NCBI GenBank assembly: GCA_016191465.1
Contig: JACPOP010000001.1
Coordinates: 124,001-188,000 of the forward strand
Length of the DNA: 64,000 nt
DNA from: Chloroflexota bacterium
GTDB lineage: Bacteria > Chloroflexota > UBA6077 > CF-72
Direction of reading: 5' to 3'
Part shown: piece by piece, positions 1-64,000 of the stretch
Layout of the letters: every line of letters starts with the position of its first letter
How positions within the stretch are numbered: position 1 is the stretch's first letter
The notes under the pieces: model-generated
Told to the model about the DNA's origin: nothing
What the model saw: the letters and a program-made list of their open reading frames with translations, nothing else
Databases searched by the model: none
Position numbers and translations under genes: made by a program

Positions 1-432
1 TGCATTGAAGGCTCGCGCCGACTTAGCGGTGTCGGGGTCATGCATCATCGCTTCCATGCCCCGGGGAACCACTTGCCAGGAGAGGCCGAACTTGTCCTTC
101 AGCCAGCCGCACTGCTGGACTGCCGGGTCACCACCCTCGGAAAGCTTGTCCCAGTAGTAGTCCACCTCGGCCTGGTCCGCGCACACGATCTCGAGGGAAA
201 TCGCCTCGTTGAAGGTAAAGTCGGGTCCTCCGTTGAGGGCAAGGAACGACTGTCCGTTGAGATCGAACCCCACGGTCATCACCGAGCCAGCCGGCTTGCC
301 GTGGATCTCCTGCCCGGCCTCCGGATACCGAGTGATGGCGCCCAACTTGGAGCCCCTGAAGATATCCGTATAAAAACGAGCGGCATCCTCGGCCCGCGTG
401 TCGAACCACAGGTTCAGCCGAATCTTTTGCAT
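1..432 (-). CDS. VOC/PhnB-like family protein, 3' end cut by window edge
   Basis: The minus frame is open from ATG at 432 to the window edge, giving the first 144 residues. The start MQKIRLNLWFDTRAEDAARF and the later stretch YYWDKLSEGG are typical of the PhnB/3-demethylubiquinone-methyltransferase-like branch of the vicinal oxygen chelate fold: a small cytosolic betaalphabetabetabeta protein, often of unknown substrate. A strong ribosome-binding site (AAGGAGGA) lies just upstream of the ATG. The stop codon lies outside the window, so the C-terminus is unknown. These proteins are usually about 150-170 residues, so little is missing. No substrate can be inferred. Its neighbours are gene relics and give no functional context. 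Confidence 0.85.
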   Translation of the reverse strand, partial: MQKIRLNLWFDTRAEDAARFYTDIFRGSKLGAITRYPEAGQEIHGKPAGSVMTVGFDLNGQSFLALNGGPDFTFNEAISLEIVCADQAEVDYYWDKLSEGGDPAVQQCGWLKDKFGLSWQVVPRGMEAMMHDPDTAKSARAFNA

Positions 433-505
433 GGTCTCCTCCTTGCACTCCGCGCAGGTTTGGCCCCCATGGTAGAGGGCCACGGACATCGACGCGGCAC
501 GCCGG

Positions 506-783
506 TCATACTGCCACCCTCTGCAGCGCCCCCTCGATCAACTGCGCCACACGACGGCTCCGGTGTCTTGCCGCCCGTTGAAGCTCTTCGCTCGTCGCCA
601 GCCCGCGCCCAACCGCCTGGACCACCGCCCGTTCGATCTGGTCCGGATCGGCTCCCTTCTCGGCCGCGTCGAGGAGGCTCCGCGTGGGTGACGTGATGGC
701 GATGCCCTCGCGCTCCTATCGCTCGCTCGGCGCGATCGGACGCTCGGTCGTGTGGAGCTTCACCCCCCACACGGACGGTAGGC
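506..783 (-). pseudogene. AbiEi-type antitoxin, C-terminal relic with in-frame stop
   Basis: Reading the minus strand from 783 to the TGA at 506-508 gives about 90 codons, interrupted by a TAG at 716-718. The part after the stop includes EGIAITSPTRSLLDAAEKG and a tail with RHRSRRVAQLIEGAL. Both match the C-terminal domain of AbiEi-like type IV antitoxins, where a T-S/T-P-x-R-T-L-L-D motif is followed by a helical bundle. The part before the stop (VKLHTTERPIAP) fits the preceding beta-strand region. The N-terminal winged helix and any AbiEii toxin gene are missing. I read this as a decayed toxin-antitoxin gene. Family assignment rests on motif recognition alone. Confidence 0.55.
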
Positions 784-786
784 TAC

Positions 787-942
787 GCCGCGATCCGCTC
801 GCCCGTGCGGGAATGGCAGAGAGCCCTGGCCAACGGCGAATAGGCGTCACGGGCCGATCTCCCTCGCAAACTCGGTATCTCACGGGCGAGGGTGACACAG
901 GTATTACGTCAGCTCAAGGTCGCGGCCGAACCCATAGGCTAA
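787..942 (+). pseudogene. Helix-turn-helix fragment, recombinase-like, with in-frame stop
   Basis: Plus-strand codons from 787 read REWQRALANGE, then a TAG at 841-843, then ASRADLPRKLGISRARVTQVLRQLKV and a TAA at 940. I quote this in pieces: RADLPRKLGISRARVTQVL is a clean helix-turn-helix of the kind found near the C-terminus of site-specific serine recombinases and related regulators. The frame has no start codon and no catalytic domain. It lies tail-to-tail beside the AbiEi relic, so the 430-1130 stretch looks like debris of a former mobile region. Its exact parent family is uncertain. Confidence 0.45.
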
Positions 943-1130
943 TTCACGACGTTACGGAAGATCAGGATGTAATGGTGGTGAATGTTCGGTACATATGCGG
1001 TTGGGTACCCGTTACGGATATAACCGCCTTTGATCCTGGATGAGAACTGAGATCCCTGGAAGCACGAGTTGGCGCGCGCAGACAGCAGACCCGCGCCAGG
1101 CTTAGGGAGAACCGTAGCACCGGGCACTGA

Positions 1131-1154
1131 GTATGATTTATAGTATGATCATAC
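1131..1154. promoter_or_regulatory. Promoter/operator of the RHH-MazF toxin-antitoxin operon
   Basis: An A+T-rich patch 25 bases before the antitoxin start holds two copies of GTATGAT (1131-1137 and 1143-1149). The second forms half of a perfect 12 bp palindrome, GTATGATCATAC (1143-1154). TATGAT also matches a -10 box twice. Ribbon-helix-helix antitoxins usually bind short palindromes over their own promoter, so this is the likely autoregulatory operator. No clear -35 box is visible. Confidence 0.6.
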
Positions 1155-1178
1155 GAAGGCTGCATACGGAGGCTGCCT

Positions 1179-1487
1179 GTGCCGACGAACGAGCGCGTGA
1201 CCATCACCTTGCCTACTGACTTGGTCCGGGACATCGACCGACTCGAGAAGAACCGGAGCAGGTTCATCCAGGACGCAGCTCGGCACGAGCTCGATCGGCG
1301 TCGGCGCGAGCTGCTCCAGCATTCCCTCCGAAGCCCGCACCCGGAGACCGCCGAGCTGGCCGACGCCGGCTTTGAGGAATGGGCCTCCTCCCTGCCGGAG
1401 GAAGATGCCGCCGGTCTGGTCGACCTCCGGGCGGGCACGGATGTCCGCTGGGTACCTGGCGAAGGGTGGACACAGGTCAGGCATTGA
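1179..1487 (+). CDS. Ribbon-helix-helix antitoxin of a MazF-type toxin
   Basis: The 102-residue product begins with a ribbon-helix-helix DNA-binding domain: beta-strand RVTITLPTDLVRDIDRLEK (residues 6-24), then two helices ending near residue 45. An acidic C-terminal tail (residues about 55-100) is the part that in such antitoxins wraps around and neutralises the toxin. The stop codon shares one base with the start of the mazF-like gene (TGATG at 1485-1489), so the pair is translationally coupled. A palindrome upstream fits autorepression. It is a CopG/MazE-like antitoxin of a type II toxin-antitoxin module and appears intact. Confidence 0.85.
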   Translation: MPTNERVTITLPTDLVRDIDRLEKNRSRFIQDAARHELDRRRRELLQHSLRSPHPETAELADAGFEEWASSLPEEDAAGLVDLRAGTDVRWVPGEGWTQVRH

Positions 1488-1840
1488 TGCTCGAGCGTGG
1501 CACGATTGTTCTCTTGGAGCTCGACCCCACTATCGGCCATGAGCAGCGGGGCGTCCGCCCGTGCATCGTCGTAAGCGATCCGGATGTGATCGCCGATCAG
1601 CGCTTTCCTCTGATCGCCATCGTGCCCGTGACCGGGACGCCTGGCGAAGGGGCGCTCTATCCCATGCTCCGGCCAGGCCGCAGCGGACTTGCTAAGACTT
1701 CCTACGCGCTCATCGACCATCTGCGCTCGGTTGACAAGCGGCGCATCCGCCGTATTGTCGGCGTGGTCCCCACGAGCGAGGTTGACGCGCTGGACGAGGG
1801 TCTCGCCTTGTTTCTCGGTCTTCGTGCGAAGCTCGCGTAG
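1487..1840 (+). CDS. MazF/PemK-family endoribonuclease toxin
   Basis: The 117-residue product starts MLERGTIVLLELDPTIGHEQ and continues RGVRPCIVVSD, the hallmark N-terminal strands of the PemK/MazF fold (G-x-I/V-x-x-x-x-L-x-P, then R-P-x-x-V/I-S). Later, LIDHLRSVDKRRI matches the conserved H-x-R-T/S-V-D-K-R-R segment. MazF toxins cut mRNA at short sequence motifs and are held inactive by the antitoxin encoded just upstream. Length is normal for the family (about 110-120). The ATG at 1487 overlaps the antitoxin stop by one base. An in-frame start further upstream exists but would lie inside the antitoxin gene and is unlikely. Confidence 0.9.
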   Translation: MLERGTIVLLELDPTIGHEQRGVRPCIVVSDPDVIADQRFPLIAIVPVTGTPGEGALYPMLRPGRSGLAKTSYALIDHLRSVDKRRIRRIVGVVPTSEVDALDEGLALFLGLRAKLA

Positions 1841-1902
1841 CCCGCGACGCAGCCCGTCCAGTAGAGGGAGCGCCTGGCGTTGTCCCTACCTGGGTCCCTC
1901 AA

Positions 1903-2442
1903 TCAGTCGAGCCGCGGGGGAGACCGTGCAAGGCGATATTGCGCGCGAAGCTCAGCGGCGCGCTCAGCAATGCTGGAATTGTCAAGGGCCAGTGAGATCT
2001 GGCTCTGGCACGAATTCCGTGCAGGCGTGTGAACGCGATTTGAGATTGCACGACCGTGACTCTGGCGGGGAACTCTGAGCAGCCGGGCTCACCATGCCTT
2101 GCGGTTTGGCGCGCCATCGCAATGGCGGCAGTTTGCGGAGCCACACAGCCTAGACCGCCTGCACGGAATTCGTGCCAGAGCCTGAGATCTCCCCAGGGGC
2201 GGCCAGGAAAACTCCCCAGCAGGATGCCGCGGTATTCGGCCTCGACCACCCGGTCTCCCCGCGACTTCGGGATCGTCAGCACATCCGTCAGCGTGATGAC
2301 TGACGTGACCCCGAATCAGCCCGCGATCCACCCGTCGAAAGACTTCACGGAGTGGACCCGCGTAGAGCGGATGGCTCTCGATGAAGTAGATGAATGGCGA
2401 CGTGTCAATCCCGAGCGAGTTTGCCCTGGGCGAGGATGTCAT
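1903..2442 (-). pseudogene. VapC-like PIN-domain toxin, frameshifted and interrupted
   Basis: On the minus strand the N-terminus (ending near 2310) reads LGIDTSPFIYFIESHP, a PIN-domain start with its first acidic residue. It then shifts frame: the continuation SVITLTDVLTIPKSRGDR and EAEYRGILLGS lie in another frame. The homology stops at the inverted-repeat element (1994-2191) and resumes beyond it as DNSSIAERAAELRAQYRL, a typical VapC segment carrying the third conserved motif region, before ending at a TGA at 1903. The last PIN acidic motif is lost. Thus one vapC gene has been hit by an insertion and at least one frameshift and cannot make an active toxin. Confidence 0.6.
1994..2191. mobile_element. 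Small inverted-repeat (MITE-like) element inside the vapC relic
   Basis: A 27 bp sequence at 2001-2027 recurs as a perfect inverted copy at 2156-2182. Outside each arm an AGATCT palindrome continues the repeat (1995-2000 and 2185-2190) after a two-base offset. The unit is about 198 bp, too small to encode a transposase. Each arm is itself nearly palindromic (GCACGAATTCCGTGC). No obvious target duplication is visible. It separates two parts of one PIN-domain gene, which supports insertion. The family is unknown to me. Confidence 0.55.
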
Positions 2443-2702
2443 CGAGCGTGCTCAAGGACGGAGTTCCTCTCCTCCTTGCATCCTCGCGACCCGACTCGTC
2501 GTCGCCGGACGAGTAAGAATTGACGCTCTGAAAACGCCCCAATGAGGGAAGGAGCTTCAGTTCTCTGAGTCTAGCCCTCCGCGACAGTCGCGGCCCGCCT
2601 GCTTGCGCCTCCGGTTGTCGAAGTCGCCCAAAGGTCTGCATCGGGCGCCCATCCAGAGGCGGCCGTCTCAAGCTCGACGTTCCGTCAGTGAAGGCTTTCC
2701 GG
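2443..2702. other. Stretch between vapC relic and tRNA-Asn without a clear gene
   Basis: A minus-strand frame of 88 codons (2405-2671) ends in a segment STLDDILAQGKLARD that overlaps the start of the vapC relic, the place where an antitoxin would normally sit. I do not recognise it as an antitoxin family and its composition is not convincing. It may be a decayed antitoxin gene or nothing. Confidence 0.3.
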
Positions 2703-2774
2703 CTCCGCGACGAGGATTCGAACCTCGAACCTACCGGTTAACAGCCGGCCGCTCTACCGTTGAGCTATCGCGGA
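2703..2774 (-). tRNA. tRNA-Asn (GTT)
   Basis: The minus strand folds into a full cloverleaf: acceptor stem TCCGCGA/TCGCGGA, D-arm GCTCAACGGTAGAGC, and anticodon loop CTGTTAA with anticodon GTT. The T-arm is CGAGG-TTCGAAT-CCTCG. The discriminator base is G and the 3' CCA is not fully encoded (CCG follows). All stems pair well. Confidence 0.95.
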
Positions 2775-2796
2775 TTGTGGACAATGCTGCACAGCA

Positions 2797-3696
2797 GTGT
2801 ACGAAAGCCCGATAGGGGCCCACAATTCCGCCGACGCGCTGGAGACGGACCCGCGACGGATCCTTCAGTCAGCACTGGGGGCCCTACACAACCAGCCATC
2901 GGCCCTCGTTACCGACGTCGACGGCACCATCAGCCCCATCGTCGCGGTGCCGAGCCAGGCGCGCGTGCTTCCGGCCGCGCGCGATGCGCTGCGCAGGCTC
3001 CGACGCCGCCTGCAGCTGGTCGCGGTTGTGAGCGGCCGATCGGCCACGGAAGCGAGGGCGATGGTCGGCGTCCAGGGGCTGGCGTACGTAGGGAACCACG
3101 GGCTCGATGCGATCATCGGCGGGACCTCCACCATGTTCCCGGATGCGGTGCCCTGGGTCCCCCGCGTTCGCGCCGCCGTGGAGCACGCGCAGCGATCGGT
3201 GCTGATCCCGGGAATCCAGTTCGAGATCAAGGGACCCAGCGCAACGCTGCACTATCGTCGAACCGACGATCCGCGTCAGGCACGCCAGGCCCTTCTTCAG
3301 GCGCTCGCCACGTGCCAGGAGGCAGCCGGGTTGCGGATCGAGGAGGGCCGCAGGGTCATCAACCTGCTCCCACCCCTGCGCGTCACCAAGGGGTCGGCCG
3401 TGAGCTGGCTAGCCGAGCAGTTGAGCCTCCGCGGGGTCGTCTATCTGGGCGACGACCGCACGGATGCCCACGCCTTCGAGTCGCTGCGCGAGATGCGCCA
3501 ACAGGGACTGGCCACCTGCGGCATCGCGGTCGTATCGCACGAGACGCCCCGATCGGTCTTTGGCTGCGCCGACGGACGGGTCGGCAGCGTGCAGGAGGCG
3601 GCTGACCTGCTCACCGCCATGGCCGATGCCCTGGCGGCGCGCGAGCCGACGGAGGACCGGCCGAGCCGTGGTAGTATCACCACGAGGCGTGCATGA
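2797..3696 (+). CDS. otsB: Trehalose-6-phosphate phosphatase
   Basis: The enzyme removes phosphate from trehalose-6-phosphate, the last step of OtsA/OtsB trehalose synthesis. This 299-residue protein has the HAD-superfamily motifs of the OtsB family: DVDGTISPI (catalytic aspartates at about 40 and 42), VVSGRS (near 80), and GDDRTDAHAFE (near 217). In the last, the acidic residues bind magnesium. Length is usual for bacterial OtsB. The start is a GTG, 23 bases beyond tRNA-Asn on the other strand; a later start is possible. Its stop overlaps the next gene by four bases (ATGA). No otsA is in the window. Confidence 0.9.
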   Translation: MYESPIGAHNSADALETDPRRILQSALGALHNQPSALVTDVDGTISPIVAVPSQARVLPAARDALRRLRRRLQLVAVVSGRSATEARAMVGVQGLAYVGNHGLDAIIGGTSTMFPDAVPWVPRVRAAVEHAQRSVLIPGIQFEIKGPSATLHYRRTDDPRQARQALLQALATCQEAAGLRIEEGRRVINLLPPLRVTKGSAVSWLAEQLSLRGVVYLGDDRTDAHAFESLREMRQQGLATCGIAVVSHETPRSVFGCADGRVGSVQEAADLLTAMADALAAREPTEDRPSRGSITTRRA

Positions 3697-4301
3697 GCCG
3701 AATCCAGGCCCCGACTGTCGCATCTGAATTGCCGTTGCTGGGTGCCCGGGTGGCCATCCTGGCCGAGAACCTGTACGAAGACCTCGAGCTCTGGTACCCC
3801 TTCTACCGCCTCCGAGAAGCTGGCGCGGACGTATTCCTGGTCGGCTCGGGCACAGCCACCACCTACCAGAGCAAGCACAACTACCCGGTCACCGTGGATG
3901 CCGAGGCCGAGACGGTCAGCGCCGGCCAGTTTGACGCGGTGATCATCCCGGGCGGGTTCGCCCCAGACTACATGCGCCGGCACCCAGCCATGGTGGAGCT
4001 GGTGCGAGAAGCGAACGAGCAGGGCAAGCTGGTCGCGGCCATCTGCCACGCGGGCTGGATGCTGGCCAGCGCCGACGTGCTGCGCGGACGCACGGCCACG
4101 TCCACCCGATCTATTCGCGACGACATGACGAACGCCGGCTGCCACTGGGTGGACCGCGAAGTGGTGCGCGATGGCAACCTGGTGACGTCACGCGCACCCG
4201 GCGACCTCCCCGCGTTTATGCGGACCATTGTGGGTGCCCTGCTCGAGCGCAGGCTAGACGAAGCGCCCAGACCCGCTGCCGAGGCGGCGACGGTCACCTA
4301 A
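3693..4301 (+). CDS. PfpI/DJ-1 family glutamine-amidotransferase-like protein
   Basis: The 202-residue product has the PfpI/DJ-1 signature: an early glutamate in NLYEDLELWYP (residues about 26-36), VIIPGGFAPD (84-92), and the nucleophile elbow AICHAGW with Cys118. It ends with a conserved VTSRAPGDLPAF-type segment. Members act as deglycases, chaperones or amidases on damaged proteins and metabolites; the exact reaction cannot be told from sequence. It starts on the ATG that overlaps the otsB stop, so the two are co-transcribed and coupled, perhaps as stress genes. A strong hairpin follows. Confidence 0.85.
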   Translation: MSRIQAPTVASELPLLGARVAILAENLYEDLELWYPFYRLREAGADVFLVGSGTATTYQSKHNYPVTVDAEAETVSAGQFDAVIIPGGFAPDYMRRHPAMVELVREANEQGKLVAAICHAGWMLASADVLRGRTATSTRSIRDDMTNAGCHWVDREVVRDGNLVTSRAPGDLPAFMRTIVGALLERRLDEAPRPAAEAATVT

Positions 4302-4315
4302 CTCGGCGCTCGCAG

Positions 4316-4363
4316 GCGTCACGGGGTGGGCAGTGCTTCCGCACCCAGCCCACCCCGTGACGC
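4316..4363. terminator. Bidirectional terminator between convergent genes
   Basis: A 16 bp perfect stem (GCGTCACGGGGTGGGC at 4316-4331, complement at 4348-4363) with a loop holding a small GTGC/GCAC stem lies between the ends of the PfpI-like gene and pspA. No T-run follows on either side. Confidence 0.75.
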
Positions 4364-4372
4364 TCCGGACGG

Positions 4373-5071
4373 CTATGCGCCGGAGGGAAGCTCCTTGGGC
4401 TCCGCGCCCGGCGCGAGGGACTTCTTCGCCTTCAGCTCGGCGAGCTGACGGTCGACCTCGCTCTCTTGCTCCATCAGCGCGAACTTCTGCTCCACGGTAT
4501 CCGTGTCCAGCTCCGCCAGGGCACTGGCGCGTGCCTCCTGCATCATCACCTTGTCTTCCATTCGCTCGAACCCCGCCAGGGCACCACCGGCGTCCAGGCC
4601 AGAGAGAGTGGTACGGATCTGAGTCTCCGCCTTGGCGCGGCGACTTCGGGCGATCAGCAGGTCCTTCTTGGCATCGGCCTCGTTGATTTTCGATTCGAGC
4701 TGTCGGAGGGCATCCTTGAGCGACGCCACCTGCGAGGCCTGCGCTTCGTACTGTTCCTTGAAGCCGGTGGCGGTCTGCTGAAAGGTGTTACGGCGCTGAA
4801 GAGCCTCGCGCGCCATCTCGTCCTGGCCCCGCTCCACGGCCAGCTCCGCCTTGCGCTCCCACTCGGTGGCCTTCTCCTGGTTTTCCTGGTAACGCATGTG
4901 GAGCTGCTTCTCATCGGCGATTGACGCCGCGACCTGGGTCTTCACCTGCAGGAGCTGGCTGTTCATATCCGCGAGGAGCTGCTTGATGACCTTTTCTGGG
5001 TCTTCCGCGCGGTCGATGAGATCGTTGAGGTTCGCTCGGACGAGCGTCGAAATGCGGTCGAGGATTGCCAT
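4373..5071 (-). CDS. pspA: PspA/IM30 (Vipp1) family membrane-stress protein
   Basis: The 232-residue, almost wholly alpha-helical protein starts MAILDRISTLVRANLNDLID, the amphipathic helix by which PspA/Vipp1 proteins bind stressed membranes. It continues with AEDPEKVIKQLLADMNSQL and long coiled coils to about residue 215. PspA relatives form ESCRT-III-like rods and rings that protect or remodel the cytoplasmic membrane. Length matches PspA (about 220-230). The C-terminal tail (after residue 215) is short and polar, so it lacks the Vipp1 extension. No PspB/C/F partner genes are adjacent. It is convergent with the otsB operon and divergent from the DUF1800 operon, which leaves about 280 bases for its own promoter. 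Confidence 0.93.
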   Translation of the reverse strand: MAILDRISTLVRANLNDLIDRAEDPEKVIKQLLADMNSQLLQVKTQVAASIADEKQLHMRYQENQEKATEWERKAELAVERGQDEMAREALQRRNTFQQTATGFKEQYEAQASQVASLKDALRQLESKINEADAKKDLLIARSRRAKAETQIRTTLSGLDAGGALAGFERMEDKVMMQEARASALAELDTDTVEQKFALMEQESEVDRQLAELKAKKSLAPGAEPKELPSGA

Positions 5072-5348
5072 TCCTGGTCTGGGACCTCCTGCGGCAATCG
5101 TACAGCCCCACCGATGCCAGATACGCGCCTTTGGCGATCGTACGCGGCAGCCCGCCGGTACCGACCGCTCAGCACCCGGGCCGAAGTGCGCCCGGCCGAA
5201 ATGCTTGGCGAATCGGGCCCGGCATCACAGGATCGCCCATCCCGCGAGAGGCCCGCCTCTCGTTGACCCATACGCACGCGTGGAACGGCTGTAACGCGAC
5301 CGTTCCCCGCGACGTACCACAGCCAGATCGAGGGCAGCCCACCAACCT

Positions 5349-6671
5349 ATGGCATTCACCGACGAGCGTTCTCGCGTCGCCCACCTCCTGCGGCGCGCGG
5401 GGTTCGGCTACACCGAGGCCGAGCTGACCGAATACACCGCCCTCGGGTTCCAGGGCGCCCTGGACCGCCTCCTGACCCCTGACCGCACCGACGACGCTGC
5501 TAATGAGAAGCGGATCGCCGACCTGGCGCTGGACCTGACCAAGATCGAGTCGGTCAAGTACGAGTGGGCAAACCGCATGATTGGCACGCGCCGTCCGCTG
5601 CAGGAGAAGCTCGCGCTCTTCTGGCACACCCACTTCGCCACCGCCAGCACCAAGGTCGATCCGCCCCTGCTCATGCGCCAGCAGATCCAGTTGTTCCGAG
5701 ACAACGGGTTCGGCAGCTTCGAGACGCTCCTCCAAAAAGTCACGCGCGACCCGGCCATGCTGATGTGGCTGGACAATCGGCTCAACCGGAAGAAGGCACC
5801 GAACGAAAACTACGCCCGCGAGGTGATGGAGCTGTTCACCGTGGGCATCGGCAACTACACCGAGACCGACGTGAAGGAGGCCGCCAAGGCCTTCACGGGG
5901 TACGGGCTGGACAAGGATCGCACGTTCGTCTTCAACAAGGCCGACCACGACGCCGGCCCCAAGACCTTCATGGGCGAGACGAAGAATTGGGACGCGGACG
6001 ACATCCTCGCCAAACTGGTCCGTCACCCGGCAACCGCGCGGTTCCTGACGAGCAAGCTGTTCCAGTTCTTCGTCAATAACACCCCTTCTCCCGCCGCGAT
6101 CGATCGGCTCTCCGCCACCTTCGTGGCCAGCGGCTTCGAGGTCCGAGCGGTGCTGAAGGACCTCTTCGGCGGTCCAGAGTTCCTCGCGGCCGAGGCGTAC
6201 CACGGCCTGGTGAAGCAGCCCGCCGAGCTCGTCGTCGGCGCCCTCAAGTCGCTCGAAGTCACCACCTACGGCCCAGACGTCACGCAGCTCATGCGGCGCA
6301 TGGGGCAGGACCTGCTCAACCCGCCCGACGTCAGCGGCTGGAAGGGCGGCTCGGCCTGGATCAACTCCACCACCCTCTTCGAGCGCTTCAACTACGCCAA
6401 CAAGCTCGCCACCAGCCGTGAAAGCGGCAAGCCGTACTTCGTCGACGTGAAGCGCCAGATCCAGGACCACCAGCTCACCTCCGCCGAGGCTGTTGCCGCG
6501 TTCTACCTGGACCTGCTCGCAGATGGCGACGCAACCGCCGAGGCGAAGGCGGCACTCAAGGCGTACCTGGCGCCCGAGGGCACGCTCACCCTGAATGACC
6601 AGACGCTGGACCAGAAGGTCCGCGGACTGGTTCACCTGACGATGTCCCTGCCGAGCTACCAGCTCGCCTGA
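5349..6671 (+). CDS. DUF1800 family protein
   Basis: The 440-residue protein is a complete DUF1800 member: HLLRRAGFGYTEAEL near the start, the central W-x-x-x-H-F segment (LALFWHTHFATAST, about residues 95-108), and NENYAREVMELFTVG near 155. The C-terminal DVSGWKGGSAW is also typical. The molecular role is unknown. Family members occur beside DUF1501 proteins in many environmental bacteria, and the pair is often linked to surface or secreted processes. No signal peptide is obvious here. It is first gene of an operon with the DUF1501 gene 16 bases downstream and a cupredoxin. It probably uses a promoter in the 277-base gap divergent from pspA. Confidence 0.93.
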   Translation: MAFTDERSRVAHLLRRAGFGYTEAELTEYTALGFQGALDRLLTPDRTDDAANEKRIADLALDLTKIESVKYEWANRMIGTRRPLQEKLALFWHTHFATASTKVDPPLLMRQQIQLFRDNGFGSFETLLQKVTRDPAMLMWLDNRLNRKKAPNENYAREVMELFTVGIGNYTETDVKEAAKAFTGYGLDKDRTFVFNKADHDAGPKTFMGETKNWDADDILAKLVRHPATARFLTSKLFQFFVNNTPSPAAIDRLSATFVASGFEVRAVLKDLFGGPEFLAAEAYHGLVKQPAELVVGALKSLEVTTYGPDVTQLMRRMGQDLLNPPDVSGWKGGSAWINSTTLFERFNYANKLATSRESGKPYFVDVKRQIQDHQLTSAEAVAAFYLDLLADGDATAEAKAALKAYLAPEGTLTLNDQTLDQKVRGLVHLTMSLPSYQLA

Positions 6672-6687
6672 TTGGAGGACGGAAGCA

Positions 6688-7980
6688 ATGGCCCTCTCCC
6701 GCCGCGAGCTCATCGGCAAAGGCGCGCTCTTTGTCGCATCCGGGTTTCTCGCCCCATCGTTCCTGACGCGCACCGCGCTGGCGCTTGACCCTGCCGCCGC
6801 TATTGCGAACGGGCTTGGCGGACTCGATCCTTCCAAAAAGGACAAGATCCTGGTCGTGATTCAGCTTTCCGGCGGCAACGACGGCATCAATACCGTGGTT
6901 CCGTTCGGCGACGCCTCGTACGCCGGGCTCCGCCCGCAGATCGCCGTCAAGCCAGAGGAGGCGCTGAAGCTAGCCGACGGCGTCGGGCTGCACCCGCAGA
7001 TGACGAAGCTGAAGGGGTTGTACGACCAGGGCAAGGTGGCGGTGGTGCAGGGGGTGGGCTATCCCAACCCGAACCGCAGCCACTTCCGCAGCATGGACAT
7101 CTGGCACTCCGCGCGCCCGGATGCCTTCGAAGCATCGGGCTGGCTGGGCCGCTATCTGGCCTCGTGCGAGTGCAGCCAGGAGGGCGTCTTGCCGGCCGTG
7201 AGCGTCGGGGACCAACTGAACACCATGTTCTGGACCGAGACCACGCTCGTGCCGTCGGTGGGCAACATTGGAGCCTTCTCGTTTCTGACCGACACGAAGT
7301 ATAAGAACGACCGCACCTTCCAACTTCAGACGATGAAGGCCATATACGACCAGGCGGGTACCTGGTCGCAGCACGAAGCGCTCATTCGCGCCGGCACGCA
7401 AAAGGCGCTCGACGGGTCAGATCGGCTGCAACAGGTCGCGGCGAGCTACAAGTCGCCGGTCCAATATCCGGGCAACAACGGGCTCGCGAACCAGTTGAAG
7501 ATGGTGGCCCAGGTCATCGGCGGTAACCTCGGCTCGCGGCTGTTCTCGGTCAGCATGGGCGGCTTCGACACTCACGCCAACCAGGCAGGATCGCACGGGA
7601 ACTCGCTGAAGCAGTTCTCGGAGGCCGTCGATGCGTTCCAGGCCGACCTGACGCAGATGAAGAAGGCCGACAACGTCGTCATCATGACGTTCTCAGAGTT
7701 CGGACGGCGGGCCAAGCAGAACGGGTCCAATGGCACGGACCATGGCTCCGCGGCGCCCATGTTCGTCATCGGCAACAGCGTCAAGGGCGGCCTCTACGGT
7801 AGCTACCCGAGCCTCTCGAGCCTTGACAACAACGGCGACATCAAGTTCGGCGCTGATTTCCGATCCGTCTACGCCGGCCTGCTAAAGGACCAGTTGGGAG
7901 CCGATCCCACGAAGGTCCTGGCAGGGAGCTTTCCACCTATCGCCATGTTGCAATCCAGTCCCGCGGGAGGGGCCGCCTGA
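6688..7980 (+). CDS. DUF1501 family protein, Tat-exported
   Basis: The 430-residue product begins with a twin-arginine signal (SRRELIGKGALFVASG, residues 4-19) and a cleavage site near ALA at about 32. The mature part holds DUF1501 landmarks: VVIQLSGGNDGINTVVP (about 54-70), HPQMTKLKGLYDQGKV, SMGGFDTHANQ and MTFSEFGRRAKQNG, ending in a conserved GTDHG. The fold resembles alkaline-phosphatase/sulfatase-like hydrolases, with the D-T-H and D-H-G residues as probable metal ligands, but no substrate is known. It follows the DUF1800 gene and precedes a cupredoxin by four bases, so all three likely form one exported system. A good ribosome-binding site (GGAGG) precedes the ATG. Confidence 0.93.
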   Translation: MALSRRELIGKGALFVASGFLAPSFLTRTALALDPAAAIANGLGGLDPSKKDKILVVIQLSGGNDGINTVVPFGDASYAGLRPQIAVKPEEALKLADGVGLHPQMTKLKGLYDQGKVAVVQGVGYPNPNRSHFRSMDIWHSARPDAFEASGWLGRYLASCECSQEGVLPAVSVGDQLNTMFWTETTLVPSVGNIGAFSFLTDTKYKNDRTFQLQTMKAIYDQAGTWSQHEALIRAGTQKALDGSDRLQQVAASYKSPVQYPGNNGLANQLKMVAQVIGGNLGSRLFSVSMGGFDTHANQAGSHGNSLKQFSEAVDAFQADLTQMKKADNVVIMTFSEFGRRAKQNGSNGTDHGSAAPMFVIGNSVKGGLYGSYPSLSSLDNNGDIKFGADFRSVYAGLLKDQLGADPTKVLAGSFPPIAMLQSSPAGGAA

Positions 7981-7984
7981 GCCA

Positions 7985-8530
7985 ATGACCCATTCCAAGA
8001 CCCACACACGCGTGCAGAGACTGCGAGCCGCCGTGGCGGGAGCGGCCATGGCGGTCCTCCTCGGATCAGCCGGAGCGGCCTTCGCGGACACCTCGGCAAC
8101 GATCGTCGATTCCACCAGCCCCGCCCAGACCGGCTTCAAACCCGGCATCATCCGCATCGCCCCAGGCAACTGGGTGACCTGGTCGAACACCGGCGCCGAT
8201 GCGCACACCGTGACTGCCAGGGACGGATCGTTCGACTCAGGCGAGCTGGCACCGAGCGAGGGTTTCTCGTGGTACTTCGACCGTCCTGGCACCTACGAGT
8301 ACGTCTGCACGCTGCACCCATGGATGCAGGGGCGGGTGATCGTCGGCGGCGGCCCGGCGGCGCAGGCGCCGGCACCCACGCCGGCCGCCCGGCCCACTCC
8401 GGGGCCCGCCGCGCCGCCCACCCCCGAGCCCAATCCGATGATGGCGCCCGGCGACGGACCAGCGGACGGGTCCATGCTGGACAGCGGGCCGGTGGGGAGC
8501 AATATGGAGATGCTGGCGCCCTCTGAATAG
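7985..8530 (+). CDS. Secreted plastocyanin-like cupredoxin with Pro/Ala-rich tail
   Basis: A signal peptide (residues 1-34) is followed by one cupredoxin domain. The type 1 copper ligands are all visible: His74 (DAHTV), then Cys108, His111 and Met114 in YVCTLHPWM. The tail from about 125 to 181 is rich in proline and alanine, likely a disordered cell-wall spacer. Such proteins carry electrons outside the membrane. It is the third gene of the DUF1800-DUF1501 operon, starting 4 bases after the DUF1501 stop. That arrangement suggests a link between copper redox chemistry and that system (inference). Confidence 0.85.
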   Translation: MTHSKTHTRVQRLRAAVAGAAMAVLLGSAGAAFADTSATIVDSTSPAQTGFKPGIIRIAPGNWVTWSNTGADAHTVTARDGSFDSGELAPSEGFSWYFDRPGTYEYVCTLHPWMQGRVIVGGGPAAQAPAPTPAARPTPGPAAPPTPEPNPMMAPGDGPADGSMLDSGPVGSNMEMLAPSE

Positions 8531-8623
8531 CCTGGGCCGGCGACGGTCCTCGCCAGGCATCGTCGAAGGGTCTTCCTCGGCTCACCGGGCAAGCTTTGAG
8601 CTGCGGGCGGTCCCTGGTGTCCC

Positions 8624-9829
8624 TCAGCCCAGGGCGCGGTCTAGGTCGGCCAGCAGGTCGCGCGGATCTTCGAGCCCCGCGGAAAAGCGAAGAATGTTGT
8701 CGTGGATTCCGCGTTGGGCTCGCTGCTCGGGGGTGAGCCCACGATGCGAGGCGATCACCGGGTACAGCACTAGGCTCAGGCAATCGCCCAGCGTTGGCGC
8801 CGGGCGGACCAGTCGAAAGCGCTCCAGGGTGCGCAACACCCGCTCCCGATCAGCGCCGCGAATCGCGAAGGAGAGAACGCCTCCGGCCGCGCCGCCGCGG
8901 AACAGGCGCCCCGCGCCGGCATGTCCAGGGTCGCCTGGGAGCCCTGGGTAGTAGACCCGCTCGATGCGTGCGTCGGCGCACAGGGCGTGTGCCAGCGAGA
9001 GCGCCGTGGCGGACTGGCGCTCGACGCGCAGGCCCAGCGTCCGGATCCCTCGCAATACGAGGTACGCCTCGTGCGGCCCGAGGACCGCACCGGTCAGTTT
9101 CCCGGCCGTGTGCAGCTCCGCGGCCCGCGCCGGGTCGCCGCACGCGGCGACGCCCGCCGTGACGTCGCCGTGGCCGCCCAGGTACTTGGTGGCCGAATGC
9201 ACGACCACGTCGGCGCCCAGCCGCAGGCCTTGAAAGATGGGTGGTGGTGAGAACGTCGCGTCGATCACCACGCCGGCGCCGGCTCGGTGTGCCGCCTCTA
9301 CGACCGCGGTGGCATCGACCACGCGTTGCAACGGGTTCGTCAGCACCTCGAACAAGAGCGCCTTCGGGTGCTCGGCCGCAAGGCGGAACTCCAGTTGCGG
9401 GAGATCAAAGAGATCGACGAACCTGACTCGGAGCCCCTGCTCGGCCAGGATGCTGGCGACTAGCGTGTAGGTGCCGCCGTAGCAATCCTCGGATACAAAC
9501 AGGGTGTCGCCGGGCCGTTGGGCGAAAAGTCCCACCGCGGCCTGGATCGCGGCCATGCCCGAGGCGAACGCCACCGCGCCGGCGGCCTGCTCCAGCGCCG
9601 CGACCGCTTCTTCCAGCGCTCTGACGGTCGGGTTGGCGTAGCGGGCGTAGACGTACCCGGGCTCCTCGCCACCCAGCACGCGGTCCAGGGTGTCGGCCGA
9701 TTCGTACCAGAAGCTTGAGGCCGTGACGATCGGCTGAACGGTCGGGTGGGCACCGCCCACCGTGTCCGAGGGTGCGCCCGCGTGCGCCGCGAGCGTATCG
9801 AAGTGCAAGCCGCCGCCGGCGCCCGCCAT
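8624..9829 (-). CDS. PLP-dependent trans-sulfuration enzyme (cystathionine gamma-synthase/lyase family)
   Basis: The 401-residue protein has the Cys/Met-metabolism PLP fold: YARYANPTVRALEE (61-74), SGMAAIQA (90-97), the aspartate that pairs with the cofactor ring in VVIDATF (D190), and Lys215 in HSATKYLGGHGDV for the Schiff base. The family includes cystathionine gamma-synthase, gamma-lyase, O-acetylhomoserine sulfhydrylase and methionine gamma-lyase; motifs do not decide among them. The start at 9829 sits four bases after the stop of the amidohydrolase gene, so it is the last gene of a three-gene operon. A start further upstream would overlap that gene. Confidence 0.9.
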   Translation of the reverse strand: MAGAGGGLHFDTLAAHAGAPSDTVGGAHPTVQPIVTASSFWYESADTLDRVLGGEEPGYVYARYANPTVRALEEAVAALEQAAGAVAFASGMAAIQAAVGLFAQRPGDTLFVSEDCYGGTYTLVASILAEQGLRVRFVDLFDLPQLEFRLAAEHPKALLFEVLTNPLQRVVDATAVVEAAHRAGAGVVIDATFSPPPIFQGLRLGADVVVHSATKYLGGHGDVTAGVAACGDPARAAELHTAGKLTGAVLGPHEAYLVLRGIRTLGLRVERQSATALSLAHALCADARIERVYYPGLPGDPGHAGAGRLFRGGAAGGVLSFAIRGADRERVLRTLERFRLVRPAPTLGDCLSLVLYPVIASHRGLTPEQRAQRGIHDNILRFSAGLEDPRDLLADLDRALG

Positions 9830-9833
9830 CCAC

Positions 9834-11480
9834 TCAGTCAAGCCCGTGCACCACATGCCCGTTCGACACGGTCATCTCCACCGTAAGCTGCAGAATCTCG
9901 TCCGGGCTCGCCAATCGGAACGGGTCGGCGGAGAGCACCACGAGATCGGCCGCCTTGCCGAGGGCGAGCGTGCCACGCTCGCCGGCCTTCCATTCCGCTT
10001 CCGCCGTACCCAGCGTGTACGCGCGAATCGCCTCATTTAGGGTGACGCGCTGCTCTGGGTGCCAGCCGCCCTCGGGCTTGCCGCCCGCCTCCTGGCGTGT
10101 CACCGCGGCATGGAGCGAAGCGAGCGGCTCGATCCGCTCCACCGGCGCATCGGTGCCGAACGCCACCGTGGCGCCCGCTTCGAGCAGCGCCCGCCAGGCA
10201 TAGGCGTGTCGTGAGCGATCGCCCCAGTGCTCGTCCGCGGCCCGCCAGTCGGCCACCGCGTGCAGTGGCTGCATGGAGGCGATGACGTCCAGTGCAGCGA
10301 AGCGAGGCACGTCGGACGGGTCAACCAGTTGGGCGTGCTCGATGCGCAGTGGGATCTCGGCGGCGGCCGGCACGTCGGCGCGCACCTGCTCGATGGCGTC
10401 CAGCACGGTACGCACGGCGTGGTCGCCGATGGCGTGGACGGCGACGCCCAGCCCGCCGTTTGCCGCGCTGGTTATGTCGCGCACCAGTTGCTCGCGGTCC
10501 AGCAACAGCTCGCCCCGATAGCCATCGGACCGGCCTTCGTACGGTGCCAGCAGCGCCGCGGTTCGCGAGCCCAGTGCACCGTCTGCGTACAGCTTTACCG
10601 GTCCCAGACGAAGCCACTCATCGCCGGCCCCAGTCCCGGTCCCGCTCTCCGCGACGGTGCTCAGCTCATGATGGGCGATGCCCTGGTACACCCGCAGCGT
10701 CAACACGCCCGATTCGCGCAGCGCCGTCAGCGCTCGCAGCGCCAGGGAGCCCTCGAAGTTGTGAACGCCCACGATGCCCGCCGCGGCAAGGCTGGGGAGT
10801 GCTTGGGCGATAGCCTGTGCGAGCTCGCGAACCGATGGCTCCGGTAGGACGCCTTCGAGCAGTTGCTGGGCGTCCTCGAACAGCACGCCGGTGGGCTGTC
10901 CGCGTTGATCCCTTTCGGCACGCTTCCCACGCGGGTCGGCGTCGATCCGTTCGCGAATGCGCTCCAGCGCCAGACTGTTGAGCCATACGGAGTGGCCGTC
11001 GTGGCTCCGCAGCGCCGCGGGACGGTGCGAGAGCACGGCGTCGAGGTCGGCTGCCCTCGGCAGCCTGCCCCAACGGTTCCGATCCCAGCCCCGGCCTTCG
11101 AGCCAGGCACCCTCCGGGAGGGCAGCGGCAGCCGCCCGCACCACCTCGATCCCCTGCTCCAGGGTGGCCGCCAACTCCAGGTTCGCTTGCTGGCGGGTCC
11201 GCGCGTATGAGCCGAGGTGCACGTGGGCATCCGCAAAACCGGGGATGACGGTTCGGCCTTTGAGGTCCACCACCTCCGTTCGCGGGCCGCGGAGGCCGGC
11301 GATCTGCCGGGCCGGGCCCACGGCCGCCACCCGACCATTGCGAATGGCGATCGCCTGCGTGGCGGCCGAGCCTGGCTCCAGGGTGCGCACCACCCCGCCG
11401 GTGAGGATCAGCTCTACCCCGCGCGACGGCGCCGCGGGCGGGGTTCGGTGCTCAGTACTCAGCAAGGACGATCTCCGCAT
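9834..11480 (-). CDS. Amidohydrolase (YtcJ-like, amidohydrolase_3)
   Basis: The roughly 548-residue protein is a metal-dependent amidohydrolase of the YtcJ/N-substituted-formamide deformylase-like group. VIPGFADAHVHLGSY (around 79-93) carries the H-x-H metal pair (His86, His88). Later come an ADGALGSRTAAL region typical of the group, HAIGDHAV, RIEHAQLVDPSD and GTDAPVE with the last metal ligand Asp. The substrate is unknown; the group hydrolyses amide or carbamate-like bonds. I chose ATG 11480, which overlaps the end of the GNAT gene by 29 bases. An upstream ATG at 11531 is also in frame. It lies between a GNAT gene and a PLP enzyme, which suggests a small amine/amino-acid catabolic unit (inference). 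Confidence 0.87.
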   Translation of the reverse strand: MRRSSLLSTEHRTPPAAPSRGVELILTGGVVRTLEPGSAATQAIAIRNGRVAAVGPARQIAGLRGPRTEVVDLKGRTVIPGFADAHVHLGSYARTRQQANLELAATLEQGIEVVRAAAAALPEGAWLEGRGWDRNRWGRLPRAADLDAVLSHRPAALRSHDGHSVWLNSLALERIRERIDADPRGKRAERDQRGQPTGVLFEDAQQLLEGVLPEPSVRELAQAIAQALPSLAAAGIVGVHNFEGSLALRALTALRESGVLTLRVYQGIAHHELSTVAESGTGTGAGDEWLRLGPVKLYADGALGSRTAALLAPYEGRSDGYRGELLLDREQLVRDITSAANGGLGVAVHAIGDHAVRTVLDAIEQVRADVPAAAEIPLRIEHAQLVDPSDVPRFAALDVIASMQPLHAVADWRAADEHWGDRSRHAYAWRALLEAGATVAFGTDAPVERIEPLASLHAAVTRQEAGGKPEGGWHPEQRVTLNEAIRAYTLGTAEAEWKAGERGTLALGKAADLVVLSADPFRLASPDEILQLTVEMTVSNGHVVHGLD

Positions 11481-12117
11481 AGCGTGTGAATCCGAGCGCC
11501 CGCGCCACGAAGGCGGACGATCGATTGTCATGGTCGTGAACGTACAGGCAGACCTTACCGTTCTCGATCGTGTAGCGTGCGGCCGCCGCCACCACGTCCC
11601 GCGCGTAACCCCGTCCGCGGTACTCCGGCTCGGTCGCCACCGCGACCTCCCAGACGGTGTCCGACTTGCACTTCAGGGCCGCCCACGAGATGAGCGGCCC
11701 GCGTGGGCCGCGGACTCCGAAGACCGCGCCGTCAAAGCGGTGCCGCAGTGTCAGAGCCGCGGGGTCATCGGCCGTGATCAGCTCAGCCCGAGCTACCGTG
11801 ACCGGCTCGCGGAGGCTGGTGGCGTCCGCCGCCAGAACGTCGCCGGCCAGCGTGAACGCGTGCGGCGCGTGCTGGCGCGCCACCCGCAGGACGCGCAGGA
11901 GCGCGGGTCGGTCGAGCGAGGGCAGGCGCGCCGTGGAGCCAAGGGCGGCCACGAAGGCGTCGCGGATCTCCGGCTTCACACCGATGGTCGCTCCCTCCGC
12001 GAATGACAGCCCGACAACGGGGAGGACATACCCGCCCCAGACGGGGAGGCCGCGGGCAGCGTCGGACACCACGTGGATCCCGCCTGAACGGGCGAGAAGC
12101 GGGTCGCAGCGCAGCAC
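11452..12117 (-). CDS. GNAT-family N-acetyltransferase
   Basis: The 221-residue product has a C-terminal GNAT domain: VAVATEPEYRGRGYARDVV contains the acetyl-CoA pyrophosphate-binding R/Q-x-x-G-x-G/A motif, followed by NRSSAFVARALGFTRYAE, the usual last strand and helix. The N-terminal 90 residues are a separate part without clear homology. The start given is a GTG at 12117. The frame remains open upstream to a TGA near 12205 and reads plausible protein (VLGSQTRSTLDQYACQ), so the true start may lie earlier at a non-ATG codon. First gene of the operon with the amidohydrolase and PLP enzyme. The acceptor is unknown. Confidence 0.8.
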   Translation of the reverse strand: MLRCDPLLARSGGIHVVSDAARGLPVWGGYVLPVVGLSFAEGATIGVKPEIRDAFVAALGSTARLPSLDRPALLRVLRVARQHAPHAFTLAGDVLAADATSLREPVTVARAELITADDPAALTLRHRFDGAVFGVRGPRGPLISWAALKCKSDTVWEVAVATEPEYRGRGYARDVVAAAARYTIENGKVCLYVHDHDNRSSAFVARALGFTRYAEIVLAEY

Positions 12118-12195
12118 CTGACAGGCGTACTGATCAAGCGTGCTCCGCGTCTGGGAACCCAGGACGTTCGGTGGCAGGATGCTGGACCGAGCGCG

Positions 12196-13041
12196 TCAGC
12201 CCGCGCGGCCGGCACGCGAGCGGTTGAAGCCGTAGGCGAGGATCGCGCCCACCTGGCATACCACGAGAGCGCTCATGGACACGATCATGAGGCTGTTCGT
12301 CGGACGCTGGTCACGGAGGAGGTAGGCGAACCCAACGGTAGACCCCACCAGAGGTAGGACGAACAGGAGCGCCACCAGCACCACGTGCCGAATGCTGGCG
12401 CGCCGCACCTGGGCCACCAGCCGCTCTGTGCGCACGGCGCAACCGACGAAACGCGCAATCCGCTGCGCTTCGCGGCGGATCGAGCGCTCGGACAGAGAGC
12501 TGGTGACGAGGTACTGTTCACCGCCAAAGTCGAGGTAGAGGTCGTAGGTGGATGCCGAGGAGGCAAAGCCCGACGGTGGACGAATGAGGATCAGCGCGGA
12601 GCGGAGGGCATCAAGCGGCCACTGGCGCCGCAGCGTGGCCGCGTACGAGCGCTCCGCCACGGCGATGCGCTGCTCGGAACGGAGGATGCTGCACGTGGTA
12701 CTGAGCCGCAACGCCCCCAGCGCGGCGAACACCAGCAACGGCAGGAACAGGATAGAGAGCAGCATGACCCCCGCCAGGCCGTATACGGGTGACACGATGA
12801 TGCTGCCTCCGAAGGCAACCACGAAGGCAGTCCCGAATACGACGTACAGCAGGAGCGGGTCCGCGCGGCCGCTGTAGCTGAGGCGGCTGCCGTCTTCCTC
12901 GGGCTCAACCCGCAATCCAGACTTCGGAAAGCCTCGCCCCACCAGAGGCTCCGCGCGCGGTGGCACGAAGCTGCCACTGGGAGTCGCACCAGCCGACGTT
13001 CCCAGCTCGGAGGGAGCCACCTCGCGCGCTAGCAGGTCCAC
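12196..13041 (-). CDS. Membrane protein of unknown function, four predicted helices
   Basis: The 281-residue protein has two hydrophobic pairs. The first spans residues about 65-110 (LLYVVFGTAFVVAFGGSIIV and the following GVMLLSILFLPLLVFAALG). The second spans 218-275 (VVLVALLFVLPLVGSTVGFAY and SLMIVSMSALVVCQVGAILA). The roughly 105-residue loop between them is cytosolic-looking and basic, with a strand-rich segment (YDLYLDFGGEQYLV) resembling the PH-like domain of other bacterial membrane proteins. I do not recognise the family. It lies between the GNAT operon and the S41 gene on the same strand, with gaps of 78 and 120 bases. Confidence 0.65.
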   Translation of the reverse strand: MDLLAREVAPSELGTSAGATPSGSFVPPRAEPLVGRGFPKSGLRVEPEEDGSRLSYSGRADPLLLYVVFGTAFVVAFGGSIIVSPVYGLAGVMLLSILFLPLLVFAALGALRLSTTCSILRSEQRIAVAERSYAATLRRQWPLDALRSALILIRPPSGFASSASTYDLYLDFGGEQYLVTSSLSERSIRREAQRIARFVGCAVRTERLVAQVRRASIRHVVLVALLFVLPLVGSTVGFAYLLRDQRPTNSLMIVSMSALVVCQVGAILAYGFNRSRAGRAG

Positions 13042-13161
13042 GTTCGCAGTACCCGCTCTACGGCGGGTGGTGCGATGCTACGACAGCCGGCGGAATTTCT
13101 CATCTCCCGCGCGTTGGCCGGAGATCACGGCCAGCTTACGCGCCGGCACGCTGCCCAGCGG

Positions 13162-14592
13162 CTATGACGCAAGCGGTAGAAGCTCAAGCGCAGTGCGGAA
13201 CACCTGGGCGGGCAGCGGCTGCGCGATGGCGGCCGTGGCGATCTCCTCGGCGCGCGCCAGGACGGGGTCCCGGCCGTCCTCGGAGGTCGCGGCGGAGCCT
13301 TCGATGACCTCATCCGGGGTAACCCCCACGCCGTTGAGCCGCTTCCCAGACCCCGACAGGATCTCCATCACCGTTACCTGCATGGCCGAGCCGTCGCCGA
13401 TCGGGAACACCTGGGCGGCCGCAACACTGCCGGCGGTCGTGGTGCCAACCACCGTGCCGGCGCCCGCTTCCTGGATGGCCGATGCGAAAATTTCTGCCAT
13501 GGAAGCCGAGCCACTATCGACCAGCACGACGAGCGGCATGCTGTACGGCTGAGAGCTACGAGCCGAGCGGGTTTCTTGGCGGCCTGCCCGATCGGTTTGC
13601 TGGTAGACGCTGGTCCCGGGTGGAATGAAGTGGCTTAGCAGCCGATTGCCAACGTCGATACGCCCGCCGGAGTTGCCGCGGAGGTCCAGGACCAGTGAGC
13701 GGGCGCCGTTGTCTGTCAGCTTCTGGACGGCCTGCTCAAATTGCTCCGCCGTTGTCTGATCGGCGAAGCCGCGCAGGCTCACGTACCCCACGCCATCGCT
13801 CAGCAGGCGGCTGGTGACGAAGTCGAGGGCAATCTGTGCCCGCTGAACGCGGAGGGTGACGGTCCCCGTCTCGCCGCGACGTCGGACTTCGAGATTCACG
13901 AAACTACCTTCTGGACCTCGGATCAGCGCGATCGTTTGGTCGAGCCCCATGCCAGCGATGGAGGTGCCGTCCACCGATACGATGACGTCGCCGGTTCGCA
14001 GGTCAGATTTCTCCGCGGGGCTGTTGGCGAATACCTCCAGCACCGTGAGCTCCGGACCGCTCATGCGCGCGCCGATTCCGCCATACCGGACGTCGCCACG
14101 CGCCCAATCCAACTGCTCGGCGTATTGCCGTGGGTCGAGGAAGTAGGTGTGGCCCTCGTTCACCGCGATCGCCATGCCCCGCAATGCGGCGTGCGCGGCG
14201 ATAAACCCGGGTGGGGCTTCTCGCGAGCGCGTGAGGTACGCGGTGAACGTCGCCCTGAATGCTGCGATATCTGCCGTGGAGTCGCCGGTCAGGACCGGAG
14301 CGGGTCCAGGATCGGGTGCGCCCCGCTGACCCGCCTCATCCACCAGCTGCTTCCAGGCGCCGCGTAGGAGCACCGTGCTGTCGGGTCGCTGCACAAAGCG
14401 GCCCATCAGCAGGTCGTACCCTTCTTGCAGCGCCCGGCTCTGCGCAACGATGTCGACCGGGTCGGTTGCCACCGCCGTCGCCACTGGGGGTGGCTGGGCC
14501 CAGGCGGCCGGCGCGGCAAGTGCCACAATGAACCACCAGGTGACGGCAGCCCGGACAAGCTTCCACCGGCCGGAGGGCTTGCGGCACATCAT
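13162..14592 (-). CDS. S41-family C-terminal-processing protease homologue with PDZ domain, lysine missing
   Basis: With the start at 14592 the product is 476 residues: a signal peptide (to about residue 32), a helical N-domain, then a PDZ domain (about 167-250; GIGARMSGPELTVLEVFANS, GDVIVSVDGTSIAGMGLDQT). The peptidase core follows (LDLRGNSGGR, VDSGSASMAEIFASAIQEAG). Ser364 aligns with the catalytic serine of Tsp/CtpB. The lysine usually found 25 residues later (FGKG) is replaced by serine at 389 in VGTTTAGSVAAAQ. It may use other chemistry or be a peptide-binding pseudoprotease. An upstream in-frame ATG at 14709 would add 39 residues and hide the signal peptide. Confidence 0.88.
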   Translation of the reverse strand: MMCRKPSGRWKLVRAAVTWWFIVALAAPAAWAQPPPVATAVATDPVDIVAQSRALQEGYDLLMGRFVQRPDSTVLLRGAWKQLVDEAGQRGAPDPGPAPVLTGDSTADIAAFRATFTAYLTRSREAPPGFIAAHAALRGMAIAVNEGHTYFLDPRQYAEQLDWARGDVRYGGIGARMSGPELTVLEVFANSPAEKSDLRTGDVIVSVDGTSIAGMGLDQTIALIRGPEGSFVNLEVRRRGETGTVTLRVQRAQIALDFVTSRLLSDGVGYVSLRGFADQTTAEQFEQAVQKLTDNGARSLVLDLRGNSGGRIDVGNRLLSHFIPPGTSVYQQTDRAGRQETRSARSSQPYSMPLVVLVDSGSASMAEIFASAIQEAGAGTVVGTTTAGSVAAAQVFPIGDGSAMQVTVMEILSGSGKRLNGVGVTPDEVIEGSAATSEDGRDPVLARAEEIATAAIAQPLPAQVFRTALELLPLAS

Positions 14593-14784
14593 GGCAGTGT
14601 CCGCTGACCGGGCAGCGACACGTTTGTCACATGTCCCGGCACTCGCCTGGCGCCCGGAGTCACCGACCACACGGCACGTCTCGACGCCTTTCGGGGCAAC
14701 AGGGGCCATGGCGCGTTATATCAGCACTGGCGCCCGACGACCGACAATCTCTGGCGGCGCTTCGATGGTACGATGCGGACTTCC

Positions 14785-15447
14785 ATGGAGATCACCCCGC
14801 TCGGCCATTCCTGCTTTCGGATGAAAGGCCGCGACGTCAGCGTTGTGACGGACCCGTTCGGAGGGGAGGACCTGCGCTATTCCCCGCTGTCGGCGTCGGC
14901 CGACGTGGTCACCATCTCGCACGAGCATCCCCACCACGCCGCCTGGCCGAACGTCGGCGGGACTCCACGCGTCTTCCGAGGACCGGGGGAGTACGAGATT
15001 CGCGGCGCCATGATCTGGGGCGTGCAGACCTACCGTCGGCGAGTCGAAGGCGGGCCACGGCTTCGCAACACGTCGTACCTGTTCAAGATCGAGGACCTCT
15101 CGATCTGCCACCTGGGAGACCTCGGAGAGCCGCTGACGGCGGAGCAGCTTGCTCGGCTGAAAGAGGCCAGCGTGCTTCTGGTGCCGGTGGGCGGCCACTG
15201 CACGCTCGACGCCGCCGAGGCCGCCGAGGTCGTGGCGCGCATTGAGCCGAAGATCGTGATCCCGATGCACTACGGAACACCCGCTACAGAGGGCACTCTG
15301 GAGCTCGACCCGGTGACGCGCTTCTGCAAGGAGATGGGCGCCGCCGACGCGGTCCCGCAGAACCGCCTGAACGTCACGACGAGCAGCCTCCCGGATGACG
15401 TGACGCTCGTGCTCCTCGAGCCCCGGCGCCAGGATCCTGCTCGATAA
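14785..15447 (+). CDS. MBL-fold (UlaG-like) metallohydrolase homologue
   Basis: The 220-residue protein has the short UlaG-like metallo-beta-lactamase layout: MEITPLGHSCFRMKG, then TDPF, the SHEHPHHA motif, GPGEYEI, HLGDLGEPL and IPMHYGT. In the signature H-x-H-x-D-H, the aspartate is replaced by His50 (H46-E-H48-P-H50-H51), so the second metal site may differ. Relatives hydrolyse lactone or phosphoester bonds; the substrate is unknown. I chose the ATG at 14785. Another ATG lies 12 bases upstream. It is divergent from the S41 gene and convergent with the orphan antitoxin gene. Confidence 0.85.
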   Translation: MEITPLGHSCFRMKGRDVSVVTDPFGGEDLRYSPLSASADVVTISHEHPHHAAWPNVGGTPRVFRGPGEYEIRGAMIWGVQTYRRRVEGGPRLRNTSYLFKIEDLSICHLGDLGEPLTAEQLARLKEASVLLVPVGGHCTLDAAEAAEVVARIEPKIVIPMHYGTPATEGTLELDPVTRFCKEMGAADAVPQNRLNVTTSSLPDDVTLVLLEPRRQDPAR

Positions 15448-15466
15448 GCGCCGCGAAAACGGCCAG

Positions 15467-15730
15467 TCAGTACCAGGTCCATTCAACCTGGTCGAACTGA
15501 GTTGGCGGGTAGGCATCGAGCGCAGGATCATCCTCGTCCACCCCACCTTGCGCGACGGCATCCAGAGCCTCAGCCCAGTTCTGTCGGGGATGCTGGTGGG
15601 GCGCGATGACAATACGATGGTCCTCCACCGTAACCGTGACCGACTTCGAGGTGATGCCCGCCTGTTCCAGAAGCAGCCTCGGCAACCGAACCCCCTGAGA
15701 ATTGCCGATCCGCACAATGCTGGCCCGCAT
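15467..15730 (-). CDS. Orphan MazE/AbrB-type antitoxin-like protein
   Basis: The 87-residue protein starts RASIVRIGNSQGVRLPRLLL, the swapped-hairpin AbrB/MazE DNA-binding domain, followed by TVTVEDHRIVIAPH. Its acidic C-terminal half (about residues 50-87) resembles the toxin-binding tail of MazE/PemI antitoxins. No toxin gene lies downstream: the next gene, 19 bases away, is the convergent MBL gene. It is therefore solitary. It may serve as a lone regulator, or its partner may have been lost. Confidence 0.8.
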   Translation of the reverse strand: MRASIVRIGNSQGVRLPRLLLEQAGITSKSVTVTVEDHRIVIAPHQHPRQNWAEALDAVAQGGVDEDDPALDAYPPTQFDQVEWTWY

Positions 15731-16116
15731 AGCGTGTGGGATACCGCGTAATTACCCTGCGACATGCGGCGGGAGTCTTGCATCGGCTCGGATGCCTGGC
15801 CTCGAGCGTCAGCGCGTTCGCATCTCCGTGCTCGCCGCTTCGAACGACGTCGAGCAAATGGACAGCTCGTACTCGCTCCCAGCCGGGGCGGATCGGGGCG
15901 AAAGTTGACGAACACCCGCCCGCCCAGGCTGGGTGCAATTCGCCGAACGGTGCTGTCCCGCGACCCAAGATTCCACGCCGGCTCCGCACCTTGCCCTGCC
16001 TGGAAAAGCGGGCTGGCGTACCCGAAGCTTCGGGCGCTAGCCCCTGTGCGAGGCATTGCCCCTTCCCGCCCATGGAGGACCCTGCGGACGGTAAGCTTTC
16101 CACACTGCGCCCCCCC
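15731..16116. other. 386-base gap without a recognisable gene
   Basis: This stretch separates the divergent orphan antitoxin and a small unknown gene. Long frames cross it on both strands because of high G+C, but they have no recognisable motifs and an arginine/serine-rich composition. It probably holds the promoters of both neighbours. No RNA or repeat was seen. Confidence 0.4.
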
Positions 16117-16626
16117 ATGAACGACGACTGCCAGGCAGCGGATCAAGGGCCGCCTCGGGCCGAGAACAACGGAAACAACTTCGATCAAGCCGTGCTGAAC
16201 GCCTTGGTCGAAGGCTTCCAGGCTCGCGGGGACGTGAAGGAGCGCTTTCGCGCGCTGAGCGAGTATGAAGTTGCGCGGCGGGTCGGTGTCGTGCACTACA
16301 GCTACGTCGAGTTCGACAGCAGCCCTGAGCGCGAGCAGATCCGCTCGGCGCTGCAACGGCTCCAGCGCCAGGGCCGCGTTCAACTGGCCGCGAGCACCGG
16401 GCGCTATGACACGTTTGTCCCGGCTCGACAGACACCCACGCCAATCCCCCCACAGGAGCCGCGCCCGTCCGCCGCGCCGGATCCCACCTTGGCGCCGCTG
16501 CCGACCTCGTTCGAAGGACGGCTGGACGAAATCGTTCGGCTGTTGCGTTCGATGGACACCCGCCTGGAGCGGATCGAGCGGACTCCTGACGCGGACAACG
16601 ATCAGCACGGGCAAACGCCACGATAG
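16117..16626 (+). CDS. Unknown protein, possible winged helix plus coiled coil
   Basis: The 169-residue product is not one I recognise. Residues 20-95 look like a winged-helix domain: ALSEYEVARRVGV forms a helix-turn-helix, and IRSALQRLQRQGRVQLAAST a recognition helix plus wing ending GRYDTFVPA. A proline-rich linker (about 96-125) leads to a short C-terminal coiled coil (RLDEIVRLLRSMDTRLERIE). An earlier in-frame ATG at 16072 is possible. The next gene starts 10 bases after its stop behind a good ribosome-binding site, so the two form an operon. A transcriptional role is plausible but unproven. Confidence 0.6.
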   Translation: MNDDCQAADQGPPRAENNGNNFDQAVLNALVEGFQARGDVKERFRALSEYEVARRVGVVHYSYVEFDSSPEREQIRSALQRLQRQGRVQLAASTGRYDTFVPARQTPTPIPPQEPRPSAAPDPTLAPLPTSFEGRLDEIVRLLRSMDTRLERIERTPDADNDQHGQTPR

Positions 16627-16636
16627 AAGGAGCCCC

Positions 16637-17020
16637 ATGCCCAGTTACGTCGAGACGCTGACCGCCGACCACGCGCGCCTGCTGGCCACAGTTCAGGGAC
16701 TGGTCGGCGAGCAGCGGGCAGTGGTGCGGCGGCTGATGGAGGAGACCCCCGTCGTCCAGGGTGTGCTGGACCGCGCGGTGCTGAAGCTCCTGTTCTACAG
16801 CCAGCACTTCGGCAACGCCGCCACGGAGACCACCCTTGCCCAACGCGAGGCCGAGGAGGCAAATACCCGGATGACCGAACTCCAGCGCAAGTTGGAGAAG
16901 CAGATCGGCGTGCTCCAGGTGTACGAAGCACGGTACGCCGAGATCGCCGCCGGCCGCTCGCCGCTCGAGGCTCCGGGCGCGGCGGCTGCCGTAGCGCCGC
17001 CGGTGCCAGGGCTCACGTAA
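16637..17020 (+). CDS. Small coiled-coil protein of unknown function
   Basis: The 127-residue protein is mostly helical, with a heptad-rich segment (EAEEANTRMTELQRKLEKQI, about 70-89) and an Ala/Pro-rich tail. AAGGAG at 16627-16632 gives a clear ribosome-binding site that fixes the ATG. No family is recognised. It follows the winged-helix-like protein in an apparent two-gene operon and converges with the large secreted repeat protein gene 12 bases away. Confidence 0.65.
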   Translation: MPSYVETLTADHARLLATVQGLVGEQRAVVRRLMEETPVVQGVLDRAVLKLLFYSQHFGNAATETTLAQREAEEANTRMTELQRKLEKQIGVLQVYEARYAEIAAGRSPLEAPGAAAAVAPPVPGLT

Positions 17021-17032
17021 GGGGTTCGCCGG

Positions 17033-19363
17033 CTACCGATCCAGCACGACCCCAACGGCATTGGACCCGCCGGCCATGTCGTTCCAGTACATGGACCGCT
17101 CGGCCACGACGGGCTGATCCGTCGTCACGAGCGTAGACACGGCCGCGTTGGGGACCTCGGCGTTGACGTTCACGGAGATGCGCCCGAGGGCGGGGACGGT
17201 GTACTGCTTCTGAACGACGCTGCCGTCGTCGCGCATGAAGTCGACCGTGGCCGCGGCTGCTACGGAGCCGGGATTCGCGACCAGCAGCCACTCCTGGAAC
17301 GGCGGCGCCGTGGAGCCTTCGGCCAGGTACCAGCGTCGTGCGGTGCTTGCGGCCGCGGTGCCGCCGTGCATCCCGATACCACCCGGGCCGAACGTCATGG
17401 CTCGCTCCGCGACGATCGGGCGCGGCGCAGAGAGTGCCAGGCCGAAGCGCTGGTTGGGGACGTCCACCGCGGGATCGACGACGACTTTGCCCATCCCTGG
17501 GACGGTCACGCTACGTTTGCGGCTCTCGCCGGACTCGACCAGGTAGACAATCTCCACCGAGACCGGGTCGCCGCTCGGGTTGGCGATCGCCATCGAAGTC
17601 TGCGCTCCCGGCTGGGTGCTGCCTTCCGCGAAGTACCAGGTGCGCGAAGGGCCAGGGGCAACCGTGCCGCCGCTGCCGCCGCCGCCCGCGCCGTACCGGG
17701 CGCGCTCCACCACAATCGGCCGGTCGCTCTCGATGCAGGCGGCAAAGCTGGCGTTTGGGACCACCAGGTTGGCATACACCGAGCGCCTGCTTGTCGGCGG
17801 CACGTCCACGGTGTGGCGGACGAGTCCGCCTCCTTCCACCATGAAGCCAATGCTCACCCGCGCCGTCTCGGTACCCGGGTTCTGCAGCAGCAGCCAGGTA
17901 TCGTCGCCATCCTTCGTCCAACCGTCGGCGAAGCACCACTTCGTCTCCGGGCGCATGGCGCCAGCCGTGGCGTGGCCGTCCTTGCGGAAGTACATGGCCC
18001 GCTCGGCGAGGATCGGACGATCCGATTCAATCCGGGTGCTGAACTCTGCATCCGGCAGGACCTGGTTCGCGAAGATGGACGTGCGCGAGGTGGGTTTCAG
18101 CGTCAGCGTCTGCGTGCGCGTGGTGCCATCCAGCAGCATGTACGACAACGTGGCCTGGGCTGGTTCCCGGTTTGGGTTCTGCAGCAGCAACCAGGTTTGG
18201 AACGGGGCCTTGGTCGAGCCCTCCGCGAAGTACCAGCGCTGCCCCGCTGGCGGCTCTGGCTGCGTGGCCGGTCCGGCTGGCGATGGCACACCCGCGGGGG
18301 CCGGTTTTACCGCGACTTTCGGGTTGGTGGCCGGGGCGACCGGAGAGGCCGCGTTGACCCACAGGAAGGTGACGTCAACCCAGTCCGACGTCTTCATGCC
18401 CAGGTCGTCCCAGAACGTCCCGTCCGCAATGTCAATCGAGGCCGGGAAGGACACCCAGCGTCCAAACTGGTCCCGACCCCCGTTGTGGTTGTCCTTCCAG
18501 GCGGCCCACGCCTGGGGCACGAAGCGCGGCAGGTCTTTGAACACGTCGCGGCTGGCGGGCAGGTCCCAGTAATTGTCCTGCGTGTTCCAGGGGCCCACGT
18601 CGTACACCGGGGCCGTTGCAGTTCGGCCGTTGTAGCTGAGCTTGACCTGGTAGTCCTTCGTACCGTCCTTTGCGAGCACGCGCCGCGAGGGGAGCGCCAC
18701 GAAGCGGTCGCGCTCGACGATGCGGCGGCCGTTCGCGGTCCGTCCGCCAACCAGCCCCTCACGCGTGGCCCACACCCGAACGGTGGGGTTGGCGTCCTGG
18801 ACCGCCGCGGCCGTCTGCGCCTGGCGCCCGTCATCGGCGAACAGAATTGCCACGGAAGCCAGTACCGCTGGAGCCTCGGCCGAATCCGCGAGGAGCACGC
18901 GGACCTGCACGAATCGTGCGCCGGAGCCGAGGTCGAGGCTGGCACCGCTGGCGGCCAGCCAGGCGTCCCAGGTGGCGCCGTCGCGAGACACCCGCGCTTC
19001 GAGCTCAAACGTGCCGGTGGCGCGTGCTTCGATCGTGGCGAGCGTGGAGCTCGGGGGCGCGGAGATTGGCTCGAATGTGGCCCAGCCGGAGGGCGCACCC
19101 TCAGCGAGCGCGGGGTGGCTCAAAGCCTCCGCGGTGGCAGCCACGCGCGCCTGGCCCTCGATTAGGGTGAGCCCCACCAGGTCGGCACCCGACGCGGGGA
19201 GGTCGATGCGAAGCGCCTGCGAGGGTGCCTCGGCATACAGCGGACGCGCCACGAGCACGACGAGGGCGCTCAACACCACGAGTGTGATCGACCCCGAGCG
19301 ACGGAGCACCGCGCCAGCCTTCGGCCATGGCATGAAGTGCACCATAGGTACACGAGCCGCCAC
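17033..19363 (-). CDS. Secreted surface protein: binding domain, barrel-like domain and four ~105-residue repeats
   Basis: The roughly 776-residue protein has a signal peptide or anchor near residues 20-45. A galactose-binding-like region follows (about 50-180; FELEARVSRDGATWDAWL). Next comes a domain resembling a double-psi barrel (about 195-340; YNGRTATAPVYDVGPWNTQD). The rest is four tandem repeats of about 105 residues. Each opens with a W-Y/C-F/L-A-E/D-G-S/W-T motif (RWYFAEGST, KWCFADGWT, TWYFAEGST, RWYLAEGST) and ends with RPI-V/L-A-E-R-A (third column V in two). Such repeats occur in surface proteins of Chloroflexota and Actinobacteria and are of unknown function. The start is uncertain among ATG codons at 19363, 19345 and 19333. 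Confidence 0.8.
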   Translation of the reverse strand: MAARVPMVHFMPWPKAGAVLRRSGSITLVVLSALVVLVARPLYAEAPSQALRIDLPASGADLVGLTLIEGQARVAATAEALSHPALAEGAPSGWATFEPISAPPSSTLATIEARATGTFELEARVSRDGATWDAWLAASGASLDLGSGARFVQVRVLLADSAEAPAVLASVAILFADDGRQAQTAAAVQDANPTVRVWATREGLVGGRTANGRRIVERDRFVALPSRRVLAKDGTKDYQVKLSYNGRTATAPVYDVGPWNTQDNYWDLPASRDVFKDLPRFVPQAWAAWKDNHNGGRDQFGRWVSFPASIDIADGTFWDDLGMKTSDWVDVTFLWVNAASPVAPATNPKVAVKPAPAGVPSPAGPATQPEPPAGQRWYFAEGSTKAPFQTWLLLQNPNREPAQATLSYMLLDGTTRTQTLTLKPTSRTSIFANQVLPDAEFSTRIESDRPILAERAMYFRKDGHATAGAMRPETKWCFADGWTKDGDDTWLLLQNPGTETARVSIGFMVEGGGLVRHTVDVPPTSRRSVYANLVVPNASFAACIESDRPIVVERARYGAGGGGSGGTVAPGPSRTWYFAEGSTQPGAQTSMAIANPSGDPVSVEIVYLVESGESRKRSVTVPGMGKVVVDPAVDVPNQRFGLALSAPRPIVAERAMTFGPGGIGMHGGTAAASTARRWYLAEGSTAPPFQEWLLVANPGSVAAAATVDFMRDDGSVVQKQYTVPALGRISVNVNAEVPNAAVSTLVTTDQPVVAERSMYWNDMAGGSNAVGVVLDR

Positions 19364-19424
19364 CCGCGAAGTGACCGGGGCTACGAAGCTATCTCAAGCG
19401 AGTGCCGGCGGATCCGGCAAAGAG

Positions 19425-19462
19425 CCAGCGGAGAGAGGATCCAGGGCTTTTCTCTCCGCTGG
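19425..19462. terminator. 12 bp hairpin downstream of tRNA-Ala
   Basis: CCAGCGGAGAGA (19425-19436) pairs perfectly with TCTCTCCGCTGG (19451-19462). It lies downstream of tRNA-Ala on the minus strand and upstream of the secreted repeat protein. It could end the tRNA transcript or act in the leader of the gene beyond. Confidence 0.5.
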
Positions 19463-19554
19463 GCAGGGCCAGTCACGGCTGGGTCGGAGCCACTCTAGCA
19501 CCACGACCGGCATCAGGCAGTTGCGGCACGGGACACGGGCGGCATGCCGTCCGG

Positions 19555-19627
19555 TGGACCTGAGCGGACTCGAACCGCTGACCCCTGCAATGCGAATGCA
19601 GTGCTCTCCCAGCTGAGCTACAGGCCC
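19555..19627 (-). tRNA. tRNA-Ala (CGC)
   Basis: The minus strand gives a complete cloverleaf: acceptor GGGCCTG/CAGGTCC with one G-T pair, D-arm GCTCAGCTGGGAGAGC, and anticodon stem-loop CTGCA-TTCGCAT-TGCAG with anticodon CGC. The T-arm is CAGCGG-TTCGAGT-CCGCT. The discriminator is A. CCG follows, so the CCA end is not encoded. Confidence 0.95.
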
Positions 19628-19697
19628 TGGGCGCAGGGAGTATATCCACGCGGCGCGGGCGAGAACCAAAGCGGCAATCATGACCCCGGCCCGCGTC

Positions 19698-19916
19698 TCA
19701 GCGAATTGGCGGTGAAAGCTCCAGCAGCCAGTCGCGTGCGAGGGCAGTGTAGACGGCGCGGCCGCCGGCGATGCGGACGCCGCGCTGCTCAAGCTCTAGC
19801 AGCGTGAAGGCGCGGCCCTCGAAGCGCTCCGCAATCTCGGGGGGAGCCGCGGGGCGCTCACCCGGCCGCGCGCCGCCAATCGCCTCGAATACCGCCTGGA
19901 CGCGGTAACGGCGCAT
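19698..19916 (-). CDS. Small protein of unknown function
   Basis: This 72-residue product (MRRYRVQAVFEAIGGARPGE at the start, then RFEGRAFTLLELEQRGVRIA) has the composition of a real small protein and a nearby GAGGT ribosome-binding site. The ATG at 19955 would give a longer form without a visible site. No family is recognised. It is divergent from the DUF2342 gene. Confidence 0.45.
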   Translation of the reverse strand: MRRYRVQAVFEAIGGARPGERPAAPPEIAERFEGRAFTLLELEQRGVRIAGGRAVYTALARDWLLELSPPIR

Positions 19917-20025
19917 GGCACCTCGGGCCGCGGCGGCTCCGAATAGTACGGTCATCGTCGCCCGATCATACTCAGCGCGTAGAATTGACCATGCCAGCCA
20001 GCACCAGGAGGCGTTAGAACCGCAC

Positions 20026-21237
20026 ATGGCGGGCTATGCCGCCTTCGGGCGCGGAGTGTTGATTGGGGCGGGTGTGGCAGTCGCGCTGGCCGCGGCCAAG
20101 GCGTCCCGGACCCTGGAATCACCAGCGGCCGACCAGGCTGGTGGGCGCGGTATTGCAGGCGACGAGAAGCTGATTGACTGGCGCCTGGCTGAGCGGATCG
20201 CCCGTCGCGCCGCGGGCACCGCGCCGGCCCTGCACCCCGCGCTTCGCGACCGCCTCCAGGCAGACTACGAAGGGCTGCTGCGGGACATTGAGGCGCCGAT
20301 TGCCCGCTACACCGGGATCGCGCTCGACCTGGCCCGGACGCGGATCGAGGTGATGGACCGGCCCGCGTGGATCAGGGCGAACATGCGCTCGTTTCGCGAT
20401 TTGCTGGCGCCCGTCGAGGAGTTCTACCGCGAAGAGACCCGCGGCGGAGCCGGAGCAAGCGTGGCAATGATCGGCGGCTCGCGCCTGGTGTTGAGTACCC
20501 AGATGGGCCTGCTGGTTGGCTATTTGGCGCGGCGGGTGATGGGGCAGTACGACCTGAGCCTGCTTGGCACCGAGCCCCTCGAAGGCGGCCAGTTGTACTT
20601 CGTCGAGCCCAACCTGCAGCACGTCGAGCGAACGCTCCGCGTCCCGGGGGACGAGTTTCGTCGCTGGATCGCCCTGCACGAGGCCACCCACGCACTGGAG
20701 TTCGAGGCCCACCCCTGGGTGCGCGATCACCTGAACACGCTGATGCGGAGCTACCTGCGGCTGCTCACGGAGGATATGCGGCGCCAGAAGGGAACCCGTG
20801 GCCTGCTGAGCCTGAGCACACGGCTGGTCGACAACCTGCGCAACGGCCACAGTGTCATCGAGGCGCTTCAGACCGGTCCGCAGCGCGAGCTTCTCTCGCA
20901 GCTCCAGGCGCTCATGTCGCTCGCCGAGGGCTACTCCAACCACGTCATGAATGCAGTCGGGCGCACAATGCTGCCGAACTTCGACATGATCCACGACCGC
21001 GTCGAACACCGGCAGCGTGAGCGGTCGCACGCCGAGCTGTGGTTTCTCCGCGTGACGGGTCTTGGACTCAAAATGGAGCAGTACCGCCGCGGGCAAGCGT
21101 TTGTCGATGCCGTAACAGCCGCGCATGGCGTGGAGATGGCAAACCGCGCCTGGGTGTCGCCGGCGAACCTGCCCACCGAGGCGGAGCTTGGAACGCCCGA
21201 GGCGTGGGTCGCCCGGCTGCGTGCCCAATCGGCATGA
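20026..21237 (+). CDS. DUF2342 zinc-dependent metalloprotease-like protein
   Basis: The 403-residue protein carries a zincin motif HEATHALEFEAHPW (HExxH at 218-222) in the middle. An N-terminal hydrophobic segment (about 8-24) could anchor it. It matches the DUF2342 family, annotated in some databases as coenzyme F420 biosynthesis-associated or zinc-dependent metalloprotease, and known chiefly from Actinobacteria and Chloroflexota. Substrate and role are unknown. AGGAGG at 20006-20011 precedes the chosen ATG, with a rather long 14-base spacer. Its stop overlaps the next gene by four bases (ATGA), and that gene in turn overlaps lysA, so the three are co-expressed. Confidence 0.88.
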   Translation: MAGYAAFGRGVLIGAGVAVALAAAKASRTLESPAADQAGGRGIAGDEKLIDWRLAERIARRAAGTAPALHPALRDRLQADYEGLLRDIEAPIARYTGIALDLARTRIEVMDRPAWIRANMRSFRDLLAPVEEFYREETRGGAGASVAMIGGSRLVLSTQMGLLVGYLARRVMGQYDLSLLGTEPLEGGQLYFVEPNLQHVERTLRVPGDEFRRWIALHEATHALEFEAHPWVRDHLNTLMRSYLRLLTEDMRRQKGTRGLLSLSTRLVDNLRNGHSVIEALQTGPQRELLSQLQALMSLAEGYSNHVMNAVGRTMLPNFDMIHDRVEHRQRERSHAELWFLRVTGLGLKMEQYRRGQAFVDAVTAAHGVEMANRAWVSPANLPTEAELGTPEAWVARLRAQSA

Positions 21238-21731
21238 GAGACGTCCTGCGCATCACCGTGATCGACGCCCGGGGGCGGGTGAGCTTCGTGGCGCCCTGTC
21301 AAACGCTGGAAGGGTTCGTGGCAGCGTGCGCGGCGCAGCCGAAAAGTCTGGATGAGCTCCTGGAAGTGGCGGCCCCGTTCGTCGGGGGCCTGGCCGAACG
21401 GGTTCGGAGCGGACTTGCCGTTTTCGACGAGCACACTTCGCCCACGAATACCCGCTGGATCGTCGCGGCGTTGGACTCCTGTCAGCCCCCGGAAGCCCCC
21501 GTCTTCCGTGTGCTGGACGCCCGAACGGAAGAGCTGAGCCTGACGCCACTGCGGGCCGGCGTGGTGGTGTTCAACCTGCTGGCACGGCGTATCGTGCAAA
21601 TCCAGAACACGTATGCGGAAATCCGCCGGCGGGGGAGGGTGCGGGTGGTGCACGACGGCCGCGCCACGCCACGGGTGCACAGCTATGAGCTCCCCGCTGA
21701 CTGGTCGGTCGTCCCGTTGCCATCCGCGTGA
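21234..21731 (+). CDS. Unknown protein between DUF2342 and lysA
   Basis: The 165-residue soluble protein starts MRDVLRITVIDARGRVSFVA. The C-terminal half has VVFNLLARRIVQIQNTYAEI and a basic VRVVHDGRATPRVHSYELP segment. I do not recognise a family. Translation is coupled at both ends: ATGA overlap with the DUF2342 gene and GTGA overlap with lysA. Such tight coupling suggests stoichiometric expression or a shared process, but its function is open. Confidence 0.75.
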   Translation: MRDVLRITVIDARGRVSFVAPCQTLEGFVAACAAQPKSLDELLEVAAPFVGGLAERVRSGLAVFDEHTSPTNTRWIVAALDSCQPPEAPVFRVLDARTEELSLTPLRAGVVVFNLLARRIVQIQNTYAEIRRRGRVRVVHDGRATPRVHSYELPADWSVVPLPSA

Positions 21732-23056
21732 CGGCGTTCGAGGCGCTGCGGGGAATCCTTCCCGACAGCGCTGAAGTCCTACCTTCAGGCCACCTGGCGG
21801 TTGGCGGGTGTGACCTGGTGGACCTCGTACAGCAGCATGGCACCCCGCTGTACGTGTACGACGAAGCGACAATCCTGGCGCGGGCGCGCGCTTACCGGGA
21901 TGGCCTTCGGGCTGCCTATCCCGGCGATTCGCTGGTGTGCTACGCCTCCAAGGCGTACAGCGCGCGATGGCTGTTGCAGTTGCTCGCGGCAGAAGGGTTG
22001 GGGTTGGACGTCGTCTCCGGGGGCGAGCTTCACGTCGCTCGTTCGGCAGGGTTTCCCATGGAGCGGACCTACTTCCACGGCAACAACAAGGGCGAAGACG
22101 AGCTTGCCGAAGCCGTGTCGGCCGGCATCAGCCGTGTGGTTATCGACAACCTCGAAGAAGTAGAGCGTCTGAACCGAATCTGTGGTGGGCTGGATCGGGT
22201 GCAGCCGGTCTTACTGCGGCTGACCCCCGGCGTGGAGCCCCACACCCACGAGTACATCCGTACCGGTGCCGTGGACACGAAGTTCGGGATGGCCATCCAG
22301 ACAGGCGCGGCAGAGGAAGCCGTGCGCCGCATCCAGGCCGCGCCGAACCTGGCGCTCGTCGGCTATCACGCCCACATCGGGTCGCAGATCTTTGACCTGG
22401 AGCCGTTCCAGGAGTCGGCTCGCCGCGTGATGCAGTTTGCCGCGGACATGCTGGCCCGCCAGGGTGTCAAGCCGCGCGAGATCAGTCCTGGCGGCGGCTT
22501 CGGCATGCGCTACACGCCGGCCGACGACCCGCGGACCCCAGGCGACGTGGTGGGCGCGCTCGCGGAAGCGGTTCTGGATGCCGCGGAGACGCTGCTGCCT
22601 GGCGAGCCGCTCCCGCGCATGACGATCGAGCCGGGCCGTTCCCTTGTCGCCACGGCTGGCGTAGCGCTGTACACCGTTGGTTCCATCAAGCATATCCACG
22701 GAGTACGCACCTACGTGGCCGTAGACGGCGGGATGGCCGACAACATCCGGCCCGCGACCTACGGGGCCGAATACTCCAGCCTGCTCGCCAACCGCGCCGG
22801 GGAGGCGCCAGCGACGACCGTAACGATCGCCGGGAAGTACTGCGAATCAGGGGACATCCTCGTCCGCGAGGCACATCTTCCCGCCCCGCGCGTGGGCGAT
22901 GTCGTGGCGCTGCCAGCCTCGGGCGCCTACAACCTGGCTATGGCCAGCCATTACAACATGGCACTCAAGCCGGCCGTCGTGGCCATCCGTGATGGCCAGG
23001 CCCGGCTGGTACGGCGGCGCGACACCTACGACGACCTGCTGCGCGCGGAGGTGTGA
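21728..23056 (+). CDS. lysA: Diaminopimelate decarboxylase
   Basis: The enzyme makes L-lysine from meso-diaminopimelate with PLP, the last step of lysine synthesis. The 442-residue protein has the fold-III motifs: YASKAY with the Schiff-base Lys75, the HIGSQI segment, the phosphate-binding ISPGGGFGMRYTP, and CESGDIL near 380, the cysteine-containing active-site loop from the partner subunit. Length is slightly above the usual 420. It starts on GTG at 21728, overlapping the upstream stop. It is the last gene of a three-gene overlapping operon. Possible hairpins follow the stop. Confidence 0.95.
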   Translation: MTAFEALRGILPDSAEVLPSGHLAVGGCDLVDLVQQHGTPLYVYDEATILARARAYRDGLRAAYPGDSLVCYASKAYSARWLLQLLAAEGLGLDVVSGGELHVARSAGFPMERTYFHGNNKGEDELAEAVSAGISRVVIDNLEEVERLNRICGGLDRVQPVLLRLTPGVEPHTHEYIRTGAVDTKFGMAIQTGAAEEAVRRIQAAPNLALVGYHAHIGSQIFDLEPFQESARRVMQFAADMLARQGVKPREISPGGGFGMRYTPADDPRTPGDVVGALAEAVLDAAETLLPGEPLPRMTIEPGRSLVATAGVALYTVGSIKHIHGVRTYVAVDGGMADNIRPATYGAEYSSLLANRAGEAPATTVTIAGKYCESGDILVREAHLPAPRVGDVVALPASGAYNLAMASHYNMALKPAVVAIRDGQARLVRRRDTYDDLLRAEV

Positions 23057-23073
23057 CCAGCTAAGCACGGCGC

Positions 23074-23136
23074 AAGGACGAAAGTCCCTGGCTACCGGTG
23101 TCAGGAGATGCCGGACGGCTTCAACTCCGCGGACGC
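23074..23136. other. Three consecutive hairpins after lysA
   Basis: Downstream of lysA come GGAC-GAAA-GTCC (23074-23085, GNRA tetraloop), CCGGTGTC-AGGA-GATGCCGG (23093-23112, with two G-T pairs) and CCGC-GGAC-GCGG (23125-23136). The next gene is convergent. They may act together as a terminator or be a small structured RNA. No known RNA family is recognised. Confidence 0.3.
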
Positions 23137-23184
23137 GGTTCGGCACGGTACACCAGTGCGTTGCTGCCCCGCGGTCGCGGCCCT

Positions 23185-23793
23185 TCAGGCAGGACCTGAA
23201 TCGGAAGGGATGGATCGGCCGAGGTATGCGGCGAGCCGATCGATCGCGGGCGCGTCGTCTGGGACGGGTTGAATTGGGCCGAACGGGTGACCGGTGCGGG
23301 GCACGCGCGGAGCCCGATCGCCGCGAGCGAAGGCGAGCTCCACCTCGGCGAGGTCTTCGGGCAATCGGGCAGGTTGTCCCGTCGCCTGCGCCAGGTCCCA
23401 GCCGTGGACCAGGAGCTCGGTGATCCGCAGGTCCAGGAGCGTTGCGCCGGGGACGGGTCCGACAGGAGCCTGGTACACGCCATCGAGCACGTTCGGTCGA
23501 CTGAACGCGGCCTGCAGCTCCGAGGCCGACGCGCTATATGCGCTGAACGGATCGTCACCGAGCTGCTCGGCCGCCGTGGCAGGGGGAGTGCTGCCCGGTC
23601 GCGAAGGTTGCTCACCACGAAGGAGTGCCGCGGCCATCCTGTTGCCACGCACGAGGTGATTGATTAACGCGCGCGCGTTCCACTCCGCGCAGGGGGTGGC
23701 ATTCGACCATTGGTCACTTTGAACCGCGTTGACCAGCGCAGCAGTAGCCGCGCACGCTCGGCCGAGCGCTTCAAGAGACGCTGGATGGGACAT
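23185..23793 (-). CDS. Mycothiol-maleylpyruvate-isomerase-like (TIGR03086/DinB-fold) protein
   Basis: The 202-residue helical protein has the features of the TIGR03086 metal-binding family: TPCAEWNARALINHLVRGN near residues 32-50, where the last histidine is a predicted metal ligand, and LRITELLVHGWDLAQATGQ near 123-141 with the second histidine. The fold is the DinB/MDMPI four-helix bundle, in which some members use mycothiol or other thiols. The real cofactor here is unknown. The ATG at 23793 was chosen because the family begins near there; an upstream ATG at 23850 exists. It is convergent with lysA and lies downstream of the bc-complex operon. Confidence 0.8.
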   Translation of the reverse strand: MSHPASLEALGRACAATAALVNAVQSDQWSNATPCAEWNARALINHLVRGNRMAAALLRGEQPSRPGSTPPATAAEQLGDDPFSAYSASASELQAAFSRPNVLDGVYQAPVGPVPGATLLDLRITELLVHGWDLAQATGQPARLPEDLAEVELAFARGDRAPRVPRTGHPFGPIQPVPDDAPAIDRLAAYLGRSIPSDSGPA

Positions 23794-23865
23794 CGAGACT
23801 CCTGAGATCGGCGTCGCTGGGAAGCCAGCGAGGTGAATGAGCCGCTGCATCGAGCGGCCGGTCCC

Positions 23866-24852
23866 TTACTTCAACGTGGAGAGGTATTCGGCGGCGTTGC
23901 GAGCTTCCTCGGCGGTGAGGCCGAGGTTTGGCATCGCGGTGCCGGGCTTGAGCGCTTGCGGGTTCTGGATCCACTTCGCCAGGTCGTCCACCGAGGTGTT
24001 GGGGATAGCGCCACCGGCGATCCGGTCGCGACTGCCAACGCCAGCCAGGCTCGGGCCCACGTTCCCGGCGGCGCCGGGGATATTCGGGATGGCGTGACAG
24101 CCGCCGCAGCTCTTCTGCAGGATGACCCGGACGCCCTGCTTCTGCGGATCAGTGAGATCCGCATAGAACGGCTGGTTCTCGACCTGGGGCTGCAATGGCA
24201 TCTTCGCCGTGCCGGCCTCGATCTCCTGCGTGACGAGTGTTTCCACCTGCTTCCACACGGTCGCCCTGGGCTGATCCCCAAACGTGATCTCGCGATCGCC
24301 ATTGAGGATCATCAGGGTGAGCTCGTTCATCTGCTCGTCGAAGAGGGCTCCGCCATCGGATTGGCCCCAGGCCGGCATGGGTGTCCCAGGGCGACCCCGC
24401 TGGATGGTCTTGAAGATGAAATCGAAGCGCTTCTTACGCTCGTCCGCGTCTGTCGGGCGCATGTCGGGCCGATTCAACGCCGGGGCTACGCGAACCGGCT
24501 GCGCGTCGGGCACCTGGGCACCCTGACCCGACTGGCCGTGGCAGGAGTAGCACAGCGTGGCGTACTGGGTGATGCCACGGCCGATGGAGATGTCGAGCAG
24601 GCTATCCTGCGCCTCCACCTGGCGCGTTGGCTCGCGCAGCCCGTAGCCGAGGAAGAGCAGGGCCATCGCCGCGATAAGGAACGTGGTTGCGGCCACCTTG
24701 CGCTCCATCGCCACCACGCCGGTGGGCGGGCCGGAGGGCAGGTCCGCGCCCGGCCGCGACGCGCGCGCGGCGTACACCAGGAGGCCGACCAACAGGAGGA
24801 CGAGGGCGCCCGCGAGGATGAGCGCTGGAATGTTGCTGAAGTCGAAGTTCAT
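23866..24852 (-). CDS. Membrane-anchored diheme cytochrome c of the bc complex
   Basis: The 328-residue protein has two N-terminal membrane helices (about 8-28 and 53-71) and then two c-type heme sites: CYSCH at 101-105 and CGGCH at 249-253. Candidate axial methionines include MPAWG near 159 and AMPNLGL near the C-terminus. It is last in the operon cytochrome b - subunit IV-like - Rieske - cytochrome c and most likely serves as the electron-exit cytochrome of the quinol:cytochrome c oxidoreductase. The Ccm-type maturation genes at the right end of the window would attach its hemes. A 115-base gap separates it from the Rieske gene. Confidence 0.9.
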   Translation of the reverse strand: MNFDFSNIPALILAGALVLLLVGLLVYAARASRPGADLPSGPPTGVVAMERKVAATTFLIAAMALLFLGYGLREPTRQVEAQDSLLDISIGRGITQYATLCYSCHGQSGQGAQVPDAQPVRVAPALNRPDMRPTDADERKKRFDFIFKTIQRGRPGTPMPAWGQSDGGALFDEQMNELTLMILNGDREITFGDQPRATVWKQVETLVTQEIEAGTAKMPLQPQVENQPFYADLTDPQKQGVRVILQKSCGGCHAIPNIPGAAGNVGPSLAGVGSRDRIAGGAIPNTSVDDLAKWIQNPQALKPGTAMPNLGLTAEEARNAAEYLSTLK

Positions 24853-24967
24853 GCGTCCGTCGGGAGCGCTCCTATTCGGCTAAGCACGTCGAGCTTCTGT
24901 CGTGTTCCGTAAGGCTGAGCACGTCCTGTGAACGCGGCCCAGACGCGCAACGGGCGTCCGCACGCGC

Positions 24968-25585
24968 TCAGGCGGGAACCGCGTCACTGGCACTTGCCAC
25001 GGGGCGGGAAATGGCCTTCGAAGGACCCGTATCGACCATGATCTTGCCACCCTGGATCGTCACGGGGAAGCGGTCCATCGGGCGCGGCGCGGGACCCTGC
25101 AGGATCTGGCCATACCGGTTGTAGATCGACCCGTGGCAGGGGCAGTTGAACCGTCCCGAGGAGGCAAATGGTTTGTCGCCCTCTCCAGGGGGCCCTCCCA
25201 TGACCACGTCGGCTTCCTTCCAGGGCACCGTACACCCCAGGTGCGGGCACTTCCACCACAGGGCCATAAATCCTTCCGGCACGCGGGTGAGATAGAACTT
25301 GCCCTCGCGGATGACCTTGACGTCGCCGACCTTGAAATCGGCCACGGCTCCGGCTGTCACCACACCGCCGAACGCGCCGACCTTCTGTGGCCAGAAAAAC
25401 CCAAGCGCGAAGCCCACCCCCCACTGGCCGAGCAACGCCAGGATCGCGCCCCAGCCCACCCATCGGAACGCCAGGCGGCGGCGGACCTTACGCTGCTGTT
25501 CTTGTTCAACCTCCTGGCGCTCGCCAAGCTCCGCCACCTTCTCGGGCGGGACGAAGAGCCCTAGCTCGCGCGACATCTGTGCCAT
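24968..25585 (-). CDS. Rieske iron-sulfur protein of the cytochrome bc/b6f-type complex
   Basis: The 205-residue protein has one membrane helix (about 42-64) and a C-terminal Rieske fold. Its two ligand boxes are KCPHLGCTVPW (Cys113, His115, disulfide Cys118) and CPCHGSIYNRYGQ (Cys148, Cys150 disulfide, His151). The about 30-residue spacing between the boxes includes an extra glycine-rich loop (GGPPGEGDKPF). It accepts electrons from quinol at the outer side and passes them to cytochrome c. The N-terminus is charged and coiled-coil-like, facing the cytoplasm. Third gene of the bc operon, 69 bases after the subunit IV-like gene. Confidence 0.95.
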   Translation of the reverse strand: MAQMSRELGLFVPPEKVAELGERQEVEQEQQRKVRRRLAFRWVGWGAILALLGQWGVGFALGFFWPQKVGAFGGVVTAGAVADFKVGDVKVIREGKFYLTRVPEGFMALWWKCPHLGCTVPWKEADVVMGGPPGEGDKPFASSGRFNCPCHGSIYNRYGQILQGPAPRPMDRFPVTIQGGKIMVDTGPSKAISRPVASASDAVPA

Positions 25586-25654
25586 GTGGGGTCCGTCCTG
25601 TTGTCGTGCAGTAAGAAAGTAAGTGGGTGAGGGGTTCGGGGTCTGGAGCCGGGT

Positions 25655-26665
25655 CTACTCGACGCGCTCTTGCCGGGGATCCCACGGCCACATCAACCGC
25701 ATGCCCTGGCCTCGGAAGAAGGTGCCGGAAATCGTGAGCACGATGAAGGCGGCCACGAAGCCCGTGAACAGCGCAAACATGTAGTCGCGGATGGTGTCTG
25801 GCTTGTAGATGAGCTTCAACAGCCAGAGCAGCAGGAAGATTGGCGCAATCATTAATGTCAGGGGGACGATCACGTTCGTCATGCTCAGCAAGCCGATGCC
25901 CAACGGGTTCGGGTCCACCAGCCATGGCTGCCCCGTTGCATCGGCAATGGACTTGAGGAGCGGCTTCACGCCGATGAGTTCGTCAAAGAGAATTTCAGCG
26001 ATCAGCACGAAGGTCGAGTAGATGAATGTAAAGACGCTGATGCGGACTGCCTTTGGCGTACCGAACCACTTGCCCACGTCGGCTGTGTTGCGGTCAATGT
26101 AGGGAATGGCCGGGATGAGGCCGAACAGCACCACGCTGGGCACGATGACACCCGCCAGCGCCGGGTGCATGTGCAGCAGCAGCTCCTGCAGGTTGAGGAA
26201 GTACCACGGCGCTTTCGAGGGGTTGGGTGTCTTGTCCAGGTTGGCATGCCCAATCAACGGGGCCTGGAGGACGACCGAGACCAGGACCAGGCTGAACAGC
26301 AGCAACATGGCCGACATGAACTCGATCGTCACGAGGTGCGGCCAGACGTAGACGAGCCGCTCGCTCTGCTCCTTGTGGCTGGGTGCCGCCTCGCGCGCGG
26401 CCACGGCGGCAACCTGCTCGCGCCGAGCCGCCGCCGCGGCCGCAACCTTCGCCGGCACCGCCGGCCCGGGGCGCTCGGCCACGGCGGTCGACGGCAATGC
26501 CGGAGCGGCCACGGGCGAAGGGGCGGCCGGCTTGGCGGGAGCGGCGGTGGCACCACTGGTATTTGGCGCCTTCCCAATGCCCAGGGCTGCCGCGCGCTGC
26601 TTGTAAAGGGCCGCCCGTTCCGCCGGTGTCATGCCCTCCATGTCCGGAGACTTATCCAGTGCCAT
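25655..26665 (-). CDS. Cytochrome b C-terminal (subunit IV-like) subunit
   Basis: The 336-residue protein has about 100 N-terminal residues that are Ala/Pro-rich and possibly disordered. They are followed by four membrane helices corresponding to the C-terminal half of cytochrome b or PetD. At the quinol-oxidation site, the usual PEWY is replaced by APWY in KAPWYFLNLQELLLHMHPAL; similar motifs occur in menaquinol-type complexes. The last helix carries FMFALFTGFVAAFIVLTISG-like hydrophobic sequence and the end has PWDPRQERVE. It pairs with the b6-like subunit encoded just upstream. The long N-terminal extension is unusual. Confidence 0.9.
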   Translation of the reverse strand: MALDKSPDMEGMTPAERAALYKQRAAALGIGKAPNTSGATAAPAKPAAPSPVAAPALPSTAVAERPGPAVPAKVAAAAAARREQVAAVAAREAAPSHKEQSERLVYVWPHLVTIEFMSAMLLLFSLVLVSVVLQAPLIGHANLDKTPNPSKAPWYFLNLQELLLHMHPALAGVIVPSVVLFGLIPAIPYIDRNTADVGKWFGTPKAVRISVFTFIYSTFVLIAEILFDELIGVKPLLKSIADATGQPWLVDPNPLGIGLLSMTNVIVPLTLMIAPIFLLLWLLKLIYKPDTIRDYMFALFTGFVAAFIVLTISGTFFRGQGMRLMWPWDPRQERVE

Positions 26666-26733
26666 GCCTGCTCAGCCTCCGCGCTCGTTCCAGCACGTGA
26701 CGGTGGTCCAACCTTCGGGAGTCGTCTCCGGCG

Positions 26734-27492
26734 TCATAGCGGCCCCGAGATGCCGCCATCCTTGCGGATGCGCCAGAAGTGAACGGCCATAAAGATCGAG
26801 ATGACCAGCGGCAGGGCAATGACGTGCAGCACGTACCAGCGGATCAACGTGTTGTCGCCAATCTCATAGCCGCCGAGGAGCAGGAAACGGGTCTGTTCGC
26901 CGATGAACGGGGTAGCACCTGCCATGTTTGTGCCCACCGTGACTGCCCACACCGCGAGCTGGTCCCACGGAAGCAAGTAGCCCGTGAAGCTCAGGAAGAA
27001 GGTGAGAAACAGCAGAATCGCGCCCACGCCCCAGTTGAACTCTCGGGGCGGCTTGTACGAGCCCGTGTAGAAGACCCGCAACATGTGCAGGAACACCACG
27101 ATCACCATGCCGTGGGCGGAATACCGATGCAGGTTCCGCAGCATGAGGCCGAAGTTCACGATCGTCTGCAGGTCCTTCATGTCCTGGTACGCCACCGTCG
27201 TTGCCGGGCGGTAATAGAACATCAGCAGCACGCCCGAGACGGTCAGGATCAGGAACAGGAAGAACGAGAGCCCACCCAGGCAGAAGGTGTAGGTAATTTT
27301 CAGGCTCTCGCGGCGGATCCGCACCGGGTGGAGGTGCAGGAACACGTTGTTGAACATGATGAGCGCCTGGTTGCGCGGCGTGCTCGGGTACCCCGTGCGG
27401 AACCAGGCCTTGAACACGCGGTTCTCGGTCAGCGCACGTCGGAAGTTCCCTCGGCTGAGGTCCTCGAGGAACGGGCGCAGTTCATTCATCAT
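26734..27492 (-). CDS. Cytochrome b N-terminal (b6-like) subunit
   Basis: This 252-residue membrane protein has four helices and the four heme-b histidines: His122 and His136 in helix B ([20 protein letters not shown]), His223 and His238 in helix D (LHVIALP and [12 protein letters not shown]). The second pair is 15 residues apart, as in cytochrome b6, rather than 14 as in mitochondrial cytochrome b. [16 protein letters not shown] marks the quinone-binding loop. It is split from its C-terminal part, as in b6f-type complexes. It is the first gene of the bc operon; a 256-base gap separates it from the response regulator gene upstream. Confidence 0.95.
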
Positions 27493-27748
27493 GTGGGTCT
27501 ACTCGTCGCTCCCTGCCTACCTACGTACGTACGAAACCTGTCGGTGCTCGCGACGCCGACGGACCGCGTTCAGTCAGATCGTAGCGCGTGCATCCCGGTC
27601 CCGTCTGTAGGGCGGGGCGGGACAGCAGCAGTGGGAACATGCCCTACCGCCTGCCACGGCATCGACTCGCGGGCCTGTCGGCCAGGGTTCCGCACGCGCT
27701 GCTCGTCCAGTTACTTGCTCCGCCGGCCTCAACAGTCAGCACGGGTGC

Positions 27749-28438
27749 TCACGCTTGCTCGGGCTCGGGTTCGGCCTTCAACATGCCCTTCCGTAGAGCA
27801 TAGCGAACGAGCTCGTACCGGTGGCGCATGCCCAGCTTTTGCATGATCCGCTCACGGTAGGTGTCCACCGTCTTCGGGCTGATGACCAGCCGTTGAGCGA
27901 TCTCCGTTCCGGAGTATCCTGCCGCGACCAATGACAGAACTTCGCGCTCGCGCTCGGTGAGTCCATCGTAGGGAACCTCGTCCCGGGTCGTGCGATCCAG
28001 ATAGCCGTCGACGAGGAGCTTCGTGGCCGCGGGGTACAGGAACACCTCGCCCCGGTAGACCGTGCGGATGGCCTCGATCAGCTCCGTATCGGCGCCGGAC
28101 TTCAGCACGTAGCCGGACCCGCCTGCTTCGAGGAGCGGCAGCAGGTATTGCGATTCCGCGTGCATCGTGAGGATCAGCACCTTGGAATCGATGTTCTTCG
28201 CGCGCAGGGCGCGTGTAGCGTCCAGGCCGCTCAGCCGCGGCATCTGAATGTCCATCACGATCACGTCCGGGCGCAGGGCTTCCCCGCGCTCGACCGCTTC
28301 GACGCCGTCCGCTGCCTCGCCGATCACCTCGATATCCGGCTCCGCGTTGAGCAGCGCCTTCAGCCCGGCGCGCAGCACGGCATGGTCATCCACCAGCAGG
28401 ACTCTGATCGGCTGATCTTCGCGAGGGTCTGTGCTCAC
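27749..28438 (-). CDS. NarL/FixJ-type response regulator
   Basis: The 229-residue protein has a receiver domain with the acidic pair VDDH (17-18), phosphoacceptor Asp63 in VIVMDIQMPRLSG, and the conserved lysine in YVLKSGAD near 112. A LuxR-type helix-turn-helix follows from about 162 (LTEREREVLSLVAAGYSGTE, then ISPKTVDTYRERIMQKLG). It is encoded directly after its sensor kinase with a four-base GTGA overlap. The pair lies upstream of the bc operon on the same strand, so control of respiration genes is possible (inference). A short tail after the HTH is acidic. Confidence 0.95.
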   Translation of the reverse strand: MSTDPREDQPIRVLLVDDHAVLRAGLKALLNAEPDIEVIGEAADGVEAVERGEALRPDVIVMDIQMPRLSGLDATRALRAKNIDSKVLILTMHAESQYLLPLLEAGGSGYVLKSGADTELIEAIRTVYRGEVFLYPAATKLLVDGYLDRTTRDEVPYDGLTEREREVLSLVAAGYSGTEIAQRLVISPKTVDTYRERIMQKLGMRHRYELVRYALRKGMLKAEPEPEQA

Positions 28439-29568
28439 CGTGCGCTCTCCTGTCTTCCGGCTCGGCGCTCGATCCCGCGGAGCGGGCCGAGTGGCACCAC
28501 CGCGCGGACCGTCGTACCGCCGCCTGGCGTGCTGTCAATGTCAAGCGTGCCATTCACGAGTCCGAGCCGCTCCTGCATGCCAAAGAGGCCGAGGCCGCGC
28601 TCTCGAGATTGCATCGCATCCATCACTTCAAAGCCCTGGCCGTCATCCGTCACCCTGGCCACGACTTCGCGGCGCGTGCGGGTCAGCTCGACCGCGGCAT
28701 GGCGGGCACCGGCGTGCTTCGCGACATTGGTGAGTGCTTCCTGCACCACGCGGTAGAGGACGAGCTCCACCTGAGGCGGCAGCCGTTCCGCGCGCGGGTT
28801 GAACCCCTCCGCGCGGAACGACACGTGAAGCGGCATGCGCTGAGCGTACGACTCGGTGTACGCCTCCAGTGCGGCCACCAGGCCCAGGTTGTCGAGGGTA
28901 GTCGGCCGAAGCTCGACCGCGAGTCCGCGAACTGCCTCGATGGTGCTGGCCGTGAGCTCACGAAGCTCCTGGATCTGCTCGCGCAGCTCATCCGCCGAGC
29001 GGGCACGCTCCATCACCTTCAGCCGTACCAGCAGCGTGGTCAGCGATTGCGCGGTCTCGTCATGCAGCTCGCGCGAGATGCGCTTACGTTCCTCCTCCTG
29101 CGCCACGAGCACCTGCTCCGACAGCGCCTGGACCTGGACCTGGTGGCGCTGGACAACGTCCAACATGGCATTGAGCGTGTCGCTCATGCGCTCCATGTCC
29201 GGGTCGTAGAACACCACCGGATCCACCCGCGCGCTGAGATCCCCCGAGGCCACGCGATCGACGGTACGCTCGAGCGCACGCAGGGGCTGCAAGGCGAGGC
29301 TCAGCACGAGCGCGTTGATGAGCACGCTGCCGGCGAAACCGAACACCACCATCAGACCGATCGCTCCCCAGTGCAACGTGCCGCCGGGCCCGGCGACGAA
29401 CGTCAGCGTGAACCACGTACCGAGGCCCGCGCCAAGGCCGACGACCACCACGTTGGCAATCAGCACCTTCAGAAAGAGGGGCAGGCCGAGCAGCGCGCCG
29501 CCGATCCGCCGTGGCGCCGACAGCGCATGGGTTGAACGATGAGGATGTGCTGCCAGCGCTTCTTGCAT
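28435..29568 (-). CDS. Membrane sensor histidine kinase (HisKA_3 type)
   Basis: The 377-residue protein has two membrane helices (about 30-58 and 68-95) with a very short loop between them, so it likely senses within or near the membrane. A HAMP-like linker (about 95-150) precedes the dimerisation helix EERKRISRELHDETAQSLTT, with the phosphorylated His169. The ATP-binding domain has VVQEALTNVAKHA (N-box), DDGQGFEV and GLGLFGMQERL (G-boxes). This is the NarX/DesK-like HPK7 architecture that pairs with NarL-type regulators, here the overlapping downstream gene. Confidence 0.94.
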   Translation of the reverse strand: MQEALAAHPHRSTHALSAPRRIGGALLGLPLFLKVLIANVVVVGLGAGLGTWFTLTFVAGPGGTLHWGAIGLMVVFGFAGSVLINALVLSLALQPLRALERTVDRVASGDLSARVDPVVFYDPDMERMSDTLNAMLDVVQRHQVQVQALSEQVLVAQEEERKRISRELHDETAQSLTTLLVRLKVMERARSADELREQIQELRELTASTIEAVRGLAVELRPTTLDNLGLVAALEAYTESYAQRMPLHVSFRAEGFNPRAERLPPQVELVLYRVVQEALTNVAKHAGARHAAVELTRTRREVVARVTDDGQGFEVMDAMQSRERGLGLFGMQERLGLVNGTLDIDSTPGGGTTVRAVVPLGPLRGIERRAGRQESAR

Positions 29569-29616
29569 CTGCTCCGTGGAGTCTAAGCTCTACTCCCTGA
29601 AGCGCCGTCGCAGTTC

Positions 29617-30702
29617 TCATCCTGATGCGCCCGTGACATCCTTGGTTTCGGGATCCCGTGGGGAGCCGGGCGCGGGGCGGCGAAGGCGCTCCCAGCCGCG
29701 GGTCTCGCCGAACCGCCCCAGCGCGTGCAGCGTGGCCAGAGCCGGCAGCACGCCAAGCAGCCAGTAGTATGCGAACGGGTACGGCACGAACGTCAGGCTG
29801 ATCGACGGGAGGAGCAGGGTCGCCAGCCCGCGCCATTCGGTGGTCCGTGCACCAACCCAGATGATCACCGGCAGCAGCGCGAGCGCGGCGCGAACCGGCC
29901 CGGCCTCCGGTCCGCCAGGAATGCCGGCCGAGACTCGTGCCGCCTCCGCGAGCCAGGCGCGCGGCCAGAGCGGATCCGCGGTCACCAGCCAGGCGACGAG
30001 GTACTGAGCCGTCGCGGCGAGCATCGCGCCGCGCCATCCGCCCCGGACCGCCAGCAACACCAGGCCCGGCCATACCAGTTGTGGCTTCACCAATCCGAGC
30101 CCGACCACGCCCGCGGCCCAATTCGGCTTTCCCGCCGCGACGAGGCGAGCCGAGGCTGCCCAGAGCAGGACCATGAACGGGGTGGTCTGGCCCGTCTGCA
30201 CGTTGATGAGACTCCACGGGGAGGCAATGCCGAGCATCGCGACAGCCCACCACGGCGCCGGCGACCAGCGGCGGACGAGGTACATCGCCAGGCCAAATGC
30301 GCCGAGCGCGAGAACTCGGTGCACACCTTCCGCGGCTGAGAACGGCAGCCATCCGAAGGGCACGTAGAGCACAGCCAGGCTCGGCGGCGCGATGAAGTCT
30401 GGGAACACGTCGGCGCGCCCCACCCCGAGCAGCGCCACCCGCTCCTGGTACTCGGCAGCCTGGTCGTACAGGAGCGACCCCCGCCCGGATTGGACGAGCC
30501 GGCCGGCTGCAATGAACTGGGCCAGGTCCAGGCCCAGGATGAACGAGCCCATGTCGGCAGGGAAAAGGATCTGTCGCCATGCCGCGGCGAACGCGGCCGC
30601 CGAGGCTGCGAGCCAGGCAACGGTGGCACGACGTGACCTCCCGTCGCTGCCTGGCACGGGTCGGAGCGTAGCAGCCTCGGGAGGACCGAATGGCGCCCCC
30701 AT
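29617..30702 (-). CDS. GT87 (DUF2029) membrane glycosyltransferase-like protein
   Basis: The 361-residue polytopic protein has about eight to nine hydrophobic helices and the DUF2029 hallmark near the start: an external acidic segment DLAQFIAAGRLVQSGRGSLLYD, with the probable catalytic Asp close to residue 60. GLVKPQLVWPGLVLLA is also typical (K-P-Q). Characterised GT87 enzymes are polyprenyl-phosphomannose-dependent mannosyltransferases for cell-envelope glycans. The donor and target here are unknown. Its start is divergent from the cytidylate-kinase-like gene 38 bases away. Confidence 0.85.
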   Translation of the reverse strand: MGAPFGPPEAATLRPVPGSDGRSRRATVAWLAASAAAFAAAWRQILFPADMGSFILGLDLAQFIAAGRLVQSGRGSLLYDQAAEYQERVALLGVGRADVFPDFIAPPSLAVLYVPFGWLPFSAAEGVHRVLALGAFGLAMYLVRRWSPAPWWAVAMLGIASPWSLINVQTGQTTPFMVLLWAASARLVAAGKPNWAAGVVGLGLVKPQLVWPGLVLLAVRGGWRGAMLAATAQYLVAWLVTADPLWPRAWLAEAARVSAGIPGGPEAGPVRAALALLPVIIWVGARTTEWRGLATLLLPSISLTFVPYPFAYYWLLGVLPALATLHALGRFGETRGWERLRRPAPGSPRDPETKDVTGASG

Positions 30703-30740
30703 CCCGCACGCGGCAGAAACTTGCCCCCGCGCGTAGAATC

Positions 30741-31589
30741 GTGCGCGTGTCGGTGGTCACGATCTCACGCATGCTCGCGTCTGATGGGGACGAGGTTGCG
30801 GCCGCCCTCGCCAGCCGCCTCGGGTATCGGCTCGTCGGGCGCGAGGACCTCGTCAGCCTCGCGAGTGCGCTGGGTGAGCCGGATGCGATCGGGCGCTCTC
30901 CGGAGCTTCGCGAGCGCTCCCCGTCATTCTGGGAGCGCCTCAACGAGGAGCGGAGCCGGTATGCCAGCGTCCTGCGCAATGTGGTGCTCCGTCTCGCTGC
31001 CGAGGATGACGTGGTGATCGTGGGGCTGGGCGCGGGCCAGTTGCTGCGCGAGCTCAAACACGTGCTCCGCGTGCAGATCATTGCTCCGCCGGCACAGCGC
31101 CTCGAGCGGCTCATGAAGAGCGGCTCCGACGAACGTCCCGGTCCGCTCACGCGGGAGCAAGCGCGCGAGCTGATCCGGGGTCGGGACCGAGAGGCCGCGG
31201 GGTACATCCGCTACCTCTTCAACGTGGACTGGATGGAAGCCCACAACTGGGACCTGGTCTTGAACACCGGGCGATTTGACGTCTCGGCCGCGGCAGACGC
31301 GATCGCCGCGGTGCTGCAGACCGGCGTGGCGCGCATGCAGCCCGCCGACCGCCGCCGTCTCGCCGACCTTACGCTGGCAGGAACCGTCGAGTCGGCGTTG
31401 CTCAACCATCCCGGCGTCTGGGTGAACGGGCTCCGTGTGCGCGCCTCCGAGGGGCGGATCACCCTGGAGGGCGAGGTGATCGCGGAAGATGACCGCGAGG
31501 TTGTCGAGCAGGTAGTCCGCACCATTGAAGGGGTGCGAGCCGTCGAGAACGACCTGCGGATTCAGCCGCCGCCACTCACGGGCATGTGA
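30741..31589 (+). CDS. Cytidylate-kinase-like protein fused to a BON domain
   Basis: The 282-residue protein starts (GTG 30741) with VVTISRMLASDGDEVAAALA, the P-loop-like motif of the cytidylate-kinase-like family. It continues with a helical kinase region including IVGLGAGQLLRELKHVLRVQ and RDREAAGYIRYLFNVDW. The C-terminal third (about 205-275) is a BON domain (TVESALLNHPGVWVNGLRV, then GRITLEGEVIAEDDR and VRTIEGVRAVENDL), usually a phospholipid- or ligand-binding module. The GKS-type lysine is absent from the P-loop (ASDGDE), which is common in this kinase-like group, so nucleotide kinase activity is uncertain. Its stop overlaps holB. Confidence 0.8.
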   Translation: MRVSVVTISRMLASDGDEVAAALASRLGYRLVGREDLVSLASALGEPDAIGRSPELRERSPSFWERLNEERSRYASVLRNVVLRLAAEDDVVIVGLGAGQLLRELKHVLRVQIIAPPAQRLERLMKSGSDERPGPLTREQARELIRGRDREAAGYIRYLFNVDWMEAHNWDLVLNTGRFDVSAAADAIAAVLQTGVARMQPADRRRLADLTLAGTVESALLNHPGVWVNGLRVRASEGRITLEGEVIAEDDREVVEQVVRTIEGVRAVENDLRIQPPPLTGM

Positions 31590-32668
31590 GCGACCCCGGC
31601 TTCCAACCACCTCCGCTCGATGGCATCGTCGGGCACGACGATGCGAAGGCCCGCCTTCGGTTGGCAATCCGGCGCGACGCGCTCTCGCACGCGTATGTCA
31701 TCACGGGGCCACGCGGAGTTGGCCGGCGCACCCTGGCAACGGCCATGGCCATGGCCCTGAACTGCGAGTCAAGCGCCGAGCTGCGACCGTGTGGAGCCTG
31801 CCGCCAGTGCCGCCGTATCGCACGCGGCGTCCACCCGGACGTACGCACGATCAAGCGGTCCCCAGAGCGGCGGATGATCTTGCTCAAAGAACCCTCCGCG
31901 TCTCCCGCGCGGGACTACTACGACTACGTCGACTGGGTGCAGGGCGATGCCCAGCGCCGGCCCGTGGAAGGGCGTTCGAAGGTGTACCTGCTCCTGGGCG
32001 CGGAAGAGCTTCTGCCAGATGCCGCGAACCGGCTCTTGAAATCCATTGAGGAGCCCACGGCGTCCGTGCACTTCATTCTCACGGCCGGCGATCGCGGAGC
32101 AGTGCTCCCCACCATCGCTTCACGATGCCAGGAGCTTCGCCTCCGGCCGGTGGAGCGAGCGGTCATTGCGGCGGCGCTCCAGGAGCGGTTTGGTGCCGAC
32201 CCGGAGCGGGCCCGGGGCCTGGCCGCGCTGGCGCGGGGCGCGCCCGGCTGGGCGTTCACCGCCCTCCGCGAGCCCGGCATGGTCGAAACGCACCAGACCG
32301 ACGTCCTGGACCTGGTGCGGCTGTTGGAAACGAGCCGCGTCGAGCGTCTGCTGTACGGGCGCGGACTTGCTGAACGATGGACGGCACATCCGGAAACGGT
32401 GCGGGCCACGCTCCGCGCTTGGCTCACGTGGGCGCGTGACCTGGTGCTGTGGACCTCCGGGGCAGGCGAGAGGGCAGCCCACTGCTCCGGACCCGCGGCC
32501 GTCGCGCTAGAACGGCTCGCGCCAGCGGTCGGGGAAGGCGCGGCCATCGCCCTGTTGCGGCGTATCAGCGCCGCGCTGGCGGACCTGGAGGCCAACGTCA
32601 ACGCCCGGCTGGTCTTGGACCTGCTGGTGCTGCGCTTCCCGGAGCCCCGCGCCGCCCGGGTGGCATAG
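31586..32668 (+). CDS. holB: DNA polymerase III delta' subunit
   Basis: Delta' is a clamp-loader subunit that helps open the sliding clamp. The 360-residue protein has the AAA+ layout: VGHDDAKARLRLAI, a Walker-A-like GPRGVGRRT (arginine instead of the ATP-binding lysine, fitting a non-hydrolysing delta'), and a four-cysteine zinc module (Cys60, 69, 72, 75). LLKSIEEPTASVHFILTAGD follows, then SRCQELRLRPV, the arginine-finger region. It starts on GTG at 31586, overlapping the upstream gene by four bases. The gene order kinase-like/BON - holB - DAG-kinase-like suggests one transcript. Confidence 0.93.
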   Translation: MSDPGFQPPPLDGIVGHDDAKARLRLAIRRDALSHAYVITGPRGVGRRTLATAMAMALNCESSAELRPCGACRQCRRIARGVHPDVRTIKRSPERRMILLKEPSASPARDYYDYVDWVQGDAQRRPVEGRSKVYLLLGAEELLPDAANRLLKSIEEPTASVHFILTAGDRGAVLPTIASRCQELRLRPVERAVIAAALQERFGADPERARGLAALARGAPGWAFTALREPGMVETHQTDVLDLVRLLETSRVERLLYGRGLAERWTAHPETVRATLRAWLTWARDLVLWTSGAGERAAHCSGPAAVALERLAPAVGEGAAIALLRRISAALADLEANVNARLVLDLLVLRFPEPRAARVA

Positions 32669-32671
32669 GCC

Positions 32672-33736
32672 ATGCCCTCGTTGGGGCGCATGTCCACGCA
32701 AGCTGCCTGGATTCCCGGCGAGACGCCCGCCAGCCGACTGGGGTACCTCGCCGCGGCTGCTACCCAGGAGGGGGCGGTCCTGATCTTCAATCCGCACGCC
32801 GGGCAGAAGCTCGGGATCAACACCAACAGCGGCTCCATCGACGACGTACAAGACGCCCTGCGTGAGCAGGGGATTTCGGTGGATCCCTGGCCGACACAGG
32901 CCGCGGGACACGCCACCGCGCTCGCCCGACAGGCAGCCAAGGAGGGACGGCCGCTGGTGGTGGCCGCCGGCGGAGACGGCACCGTGGCGGAAGTAGCCCA
33001 TGGGCTCGCGGGGACCCAGGTCCCGCTCGGCGTGATGCCGCTGGGCAGCGTCATGAATGTGGCCCGCACGCTGTGCATTCCGCGCGAGCTGGCAATGGCA
33101 GCCCGCGTGATCGCGGACGGTCAGACCCTGCGGATGGATGTCGGCCGACAGGGTGAGCACCACTTCTTAGAAGCAGCCGGGGTGGGTCTGGACGCCGGCC
33201 TCTTTCGCCTGTTCAACCGCATCGACCGCGGCAATGCGAACCCGCTGGATGCATTGCGCTCAGGGATGCGCTTCCTCACCCGCCTGGGTCAGCCGCGCCT
33301 GATCGTGCTGGGTGATGGCCGTCGTCTCGAGACACGCGCGCCCATGGTGGTGGCGGCGAATGCGAAGGTGGTGGGCGCCGCGTACATGCTGGCCCCGGAC
33401 GCACGGATTGACGATGGGCTGCTTGACGTGGTGGTCTTCCGCGGTGCCAGCGTCCCCCGCCTGCTCCTGCACCTGCTCGCCACGGCCGGCGGCCGCAAGG
33501 TTCCGCCGCCGCCACGCACCCAGACCTTCCGGGCCCGCTCCGTGGAGATCAGAACCCGTCGCGCGCTGGCCCTACCGGTCCACGTCGACGGCGAGGTCCG
33601 CACCTCGACGCCCGTGCAGATCGGCATCGAGCCAGCAGCGCTCACCGTCGTCGTGGGAACACCCGACCCGGACGCGCTGTGCGCGTGGGACTACGCGTCC
33701 GTGCCGGTCCCCACGACCATCGGCGAACCGCGCTGA
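32672..33736 (+). CDS. Diacylglycerol-kinase-family lipid kinase (YegS/DgkB-like)
   Basis: The 354-residue protein has the DAGK catalytic signature: LIFNPHAGQKLGINTN near 50-65, AAGGDGTVAEVAHGL near 97-111, and GVMPLGSVMNVARTL in place of the common P-L-G-T-x-N-D-x-A-R. The C-terminal half is the beta-sandwich domain with the RARSVEIRT and DGEVR motifs near the end. Family members phosphorylate lipids such as diacylglycerol or sphingosine-like bases; the substrate is unknown. It starts 3 bases after holB. A perfect hairpin follows its stop directly. Confidence 0.88.
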   Translation: MPSLGRMSTQAAWIPGETPASRLGYLAAAATQEGAVLIFNPHAGQKLGINTNSGSIDDVQDALREQGISVDPWPTQAAGHATALARQAAKEGRPLVVAAGGDGTVAEVAHGLAGTQVPLGVMPLGSVMNVARTLCIPRELAMAARVIADGQTLRMDVGRQGEHHFLEAAGVGLDAGLFRLFNRIDRGNANPLDALRSGMRFLTRLGQPRLIVLGDGRRLETRAPMVVAANAKVVGAAYMLAPDARIDDGLLDVVVFRGASVPRLLLHLLATAGGRKVPPPPRTQTFRARSVEIRTRRALALPVHVDGEVRTSTPVQIGIEPAALTVVVGTPDPDALCAWDYASVPVPTTIGEPR

Positions 33737-33768
33737 GTGGTCCGGCCGCCCGCGGGCGGCCGGACCAC
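33737..33768. terminator. Perfect 15 bp palindromic terminator
   Basis: GTGGTCCGGCCGCCC (33737-33751) and its complement (33754-33768) form an almost loop-less GC-rich hairpin that begins at the base after the lipid kinase stop. The SIMPL gene converges on it, so it may end transcription from both sides. Confidence 0.75.
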
Positions 33769-33810
33769 CGGGCAATGCCGGCAGTGACAGCGCCTGGCTT
33801 CTCCGCGGGA

Positions 33811-34551
33811 TTACTGGATCGCCCAGACCACCCGGACCGTCGTGCGAACCTGCGTCTCGCCCGCCTGGACAGGCGTCCGTGCCGCGGGGGCAGCCGCCGG
33901 TGCCGCGGAGGTAATCTCGGCGCGGACGGGTGTCACACCACCAGGATCTGACTCGTCGATCTGCAGTGGCCGGCCGACGGCGACGCCGGCGGCACGCGCC
34001 AGCTGCTCGGCCTTGGCTCGGGCGTTCTGCATCGCTCGATCACGGGCCTGGTCCTTCAGCCGTTGCATGTCGTCAGCCTCGAACCGGATCCCCGTCACAC
34101 GAGTCGCGCCGGCGCCAACCGAGCTGTCGAGGAGCGCGCCGAGGCCGGGCACGTCCGTTGAGCGGACGTCCACCAGGTTCTGCACCTGGTAGCCGCGCAG
34201 CGTCTGGGTGTTGTCGCCCCGGTTGTCATACACCGGGTTGATGGAATACGAGATGGTGCGGATGTCTCGGTCTAGGATCCCGGATCGCTTGATCCCCTGG
34301 ATCACCGCGTCCATGCGCGAGGCCGCGTCAGCCTGGGCCTTTGCCAGCGAGGGATCGAACGTGTCGACTCCTAGCGTGATCCGCGCGATGGTCGGCTCGA
34401 CCACGACGATCCCTTCGCCAACCACCGAGATGCTCGGCGTTGGCGGGGCGCCGCCACCGCCACCCGACTGGGCAAAGACCGTGGGCGCAGCGACTACCGC
34501 CGCCAGGGCGAAGATGGCGCTGAAAAGGGCGAAACGACGACGTGATGGCAT
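33811..34551 (-). CDS. Secreted SIMPL-domain (DUF541) protein
   Basis: The 246-residue protein has a signal peptide (residues 1-27, cleaved near VFAQ) and a SIMPL domain: ISVVGEGIVVVEPTIARITL (about 39-58), then KRSGILDRDIRTISYSINPV, and YQVQNLVDVRSTDVPGLGAL. RARAKAEQLARAAGV-type sequence (here NARAKAEQLARAAGVAVG) follows near 188. DUF541/SIMPL proteins are periplasmic or surface proteins of unclear function. Here it follows an ECF sigma and anti-sigma pair with a 27-base gap, so it may be a target or part of that envelope-stress unit. A disordered Ala/Pro stretch lies near the C-terminus. Confidence 0.9.
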   Translation of the reverse strand: MPSRRRFALFSAIFALAAVVAAPTVFAQSGGGGGAPPTPSISVVGEGIVVVEPTIARITLGVDTFDPSLAKAQADAASRMDAVIQGIKRSGILDRDIRTISYSINPVYDNRGDNTQTLRGYQVQNLVDVRSTDVPGLGALLDSSVGAGATRVTGIRFEADDMQRLKDQARDRAMQNARAKAEQLARAAGVAVGRPLQIDESDPGGVTPVRAEITSAAPAAAPAARTPVQAGETQVRTTVRVVWAIQ

Positions 34552-34578
34552 GAGTACCCTCCTTGAAACACCGATGCG

Positions 34579-35403
34579 CTAGTGCGAACCCGGCCGGTCC
34601 GCGGGAGCTGGGGCGAAACCGGGCCAAGCCGTGGCCGGCGGCCTTGAGCGGCGCCGGAGATTGAAGGCGAGCAGGAGCGACAGGGCGAGGCCAAGTCCCG
34701 CAAGGACTGCACCGCTTTGGAATCGCCGCCGCGGGTCCGCGGTGGGTACCAGTGATGTCGCCACAGGCGGAAGTGCCCGAGCTTCATTCGAGGCAGCCCG
34801 CTGAGCGCCTTCAAGCACGTCGGCACCCGTCGGCTCGGCACCCGCTCCGGCCGGGGCCGGGGCGCTCGCGGCGCCGGCGGCCTGGTCAGCCGAGGCGGGT
34901 GCTGCGCCAGCCGCGGCCCGAGCCGCGGATTGGGGAGCCACGGGCGCCGGCGCTGCCGCCGGCGCGGCGGCCGGAGCAGGTGCCGATGCCGCCGCTCCGG
35001 CGGCCTGGGCAGGAGCCGCCGCGCGGATGTCCGTCGGGGAGTCTGGCGGACCGGGTGGGACCACCAGCGTCGCTCCCGTGAAACCGACAAAGAGGGCCGC
35101 GAACCCTGCCGCGACGTAGCGGCTGAACGCGTAGCTCCGCCGAAGCCGGCGCCAGGCAAGCTCATCGCGCGCCGACGCGCCCCGCGGTCCCACGGTAAAC
35201 GATCGTGGAAGCTCGGGCGCCGGCAAACGCCGCAGCGCCCCGACGACGGCGCGGGTTTCCTCGAGGCGCTCGCGGCACGACGCGCAGGCGGCGACGTGCC
35301 GCTCTGCTTGCCGGCGCGTGTCTGCCACGAGTGCGTCGTCGACGAAGGCGGAGAGGAGGTCGTCGCCAGCGTGCTCGGCGGCTGGCCACGGGGATTGGGT
35401 CAT
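34579..35403 (-). CDS. Membrane anti-sigma factor with zinc-binding domain
   Basis: The 274-residue protein begins with a putative zinc-finger anti-sigma domain (ZAS): AERHVAACASCRERLEE places His36, Cys40 and Cys43 in the H-x3-C-x2-C motif. A membrane helix follows (about 92-115, YVAAGFAALFVGFTGATLVV). A long Ala/Pro-rich outer region (about 120-220) leads to a second hydrophobic segment near the end (GAVLAGLGLALSLLLAFNL). Such proteins bind and silence their partner ECF sigma factor. Its ATG overlaps the sigma gene stop (35400-35403), which supports a matched pair. Two membrane segments are less common than one. Confidence 0.88.
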   Translation of the reverse strand: MTQSPWPAAEHAGDDLLSAFVDDALVADTRRQAERHVAACASCRERLEETRAVVGALRRLPAPELPRSFTVGPRGASARDELAWRRLRRSYAFSRYVAAGFAALFVGFTGATLVVPPGPPDSPTDIRAAAPAQAAGAAASAPAPAAAPAAAPAPVAPQSAARAAAGAAPASADQAAGAASAPAPAGAGAEPTGADVLEGAQRAASNEARALPPVATSLVPTADPRRRFQSGAVLAGLGLALSLLLAFNLRRRSRPPATAWPGFAPAPADRPGSH

Positions 35404-36044
35404 GGGGCGGTTGGGCTCTGGAGGTGAAGACGCTGGGGCGGCTCGGCGGGTTCCCCCATTTCGCGAAGCCACTCGCGCAGGTGGGCGCGAGCACGGCTGA
35501 GGCGACTCTTCACGGTACCGAGCTCCACGGCCATCGCGGCCGCGGCCTCGTCGTAGCTGAGTCCCTGTACGTCGCACAGCACCACCGCCAGGCGCTGTTC
35601 AGGGTTCAGCCGAGCGAGCCCGGCTTCCACGCGCCGGATGGTTTCAGCGCTCAACGCTTGCGACTCGGGGCCTGGGTCGCCGCTCGCAATCTGGAAGGGG
35701 GCCTCATCAGCGTCGGGCTCCAGCATGCCGTCCAGGCTTTCGCTGGGCCGCCGCCGCCGCTTCCGTAGGAGGTCCAGGCAGGCATTGGACGCGATCCGGT
35801 ACAGCCAGGCGCGGAACGCTTCTGGCGGACCCTGAAAGGCGGCAAACGAGCGGTACGCGTGCAAGAATGCCTCCTGGGTAGCGTCCGAGGCGTCCTCCAC
35901 GTTGCCGAGGGTGCGATAACACAGCCCATAGATTGGCCGCTGCGTCGTCTCCACCAGGGTGTTGAACCCGCGCACGTCTCCACGACGCGCCAGCGAGAAC
36001 GCGGCGCGAACACCGTCGTCGTCCCAGCCGCTGCTCGCCCCCAC
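35400..36044 (-). CDS. ECF-type RNA polymerase sigma factor
   Basis: The 214-residue protein has only sigma regions 2 and 4, as in ECF sigma factors. Region 2 contains FNTLVETTQRPIYGLCYRTL, the DASDATQEAFLHAYRS core-binding helix, and AFRAWLYRIASNACLDLLRK. Region 4 contains LNPEQRLAVVLCDVQGLSYD and the DNA-binding helix ELGTVKSRLSRARAHL. It would direct polymerase to stress or envelope promoters, held in check by the anti-sigma factor encoded next. It is divergent from a membrane metallopeptidase gene with a gap of 42 bases, so both likely share a control region. Confidence 0.94.
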   Translation of the reverse strand: MGASSGWDDDGVRAAFSLARRGDVRGFNTLVETTQRPIYGLCYRTLGNVEDASDATQEAFLHAYRSFAAFQGPPEAFRAWLYRIASNACLDLLRKRRRRPSESLDGMLEPDADEAPFQIASGDPGPESQALSAETIRRVEAGLARLNPEQRLAVVLCDVQGLSYDEAAAAMAVELGTVKSRLSRARAHLREWLREMGEPAEPPQRLHLQSPTAP

Positions 36045-36086
36045 AACCGCATCGTACCCGCCGACGGCGATACGGTTGTGCTCGAC

Positions 36087-37226
36087 ATGAGGCGAACCCG
36101 GGTGATCGCACGGTCATTGCTTCGGTGGCTACCGACACTGCTCCTGGTGGGCGGCTGGCTGTTCACGCCGTCCGGAGCCCGCCTGGACACGCAATTGCGC
36201 GAGACGTCGGCCCGAGATGCCTTCCGCCTCCTGGACTGGGAGTCGACCGCGCTTGGCACACGTCTGAACCAGATCTGGGATGGCCTGCTTGGCAACACCC
36301 CGCTTTCGGAGGACGATCGTCAAGCGGTACGGGCGTACTTCGCTGCGCCATCCGAAGGCCGCGACACCCTGCGCTCACCTGCCGAGCGTGGCGTCGAACG
36401 CGCCCTCGAAACAGGCCTTCGTGCGCTCGGCGTGGGACCCGCCGCACCGCTGCCCGGCCTGTTTCCGCCGGTGCTGATCGCCTTCACCACGTCGCCGAAC
36501 GTGCTCATTGTGGCCCCTCGGGCGGAGCTCCGGGTTCTCTCCTCTACGCTGCTCAAGCCGCTGGACGTGTCGCAGCAGGAGCGGCTGGAGGCCTCGGCCG
36601 ATAGCCTGGGAGTCTCGTCGCTGGTGGTGCCCACGGGCGGCATTGCTACGTACCCCGCGATGGTGTTGGACTCTGGCGCGCCAGCCCAGGTGGTCGCCTC
36701 CAGCGCGCACGAGTGGGTACACCACTACCTGGTATTCCGTCCGCTCGGCGCCGCGTACTGGAGCAACCAGGAGGCTCGGGAGATCAATGAGACGGTTGCG
36801 GACCTTGTAGCCCAGGAGGTTGGCGCTCGTGCCGCCGACCTCCTGGGCCTGCCTCCACTGCCAGCGCCGCCCAGCGCTCCGCCGCCGCCAGCCGCTTCAG
36901 CCCGTCCACCGGAATTCGACTTCCGGGCCTTCATGCGGGCGACGCGCCTCGAGGTGGAGCGCCTTCTGGCGGCAGGACGGGTCGAAGCCGCCGAGGCCTA
37001 CATGCAGGGTCGGCAGGTGGAAGTGGCGCGGCAGGGCTACCCGATCCGCAAGCTCAACCAGGCGTACTTCGCGTTCTACGGCAGTTACGGCGAAGGTTTC
37101 GCCGCCTCACCGCGAAGCCCCGTCCCGGCCCTCTTGCGCCAGGTGCGGACTGCCAGCCCCAGCTTGGGCGCCTTTCTGCGGCGAGTCGAAGGCATCACGA
37201 CGCTTGCCGAGCTCCGCGCGCTGTAG
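36087..37226 (+). CDS. Membrane-anchored putative zinc metallopeptidase
   Basis: The 379-residue protein starts with a membrane anchor or signal (residues 10-30, SLLRWLPTLLLVGGWLF). Near the middle it has AHEWVHHYLVF (HExxH at 208-212) and, 22 residues later, EINETVADLVAQEVG, whose glutamate could be the third zinc ligand, a gluzincin-like layout. A Pro-rich segment (about 250-272) precedes a helical C-domain. I do not recognise a named family. It is divergent from the ECF sigma operon (42 bases apart), and a membrane protease next to an ECF/anti-sigma pair could act in envelope signalling. That role is inference. Confidence 0.7.
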   Translation: MRRTRVIARSLLRWLPTLLLVGGWLFTPSGARLDTQLRETSARDAFRLLDWESTALGTRLNQIWDGLLGNTPLSEDDRQAVRAYFAAPSEGRDTLRSPAERGVERALETGLRALGVGPAAPLPGLFPPVLIAFTTSPNVLIVAPRAELRVLSSTLLKPLDVSQQERLEASADSLGVSSLVVPTGGIATYPAMVLDSGAPAQVVASSAHEWVHHYLVFRPLGAAYWSNQEAREINETVADLVAQEVGARAADLLGLPPLPAPPSAPPPPAASARPPEFDFRAFMRATRLEVERLLAAGRVEAAEAYMQGRQVEVARQGYPIRKLNQAYFAFYGSYGEGFAASPRSPVPALLRQVRTASPSLGAFLRRVEGITTLAELRAL

Positions 37227-37232
37227 CGAGTG

Positions 37233-37258
37233 GTCAGTTGTCAGTTGTCAGTTGTCAG
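37233..37258. repeat. Tandem repeat of GTCAGTT (3.7 copies)
   Basis: Directly after the metallopeptidase stop, the 7-base unit GTCAGTT occurs at 37233, 37240 and 37247, with a partial fourth copy at 37254. It lies between convergent genes. Slippage could change its copy number. Confidence 0.85.
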
Positions 37259-37316
37259 CGACGTGGTGGCGATTCGACTCGTTGCGTGCCCACGGACGGC
37301 TGGCGCGCTTGTCTTG

Positions 37317-38069
37317 TTAGGAGCGGCGGGCTCGCCAGACCGCTTTGCCGGCGTACCAGGCGGTGATCAGCGCGAGCGCCAGGCCCACCGGGCCATCGCG
37401 GTAACCGCGCAATCCGACATAGCGGCGTGCAAAAGTGCGCAGCGGCTGGCCCACCACGGCCCGGAGCCGAGGACGACCGTGCTGCTGGATCCAGGCCTCG
37501 GCGTCCAGTGTCACGTAGCGCTCCTGTTTGCGCACCACGTCGCGCAAGGACCGAAAGTTGAAATGCAGGAATGGACTCATGAGCTGTGCAGTCGGACCGT
37601 CCAGCAGCGGTATCTCGTGCACGGGGTACCGCGGGTCAAAGCGTGCCCGGCCCCGCTTCAGGAGCCGAAGCTGCTGGTCCGGGAACCAACCGCCGCCGCG
37701 CAGCACGCGACCGGCGATCACGTTCTCACGTGGGATCCAGTAGCCGACTACGCCCGACTCGCGCGCGATCGCCGCCAGCACCTCGTCTCTTAGGGGCTGG
37801 CGCACTCGCTCGTCGGCATCGACGAAGAGCACCCAGTCACCGCGGGCCAGCTCCAGGGCCCGGTCCCGCTGCGCCGCGAAGGTGCGAAACGTCCAATCCT
37901 CCACTCGGGCTCCGTGCCTGCGCGCCACCTCGCGCGTGCGGTCCCGGGTGGCCGCATCCACGACAACCAGGCATTCGTCGGCCCATGCCAGCGCGTCGAG
38001 ACACGGACCAATGTCGGCCTCCTCGTCCCGCGCCAGGACCGCGGCGGTAATCGTGCCTCGAGCGTTCAC
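37317..38069 (-). CDS. Family 2 glycosyltransferase (WaaE-like)
   Basis: The 250-residue cytosolic enzyme shows the GT-A fold of GT2: ITAAVLARDEEADIGPCLDA at the start, a VVVDAATRDRTREVARRHGA nucleotide-binding region, and the D-x-D metal motif in WVLFVDADERV near residue 90. PVHEIPLLDG and HFNFRSLRDVVRKQERYV resemble the WaaE/KdtX group that adds sugars to core glycans. The start is GTG, overlapping the stop of the upstream GT2 gene by four bases. It is last in a surface-glycan operon (GHL10 - lipoprotein - GT2 - GT2). Confidence 0.9.
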   Translation of the reverse strand: MNARGTITAAVLARDEEADIGPCLDALAWADECLVVVDAATRDRTREVARRHGARVEDWTFRTFAAQRDRALELARGDWVLFVDADERVRQPLRDEVLAAIARESGVVGYWIPRENVIAGRVLRGGGWFPDQQLRLLKRGRARFDPRYPVHEIPLLDGPTAQLMSPFLHFNFRSLRDVVRKQERYVTLDAEAWIQQHGRPRLRAVVGQPLRTFARRYVGLRGYRDGPVGLALALITAWYAGKAVWRARRS

Positions 38070-38974
38070 GCGGCTAGACGCAGCACGGTGCTGGCGGCGT
38101 CCGCGCGGGCGAGATTCCCCTGTCGGCGGGCCCGCCTCCGCTCAGCGCGCATGCCCAGCCGGACGATCAGGCGCAGGAGCGCAGTGAACGTGCGTCCGTG
38201 ATAGCGGTGAAAATAGCGCAGCCGGCTCCGCCAGAGCTGCTCGAACATGAGCCCCTCGTGCTGCCGGGACGACTGGCCGGCGTGGTGGATTGCCACGGCG
38301 CGGGGCTCGTACCAGACCTCCCATCCCCGCGCCCGAGCTCGACGGCACCAGTCCACCTCCTCCACGTACATGAAGTAGCCAGGGTCCAGCGTACCGACGT
38401 CCTCCCAGGCAGCCCGCCTGATCAACATGCAGGCGCCGAGCGGGTGGTCCACCCGGAATGGGCGAAGCGGAGCGCGGCTCGGATAACGGCCGTTCACCCC
38501 AGTGGCCGCCAACCGCGGGACCGGGAACAGATCCAGGACCACCTGCGCCAGCCCCGGGAAGCGGAACGCCGCGTCCTGGGCGCGCCCATCGCCGTAGCGC
38601 AGCGCGGAACCGACCGCGGCCGCGCGCGGCCGCTCCGCGAGCGGCTGGAGCAGTCGCGCCAGTGCTCCCGGCTGGAGCGCCGCGTCGGGGTTAAGGAGGA
38701 GCAGCGTCCGGGCGGCCGCTTGCTCGGCGCCGCGGTTCACCCCGGCCGCAAAACCAAGATTCGCCCCGGCCCGCACAAGCTTCACGTGCGGGAACGCGGC
38801 TTCGACAAGCTCAGCGCTGCCGTCGCTCGAGGCATTGTCGACGACGATAATCTCGACCCCGGACGCTCCTTCGAGCGAGCTGATCGCTTCCGCCAACAGG
38901 TACCTCGTGTTGTAGGAAACCAGGATGGCAGAGACCGACAGTCTGTCCTGGCCTGCCGGTGCATCTGCGCTCAC
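38066..38974 (-). CDS. Family 2 glycosyltransferase (rhamnosyltransferase-like)
   Basis: The 302-residue enzyme has VSAILVSYNTRYLLAEAISS, IIVVDNASSDGSAELVE and LLLLNPDAALQPGAL (the D-x-D-type NPDA site). HPLGACMLIRRAAWEDVG and FMYVEEVDWCRRARARGW, with the likely catalytic glutamate/aspartate, follow. This layout is typical of WbbL-like rhamnosyl and related transferases acting on polyprenyl-linked or surface glycans. It starts on GTG at 38974, overlapping the lipoprotein gene stop (GTGA), and its own stop overlaps the next GT2 gene. Sugar donor and acceptor are unknown. Confidence 0.9.
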   Translation of the reverse strand: MSADAPAGQDRLSVSAILVSYNTRYLLAEAISSLEGASGVEIIVVDNASSDGSAELVEAAFPHVKLVRAGANLGFAAGVNRGAEQAAARTLLLLNPDAALQPGALARLLQPLAERPRAAAVGSALRYGDGRAQDAAFRFPGLAQVVLDLFPVPRLAATGVNGRYPSRAPLRPFRVDHPLGACMLIRRAAWEDVGTLDPGYFMYVEEVDWCRRARARGWEVWYEPRAVAIHHAGQSSRQHEGLMFEQLWRSRLRYFHRYHGRTFTALLRLIVRLGMRAERRRARRQGNLARADAASTVLRLAA

Positions 38975-40179
38975 TGGGAGATGCGCACTTCGGCGAGGCC
39001 GGCGCCCGCGTCGAAAATGGCCACGTTTTCCTGGATGAGCGCCGCGAACAGCACCAGCCGTGGCTGCTGGCTCTCCAGCCGGATGCACCCGCGGATCGCG
39101 GCTTCCTCGCCCGGAGGTAGGTCGCGCCCCAAACCCCAGCGCCACGGGTAGCGCGCCCCGGTCGTGGTGGCGAACGCGGAAGCGTCCAGCCCGACCCGCC
39201 ACACGCCGGGGCGTTCCACGTAGCGGTGGTCCTCGATCGACGCATACGTGTCCAGAGAGGAATACACGTACCCCGGCTCTGGGCCGAGGGTCGGCAGGAC
39301 CGTGGTGCCGGTGTTGCGCACCACCGCGTCGAGGCAGGTTTCGCCGCCGCGGATGACCTGCCTTGGCGCAATGCGGGCGAACACGATCTTGCCCTCGGGC
39401 ACTCCGGCGGCGTCGATACGGAATGGCACACGCTGCTCAACCACGTTGCCGGCGGCGTCCGCGCGGACCGCGATCTCGTAGTTGCCACTGGTGAGCGGGC
39501 GGCCACCGATCGTTCCATCCCAGCGGATCTGCTGATCGCCCGTCGTCACCGATCGCTGTTCACCGGTCCATGCCCGCTGCCGACCGCCCTCGGGCAGCAC
39601 GCGGTCCGCGTAGGTGGTGACGGCGCCTGGCTTGCTGACGCGGTATGTGATGATCACGACGTCGTCCCGCCCGTCGCCATTCGGCGAGATCGCACTCGGG
39701 ATGACCGACAGCTCCTCCACTCGCGGCACCTCGGTGTCCGCGCCGCGAATGCTCACTGGGGCCGTGGACTGCTCCCGCTGGCCACTCCGCCCCATCGCTT
39801 CGAGCCGGACAGAATAGTCGCCGTCCGGCAGCACTCGCCGCTCGTTGGGGCCCGGTCCGGGCACGGTGCCATCGAGGCTCAGCCGGTATGGGCCGGCCAG
39901 CGGGCGGTCGGCGGCTTCGTAGAGCGTCCAGCGTTGCCCGGAAGAGCCCTCTAGATAGGCGGAGACGCTCGCGGGCTCGGACAGGACGTACACCACGTCC
40001 TCGCGCACCGCGGTCGGTGCGCTCGCAAGACTCGGCGAGGCCGGCGGCGGAGCGACGCCAACCCCGGTCAGGAGGCGAGTGCTTCCCGGACGGCAGCCAG
40101 CCAGGAGGAGAAGGAGTAGCGGCCCCGCCAGCACGCACAGCACGTGGCGGTTCGCCAGCCCGCGGCGCGTCCGGAGCAT
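38971..40179 (-). CDS. Lipoprotein with FlgD-type Ig-like domain
   Basis: With the ATG at 40179, the product is 402 residues. It starts with a lipoprotein signal ending LLLLLLAGC, whose cysteine would be lipidated. An N-terminal domain is followed by AISPNGDGRDDVVIITYRVS (about 160-180), the hallmark of FlgD/bacterial Ig-like domains of gliding- or surface-associated proteins, and SGNYEIAVRADAAGN. The C-terminal third has strands with WRWGLGRDLPPGEEA. Function is unknown; a structural role at the cell surface is likely. An in-frame start at 40227 is possible. It sits between a GHL10 gene and two overlapping glycosyltransferase genes. Confidence 0.75.
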   Translation of the reverse strand: MLRTRRGLANRHVLCVLAGPLLLLLLAGCRPGSTRLLTGVGVAPPPASPSLASAPTAVREDVVYVLSEPASVSAYLEGSSGQRWTLYEAADRPLAGPYRLSLDGTVPGPGPNERRVLPDGDYSVRLEAMGRSGQREQSTAPVSIRGADTEVPRVEELSVIPSAISPNGDGRDDVVIITYRVSKPGAVTTYADRVLPEGGRQRAWTGEQRSVTTGDQQIRWDGTIGGRPLTSGNYEIAVRADAAGNVVEQRVPFRIDAAGVPEGKIVFARIAPRQVIRGGETCLDAVVRNTGTTVLPTLGPEPGYVYSSLDTYASIEDHRYVERPGVWRVGLDASAFATTTGARYPWRWGLGRDLPPGEEAAIRGCIRLESQQPRLVLFAALIQENVAIFDAGAGLAEVRISQ

Positions 40180-40242
40180 GGATCGGTGGCTCAGCGCCGG
40201 GGCGTTCGGCTGGCCGAGGAGGCGCACCGGCGCATTGTGGCG

Positions 40243-41748
40243 CTACGCAAGGGCGAGGCGCACGACACGTGATTGGCCTGGGTCGAGGTCCACGTCAAAT
40301 GGCCGCATCGTGCTGGACGCGCTTCGGACGGTTGCCTGGTACCGCCCCGGCGCCAGGTCCGTCGCTGCCAGGAACCCGATGGCATCCGAGCGCAGGGTTC
40401 GCGTTCCGAACGGGCCCACCAGCGTGATCTCGGCGTCTTCGCGCCCGCCAAGGTCGAATCCCAGGTGGGCGGTGGACGGGCGGTCCAGCCACGGCAGCGT
40501 AGGCACGCCCTGGTCCTCGCCGAACGCGGTGCGGAGCACGGGTAGGGCCCTGCGCCGCGCGTCGGCGTCTGTATCGAAGGATCCAGCCAGGGGCACCGCG
40601 TAGCTGTAACTGGCGATGCCAAGCGCACCAACAGCCCGAGCCCGGTCCAGTTGCGCCGCGAGGCCAGCCGGCTCTTGCAAGTAGCTGCCAAGGCCCAGCA
40701 CCACGCCGCGCTTCCCGCGGTTGGCCTGCTGGAACGTCATCCAGGCGTCCAGCCAGGCCGCGCTGAGCACCGCCTCTCGGTAGTAGTTCATCGGCACCGT
40801 GTAGTCGAGAATGCCCTCGGAGAGCCATGAGCGCCAGTCCTGAAACACGGTGCTGTAGGCGGCGCTACGCTGCCAATCAGCCTCGGTTCGCGGCCCTGCC
40901 CCCCAGGCGATCACCGCGCAGCTCACGTTCGCGCGCGGCTTGATGGCCCTCGCTTCCACGTAGATGCGTCGCACCAGGGCGGTAACCTGGTCCCGACGCC
41001 AGGCGGACCACCGCGGTTCGTCCGGTGGCGGCACGCTGTCGGCCGGCTGCCCCATGGCGTCGTTGAAGCGCCGCACCGAGGTGGGGTTGTAGCCCCACCT
41101 GCGCTGGTCCCCGTTGCCGCCCTCGAAGTAGCGCGCCTGGTCAAGCTGGATACCATCGACGTCGTAGTCGCGCAGGAGCTGCAGGTACACGTCGGCGGTA
41201 TGGCGAGCCGCGCCGGGGTGTCCCGGGTCCAAGTAGTACGTGCCGCTGTTGCCCTCTCCCGCGAACGCTTCGCCGTCGTCGCGGAGCATGAGCCAGGTGT
41301 CGCCGGCCTCGGGTTCGAGTCCGTGACGATTGAACATGTGGGCGGGATTCTCGGGAGGGCTGTTGCGGCGGTTCCAGATGGCAAGAGTCGTCAACCAGGC
41401 GTGAACCTGTAATGGACGGCGTCCGGCATGGGCGCGGTCGAGGAGGTATTGCAGCGCGTCAAAGCCCGGCTGCAGGTCCGGGTCTTCCGAGCGCGGCTCC
41501 AACGAGCGCAGGTAGTACGCATCGCCGCGCCGGCGGACCTGGACGTACAGGGTGTTGAAGCCGGCGTCCTGCGCCCACGCGACCAGCTCGTCAATCTGGC
41601 GGGGTGTCTTGATGCCGTCGTGGAACGCGTCTACCCACAGCGCTCGAAGCTCCGGGGCGTGTGCCGCCACGGCCGCCGAGCGAGGGAGAAGGCTCGCGAG
41701 TGTGGTCGCTCCCAGAAGGGCGCCAAGGCGACGACGGGTTAGCTGCAT
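40243..41748 (-). CDS. GHL10-type glycoside hydrolase-like protein, Tat-exported
   Basis: The 501-residue protein has a Tat-like signal (LTRRRLGALLGATTLASLLP, residues 3-22). Next comes a TIM-barrel of the GHL10/DUF187 type: ALWVDAFHDGIKTPRQIDEL, AGFNTLYVQVRRRGDAYY, DVDGIQLDQARYFEGG, and ILDYTVPMNYYREAVLSAAW near 310. The family is related to YngK/YddW proteins, thought to act on cell-envelope glycans. A C-terminal beta-rich domain follows. It heads an operon with a lipoprotein and two glycosyltransferases, so it likely trims or remodels a surface polysaccharide (inference). Confidence 0.87.
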   Translation of the reverse strand: MQLTRRRLGALLGATTLASLLPRSAAVAAHAPELRALWVDAFHDGIKTPRQIDELVAWAQDAGFNTLYVQVRRRGDAYYLRSLEPRSEDPDLQPGFDALQYLLDRAHAGRRPLQVHAWLTTLAIWNRRNSPPENPAHMFNRHGLEPEAGDTWLMLRDDGEAFAGEGNSGTYYLDPGHPGAARHTADVYLQLLRDYDVDGIQLDQARYFEGGNGDQRRWGYNPTSVRRFNDAMGQPADSVPPPDEPRWSAWRRDQVTALVRRIYVEARAIKPRANVSCAVIAWGAGPRTEADWQRSAAYSTVFQDWRSWLSEGILDYTVPMNYYREAVLSAAWLDAWMTFQQANRGKRGVVLGLGSYLQEPAGLAAQLDRARAVGALGIASYSYAVPLAGSFDTDADARRRALPVLRTAFGEDQGVPTLPWLDRPSTAHLGFDLGGREDAEITLVGPFGTRTLRSDAIGFLAATDLAPGRYQATVRSASSTMRPFDVDLDPGQSRVVRLALA

Positions 41749-41838
41749 GCTGATTCGCGACGGATGCTAATTGCCGGCATCGCACGGCCAAACGATTGAC
41801 CTGCTACAGACGTGCCACGGGTCACGTACCGTTACACG

Positions 41839-42495
41839 GTGCATTCACTCAGGGCGGCTCTGGGGGCGAGTGTTCCTGGCTTCCTATTGCTCGTTGTCGC
41901 CTCCGGCTGTGCGCCTCCAGCACCGTCGGCGGCTCCAGCCACGTCAGCCGGCGTGCCGGCGCCCACCCAACTGCCTTCACCGGCCGCGCCGACCACGGTC
42001 CTGCCAACGGCGCCTGCCCTGGCTCTGGCGGCGGTCTCGACACCGACTGTCACCGCAATACCAACACCGCGGGTAACGGCGACCTCAACGCCCATTGCCA
42101 CGCCCACGGTGGCTCCGTCGGCGACCGCGCTGCCAGCGGCCGCAACGGCGCCAGCCGAGACGATCAGTGCCGCGGCTCCGCCGCCGGCCGTCCCCGCGGT
42201 CGCGGCCCGCTGCGTGGCGCCCACCGGCGCGATGGCGCTGATCGGCACGACGGGCTGCGTGGAAGGGGTGGTCTCGCGAGTGACCTATGCCCGCTCGTCG
42301 CAGGGCAGCCCCACCTTCCTGGACTTCGGGGAAACCTTCACGGCGCTCGTGTGGGTAGAGAATCGGCCGTCATTTCCGCAGCTCGACACCTGGAAAGGCC
42401 GCACCCTCCGCGTACGTGGACCCGTCGAGTTGTACCGCGGCAAGGCCGAGATCGTGCTGCGGCAGGCTGAGCAGGTCGAAGTCCTCGGGCGCTGA
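41839..42495 (+). CDS. Lipoprotein with Pro/Thr-rich linker and OB-like C-terminal domain
   Basis: The 218-residue product (GTG 41839; an ATG at 41812 is also in frame) has a lipoprotein signal ending LLLVVASGC. It then has a long Ala/Pro/Thr-rich linker (about 25-125), and a C-terminal domain of about 85 residues: GVVSRVTYARSSQGSPTFLD, LVWVENRPSF, then GRTLRVRGPVELYRGKAEIV. This strand pattern resembles small OB-fold domains found in exported proteins. Its last 65 bases, the stop and the spacer recur as a direct repeat 1 kb downstream beside alaX (see the repeats at 42427 and 43447), which marks an insertion behind it. Confidence 0.75.
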   Translation: MHSLRAALGASVPGFLLLVVASGCAPPAPSAAPATSAGVPAPTQLPSPAAPTTVLPTAPALALAAVSTPTVTAIPTPRVTATSTPIATPTVAPSATALPAAATAPAETISAAAPPPAVPAVAARCVAPTGAMALIGTTGCVEGVVSRVTYARSSQGSPTFLDFGETFTALVWVENRPSFPQLDTWKGRTLRVRGPVELYRGKAEIVLRQAEQVEVLGR

Positions 42496-42522
42496 TACGC
42501 TCCACGGGTGGCCAGCACTGAG
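42427..42522 (+). repeat. Direct repeat, copy A (flanks PIN module, left)
   Basis: This 96-base copy covers the end of the lipoprotein gene, its TGA (42493-42495), the spacer, and a duplicate of the first five codons of alaX (GTGGCCAGCACTGAG). Against copy B (43447-43539) it has seven substitutions and one in-frame three-base indel. Confidence 0.9.
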
Positions 42523-42597
42523 GGTCCACGGGGTTGGCAACGGCGGGTTGGCGTGGAATGAATGGCCTGACCGTACTGTCGATCTGAAAATCAGCAC

Positions 42598-43176
42598 TCA
42601 GGACGAGGGCCGCCCAGCGGGCGATGTCGCGCTCGACTGTGTGTCGTGGATGTGGTCATTCCAGAGGTACAGCCAGTCGACCCGGCGATACTGCGCATCG
42701 AGCGATGCGAGATCGTGTACACCGCTCACCTGCATAGCGCCCAGGTGGGTGGCATCGCCGCCAGCAAGGTTGTGCTCTGCCATCTCCTCGATCGCCTGGA
42801 CGGCGACGGCAGTGTTGACGGCGACGGACACCCACGCGAAGGCCTGGAGCGTGTCTGTCAACAGGCTGGCAAAGTACCTGACGTACGCCTCTCGGACCCC
42901 GCGCTCTATCCACCTGTCCACGGACAAGTGCGTGCGCAGCACCGGGTCCAGGCGGTCCCGGAACGACTTGCGAGAGACCACGTGCAGGTACTCGATCCAT
43001 GAGTAGGACGAGAGGTAGAGCGTCGTCAGCCCCAGGTGCTGGACGCGCTGGAGAAAGGCTTTACAGCGGACGTGGTGCGGCTCCGTCGCCACGAGCGCCG
43101 CGATGATGACGTCGATGTCAAGATAGAGTCGCTGGGGCGGTGCGTCGGCGAGGAAGCCCCGTTCAGTCGCCGTCAC
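42598..43176 (-). CDS. PIN-domain (VapC-like) ribonuclease toxin
   Basis: The 192-residue protein has the PIN fold's acidic sites: LYLDIDVIIAALV (Asp20, Asp22), YSWIEYLHVVSRK (Glu62), and GGDATHLGAM (Asp140) followed by DLASLDAQYRRVDWLYLWND (Asp154/Asp159). PIN toxins cleave RNA, often tRNA or rRNA, with magnesium. The protein is longer than minimal VapC (about 130) because of an inserted helical region (about 75-135). It overlaps the upstream small gene by 14 bases, the usual antitoxin-toxin arrangement. It lies inside an island bounded by direct repeats. Confidence 0.8.
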   Translation of the reverse strand: MTATERGFLADAPPQRLYLDIDVIIAALVATEPHHVRCKAFLQRVQHLGLTTLYLSSYSWIEYLHVVSRKSFRDRLDPVLRTHLSVDRWIERGVREAYVRYFASLLTDTLQAFAWVSVAVNTAVAVQAIEEMAEHNLAGGDATHLGAMQVSGVHDLASLDAQYRRVDWLYLWNDHIHDTQSSATSPAGRPSS

Positions 43177-43384
43177 TGGTGAGGGGAGGTATGGCGTCTG
43201 CTTCCTCGTCCGCGAGTGGCACCGGGATTGGGGCGGGGCCGGTTAACCGCACACTTCCGAGTATGCGGTCCAGTACCTCCGCGCCGTTCTGCACGGTAAC
43301 GTGGTGGTACTCGATTACTGCTTCCGGGTAGATCTTCAACACGGACATGGCGGACGATACGACGTGCCGCACATGGTGTGCCAC
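43163..43384 (-). CDS. Putative antitoxin partner of the PIN toxin
   Basis: This 73-residue acidic product is encoded just before the PIN gene and overlaps it by 14 bases. ATG 43384 is the start given; ATG 43348 (SVLKIYPEAVIEYHHVTVQN) gives 61 residues and may be better. The C-terminal tail (about 50-73) is rich in Asp, Glu and Pro, as in toxin-binding tails. No DNA-binding domain is recognised, so its role rests on gene position. Confidence 0.55.
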   Translation of the reverse strand: MAHHVRHVVSSAMSVLKIYPEAVIEYHHVTVQNGAEVLDRILGSVRLTGPAPIPVPLADEEADAIPPLTSDGD

Positions 43385-43446
43385 ATGGCCGTTGCGCTCA
43401 GTAGAAACGTCAACGTAGCCATTCGCCCCGGGGGCGAGCTCAGAAT

Positions 43447-43539
43447 GAGTATCGCGGCAAGGCCGAGATCGTGCTGCGGCGGGTTGAGCAGGTGGAATTC
43501 ATCGGGCGCTGATACGCTCCACTGGTGGCCAGCACTGAG
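43447..43539 (+). repeat. Direct repeat, copy B (flanks PIN module, right)
   Basis: This 93-base copy still reads as the end of the lipoprotein (EYRGKAEIVLRRVEQVEFIG, then TGA), followed by the true start of alaX at 43525. It is about 92% identical to copy A, and the differences preserve the reading frame. Homology starts abruptly at 43447. Confidence 0.9.
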
Positions 43540-44253
43540 CTTCTGTACGCTAGCGATGCGTACCTCCAGGCGTTCGACGCGCGGGTGACAGACGTCACTG
43601 AGGACGGGTGGGTCCTGCTTGATAGAACCGGCTTCTACGCGACCGGCGGCGGCCAGCCGCACGACCTCGGGACGCTCACCTGGAAAGGCCAGTCCGCGGA
43701 CGTGGTGGAGGTGCGCAAGCTCGGCGAAGCCGTGGGGCACAGGCTGGACGGCGAGCCGCCCGCGCCCGGGACCACAGTCCACGGCCGGATCGACTGGGAT
43801 CGACGCTACGCGCTGATGCGCCACCACACGGCGCTGCACTCCCTGAGCGGGGTGATTTACCAGTTGTATGGCGCTACGGTCACGGGCGGACAGATGTACC
43901 CGGACCGCGCTCGCATGGATTTCGAGATGCCAGACCTCTCGTCCGAACGGCTTCGGGCAATCGAGCTCCGCACCAACGAGCTACTGACGGAAGGTCACCC
44001 CGTCTCCGTGCGCGTGCTGCCACGGGAGGAGGCATTGCAGATCCCCGACCTGATCCGAACACGAGTCAATCTGCTTCCCGAGGGCATCACGCACATCAGG
44101 GTGGTCAACATCGAGGGTGTCGATCAGCAAGCCGACGGCGGCACCCACGTCCACAACACGCGCGAGGTCGGCCAGGTTCGCATCGTGAAATCCGAGAACA
44201 AGGGCAAGGGCAACAAGCGCATCGAGATCGTGCTGGAAGCGCCGGCGCAATGA
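43525..44253 (+). CDS. Alanyl-tRNA editing protein (AlaX-like)
   Basis: The 242-residue protein is a free-standing version of the alanyl-tRNA synthetase editing domain, which hydrolyses Ser- or Gly-tRNA(Ala). FYATGGGQPHD (38-47), the metal-binding HHTALH (His101, His105), and QADGGTHVHNTREVG are visible. In the last, the usual cysteine of C-G-G-T-H is Asp204 with His208; Asp occurs here in some AlaX proteins. The GTG start lies inside direct repeat B. Its stop overlaps the translin-family gene (ATGA). The Gly-rich motif and zinc site are otherwise intact. Confidence 0.9.
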   Translation: MASTELLYASDAYLQAFDARVTDVTEDGWVLLDRTGFYATGGGQPHDLGTLTWKGQSADVVEVRKLGEAVGHRLDGEPPAPGTTVHGRIDWDRRYALMRHHTALHSLSGVIYQLYGATVTGGQMYPDRARMDFEMPDLSSERLRAIELRTNELLTEGHPVSVRVLPREEALQIPDLIRTRVNLLPEGITHIRVVNIEGVDQQADGGTHVHNTREVGQVRIVKSENKGKGNKRIEIVLEAPAQ

Positions 44254-44876
44254 CGGATCTCCAGGCAGTGGAAGCGTGGGCCCGCGCCGAGCTGGACCGC
44301 AAGAATGCCGCGCGCGACCAGGCGCTGCGCTGGTCGCGCGCGATGATCCGCGCCTGCTCCACCTGTATCCGGGCGGTGCATCGGCGCGAGCTCGACCGTG
44401 CACGGGAGCTCATCGCGGAAGCCGAGTCGCTCAACGCGCGCATCACGTCGGAGCTACACGGGCTCGACGATCTCTACTGGGCCGGGTATGTGCAGGACGC
44501 GCAAAAGGAGCTGGTCGAGGCACACGCCACCCTCGCGCTGGTACAGGGCCAGCCGTTGCCAGATCCGGCGCGGCTGGGTATCGGCGCCGCTCCCTTCCTC
44601 AACGGCCTGGGCGAGGCGGTCGGCGAGCTGCGACGGTACCTGCTGGACAGCCTGCGCCGAGGCGAGGCCACGCGAGGCGAGCCCCTGCTCGCGGCCATGG
44701 ACGACATTTACAGTCTGCTGGTCACGCTGGATTACCCGGACGCGCTCACCGGCGGCTTGCGTCGAACCACCGACAACGTGCGCGGCATCCTGGAGAAGAC
44801 CCGGGGCGATCTGACGGTGGCCCTCCGCCAGGACCGGCTGGAGCAAGCGCTGCGAGCGGCCAACCCCGGCGCCTGA
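44250..44876 (+). CDS. Translin-family protein
   Basis: The 208-residue, all-helical protein resembles bacterial and archaeal members of the translin/TRAX family: RWSRAMIRACSTCIRAVHRR and ELDRARELIAEAESLNARIT near the N-terminus. Later come LGEAVGELRRYLLDSLRRGE and the C-terminal YPDALTGGLRRTTDNVRGIL then EKTRGDLTVALRQ. Eukaryotic translin/TRAX (C3PO) is an RNA/DNA-binding nuclease; the bacterial role is unknown. It overlaps alaX by four bases, which suggests a shared tRNA-related function (inference). The acidic catalytic residues of TRAX cannot be confirmed by eye. Confidence 0.75.
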   Translation: MTDLQAVEAWARAELDRKNAARDQALRWSRAMIRACSTCIRAVHRRELDRARELIAEAESLNARITSELHGLDDLYWAGYVQDAQKELVEAHATLALVQGQPLPDPARLGIGAAPFLNGLGEAVGELRRYLLDSLRRGEATRGEPLLAAMDDIYSLLVTLDYPDALTGGLRRTTDNVRGILEKTRGDLTVALRQDRLEQALRAANPGA

Positions 44877-45050
44877 GCATCCAGGGCCGGTTCTAGAAGC
44901 GCATCCGCGCGTGTGGCCACCACCACGCGAAGGCGCGTCCGATCTGCGTATGGTCGAATCCAGGCTGAAGGCGCGTACTCCCGCATGCGGCCCGCGGCCA
45001 CCATTGCTGAAATCAGCCGCCGAGCCCGTACAATGCCCGAGCCTCGCACT

Positions 45051-45127
45051 GGACCCGTGGTGTAGTGGCCAAACATGCGTCCCTGTCAAGGACGAGATCG
45101 CCGGTTCGAATCCGGTCGGGTCCGCCA
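45051..45127 (+). tRNA. tRNA-Asp (GTC)
   Basis: The plus strand folds as GGACCCG/CGGGTCC acceptor, D-arm GTGTAGTGGCCAAACAT, anticodon stem-loop CGTCC-CTGTCAA-GGACG with anticodon GTC, and T-arm GCCGG-TTCGAAT-CCGGT. The discriminator is G and CCA is encoded (45125-45127), unlike the two other tRNAs here. Confidence 0.95.
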
Positions 45128-45244
45128 GGCGCTCCCTATGAGCCTTCGCGCTGGCGCGCGCCCGCGCCGCTCCACCCACGGCCGAGACCTGGCTTTGAAG
45201 CTCGCCCATGCGGAGTGGTGGCATTGCCGCGCCACGAGACGGCG

Positions 45245-47032
45245 TTAGCTGCCCGAGCCGATCGTCCCGCGATAGACCCCGCCCGGACTTGGCGCGGACG
45301 ATTGCGAGGGGGCCCCGCCGCCGATAAAGATGAGGCGGCCGTCTTGCGAGAAGGCGACCTGGCCAACCGCGCGCACGTCCACGCCGTTCGTGGCGTCGGC
45401 CCAATTCAGGCCGCGGTCGTACGACAGGAAGACGCCGCCGTTCACCAGCACGCCGACCGCTGACGAGCCCGAAGTCGAGGCTGTCGGCTGCACGCCGGCG
45501 CCCGAGGCGCCGGCCAGTAATGGTGTCGGCGCTGCCGCTACGGCGCCCGACGCGGAGCTGACCGCGGGGACGCCGCCCGGCAGCGTCCCGGCGAACAACT
45601 GGAGCCCGCCGGAAGGCGCGGTGATCTGGAGGACGTACGGCCCCGGCGTCAGGGCGGGCAGCGAGTAGCCGCCACTGGCGTTCGAAACAAGCGTGGCGAC
45701 GGGAGTCCCCGAGCTCGTGCTCACCGACCCGGCGGGGCTTCCGCCACTCCGGGTGCCGGGGCGGAACGCCAGCGAAGCAACGCGGTTGATGTTGCTGGAG
45801 CCGATTGGCTGGAACCGGGGCGTGCGGTTCTCGCGCACGGGCGCACCTTCTCGCAGGCCGCCGTCTCCGTCCAGGCCCACCAGGAGCCGCCCGGCAGCGG
45901 CGGGATCGAATGCGAGCGCCAGCACGGGCGCGCGGAGCACCGAGCTGTAGTCGAGCTCCGCCCACGATCGGCCGCTGTCAAAGCTTTCAAACAGCCGCCC
46001 GCCGACCTGCGCCTGCCCCTGCAGGGTGGAACCGCCGACCGCGAGGTGCGCCGCGTCGGACGGGTCCGCGGCGATAGCCCACACGGCAAAGCCGACCCCT
46101 GGCAGCCCATTCTGGACCGGGCTCCAGGATACGCCGGCGTCCGAGCTCACCAGGACGCCGTCGTTCGTGCCCATGTAGACGGTGTTTGCGCTTCCCGGCA
46201 CCTGGTACAGCGCCCGCGCCGGAGAATCGCCCACGGTCTGGGATGACCAGGTCTCGCCACCGTCGGTTGAGCGGCTCACCTGGTTCACCACGGCGGTCCC
46301 GCTGCGCGTACTCGTGGAGTACAGCACAATGGGCGGGTCAGACCCCGTTACCAGCAATGCGCCGCCACTGGATCCCGCTGGCAGGGTGAGCTTACCGCCC
46401 GTGAGCTCTTCCCAGGAAGCGCGGTTCTCGGCGTAGCGGTACAGGCGCCCATCCGGCGTCGACGCGTAGGCAGTGTCAGTGCCGCCGTTTCGTCCTACCG
46501 CCAGAGCCTGGATGGCCGGCCGAACAGGGGAGGAGGATGCGGAAACCGCGGTTGCGGCGCCCGCCGCGGTTGGCGCCGGCGTGGGTGCCACGAGCGGCCC
46601 CGGTGTGCCCCAGGCAACCACGGTGGAGACGGCGGCCTGGCCTATCGCGCCCGGCGTCGCGGTGGTCGTGGCTGTCGGCGCCGCAGTAGACGTCGCGACC
46701 GCGGGCGGCAGCGCCACCGCGGTGCCGCCGACAGGTGCGCCCTCGGTGAGTGCCGCCAGAATGTCCGGGGGGATTGCGACGATCTCGCGCACAGTGTCGA
46801 GGCGCGCCGGGTCCACGAGGCGACGGACGCCGTTTTCCACCAGGTAGTAGCGATACACCCGCTCATCCGAGGCGTCGTACACGACTTTGCCTTCGAGCGT
46901 CCCAGCCGCGGGGACATCCTGGCCTCTGGCAACGGTGATCGACCCGCCCAGGAGGGCTAGGACCACAAGGCACACCGTCGCGAAGGCGCTGCGCCCGCGG
47001 CGGGCAGAATGTGCCGAGCTGCTTCCGTTCAT
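45245..47032 (-). CDS. Secreted BNR/sialidase-type beta-propeller protein
   Basis: The 595-residue protein has a signal peptide (about 15-38), a short domain (YRYYLVENGVRRLVDPARLD, about 60-80) and an Ala/Thr/Pro-rich linker (95-165). Then come propeller-like repeats with the S/D-x-D-x-G-x-T-W motif: STDGGETWSSQTVGD, SSDAGVSWSPVQNGLP, SFDSGRSWAELDYSS and, at the end, SYDRGLNWADATNGVD. A carboxypeptidase-regulatory-like domain is inserted (about 440-480; ISNASGGYSLPALTPGPYVL-like). BNR repeats occur in sialidases and in Ycf48-like assembly factors. With no catalytic residues visible, a structural or binding role is likeliest. Confidence 0.8.
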   Translation of the reverse strand: MNGSSSAHSARRGRSAFATVCLVVLALLGGSITVARGQDVPAAGTLEGKVVYDASDERVYRYYLVENGVRRLVDPARLDTVREIVAIPPDILAALTEGAPVGGTAVALPPAVATSTAAPTATTTATPGAIGQAAVSTVVAWGTPGPLVAPTPAPTAAGAATAVSASSSPVRPAIQALAVGRNGGTDTAYASTPDGRLYRYAENRASWEELTGGKLTLPAGSSGGALLVTGSDPPIVLYSTSTRSGTAVVNQVSRSTDGGETWSSQTVGDSPARALYQVPGSANTVYMGTNDGVLVSSDAGVSWSPVQNGLPGVGFAVWAIAADPSDAAHLAVGGSTLQGQAQVGGRLFESFDSGRSWAELDYSSVLRAPVLALAFDPAAAGRLLVGLDGDGGLREGAPVRENRTPRFQPIGSSNINRVASLAFRPGTRSGGSPAGSVSTSSGTPVATLVSNASGGYSLPALTPGPYVLQITAPSGGLQLFAGTLPGGVPAVSSASGAVAAAPTPLLAGASGAGVQPTASTSGSSAVGVLVNGGVFLSYDRGLNWADATNGVDVRAVGQVAFSQDGRLIFIGGGAPSQSSAPSPGGVYRGTIGSGS

Positions 47033-47523
47033 GGCCGGTCACCGATGCTAACGCACCAGCGCGGGGCGGGGACCCGGCCGGAGTCTCGAACGAGATCCGG
47101 CCGGCCGGATCATCGCGAATGAACATGGTGTGGTTCGGGCGGGATGGGTCTGATAGACTGAGCGAGCCGCTGTGCGTGGGGTCTCCGCGCCCGGTGGATC
47201 TGGTTCGCAGACCCCTGGTCTACGACTTGCAAGAGGTTCAGCCTTCTGGGGCTGACGTGAACGTTCAGTGGTGCCGCGCTACACCCCGCCCGCGGCAGCC
47301 GAGATGAGTTGAACGTCACGAACGACGACACGCGCGGGACGCACGGACGAGTAGAGACCAGCCAGCCGAACCCGGCGAGAACGACCGACGTGGAACGACA
47401 ATGCGCTTCAAGCATGCTGCCGTTCGCAACACGTCCTAACGTGCTCGGCGTGTGTTCTCGGTTCCATCGCAGCCTGGCTAACGGCGAGCTTCGTACGCGC
47501 AAACAAGGAGAACGAGAGAGTCT
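47033..47523. other. 491-base gap upstream of a disordered protein gene
   Basis: No convincing gene, known RNA or repeat is seen here. TCAGCC (47238-47243) and GGCTGA (47250-47255) form a small hairpin within GGTTCAGCC...GTGAACGTTC. AAGGAG lies 13 bases before the downstream GTG. The gap is unusually long for this window and could hold a long 5' leader or an unrecognised small RNA. Confidence 0.35.
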
Positions 47524-48612
47524 GTGGGACGGTCGCTAAAGGAAGCGTTACTTGGCCAGTACGCGCTCCTCCAGGAGCGTGGGCTGGCGCCTTCAGAAGT
47601 ACCCCATGAGGAGGAGGCGCCGGTGGTTGTGGTTGAGTCCGCTCCGCGTGGCCGCCTCGGACGGGTACGCCGGGAGGTGAACGAGCGGTACCTCGAAGAG
47701 GAGCTCGGGTTAGACGAGAGCCGGGATCGGCGCCGATTGCCGCGGCGGGATCATCGCGAAGGCGAGTTTGGCGACCGCGGGCGCGGCGCGCCGGGTCGGG
47801 GTGGCAGCTTCGCGGCAAATCGTCGCGGTCCTCGCCGTCCTGAGGACGGGCCGGCGGAACCATTTGGCGCTCCGGCCGCGGGGAGCCCCGCGCCCGGGGT
47901 ATTCCGTCGTCCCCTTCCGCCCGGCGGTCCCCGCCCCCCGTTCCGGCCGGGAATGGGTGCCCCACGGCCGGGCGGTCCCGGCCCAGGCATGCCCGGCCGA
48001 CCGATGCCCGGCCGAAGCGACATGCTTCAGCAGCGGGCCGAACAGCGCCGCCGCGAGGATCTCGACATCGCCGAGATGCGCCGTTTGCTCTCGCAGTACG
48101 CGGGAACAGAGTACGACGAGGCGGCGATGGAGACCTTCAGCAAGGCGCTCGCCGAGGAGACAGGGGCGTTGCCCCCTCCCCGGGTCGTGGTCGGTGCCAT
48201 CACGCAGGTCAAGACGGCCGACCCGCGCCGCATTTCCGACGCGATTCGCGCCTATTATCGACGGCAGCGGGCTCGTGCAGCGGCAACTGCCGCGGCTCGC
48301 GCCGAGGGCCCACCGGCCGCCGAGCAGGCCGCGGCAGTTGCCGAGTCCGCCCTTGCCACCGACGCTGGCGCGGCGGTCAGCCACTCGCCGGTGGCCGATC
48401 CCGAGCCGGTCCAGGTTGCTGCCGCTGACACCGTGGAGCAGGAAGTGCCCTCCGAGGAGCCACCCACTGTTGAGTCGTCCGAGACGGATCCTGCCACCGC
48501 CCAGTCCACCGAGCCGCTTGCACCGGAGACGGGCACTCCCGAGGCAGCCGTGCGCGACGGCTCCGACGAGCCCACCTCCAACGCGCCGGAGCCTATCGTC
48601 GCCGGCGTCTGA
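47524..48612 (+). CDS. Disordered, Arg/Gly/Pro-rich protein of unknown function
   Basis: The 362-residue product (GTG start) has a conserved-looking N-terminus (GRSLKEALLGQYALLQERGL), then a basic RGG/PGG-rich stretch (about 75-165), and a helical core (QQRAEQRRREDLDIAEMRRL, then DPRRISDAIRAYYRRQRARA). The tail is long and acidic with many Ala, Pro, Glu and Thr residues (about 255-362). RGG-like segments often bind RNA; the composition suggests phase-separating or RNA-linked behaviour, but this is inference. No signal peptide is visible. Its N-terminus and core are real-looking protein, so it is not an artefact. A hairpin follows the stop. Confidence 0.65.
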   Translation: MGRSLKEALLGQYALLQERGLAPSEVPHEEEAPVVVVESAPRGRLGRVRREVNERYLEEELGLDESRDRRRLPRRDHREGEFGDRGRGAPGRGGSFAANRRGPRRPEDGPAEPFGAPAAGSPAPGVFRRPLPPGGPRPPFRPGMGAPRPGGPGPGMPGRPMPGRSDMLQQRAEQRRREDLDIAEMRRLLSQYAGTEYDEAAMETFSKALAEETGALPPPRVVVGAITQVKTADPRRISDAIRAYYRRQRARAAATAAARAEGPPAAEQAAAVAESALATDAGAAVSHSPVADPEPVQVAAADTVEQEVPSEEPPTVESSETDPATAQSTEPLAPETGTPEAAVRDGSDEPTSNAPEPIVAGV

Positions 48613-48637
48613 CCCCGTTTGAACAGAGGGACATCCC

Positions 48638-48661
48638 GGAAGGGCGCACAATCGCCCTTCC
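48638..48661. terminator. Hairpin terminator after the disordered protein gene
   Basis: GGAAGGGCG (48638-48646) pairs with CGCCCTTCC (48653-48661) over a six-base loop, 26 bases after the stop. No T-run follows. Confidence 0.6.
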
Positions 48662-48700
48662 AGGTGCTTCTCGCACCATTGTCGGGGTGCTGCTATCACC

Positions 48701-49669
48701 TTGAACCACGGATGTGGCAGTGTGGCCGCGAGCCAGGGGGACTACCCCGGGGTATCTTCGAGTGGCCTGGGTGGAGGAGCAACGAACGAGCCCCTGACTC
48801 CCGAGGTGGTGGCCGCCCTCGTTCCGGACCGCCCGGCCGAAGCCCATAAGTACCGCTTCGGGCGAGTGCTCGCGCTGGCCGGCTCAGAAGCGTTCCCTGG
48901 GGCCGCGCTCCTGTGCGTCCGAGCCGCTGCCCGGTGCGGCGCCGGTGTTGTCACGCTGGCAAGCCACCCGACCGTCCGGTCCGTCGTGGCCGTGGCCGCT
49001 CCGGAGATCACCCATCTGAGCCTGGATCCAGAGGGCGCTCCGATCGGTCCAGGCCTGTGGGAGCGGCTTGATGGAGCATCGGCCGTCCTGGTTGGACCGG
49101 GCCTGGGACGGACGCAGCCAACACGGGACCTCGTCAGAGCCGCCGTCCGACGCTGTACCGGGCGAGGCATTCCGCTGGTCGTGGATGCCGACGGGCTCGT
49201 CGCGCTGGCGGAGGACCAGGACCTGCTCCAAGCGCTGGGCCCCACGACCATCGTGACACCGCACGCCGCCGAGTGGCAGCGGTTACGGGGCGGACGGGGG
49301 CTGGCAGCGGATCAACCGCTCTGGAGCCAGGCCGCCGATGACGCCCGGACATGGGGTGCCACCCTGATCGCGAAAGGGGCGCGCTCCACGGTGGCCGAGC
49401 CCGGCGGCAGGACTGCCACGTGGCCGCACCCAAACCCGGCGCTCGCCACGGGAGGAACGGGGGACGTGCTGGCTGGAATCTGCGCCGGGCTCCTTGCCCA
49501 GGGCCTCTCCGCATGGGACGCCGCGCGGCTCGCGGTCGTCGTCCAGGCGCTCGCGGCCGAGCGGGTCCTAGCCCAGCGACGCTGGCGGACCCTGCTGGCA
49601 AGCGATCTCTGGGACGAGATCCCGGCGGTCCTTCACTCGCTCGCCGCCGCGCGCACCAGTGCCAGTTAG
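48701..49669 (+). CDS. nnrD: ADP-dependent NAD(P)HX dehydratase
   Basis: The enzyme repairs hydrated NAD(P)H. The protein (up to 322 residues) has the YjeF C-terminal kinase-like fold: KYRFGRVLALAGSEAFPGAA, RCGAGVVTLASHPTVRS, VLVGPGLGRTQPTRDLV, VVDADGLVAL, VTPHAAEWQRL and LATGGTGDVLAGICAGLLAQ. The NnrE epimerase domain, often fused at the N-terminus, is missing. The start is uncertain: the frame opens at TTG 48701, whereas homology starts near PLTPEVVAALVPDRP. A GGAGGAG sequence at about 48775 sits before an ACG codon, so initiation may be non-standard or downstream of TTG/GTG codons. Confidence 0.88.
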   Translation: MNHGCGSVAASQGDYPGVSSSGLGGGATNEPLTPEVVAALVPDRPAEAHKYRFGRVLALAGSEAFPGAALLCVRAAARCGAGVVTLASHPTVRSVVAVAAPEITHLSLDPEGAPIGPGLWERLDGASAVLVGPGLGRTQPTRDLVRAAVRRCTGRGIPLVVDADGLVALAEDQDLLQALGPTTIVTPHAAEWQRLRGGRGLAADQPLWSQAADDARTWGATLIAKGARSTVAEPGGRTATWPHPNPALATGGTGDVLAGICAGLLAQGLSAWDAARLAVVVQALAAERVLAQRRWRTLLASDLWDEIPAVLHSLAAARTSAS

Positions 49670-49731
49670 CCTGCTCAGCAAGTGCACACACATGTGGCAT
49701 GTTTCTACGGAACTGAATGCACTTGCTTTAG

Positions 49732-49844
49732 ATAACTACTCACCTATCGTGTCCGGACTCATGATTCAGACCCTTGCAGCCTCGGCGTCTGAACTGGAAA
49801 TGTGCCATTCCGGCCGGCGCCCGTGTGGATAGGTGAGTAGTTAC
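49732..49844. mobile_element. 113 bp transposon-like remnant with 16 bp inverted repeats and 8 bp target duplication
   Basis: TAACTACTCACCTATC (49733-49748) and its perfect inverse GATAGGTGAGTAGTTA (49828-49843) bound a 113 bp unit. The octamer TGCTTTAG flanks it on both sides (49724-49731 and 49845-49852), a target-site duplication. Eight-base duplications with ends of the GTAACT type suggest an internally deleted or non-autonomous derivative of an IS66-like element, though the family call is inference. Confidence 0.75.
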
Positions 49845-49865
49845 TGCTTTAGCATCTTTGAAGAT

Positions 49866-49882
49866 TAAGCACGAAGTGCTTA
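49866..49882. terminator. Hairpin at the end of the M20 peptidase gene
   Basis: TAAGCAC (49866-49872) and GTGCTTA (49876-49882) pair over a three-base loop. The stem includes the peptidase stop codon (minus strand). It may be a weak terminator. Confidence 0.35.
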
Positions 49883-51286
49883 CAGCGTCCGGGCCAGGTC
49901 CTCCCAGAGGTGGGCCACGCTTCGCATGCCACCCGCAAAATTCTCGAGGTGGAACCGCTCGTTGGGGGCGTGCGCGTGCTCCTCGTCCAGGCCCACACCG
50001 AGCAGCACGGTCGGCACCCCGAGCACGTCCTGGAAGGTGGCCACCACCGGAATCGAGCCGCCCGACCGGATGAACGTGGCGTGCTGGCCGGGGAATCCGC
50101 GCTCCAGCGCGCGCAGCCCGGATTGGATGGCCGGGTGCTCGATCGGCGTGAGTGAGGGACGTCCGCTGTGGATGACAGTCACCTCGACATCCACGGTGGG
50201 GGGAGCCGTGCGCAGCAGGTGGTCCCGAACCAGCGCTGCCACCCCACCAGGGTCCTGGTCCGGCACCAGCCGGCACGAGAGCTTGGCGTGCGCTTCGGCG
50301 GCGATCACCGTCTTGGCGCCCTCGCCCTGGAAACCGCCCCAGATGCCATTGATTTCCAGGGTGGGCCGCGCCCAGACGCGTTCCAGGGTGCTGAAGCCGG
50401 CTTCGCCCCGCAGTGGGCGATTGGCTGGCAACGCGGCCTGCGTACGAAACAGGCCTTCGTCGAACGGCAGGCTGGACCACGCCTTCCGCTCGTCGTCCCG
50501 CAGCGCCCTGACCCGGTCGTAGAACCCGGGCACCGTCACCCGATCGTCACCGTCCTTCAGCGCCACGAGCATCTCGCACAGCACCTGGATCGGATTTGCC
50601 ACGGCACCGCCGAAGGTGCCGGAGTGCAGGTCTACCGCGGAGCCGCGTACGTCCACCTGGAGATACGTGATGCCACGCAGGCCGTAGGTGATGCTGGGCA
50701 CGCCCTTCGCAAACATGGACGTGTCAGAAATCACCGCCACGTCTGCCTGGAGAAGCGGGACGTGATCGGCGATGAAGTGGTCCAGGTGCTCGCTGCCGAT
50801 CTCCTCCTCGCCTTCAAGCAGGAACTTCAGGTTCATCGGCAGGGACCCACCATCGCGCAGGTACGCCTCGACCACCTTCAGGTGCATGAAAAGCTGCCCT
50901 TTGTCGTCGACAGCCCCGCGCGCAAAGATGCTGCCGTCACGCACCACGGGCTCGAAGGGAGGCCGCTCCCACTCGTCCAGCGGGTCCACCGGCTGCACGT
51001 CGTAATGTCCGTACACCAGTGCGGTCGGCGCGCCTGGCGCGTGCAGCCAATCGCCGTAGACGACCGGGTTTCCCTCGGTGGGCATGACCGCGACCTGTTC
51101 GAGGCCGATGGCCCGCATGTGCTCGGCGAGCCACGCCGCGCAGCGGTCAACGTCGCCGCGGTGCTGGCTCAGGGCGCTGACGGACGGGATCCGAAGGAGC
51201 TCCTTGAGCGTTTCCACGATCACCTCGTGATCCTGGTCGAGGCGCGCGGCGACCTCGGCCGCCGAGCGCATGGTCGGTATCGTCAC
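49880..51286 (-). CDS. M20 family metallopeptidase (dipeptidase)
   Basis: The 468-residue protein has the di-zinc M20 motifs: LVYGHYDVQPVDPLDEW (first ligand His with catalytic Asp, near 91-107), RGAVDDKGQLFMH (bridging Asp), and LEGEEEIGSEH (catalytic Glu pair). Later, AHAKLSCRLVPDQDP and a lid domain (about 200-320) are typical of the CNDP-like dipeptidase group. It likely cleaves dipeptides in the cytosol. Its stop lies just beside the transposon-like remnant, and the hairpin overlaps the stop. The sigma factor gene lies 44 bases upstream on the same strand. Confidence 0.92.
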   Translation of the reverse strand: MTIPTMRSAAEVAARLDQDHEVIVETLKELLRIPSVSALSQHRGDVDRCAAWLAEHMRAIGLEQVAVMPTEGNPVVYGDWLHAPGAPTALVYGHYDVQPVDPLDEWERPPFEPVVRDGSIFARGAVDDKGQLFMHLKVVEAYLRDGGSLPMNLKFLLEGEEEIGSEHLDHFIADHVPLLQADVAVISDTSMFAKGVPSITYGLRGITYLQVDVRGSAVDLHSGTFGGAVANPIQVLCEMLVALKDGDDRVTVPGFYDRVRALRDDERKAWSSLPFDEGLFRTQAALPANRPLRGEAGFSTLERVWARPTLEINGIWGGFQGEGAKTVIAAEAHAKLSCRLVPDQDPGGVAALVRDHLLRTAPPTVDVEVTVIHSGRPSLTPIEHPAIQSGLRALERGFPGQHATFIRSGGSIPVVATFQDVLGVPTVLLGVGLDEEHAHAPNERFHLENFAGGMRSVAHLWEDLARTL

Positions 51287-51330
51287 GGTGAGCGGCCTCC
51301 TTCAGAGCTCAGTGGCGCGGCGCGAAGCGG

Positions 51331-52860
<1,530 letters not shown>

Positions 52861-53113
52861 GGAGGACTCCCCTGAAGAAGGGTCCCGGAACTGGCCATGC
52901 GCGCGGAAAAGCCGGGCCACCGTGTGCTCCAAAATGAGCTCCGGTGCAGATTCTCGGCTGTTGGGGTCGTGGCCAGGGGACCGATGCGCGCCATGCTGGC
53001 GGGCGCGAGATTGTAGCCGCGCACAGCACGGGTAACAAACCACTCGTTCGTCCGGAACCGGGCCCGGGGGATACGGCTGGCGCGCGGGGACCTCGACGCG
53101 GTTCACTCTCTCC

Positions 53114-53803
53114 GTGCCATCTGCAGACTCCCAGCGCCAGGCGTTCGCTGAACGGCGATTTGGCGAGGCTTGGAGCCCCTCGCGTTTCGATAGAACCCGT
53201 GCGCTCCGGATGCGAGAGCTCCTGGCCCGATACGCCGCGTCGGGCCGACTGCTGGACGTCGGCTGCTATGAGGGCCGGCTCACGCGATACGTCCTGCCGC
53301 CAGGCGTCCGAGCGGTCGGCACGGATGTCGCCGCGCGAGCTCTGGGTGCAGCGGCGGCCCAGGGACTCCTGCCGGTTCGGGCCCAGGCTGAGGGGCCGCT
53401 TCCGTTTGTTGATGCTGCCTTCGATGCCGTGGTGGCGGCGGAGATCCTGGAGCACGTCTTCGACACCCAGGCCTTCCTGGCCGAGCTCGCGCGGGTTGTC
53501 AGGTCCGGCGGCCACGTGCTGATCACGACGCCGAACCTTGTGGCGCTGTCTGGCCGGGCGAAGCTCCTGCTTGGAAAATCGCCGGCGAACGTCGAGTTCG
53601 ATGCCAGCCCCGGCACCTCAGGCCACATCCGGTATCTCGCCTTCGACACACTGGAAGTGCTGCTGCGCCGCGTGGGACTGGAGCCGCTCGGCCGCTGGAC
53701 CAACATGGTCCACCTGTCACGCCTCGGGTCCAGCGAGCGGCTCGGCCGGCTGAGGCCAGGCTTCGGGCACACGCTGATCAGCGTGTCACGCAAGCTGGAC
53801 TGA
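53114..53803 (+). CDS. Class I SAM-dependent methyltransferase
   Basis: The 229-residue protein has the SAM-binding motifs [15 protein letters not shown] (near residue 46), an acidic residue after [10 protein letters not shown], and [20 protein letters not shown] (motif IV region). [12 protein letters not shown] strand follows. The type is that of Methyltransf_11/23 enzymes. C-terminal residues ([20 protein letters not shown]) match those found beside glycan-assembly genes. It starts on GTG. Thirteen bases on lies a GT4 gene on the same strand, which suggests methylation or modification of a surface sugar or lipid carrier (inference). Confidence 0.87.
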
Positions 53804-53816
53804 GCACGAGACTCGC

Positions 53817-54884
53817 GTGCGGATTGCCCTGGCGCACAGCCACCCCAACACGTTCGGCGGCGGCGAGCGGGCCGTGCTGGAAGTCGCCACACGGCTCGCG
53901 CGACGGCACGAGGTGCGGCTCCTGGTGAGCGGCTATGTACCGGATGCCACCTTCGCCGGCCTGCGGGACCTTCCACGTCGTGACCTGAGCTCGGCAGAGT
54001 GGTTGACAGGCAGCGTGCTTCAAGGCCGGGAGGTAGTCGTTGCCAACAGCTTCGGCGCCAACCTGCTCGCGCTCCGGCAGCCTCGAAGGGTGGTCGTGTG
54101 GGTCCACTCGTTGCGCAGTCGCTTCCTGCAGCCCGGCGGGCGCCGGCCGGGACTCCTGGCGCGGCGGGTTCTGGACCTCATCGCGGTGCGCCGCGCCGCC
54201 CGCGTCGCCGCGAACAGCCAGTTCACCGCCAGTCGGTTCCGGCGCCTGTACGGCCGAGACGCGGACCTGGTGATCTACCCCGGCGTTTCGCCGGCACGCT
54301 TTCCACCCGCGCCAGACCTGCACCACCCATACGCCATCACCGTGGGTCGGCTCTCGCCGGAGAAGGGCCTGGAGCGCCTGCTGCAAGCGTGGGCGCACGC
54401 CGACGTGCGTGGCGCCCGGCTCGTGATCGCCGGGGCTGGCGACGCGGCTTACGCCGCGATGCTGCGGGGCGTCGCCGGCCAATCGGTCGAGTTCCTCGGC
54501 GCGGTTCCCCCCGACGAGCTCGCGCGGCTGTACGCGGGCGCAACCCTCGCGGTATTCGCACCGCACGACGAGGAGTTCGGCATTGCGCCGGTCGAAGCAA
54601 TGGCCGCCGGCGTGCCCGTGGTGGCCTGGCGATCCGGGGGGATCCCCGAGACCGTGGTGGACGGCCAGACCGGCTTCCTGACGGACAGCCTGCCGGCGCT
54701 CGCCGAGCGCATGCGGTACGTGGTGGAACATCCAGACCTCGCCCGCGAGCTCGGGGCGGCTGGCCGGGTGCGCGCCACGGAGTTCTCGTGGGACCGGACT
54801 GCCAACGCCGTCGAGCAGCTCTGCCGCAGCATCTCTGGCGGCGAGCACAGCGCGGTGGGGCTCACTCGACCGGTGTCATCCTGA
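53817..54884 (+). CDS. Family 4 glycosyltransferase
   Basis: The 355-residue GT-B enzyme has an N-terminal HSHPNTFGGGERAVLEVATR loop and a C-terminal donor-binding domain with ITVGRLSPEKGLERLLQAWA. E-x7-E is present: FAPHDEEFGIAPVEAMAAGV (the catalytic E at the F-G-I-x-x-x-E segment). GIPETVVDGQTGFL follows near the end. It likely transfers a hexose to a surface glycan or lipid. The GTG start lies 13 bases after the methyltransferase stop. The TGA lies in the first of two GTGTCATCCTGAG repeats. Sugar specificity is unknown. Confidence 0.9.
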   Translation: MRIALAHSHPNTFGGGERAVLEVATRLARRHEVRLLVSGYVPDATFAGLRDLPRRDLSSAEWLTGSVLQGREVVVANSFGANLLALRQPRRVVVWVHSLRSRFLQPGGRRPGLLARRVLDLIAVRRAARVAANSQFTASRFRRLYGRDADLVIYPGVSPARFPPAPDLHHPYAITVGRLSPEKGLERLLQAWAHADVRGARLVIAGAGDAAYAAMLRGVAGQSVEFLGAVPPDELARLYAGATLAVFAPHDEEFGIAPVEAMAAGVPVVAWRSGGIPETVVDGQTGFLTDSLPALAERMRYVVEHPDLARELGAAGRVRATEFSWDRTANAVEQLCRSISGGEHSAVGLTRPVSS

Positions 54885-54956
54885 GCGGAGGTGTCATCCT
54901 GAGGGTACCGAAGGATCCGTCTCTTACTTGGAACTTGAAACTTGGAACTTGAAACT
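54873..54956 (+). repeat. Cluster of short repeats after the GT4 gene
   Basis: GTGTCATCCTGAG occurs at 54873-54885 and 54891-54903. A 14-base tandem unit, ACTTGGAACTTGAA, follows at 54926 and 54940 with a partial third copy (to 54956). They sit between convergent glycosyltransferase genes. The TCATCCTGAG...GAAGGATC theme is familiar from interspersed repeats in many soil and aquatic bacteria. Confidence 0.85.
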
Positions 54957-54997
54957 CGTCCAGATGCTTTGCTTCGCCCAGGCATGACAGGAGCCAG

Positions 54998-56152
54998 CTA
55001 CCCGTGTACGTCCCGCCCGTCGGCAGGTAGCGGCCTGTCCCCAGCGACCGCGCCTAACACCCCTGCTGTCACCCGGCCGGCCTCGGCCCACGTGAAGACT
55101 CGCGCCCGCACGGGGCCAGCTTCGCGGAGCGAGCGCGCCAGTGTGTCATCGAGCAGGATGCGCCGCAGGCCCTCGGCGATGGAGTCCAGGCTCAGCGGAT
55201 CGACCTGCAGGCCGGCTTGCCCCACAATCTCCGGAAGCGCCGAGCGATTCGACGCCAGCACGGGCGCGCCACAGGCGAGTGCTTCCAGGGCAGGGATGCC
55301 GAAGCCTTCGTGGAGACTGGGTATGGCGACGCACGCGGCACCTGAGTAGAGCGCCGGCAGGTCTTCGTACTCGACGTATGAGAGCCGGTGGACCCGGTCC
55401 TGGAGCCGCGTCTCCTCGATGGCGCGCTCCACGTCTCGACTCCCGAAGCTGGTGCCGCCGCCAATGGCCAGCCCCACGTCATTGCCAAGCCTCGCCCTGG
55501 CGAACGCGCGCACCAACCGGGGCAAGTTCTTGCGCGGTTTGATGGTCCCGAGCGCCAGGACGTACCGTGCCGGCAGCGCGTACCGGCGCCGGACCTCGGC
55601 CAGACGGACTGGATTGGCCGGCTGAAAGGCTTCATCGACAGCCGGGTAGGCCACCACCACCCGCTGGGGCGTCGCCCCGTATCGCCCGTACAGGCGCAGA
55701 ATGTCGCGTCGACTTGCGTGCGAGATCGTCAGGATGGCCGAGGCTTCGCGGACATGGCGGCGGATCGCCCATTCCACGTACACCCACTCTGCCAGCCTGT
55801 GGGCTCGGGGGAAGTACCGGTGGCCCACGTCGTACACCACGGCCACCGATCGGCGAGGATGGACGATGGGCAGCACGTGGCTGGGCACCCACAGCACGTC
55901 GGGCGGATCGAGGGCCATTTCCCGCCCGAGCGCCAGGTGCGTCCACAGCCGCGGCAGCGGGAGCGAGCGGACCTCGTCGGCTAGGGCCGCGGCTGCAAGG
56001 CCAGGACTGGGCGGCTCGTTGAAGTACAACCGGTAACGAAGCTCCGGGTCCCGGGGGCGGCGGAGCACCTCCTCCACCACGTGCCGCGAGTAGTTCTCGG
56101 TTCCGGTCGGCCGCGAACGGGTGAGTCGGCTGGCGTCCACGCCGATGCGCAC
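54998..56152 (-). CDS. Family 4 glycosyltransferase
   Basis: The 384-residue enzyme (GTG 56152; ATG 56209 would add 19) has RIGVDASRLTRSRPTGTENY, typical of GT4 mannosyl/rhamnosyl transferases with the glycine-rich donor loop. In the C-domain are YVLALGTIKPRKNLPRLVRA and the E-x7-E site in IPSLHEGFGIPALEALACGA, with PVLASNRSALPEIVG. It converges on the other GT4 gene. Together with the PAP2 phosphatase upstream, this fits a cell-envelope glycan locus. Start choice is uncertain. Confidence 0.9.
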   Translation of the reverse strand: MRIGVDASRLTRSRPTGTENYSRHVVEEVLRRPRDPELRYRLYFNEPPSPGLAAAALADEVRSLPLPRLWTHLALGREMALDPPDVLWVPSHVLPIVHPRRSVAVVYDVGHRYFPRAHRLAEWVYVEWAIRRHVREASAILTISHASRRDILRLYGRYGATPQRVVVAYPAVDEAFQPANPVRLAEVRRRYALPARYVLALGTIKPRKNLPRLVRAFARARLGNDVGLAIGGGTSFGSRDVERAIEETRLQDRVHRLSYVEYEDLPALYSGAACVAIPSLHEGFGIPALEALACGAPVLASNRSALPEIVGQAGLQVDPLSLDSIAEGLRRILLDDTLARSLREAGPVRARVFTWAEAGRVTAGVLGAVAGDRPLPADGRDVHG

Positions 56153-56290
56153 ATGGCTGATCGTACGGCCGGGATGAGGCCCGCAGCCGCCCGTGCGATC
56201 GAAGCGCACGCCATCAGAGCGACGGACGACCCAACCGCGCTACGTGCGGGCGCACCCACACCGGTGGCCTGTGCAGGCGCGCTCGTCGGT

Positions 56291-57223
56291 TCAGCGCTCC
56301 TTCAGCAGCTCCAGCACACCCCGGCGGATGAGGCCCGCCAGTCCCATCCCGAGTGCCGCCCCCGAGAGCACATCGCCGGGGTAATGCGCCCCCACGTACA
56401 CGCGGCTCACCCCCACGGTGGAGGCCAGGCCGAAGAACAGCGGCCCCAGCCGGGGCCACGCCAGCGTCAGCACGAAGGCCGAGGCAAACGACGACGCGGT
56501 GTGGCCGCTCGGGAACGACCAGCTTCCCGGCTTCTTGCCAATGACCAGCGCGCGCACGACGTCGATAAATGGCCGGGTGCGACGAAAATACGCCTTCAGG
56601 GGGTACTCCACCGTCCAGGTGGCGAGGATGACGCTCGGCGCCATGATGCGCACCACCCGCCGAGCCCGCACCACGCCGAGCTCACGCGCGGCGACAGTCC
56701 CCGCGATCCAGATCCAGCCACCGGTGGCAATCAACGTCACCAGGTGCGCGGCGTGGTCCAGCCAGACGGGGTGGGGAAGGTGATTGATGGCCAGGTACAC
56801 GCTGGCGTCCGCCCGCTGGAAAGGGCCCATGCGTCGGAGGACCGCGTCGCGCAAGTACCGGCGTCCGTCCCTCGCCCGCGGCGAAATACCGTTGGGACGC
56901 GGCCCCAGGGACTGCTGAGCCGCGGCCACGACCTCCGGCGCTGCCGCGGTCGGAGCCACGGCCTCGGCAGCGGCAGCGTCAATGACGGCGGCGACCTCAT
57001 CGTTCTTGCCGGTTGCCGCCCCCGCTGCCTGCGCCAGGTGGTCGGCGGCGGGGGGCTTGGCCATCGCTTCATCGCCGCGCTGCGCTTCGGTTTTCCCAGC
57101 CGCGAGCGCGTCGATCTTCTGGATCACCGCCTCCGCGTCCTCGGGGCCGCGGACCTTCTCTACTTCTTCGGCAAGGAGCGCGTGTACTCGTGTGTCGCCC
57201 AGGGGCTGGGGCTGTTCGGCCAT
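56291..57223 (-). CDS. PAP2-family membrane phosphatase with long N-terminal extension
   Basis: The 310-residue protein has an Ala-rich, probably disordered cytosolic N-terminus of about 120 residues, then five to six membrane helices with the phosphatase triad: KAYFRRTRP (first site), FPSGHTASSFAS and SRVYVGAHYPGDV. It probably removes phosphate from polyprenyl pyrophosphate or another lipid phosphate at the membrane, as PAP2 enzymes do in glycan carrier recycling. The ATG at 57223 was chosen; an ATG at 57277 is also in frame. It is divergent from an unknown gene at 57349. Confidence 0.88.
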   Translation of the reverse strand: MAEQPQPLGDTRVHALLAEEVEKVRGPEDAEAVIQKIDALAAGKTEAQRGDEAMAKPPAADHLAQAAGAATGKNDEVAAVIDAAAAEAVAPTAAAPEVVAAAQQSLGPRPNGISPRARDGRRYLRDAVLRRMGPFQRADASVYLAINHLPHPVWLDHAAHLVTLIATGGWIWIAGTVAARELGVVRARRVVRIMAPSVILATWTVEYPLKAYFRRTRPFIDVVRALVIGKKPGSWSFPSGHTASSFASAFVLTLAWPRLGPLFFGLASTVGVSRVYVGAHYPGDVLSGAALGMGLAGLIRRGVLELLKER

Positions 57224-57348
57224 ACCATGCACATGCGCAACCGGCGGGCCAGCTTCCCGTGGCACCATGGAGCGCAACGCCGCGCGTGGGGCATTCCGCT
57301 CCGCCGGCCGTGGCCATCACTATCCCAGCCTCGAAAGGCGAGCACACC

Positions 57349-58026
57349 GTGGACCTGCTGATTGTCGCGCGAGAGGGCGCGGGCGCCCCGCCAACAGCGC
57401 GTGAAGTCGTGGACCCGGCCGAGGCCAGGGACCTGCTGGCGCCGCTGCCGCACGGCACCCTGCTCCAGCAGCTCCTGGCGCGGCTGGCGCTGGGGACGCT
57501 GGTCCTGGCGCAGAGCCTGGACCGACAGGCCGCGCGCGCGGCGATTGGAGTGGCAATGCAACGCTCTCGGCCGCGGGGCGTGCTGCTGCTGGGCAACGAG
57601 CTCGGGCGAGAGCTGCTGGGGGAGGGCCTGCCACTCGCCGGCGGTATCCGCGAGATGTACAGCAAGCCCATTGCCGCGCTCGGGCGGGCGAAGCAGGCGG
57701 ACATTGAGAAACTGCTGACAGACGTCTGCCAGCGCGCCGGCGTCCCGTGGTCCCCACCGGGCGTCCGAGCGGTGGCTGCTCGCACGGTGGTCCGCGCGGA
57801 GGAGGCCGAGGCCACGGCCGCGAAACTGATCGAACAAGCGCAATGGCAGCAGGCGCTCGAGGTACTCCGCGCGGCCGAGCCCCTGGCAGCCCGCGGCACC
57901 AACATGCTGGGCCGAGTGCTTCTACAACTGGGCGACCGTGCGGGCGCGAAGCACGCCTTCGAGCGCACCCTCGCTGCCGATCCCCTCAACGCCATCGCCC
58001 AGCGCCAGATCAGCCAGTTGTCCTGA
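57349..58026 (+). CDS. Unknown soluble protein with TPR-like C-terminus
   Basis: The 225-residue product starts on GTG 57349 (GTG 57310 is an alternative with AITIPASKGEHT as start). The N-terminal part has TLVLAQSLDRQAARAAIGVA and a Rossmann-like VLLLGNELGRELLGEG. The C-terminal third looks like a tetratricopeptide hairpin (ALEVLRAAEPLAARGTNMLG, then GDRAGAKHAFERTLAADPLN). No family is recognised. It is divergent from the PAP2 gene. The RHS relic lies just downstream. Confidence 0.65.
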   Translation: MDLLIVAREGAGAPPTAREVVDPAEARDLLAPLPHGTLLQQLLARLALGTLVLAQSLDRQAARAAIGVAMQRSRPRGVLLLGNELGRELLGEGLPLAGGIREMYSKPIAALGRAKQADIEKLLTDVCQRAGVPWSPPGVRAVAARTVVRAEEAEATAAKLIEQAQWQQALEVLRAAEPLAARGTNMLGRVLLQLGDRAGAKHAFERTLAADPLNAIAQRQISQLS

Positions 58027-58067
58027 CGGAGCCTTTGGGGCGCGCCAGCGTGCTCGGGGCGCTGATG

Positions 58068-58515
58068 TCAGGCCGCGCCTCGTGAGACTCTTCGACACTC
58101 GAAAGTGGGCTGCAGCACCGCACGGTCTGCGGGCGATCCCTCCCTGGCGCTCTGCGCGGACGGCGCGGCGCGATTCAGGGCGGTCGAGGGCAGATCGGAG
58201 GTGCTCGATCCGCGGGTGCGGAGCCTATCAACAGCGTGCGGCGGTTCAGGCCTCGCACCCCACCCCCAGTCCCGCTGCAGGAAGCGGCTCACGTCCGGCT
58301 GGAACTGGCGACTCAGTGCCTCGACCAGGATGTTGCTGCGCGGGTCCAGGGTGTAGCTGGTGGTGGTTCCCAGGCCGTTGGTGGCCTGCGTCAGCCGACC
58401 CCAGGCATCGAGCTGGTAGGTGGCCGTGCAGGCGATGCTGGTACAGGGCAGGCTGCCCGGCCCCTGGCGGGTGAAGGTGTCGTCGGTCTGCTGCCTCAGC
58501 CAGCCCGAGGTGCAA
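58068..58515 (-). pseudogene. RHS-repeat protein, C-terminal relic
   Basis: One minus frame reads TATYQLDAWGRLTQATNGLG, then TTTSYTLDPRSNILVEALS, and RQFQPDVSRFLQRDWG. The first two are RHS/YD repeats (x-Y-D-x-x-G-R-L-x-x) and the last resembles the RHS core end (R-x-Y-D-P-x-x-G-R-F-L). No start codon or long N-terminus is present. The piece between NILVEALS and RQFQPD seems lost by deletion. After the core end there is a short low-complexity tail to a stop at 58068. It is a fragment of a once larger toxin-delivery type protein, lying next to the aminotransferase stop. Confidence 0.6.
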
Positions 58516-58526
58516 CGGCGACGCCC

Positions 58527-59765
58527 CTACACGCCGGCGTACACCGCGTCCGCCGCCGCCAGCGCTCCGCTGCCGCCGTAGCCCTGGCGGTTGAGCGCTA
58601 GCTCAAGCCCGCCGAGCGTCAGCAGCACGTTTGCGCGGGTGGCGCTGTGGCCCATGATGCCGATCCGCCACATGCGGTTCGTCTGGACGTCAAGTCCGCC
58701 GGCGATCTCGACGTCGAACTCGTCTAGCAGCACAGCGCGGGCGCGGGCGCTGTCAATGCCTTCGGGAACCACCACCGTGACCACGGTGGCCAGACGGTGG
58801 TCCGCTTCGGCAAAGAGCTTGAGGCCCAGGGCCCGCAGGCCGGCCGTAAGCGCGCGCGAGTGGAGGCGGTGGCGATCGAAGCGTGCGCTCAGCCCCTCCT
58901 CGGCGATCAGTCGCAGCGCCTCGCGCAGCGCGTAGATGCTGAGCACTGGCCCGGTGTGGTGATAAATGTGCGTCTCGTCCCAGTAGTGGGCGTGGAGCGA
59001 AAGGTCCAGGTACCAGCTTCCGACAGGTGTCCGGCGCGTCTCGATGCGGCGCATCGCGCGCTGCGAGATCGTGATCGGCGACAGTCCGGGCGGCGCCGAG
59101 AGGCACTTCTGGCTTCCGCTGTAGCAGATGTCAATCTGCAGCTCGTCGACCGGCAGGCTGGTCCCGCCCAGCGTGGGCACCGCGTCCACTACCAGGTAGC
59201 AATCCAGCTCGCGGCAGGCGGCGCCCAGCCCGTCAAGCGGCTGCTCGACACCGGTAGACGTCTCGCCGTGAACCATCGCGAGGACGCGCGCGCCATGCTC
59301 GCGGACCGCGGCAATGAGCCTGGCGGTATCAATCGCCTGGCCCCACTCCACCTCGACGGTGACGAGCTTCACACCCAGCCGCTGTGCAATCTCCACCATG
59401 CGGTGCGCGAAAAAGCCCGCGTGGCCGATCACGACCGTGTCGCCGGGCTCCAGCAGGTTCAGCAGGCTGCTCTCCATGCCACTGCCGCCGGTGGCAGGCA
59501 GGCAAAAGGTGGAGGCGTTGCGCGTCTGGAACACCATCCGCAGCAGCTCGGCGGTCTCGTCCATGGCGGCGAGGAACGCCGGGTCCTTGTGGCTGACCAT
59601 CGGCGTCAGCAGCGCCTGGTACACCCGCGGGTGCAGGTTCGACGGTCCGGGCACCATGAGCACAGGTGCGCGGTGCTCGCGCGGTGCGTCGGGCTTCGCG
59701 GTGGCGATCACGTCGCCGCGATCGAGGTGGTCAGGCTGATACTGCGCGCGTTCGGTTACGGCCAC
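58527..59765 (-). CDS. PLP-dependent aminotransferase (alanine-glyoxylate/serine-pyruvate family)
   Basis: The 412-residue class V aminotransferase has LMVPGPSNLHPRVYQAL (near 36-52), GSGMESSLLNLLEPGD (cofactor phosphate), VVDAVPTLGG (Asp194 to the pyridine nitrogen), and YSGSQKCLSAPPGLSPI with Lys220. It likely moves amino groups between alanine or serine and glyoxylate or related ketoacids. Substrate is not decided. The start is GTG at 59765 behind a clear GGAGGG; longer in-frame readings upstream lack homology. It is divergent from the ccm operon. Confidence 0.9.
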   Translation of the reverse strand: MAVTERAQYQPDHLDRGDVIATAKPDAPREHRAPVLMVPGPSNLHPRVYQALLTPMVSHKDPAFLAAMDETAELLRMVFQTRNASTFCLPATGGSGMESSLLNLLEPGDTVVIGHAGFFAHRMVEIAQRLGVKLVTVEVEWGQAIDTARLIAAVREHGARVLAMVHGETSTGVEQPLDGLGAACRELDCYLVVDAVPTLGGTSLPVDELQIDICYSGSQKCLSAPPGLSPITISQRAMRRIETRRTPVGSWYLDLSLHAHYWDETHIYHHTGPVLSIYALREALRLIAEEGLSARFDRHRLHSRALTAGLRALGLKLFAEADHRLATVVTVVVPEGIDSARARAVLLDEFDVEIAGGLDVQTNRMWRIGIMGHSATRANVLLTLGGLELALNRQGYGGSGALAAADAVYAGV

Positions 59766-59970
59766 GGGCGGCCCTCCGTACAAAAACGCCCGCGGAAAGT
59801 GGGCGAGACTGCCCCGGATGGTACCGGACGCTCCAGGCCAGCCGACGAGCGACGGCCGGACATGGCCTGAGCAAGCACAGAAGCAGCAGGGTGATTGCCC
59901 CGCGTGGATTCCATCTCTAGACTGCCTACCGTGGTCCCGGCGCATTCTCTCTGGTTCGCCACGCAATCCC

Positions 59971-60396
59971 GTGTCAGCGGCTCCCTGGGCCGCTGAGTCG
60001 CTGCTGGTCCTCCTGCGATGGCTGCACGCTCTCGCCGCGGCGCTCCTGGTGGGCTCCATGGCGGTCATCCTGTGGGAGCCGTGGACGGAGCGTCCGCCGC
60101 TGTCGGTCCAGCGCTTCAAGGAGCTCACCGACGCCACGATGCTGGCATTCCTCGCTACCGGCGCAATTCTGACCTTCGACCGTTTGTCTCGGGGCGCGGG
60201 CAGCACCTACGCGATCATCCTCGTGATCAAGGTCGCCGCCAGCGTGGCGGCCTACCAGTGGCTCTTCCGCTGGCGGCGGCGCAAACTGGAGAGGAGCGCT
60301 CCGGATGGGCGTTTTGCCTTCGGGGCGGCCGTGTTCGCGATACTGCTCGCTGCACTCTTGAAGGGAGTAACTAACGGTGGCTTTGGCGGCCCCTAA
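59971..60396 (+). CDS. Small membrane protein (CopD-like) preceding ccmE
   Basis: The 141-residue product (GTG 59971) has four hydrophobic helices: LLVLLRWLHALAAALLVGS near the N-terminus, LTDATMLAFLATGAILTF, STYAIILVIKVAASVAAYQW and FAFGAAVFAILLAALLKG. The topology and the conserved RWLHALAA histidine resemble CopD/DUF420-like membrane domains. Its end overlaps the ccmE start by 20 bases, so it belongs to the ccm operon and could take part in heme or copper handling (inference). The precise start is uncertain. Confidence 0.6.
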   Translation: MSAAPWAAESLLVLLRWLHALAAALLVGSMAVILWEPWTERPPLSVQRFKELTDATMLAFLATGAILTFDRLSRGAGSTYAIILVIKVAASVAAYQWLFRWRRRKLERSAPDGRFAFGAAVFAILLAALLKGVTNGGFGGP

Positions 60397-60871
60397 CGCC
60401 GCGCTCGCGGTCCCCAGCCGAGTCCGCACATTCGGCGCTTCCCCCAAATTGCTTATCGCGGGCAGCGCGATCGTCCTGGCCGCCATATACCTGATCGTCG
60501 TCAGCATGCAATCCAGCACGGTCTACTTCCTGACTGTTTCCGAGCTCCTCGCACGAGGACCCGCCGCCAGCGGCCAGGCGTACCGCGTTTCCGGCAGCCT
60601 CGTACCGGGCACCCTGGTCCGCGGCCCCAACGGAGAAGGCATCAGCTTCGAGATCAGCGACCCAGAGCAGCCCTCACGCAATCTTGCGGTCGCCTATCGG
60701 GGCGGCCAGGTTCCCGACATCGTCGGCGACAACATCGAGATCGTGGCCGAGGGCAAGCTCGATGCGCAGGGCTCGTTCCAGGCCGCTACGCTCCTGGCCA
60801 AGTGCCCCTCTCGGCTTGAGAACGCTCCCCCGGACGAGCGTGACTACGTTGTCCCAGCCACCGCGTCGTGA
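60377..60871 (+). CDS. ccmE: Cytochrome c maturation protein E, variant heme site
   Basis: CcmE holds heme on its way to apocytochromes. The 164-residue protein has an N-terminal anchor (about 24-44) and the OB-fold core: GQAYRVSGSLVPGTLVRGP, ISFEISDPE, and VPDIVGDNIEIVAEGKLDAQ. The usual heme-binding H-x3-Y is replaced by Cys143 in LLAKCPSRLEN, with Leu147 where Tyr would be. Cys-containing CcmE variants are known, mainly with C-x3-Y. The GTG start overlaps the upstream gene and follows AAGGGAG. It precedes ccmF by 53 bases. Confidence 0.9.
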   Translation: MALAAPNAALAVPSRVRTFGASPKLLIAGSAIVLAAIYLIVVSMQSSTVYFLTVSELLARGPAASGQAYRVSGSLVPGTLVRGPNGEGISFEISDPEQPSRNLAVAYRGGQVPDIVGDNIEIVAEGKLDAQGSFQAATLLAKCPSRLENAPPDERDYVVPATAS

Positions 60872-60924
60872 TCCGCTCGCTCCCTCGGGGCCTTTCCTGA
60901 ATCCACGGATACGCAACGATCAAC

Positions 60925-62922
60925 ATGGGTGACCTCGGCTACATTGCCCTCGTCGGCGCTCTCGCGCTCGCGGTGTACGCGGCGGGAGCTTCGCTCATCG
61001 GCGCCTGGCGCCTGAACGGGCCGCTCATCGCCAGCGGCCGGAACGCGGCGCTCGGCGTGACTGTCCTGTTTACGGCGGCGTCGTTCACGCTGCTGGCGGC
61101 CTTCGTCGCCAACGACTTCTCGCTCCGCTACGTCTACGACAACTCCAGCCGGGCGATGCCGATGGACATGCTGATGCCAGCCTTCTACAGCGGCCAGCGC
61201 GGCTCGCTGCTGTTCTGGGGCTGGACGCTCTCCATCTTCACCGCCATCGTCCTGATCCAGTTGCGGAAGCCTGGCGCGCACTCCGTGTTCATGCCCTACG
61301 TGATCGCGGTGCTCATGCTCATCGAGGGTTTCATGGCCCTGCTGCTCAATGTCGTGGGCTCGCCATTCGAGCGCCTGCCCTTCACGCCGCCGGATGGCGT
61401 GGGCCTGAACCCATTGCTGTATGACGAGGGCATGAAGATCCACCCGCCGATGCTGCTCATGGGCTACATGGCGTGGAGCGTGCCCTTCGCGTTCGCCGTG
61501 GCGGCGCTGGCGACCGGCCGCCTGAATAGCGAGTGGCTGCGCCTTTCCCGCCGCTACGCCCTGGTGGCATGGACCATCCTTGGGCTGGGCAACCTGCTGG
61601 GCTCGTGGTGGGCCTACCGGGTGCTGGGGTGGGGCGGTTACTGGGGCTGGGACCCCGTGGAGAACGTGGCGCTCATGCCCTGGCTGGCGGGCACAGCCTT
61701 CATTCATAGCCTGCAGGTCCAGGAGCGGCGAGGGATGCTCAAAGCCTGGAACGTCGCCCTGATCCTGCTCACCTTCTACCTCAGTATCTTCGGCACCTTT
61801 GTCGTTCGGAGCGGCATCCTGGCGTCGGTTCACTCCTTCGCCCTCTCACAGATTGGTCCGTACTTCCTCGGCTATCTCGGCTTCCTGATCGCCGGCTCGG
61901 TAGCGCTTTTCCTGTGGCGCTTGCCCCGCCTGCGCGAGGAGAACCACCTGGATTCGGCGGTGTCCCGCGAGGGCGCGTTCCTCCTGAACAACGTGTTGTT
62001 CCTGGCGGTCACGTTCGCGATCTTCTGGGGCACGGTGTATCCGCTGGTCGCGGAAGCGCTGAGCAATCAAAAGATCAGCGTTGGCGTGCCGTACTTCAAC
62101 CAGGTGGCAAGCCCCCTCTTTGGGGCCTTGCTCCTGCTGATGGGCATCGCGCCGCTGGTCCCGTGGCGCAAGACCACGAGAGCATACCTGGTGCGCCAGT
62201 TCCTGCCGCCCGTGGGCACCGCGCTGCTCGGCACCGTCGCGATGCTCGTGGCCGGCATGCGTGAGCCCGTGCCGCTGGTGGGCTTCACCATCTGCCTGTT
62301 CGCCGGCGCCACCGTGGTGGTGGAGTTCGTGCGCGGCGTGACGGCCCGAGCACACGCCACCGGCGAGAACCTGGTGCTCGCATTCGCCTCCCTCGTGCGC
62401 CGCAACAACCGCCGCTATGGCGGCTACACCGTGCATCTTGCGATAGCCCTCATTGGCGCGGGGATCGTGGGATCGCAGGCGTTCCAGGTGCAGGCGCAGG
62501 CAACCCTCGCGCCAGGCCAGACCATGCAGGTGGGGGCATACAGCCTCACCGCCCAGTCGCTTCAAACCTTCCCGTCGGCCGGTGGTCGGACCGTCGAGGC
62601 GCGGCTCCTGGTCAATGGCAGCGGCGAGGCAATGCGTCCTCAGCGGGTGTTCTTCCAGAACTTCGACCGCCAGTCGAGCACCAGGGTGGCGATACGCTCG
62701 ACGTTCCGAGAGGACCTGTACATCGTTCTCTCCGCGTGGGATGAGTCCGGTCCGGTGCCCAAGATCAGCATCGCCGCGTACGTGAATCCACTGGTCAGTT
62801 GGATCTGGGCGGGCGGCCTGCTGTTCCTGATTGGCTCCCTGGCGGTCATGTGGCCCGCGCCCCAGCCAAGCGTTCGCACGGTCCGAGCTGCCGCGCCGCG
62901 CGGGGCCCTGGTGTCGGCGTAG
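60925..62922 (+). CDS. ccmF: Cytochrome c heme lyase subunit CcmF
   Basis: CcmF joins heme from CcmE to the CXXCH of apocytochromes. The 665-residue polytopic protein (about 13-15 helices) has the tryptophan-rich WWD signature WGGYWGWDPVENVALMPWL near 230-250, and conserved histidines in KIHPPMLLMGYMAWSVPFAF and AFIHSLQVQERRG. Near the C-terminus, a periplasmic domain (about 515-620) precedes a final helix. Length is typical. Its stop lies two bases before ccmH. Only ccmE, F, H and a CcmI-like gene are here; ccmA-D are not in the window. Confidence 0.96.
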   Translation: MGDLGYIALVGALALAVYAAGASLIGAWRLNGPLIASGRNAALGVTVLFTAASFTLLAAFVANDFSLRYVYDNSSRAMPMDMLMPAFYSGQRGSLLFWGWTLSIFTAIVLIQLRKPGAHSVFMPYVIAVLMLIEGFMALLLNVVGSPFERLPFTPPDGVGLNPLLYDEGMKIHPPMLLMGYMAWSVPFAFAVAALATGRLNSEWLRLSRRYALVAWTILGLGNLLGSWWAYRVLGWGGYWGWDPVENVALMPWLAGTAFIHSLQVQERRGMLKAWNVALILLTFYLSIFGTFVVRSGILASVHSFALSQIGPYFLGYLGFLIAGSVALFLWRLPRLREENHLDSAVSREGAFLLNNVLFLAVTFAIFWGTVYPLVAEALSNQKISVGVPYFNQVASPLFGALLLLMGIAPLVPWRKTTRAYLVRQFLPPVGTALLGTVAMLVAGMREPVPLVGFTICLFAGATVVVEFVRGVTARAHATGENLVLAFASLVRRNNRRYGGYTVHLAIALIGAGIVGSQAFQVQAQATLAPGQTMQVGAYSLTAQSLQTFPSAGGRTVEARLLVNGSGEAMRPQRVFFQNFDRQSSTRVAIRSTFREDLYIVLSAWDESGPVPKISIAAYVNPLVSWIWAGGLLFLIGSLAVMWPAPQPSVRTVRAAAPRGALVSA

Positions 62923-62924
62923 TC

Positions 62925-63404
62925 ATGGGCCGCCTGCTGCCCATCGCTGGAACGGTGCTGGTGCTGCTGGCGCTCCTCGCCGCGCCCGCCAGCGCGCAGC
63001 AGGTGGGGCTGGATGACGCGGTGCGGCGGATCGCGCTCCAGTTGCAATGTCCCGTGTGCGTCGGGCAGACCGTGGCGGAATCAAACTCGGGGCTGGCGCA
63101 GGACATGCGGGCGGTGATCCGCTCGAAGCTTGAACAGGGACAGTCTGAACGCGAGATCATGGATGCGTTCGTGGCCGCGTACGGAGAGAGCGTCCTCAGC
63201 GACCCGCCAAAGCGGGGCATCGGGCTGGGCGTGTGGATCGCCCCCGTGGCGTTGCTCCTGTTCGGTATAGGGGTGCTGTTCGTCCTCACTCGTCGCTGGA
63301 GCCGGCCCACGCCCAGCGCCTTTCCACCCGCCGCGGCCGTGCGAACAGAACAAGCGCTGGTGACCGACGAGCTGCAACGCTATCGGGACGCATACGAACG
63401 GTGA
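62925..63404 (+). CDS. ccmH: Cytochrome c maturation protein CcmH (thiol-disulfide, N-terminal type)
   Basis: CcmH keeps the heme-binding cysteines of apocytochromes reduced. The 159-residue protein has a signal peptide (about 1-24), and ALQLQCPVCVGQTVAESNSG with the redox pair Cys42 and Cys45. A helical core has QSEREIMDAFVAAYGESVLS, and one C-terminal membrane helix lies near 105-128 (GVWIAPVALLLFGIGVLFVL). Only the L-x-C-x-x-C half is present, without TPRs. The ATG lies 2 bases after the ccmF stop. The stop overlaps the next gene by four bases. Confidence 0.93.
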   Translation: MGRLLPIAGTVLVLLALLAAPASAQQVGLDDAVRRIALQLQCPVCVGQTVAESNSGLAQDMRAVIRSKLEQGQSEREIMDAFVAAYGESVLSDPPKRGIGLGVWIAPVALLLFGIGVLFVLTRRWSRPTPSAFPPAAAVRTEQALVTDELQRYRDAYER

Positions 63405-63814
63405 GCGGAGACGTCCTGCCCGCAATGCTGGGCATTCTCCTCGTGCTGGCGGTGGCGGGGTTCGTTGCCTATCCACTGATGACACGCGATGCCGTGGTGC
63501 CGCGAGCCATTGCCGAGAGCCCTGCCGAGGCCAACGCGCGGGCTCGCTTCGCGCTGTACCGCCAGGTGCTTGACCTGGAGCTGGACGAGCAGACCGGCAA
63601 GCTGGCGCCGGACGACCGGCAGGAGCTCGAGGCAGACCTCTTACGACGGGCGGCGCTCCTGATGGACGAGCCAGCGCTTGAAACGGCTCAGGCCGACCGC
63701 GCCGATGCCGTGCGCCGCGTTGCCGTGGAGCGACGGATCGAGGAGGAGATCGCCGCGGCCCGCCGCGCGCTCGCCGCGGCTCGGTCGCCGGAAGCCTCCG
63801 CGGCTGGGGGCTAG
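63401..63814 (+). CDS. CcmI-like membrane protein
   Basis: The 137-residue product (GTG 63401) has one N-terminal membrane helix (LPAMLGILLVLAVAGFVAYP) and a charged, helical cytosolic part: ARARFALYRQVLDLELDEQT, KLAPDDRQELEADLLRRAAL, and a coiled coil with RRVAVERRIEEEIAAARRAL. This matches the N-terminal part of CcmI, which chaperones apocytochromes, without its TPR part. Overlap with ccmH shows it is part of the maturation operon. The short length is unlike full CcmI. Confidence 0.75.
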   Translation: MSGDVLPAMLGILLVLAVAGFVAYPLMTRDAVVPRAIAESPAEANARARFALYRQVLDLELDEQTGKLAPDDRQELEADLLRRAALLMDEPALETAQADRADAVRRVAVERRIEEEIAAARRALAAARSPEASAAGG

Positions 63815-63822
63815 ACCGGCAC

Positions 63823-64000
63823 GTGACCGCGCGGCGCTTCGTCGTCCTGGCGCTCTCGGTGCTCGTCGTGGCCCTCTTCGTCCCGGGCTCCGCGCTGGCC
63901 GAGCCCAACGATGGGGTCGTGGAAGGATCGGTGACCAACGCGTCGGCGAACGGCCAATCCCCGGCCGGGGACGACGTCATCATGCTGCAGTTCTCGGTTG
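63823..64000 (+). CDS. Exported protein in the ccm operon, cut by window edge
   Basis: A frame opens with GTG at 63823 and runs to the window end (59 codons). It has a clear signal peptide (RRFVVLALSVLVVALFVPGS, cleaved near ALA) and then a beta-rich start, GVVEGSVTNASANGQ. Proteins with such V-E-G-x-V-x-N starts sit in ccm operons of related bacteria and are probably carbohydrate- or heme-handling surface proteins; this is a guess. It starts 8 bases after the CcmI-like stop. Confidence 0.75.
   Translation, partial: MTARRFVVLALSVLVVALFVPGSALAEPNDGVVEGSVTNASANGQSPAGDDVIMLQFSV

What the first reader, a model, noticed from the sequence alone, without database searches (positions are those of the whole stretch)
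49724..49852. 113 bp element with perfect 16 bp terminal repeats and 8 bp target duplication
TAACTACTCACCTATC and its inverse bound the element, and TGCTTTAG flanks both ends. The size excludes a transposase, so it is a non-autonomous (MITE-like) or internally deleted insertion. The 8 bp duplication and ends suggest an IS66-like family. It sits between nnrD and the M20 peptidase gene and may have brought or removed a promoter or terminator.
Basis: partly seen in the sequence, partly recalled or inferred. Interest (0 to 1): 0.6.

Follow-up and report, generated by a model that had tools for sequence, protein, structure and literature searches.

The report
Transposase-less IS66-type insertion inside hairpin repeat
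A 113-base piece of DNA without any gene, carrying the end signature of the IS66 (ISBst12-group) jumping genes, has jumped into one copy of a 92-base hairpin repeat that this bacterium carries about 45 times; the insertion is real but of an ordinary kind, and the repeat it landed in is the less expected part.

Summary
Window 49732-49844 is a 113 bp element with 16 bp perfect terminal inverted repeats (17 bp if the mismatched outermost base is counted), flanked by an exact 8 bp duplication, TGCTTTAG. The insertion is now shown independently. The two flanks joined together form one copy of a ~92 bp two-hairpin intergenic repeat (here called HR92). HR92 has 45 covariance-model matches in this genome, two of which are the two halves at this site; other copies run uninterrupted through the junction, so they are paralogous empty sites. 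The IS66 guess is supported and narrowed to the ISBst12 (single-gene) group: in the same phylum, 1.5-1.7 kb elements with a PF03050 transposase end in GTAACTAYTCA and make exact 8 bp duplications, and gene-less elements of 90-420 bp with these ends occur in other genomes. No exact parent or second copy was found in the 78%-complete genome, but it holds a decayed ISBst12-group transposase (56-75% identical to an intact IS of a same-family genome). The promoter idea is not supported: both genes converge on the site. New member of a known kind; HR92, absent from 60 relatives and from Rfam, is the more interesting part.

The parts
49724..49731 (.). left copy of 8 bp target duplication TGCTTTAG
49732..49844 (.). 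113 bp non-autonomous ISBst12-group (IS66 family) element
   Evidence: ends compared
49732..49748 (+). left terminal inverted repeat ATAACTACTCACCTATC (tip base differs from canonical GTAA)
49828..49844 (-). right terminal inverted repeat, reads GTAACTACTCACCTATC on the minus strand
49845..49852 (.). right copy of 8 bp target duplication TGCTTTAG
49671..49731 (+). left part of the interrupted HR92 hairpin repeat (5' arm and most of hairpin 1)
49853..49884 (+). right part of the interrupted HR92 repeat, with hairpin 2 AAGCACGAAGTGCTT at 49867-49881
48701..49669 (+). nnrD-type NAD(P)H-hydrate dehydratase (Carb_kinase PF01256); 3' end faces the element
49880..51286 (-). M20 peptidase (PF01546/PF07687); 3' end faces the element, its TAA stop (49880-49882) lies inside the HR92 end

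Best explanation
The element is a non-autonomous relative of ISBst12-group IS66-family insertion sequences. It has only the two transposase-recognised ends and no gene. A DDE transposase of that group, supplied in trans, cut or copied it at the GTAACTACTCA ends and inserted it with an 8 bp staggered cut at an AT-richer octamer (TGCTTTAG). That octamer lay in the 3' arm of hairpin 1 of one copy of the HR92 repeat, between the 3' ends of nnrD and an M20 peptidase gene. Shown: ends, duplication, empty paralogous sites, kinship of the ends with ISBst12-group elements that carry a transposase, and a decayed transposase of the group in the same genome. Inferred: trans-mobilisation, the identity of the transposase used, and that the element is now immobile (the transposase found is decayed, and one tip has changed from GTAA to ATAA). 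The insertion is probably near-neutral, because neither coding sequence is interrupted and no promoter lies there.
For: Exact 8 bp duplication and 16/17 bp TIRs. The joined flanks match other places in the same genome continuously through the junction at 73-86% identity and align with 15 other places there. A covariance model of that repeat gives 45 matches in the own genome, two of them the two halves at this site. Genomes of the same phylum hold 1.5-1.7 kb elements with PF03050 transposase, GTAACTAYTCA ends and exact 8 bp duplications: L186, L187, L189, L190, L191, L196, L205. In a same-family genome (G003), a single 470 aa transposase ORF fills a 1491 bp element ending GTAACTACTCAG / GTAACTGCTCAG. 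The own genome holds a broken copy of that transposase (three blocks of 56, 65 and 75% identity) with a degraded end GTAAGAGTTCAGAC beside GTAACTACTCAGAC. Short elements with the same ends and exact 8 bp duplications occur in Colwellia, Altiarchaeales, Zipacnadia, Chloroflexi G576 and G135; in 35 elements, with and without a transposase, the duplications are 71% AT against 53% for their loci. Published ISDge4, ISBst12 group: TIRs GTGACTACTCAGCA / GTAACTGCTCAGCA, 8 bp duplication, one 449 aa transposase gene (PMC12898284).
Against: No transposase-bearing element with exactly the GTAACTACTCACCTATC ends was found; the agreement covers the first 11 bases. No second copy of the 113 bp element was found in the own genome or in 100 relatives, so multiplication as a MITE family is not shown. 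No orthologous empty site could be found, because nnrD and the M20 gene are not neighbours in the relatives examined. The genome is only 78% complete.
Confidence: 0.92

Rival explanations
1. A refinement rather than a contradiction: an internally deleted remnant of one particular full ISBst12-group element (a solo deletion derivative), not a separately evolved MITE.
For: Single copy in the genome; a decayed ISBst12-group transposase is present on another contig.
Against: The interior matches nothing at useful score in 100 relatives, and the only intact same-family IS has different sequence behind its ends.
Confidence: 0.4
2. Insertion by a transposase of another family with 8 bp duplications that happens to share the end sequence.
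For: Several transposase families make 8 bp duplications (general knowledge).
Against: All the transposase-bearing elements with GTAACTAYTCA ends examined carry a PF03050 (IS66) transposase, and the ISBst12-group ISDge4 has the same ends. Those elements were retrieved through PF03050, and no search was made with other transposase families, so this is not exhaustive.
Confidence: 0.04
3. Not a transposon but a structured RNA or terminator, with the direct repeat a coincidence.
For: The strand folds strongly, z = -4.2 on the + and -6.1 on the - strand.
Against: The fold follows from the long inverted repeats; no Rfam match; no terminator-like site; the empty paralogous sites show insertion.
Confidence: 0.02

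Closest known systems
ISBst12 group of the IS66 family (e.g. ISDge4 of Deinococcus geothermalis)
   Same: GTRACTRCTCA ends and 8 bp target duplication; one tip in ISDge4 is also altered (GTGA).
   Different: The element here has no transposase gene and is 113 bp instead of about 1.5 kb.
Transposase-less elements with GTAACTACTCA ends in Colwellia aromaticivorans (169-172 bp), Chloroflexi G576 (140 bp), Altiarchaeales A3 and others
   Same: Same terminal 11 bases, 90-420 bp length, exact 8 bp duplications.
   Different: Those in Colwellia, G576 and some others are multi-copy within a genome; interiors are unrelated; this one is single-copy in the available assembly.
ERIC / REP type intergenic palindromic repeats (for the HR92 host repeat)
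   Same: Dispersed, mostly intergenic, palindromic with compensatory changes, many copies in one genome.
   Different: Different sequence, 92 bp with two hairpins; REPs are described as 20-40 bp (PMC3733652 abstract). ERIC is compared from memory only.

Membership tests
IS66 family, ISBst12 group (as non-autonomous member) | 8 bp target-site duplication | tested here: met
   TGCTTTAG on both sides, exact
IS66 family, ISBst12 group (as non-autonomous member) | Terminal inverted repeats beginning GTAA(C) | tested here: met
   Right tip GTAACTACTCACC; left tip has A for G at the outermost base
IS66 family, ISBst12 group (as non-autonomous member) | End sequence shared with elements carrying a PF03050 transposase | tested here: met
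   GTAACTAYTCA ends with exact 8 bp duplications around PF03050 hits in L186, L187, L189, L190, L191, L196, L205; GTAACTACTCAG end around a single transposase ORF in L201
IS66 family, ISBst12 group (as non-autonomous member) | Carries its own single DDE transposase gene | tested here: not met
   113 bp is too short to encode it; hence 'non-autonomous relative', not a complete IS
MITE | Short, gene-less, TIRs and target duplication | tested here: met
MITE | Multiple dispersed copies in the genome | tested here: not met
   One copy in a 78%-complete assembly; missing contigs could hold others
MITE | Mobilised in trans by a related transposase | not testable with these tools
   A decayed ISBst12-group transposase is present in the assembly, and one divergent IS66-domain ORF without matching ends; mobility needs an experiment
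ERIC/REP-like intergenic repeat (HR92) | Many dispersed, mostly intergenic copies | tested here: met
   45 matches in the own genome; 6 of 29 midpoints inside strong ORFs against 78% of random positions
ERIC/REP-like intergenic repeat (HR92) | Conserved hairpin supported by compensatory changes | tested here: met
   12 of 17 pairs with changes on both sides, 0 of 500 shuffles as high (alignment fitted to the structure); 8 pairs, 13 of 500 on the unfitted alignment. RNAalifold on the fitted alignment predicted no pairs of its own.

The most novel reading that the evidence does not exclude
HR92 is a lineage-specific 92 bp two-hairpin repeat that has spread to about 45 mostly intergenic places in this genome and often sits flush against gene 3' ends. 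In at least six copies, M20 included, it supplies the stop codon of the converging gene. It would be a functional 3'-end processing or termination element, or a mobile palindromic element of a new family, into which an ISBst12-type element has inserted.
Probability: 0.25. Interest if true: 0.5.

Novelty: new member of a known kind. Interest (0 to 1): 0.3.

Why it matters
It adds a clean insertion, with its empty sites, to the little-documented set of transposase-less IS66/ISBst12-type elements. The full-text searches here found no paper on non-autonomous IS66-family elements, although elements with these ends appear in several phyla. It also exposes a lineage-specific structured repeat whose uninterrupted copies act as natural empty sites.

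Tried and rejected
Orthologous empty site in relatives: M20 orthologues of up to 63% identity were found, but nnrD is not beside them, so the test could not be made that way. A parent with the exact 17 bp ends in 400 genomes of the phylum: none; two other genomes carried one-mismatch ends, of which G135 has two 152 bp elements of the same kind. Exact-end search of viral contigs: only isolated 16-mers, not examined further for a partner end. Plasmid search: only chance matches. The Altiarchaeales 1338 bp pair was tested as an autonomous parent and rejected: its only large ORF is a PIN-domain protein. Rfam for the element and for HR92: no meaningful match. Promoter/terminator scan: nothing. Target duplications around HR92 copies: none above chance. 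The fixed-gap search for paired 11 bp ends of 92-122 bp found none in 400 genomes; it cannot find the window element itself, because its left tip is ATAA.

Full report
Observation. TGCTTTAG at 49724-49731 and 49845-49852 flanks a 113 bp element (49732-49844) whose ends are 16 bp perfect inverted repeats. The real TIR is therefore 17 bp with one mismatch at the tip: the right end reads GTAACTACTCACCTATC, the left ATAACTACTCACCTATC. No ORF fits a transposase. The pair occurs once in the assembly, which is 2.15 Mb and 78% complete.

Insertion shown by empty sites. Relatives gave no orthologous comparison, because nnrD and the M20 peptidase gene are not adjacent in them. The flanks joined without the element and one duplication gave a better test. 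They match other places in the same genome continuously across the junction at 73-86% identity, and 15 other places align with them (two or three of these only partly). The site is one copy of a dispersed ~92 bp repeat (HR92), and the other copies lack the insert. A covariance model from 14 copies finds 45 matches in this genome, two of which are the two halves at this site, and none in 60 relatives, three of the same family among them (stricter filters were used and only the 70 best candidates per genome were scored, so copies can be missed). This is direct evidence that 113 bp plus an 8 bp duplication were added to a pre-existing sequence.

Family. Elements carrying a PF03050 (IS66) transposase in genomes of the same phylum have termini GTAACTAYTCA, lengths of 1.5-1.7 kb and exact 8 bp duplications. 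In G003, of the same family as the window genome, a single 470 aa transposase ORF fills a 1491 bp element with ends GTAACTACTCAG / GTAACTGCTCAG, although its flanks show no duplication. One-gene IS66 elements form the ISBst12 group. Published ISDge4 of that group has TIRs GTGACTACTCAGCA and GTAACTGCTCAGCA, one 449 aa transposase gene and an 8 bp duplication (PMC12898284). The window genome itself has a broken copy of the G003 transposase on contig 11: three blocks of 56, 65 and 75% identity, frameshifted, lacking the N-terminus and residues about 330-411, followed by a degraded end GTAAGAGTTCAGAC. This makes an ISBst12-group source in the lineage likely, though not the exact parent.

Relatives of the element. 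Gene-less elements with the same ends and exact 8 bp duplications were found in Colwellia aromaticivorans (169-172 bp, many copies), Altiarchaeales A3 (95-152 bp), a Zipacnadia MAG (157-333 bp), Chloroflexi G576 (140 bp, tens of paired ends) and G135 (152 bp, two copies, one with a 7/8 duplication). Over 35 elements, with and without a transposase, the duplicated octamers are 71% AT against 53% for their loci. TGCTTTAG (62% AT in a 32% AT window) fits that preference.

Consequence. nnrD (+) and the M20 gene (-) converge on the site, so a promoter delivered or removed here would drive neither gene. None was found, and no terminator-like site either. The insertion separates the lower stem of HR92 hairpin 1, leaves its upper stem (the duplication restores TGCT) and leaves hairpin 2 intact. 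The expected effect is small; this is inference.

HR92. The repeat has a long hairpin (arms of the type TGCTCAGCACG ... CGTGCTGAGCA) and a short one (AAGCACGAAGTGCTT). Compensatory changes support both: 8 pairs with changes on both sides on the unfitted alignment, 13 of 500 shuffles as high, and 12 of 17 on the larger alignment fitted to the model, 0 of 500. RNAalifold predicted no pairs of its own on that gappy alignment. Rfam has no such family. Copies avoid coding sequence (6 of 29 midpoints in strong ORFs against 78% of random positions) and rarely lie between divergent genes (2 of 20) (ORFs were chosen by a simple GC-position score). In at least five of those copies plus M20, the converging gene stops exactly in the TTA of the repeat's end (gap of -4; 49880-49882). 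No flanking duplications are visible, so whether HR92 is itself mobile is open.

Verdict. A real, transposase-less ISBst12-group (IS66 family) insertion, single-copy in this assembly, nested in a lineage-specific hairpin repeat. It is a new member of a known kind and of modest interest; the host repeat deserves its own look.

Noticed in passing
window 49671-49731 + 49853-49884; other copies in L253-L282: HR92: ~92 bp two-hairpin intergenic repeat, 45 covariance-model matches in this genome, none in 60 relatives, no Rfam match.
   Followed up: partly
window 24879-24974 (minus strand): A second, divergent HR92 copy in the window (26.6 bits).
   Followed up: no
window 49880-49882; L257, L262, L265, L266, L272: The stop codon TAA of the gene converging on HR92 is provided by the repeat's conserved end (CTTAG) in at least six copies.
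   Followed up: partly
L275 / L281 (G000 contig 9, 58553-58672): Two HR92 matches on opposite strands overlap and form a near-perfect palindrome (GTGCTCAGCCCGTGCCCACAGATCCG...), suggesting selection or a mechanism that keeps the hairpin.
   Followed up: no
L077:6876-8558 (G000 contig 8, about 7 kb beyond the window end): A 560 aa ORF with a divergent IS66 transposase domain (PF03050, 43 bits), without recognisable GTAACTACTCA ends nearby.
   Followed up: partly
L122:392-1729 (Altiarchaeales A3): 1338 bp element with GTAACTACTCAC ends and a 7/8 matching duplication that carries a PIN-domain protein instead of a transposase: a non-autonomous ISBst12-type element with a passenger gene.
   Followed up: partly
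G403 (Chloroflexi bacterium G576): About 33 occurrences per strand of GTAACTACTCA, many as 140 bp pairs: a high-copy MITE family in a genome where no PF03050 transposase was detected.
   Followed up: partly
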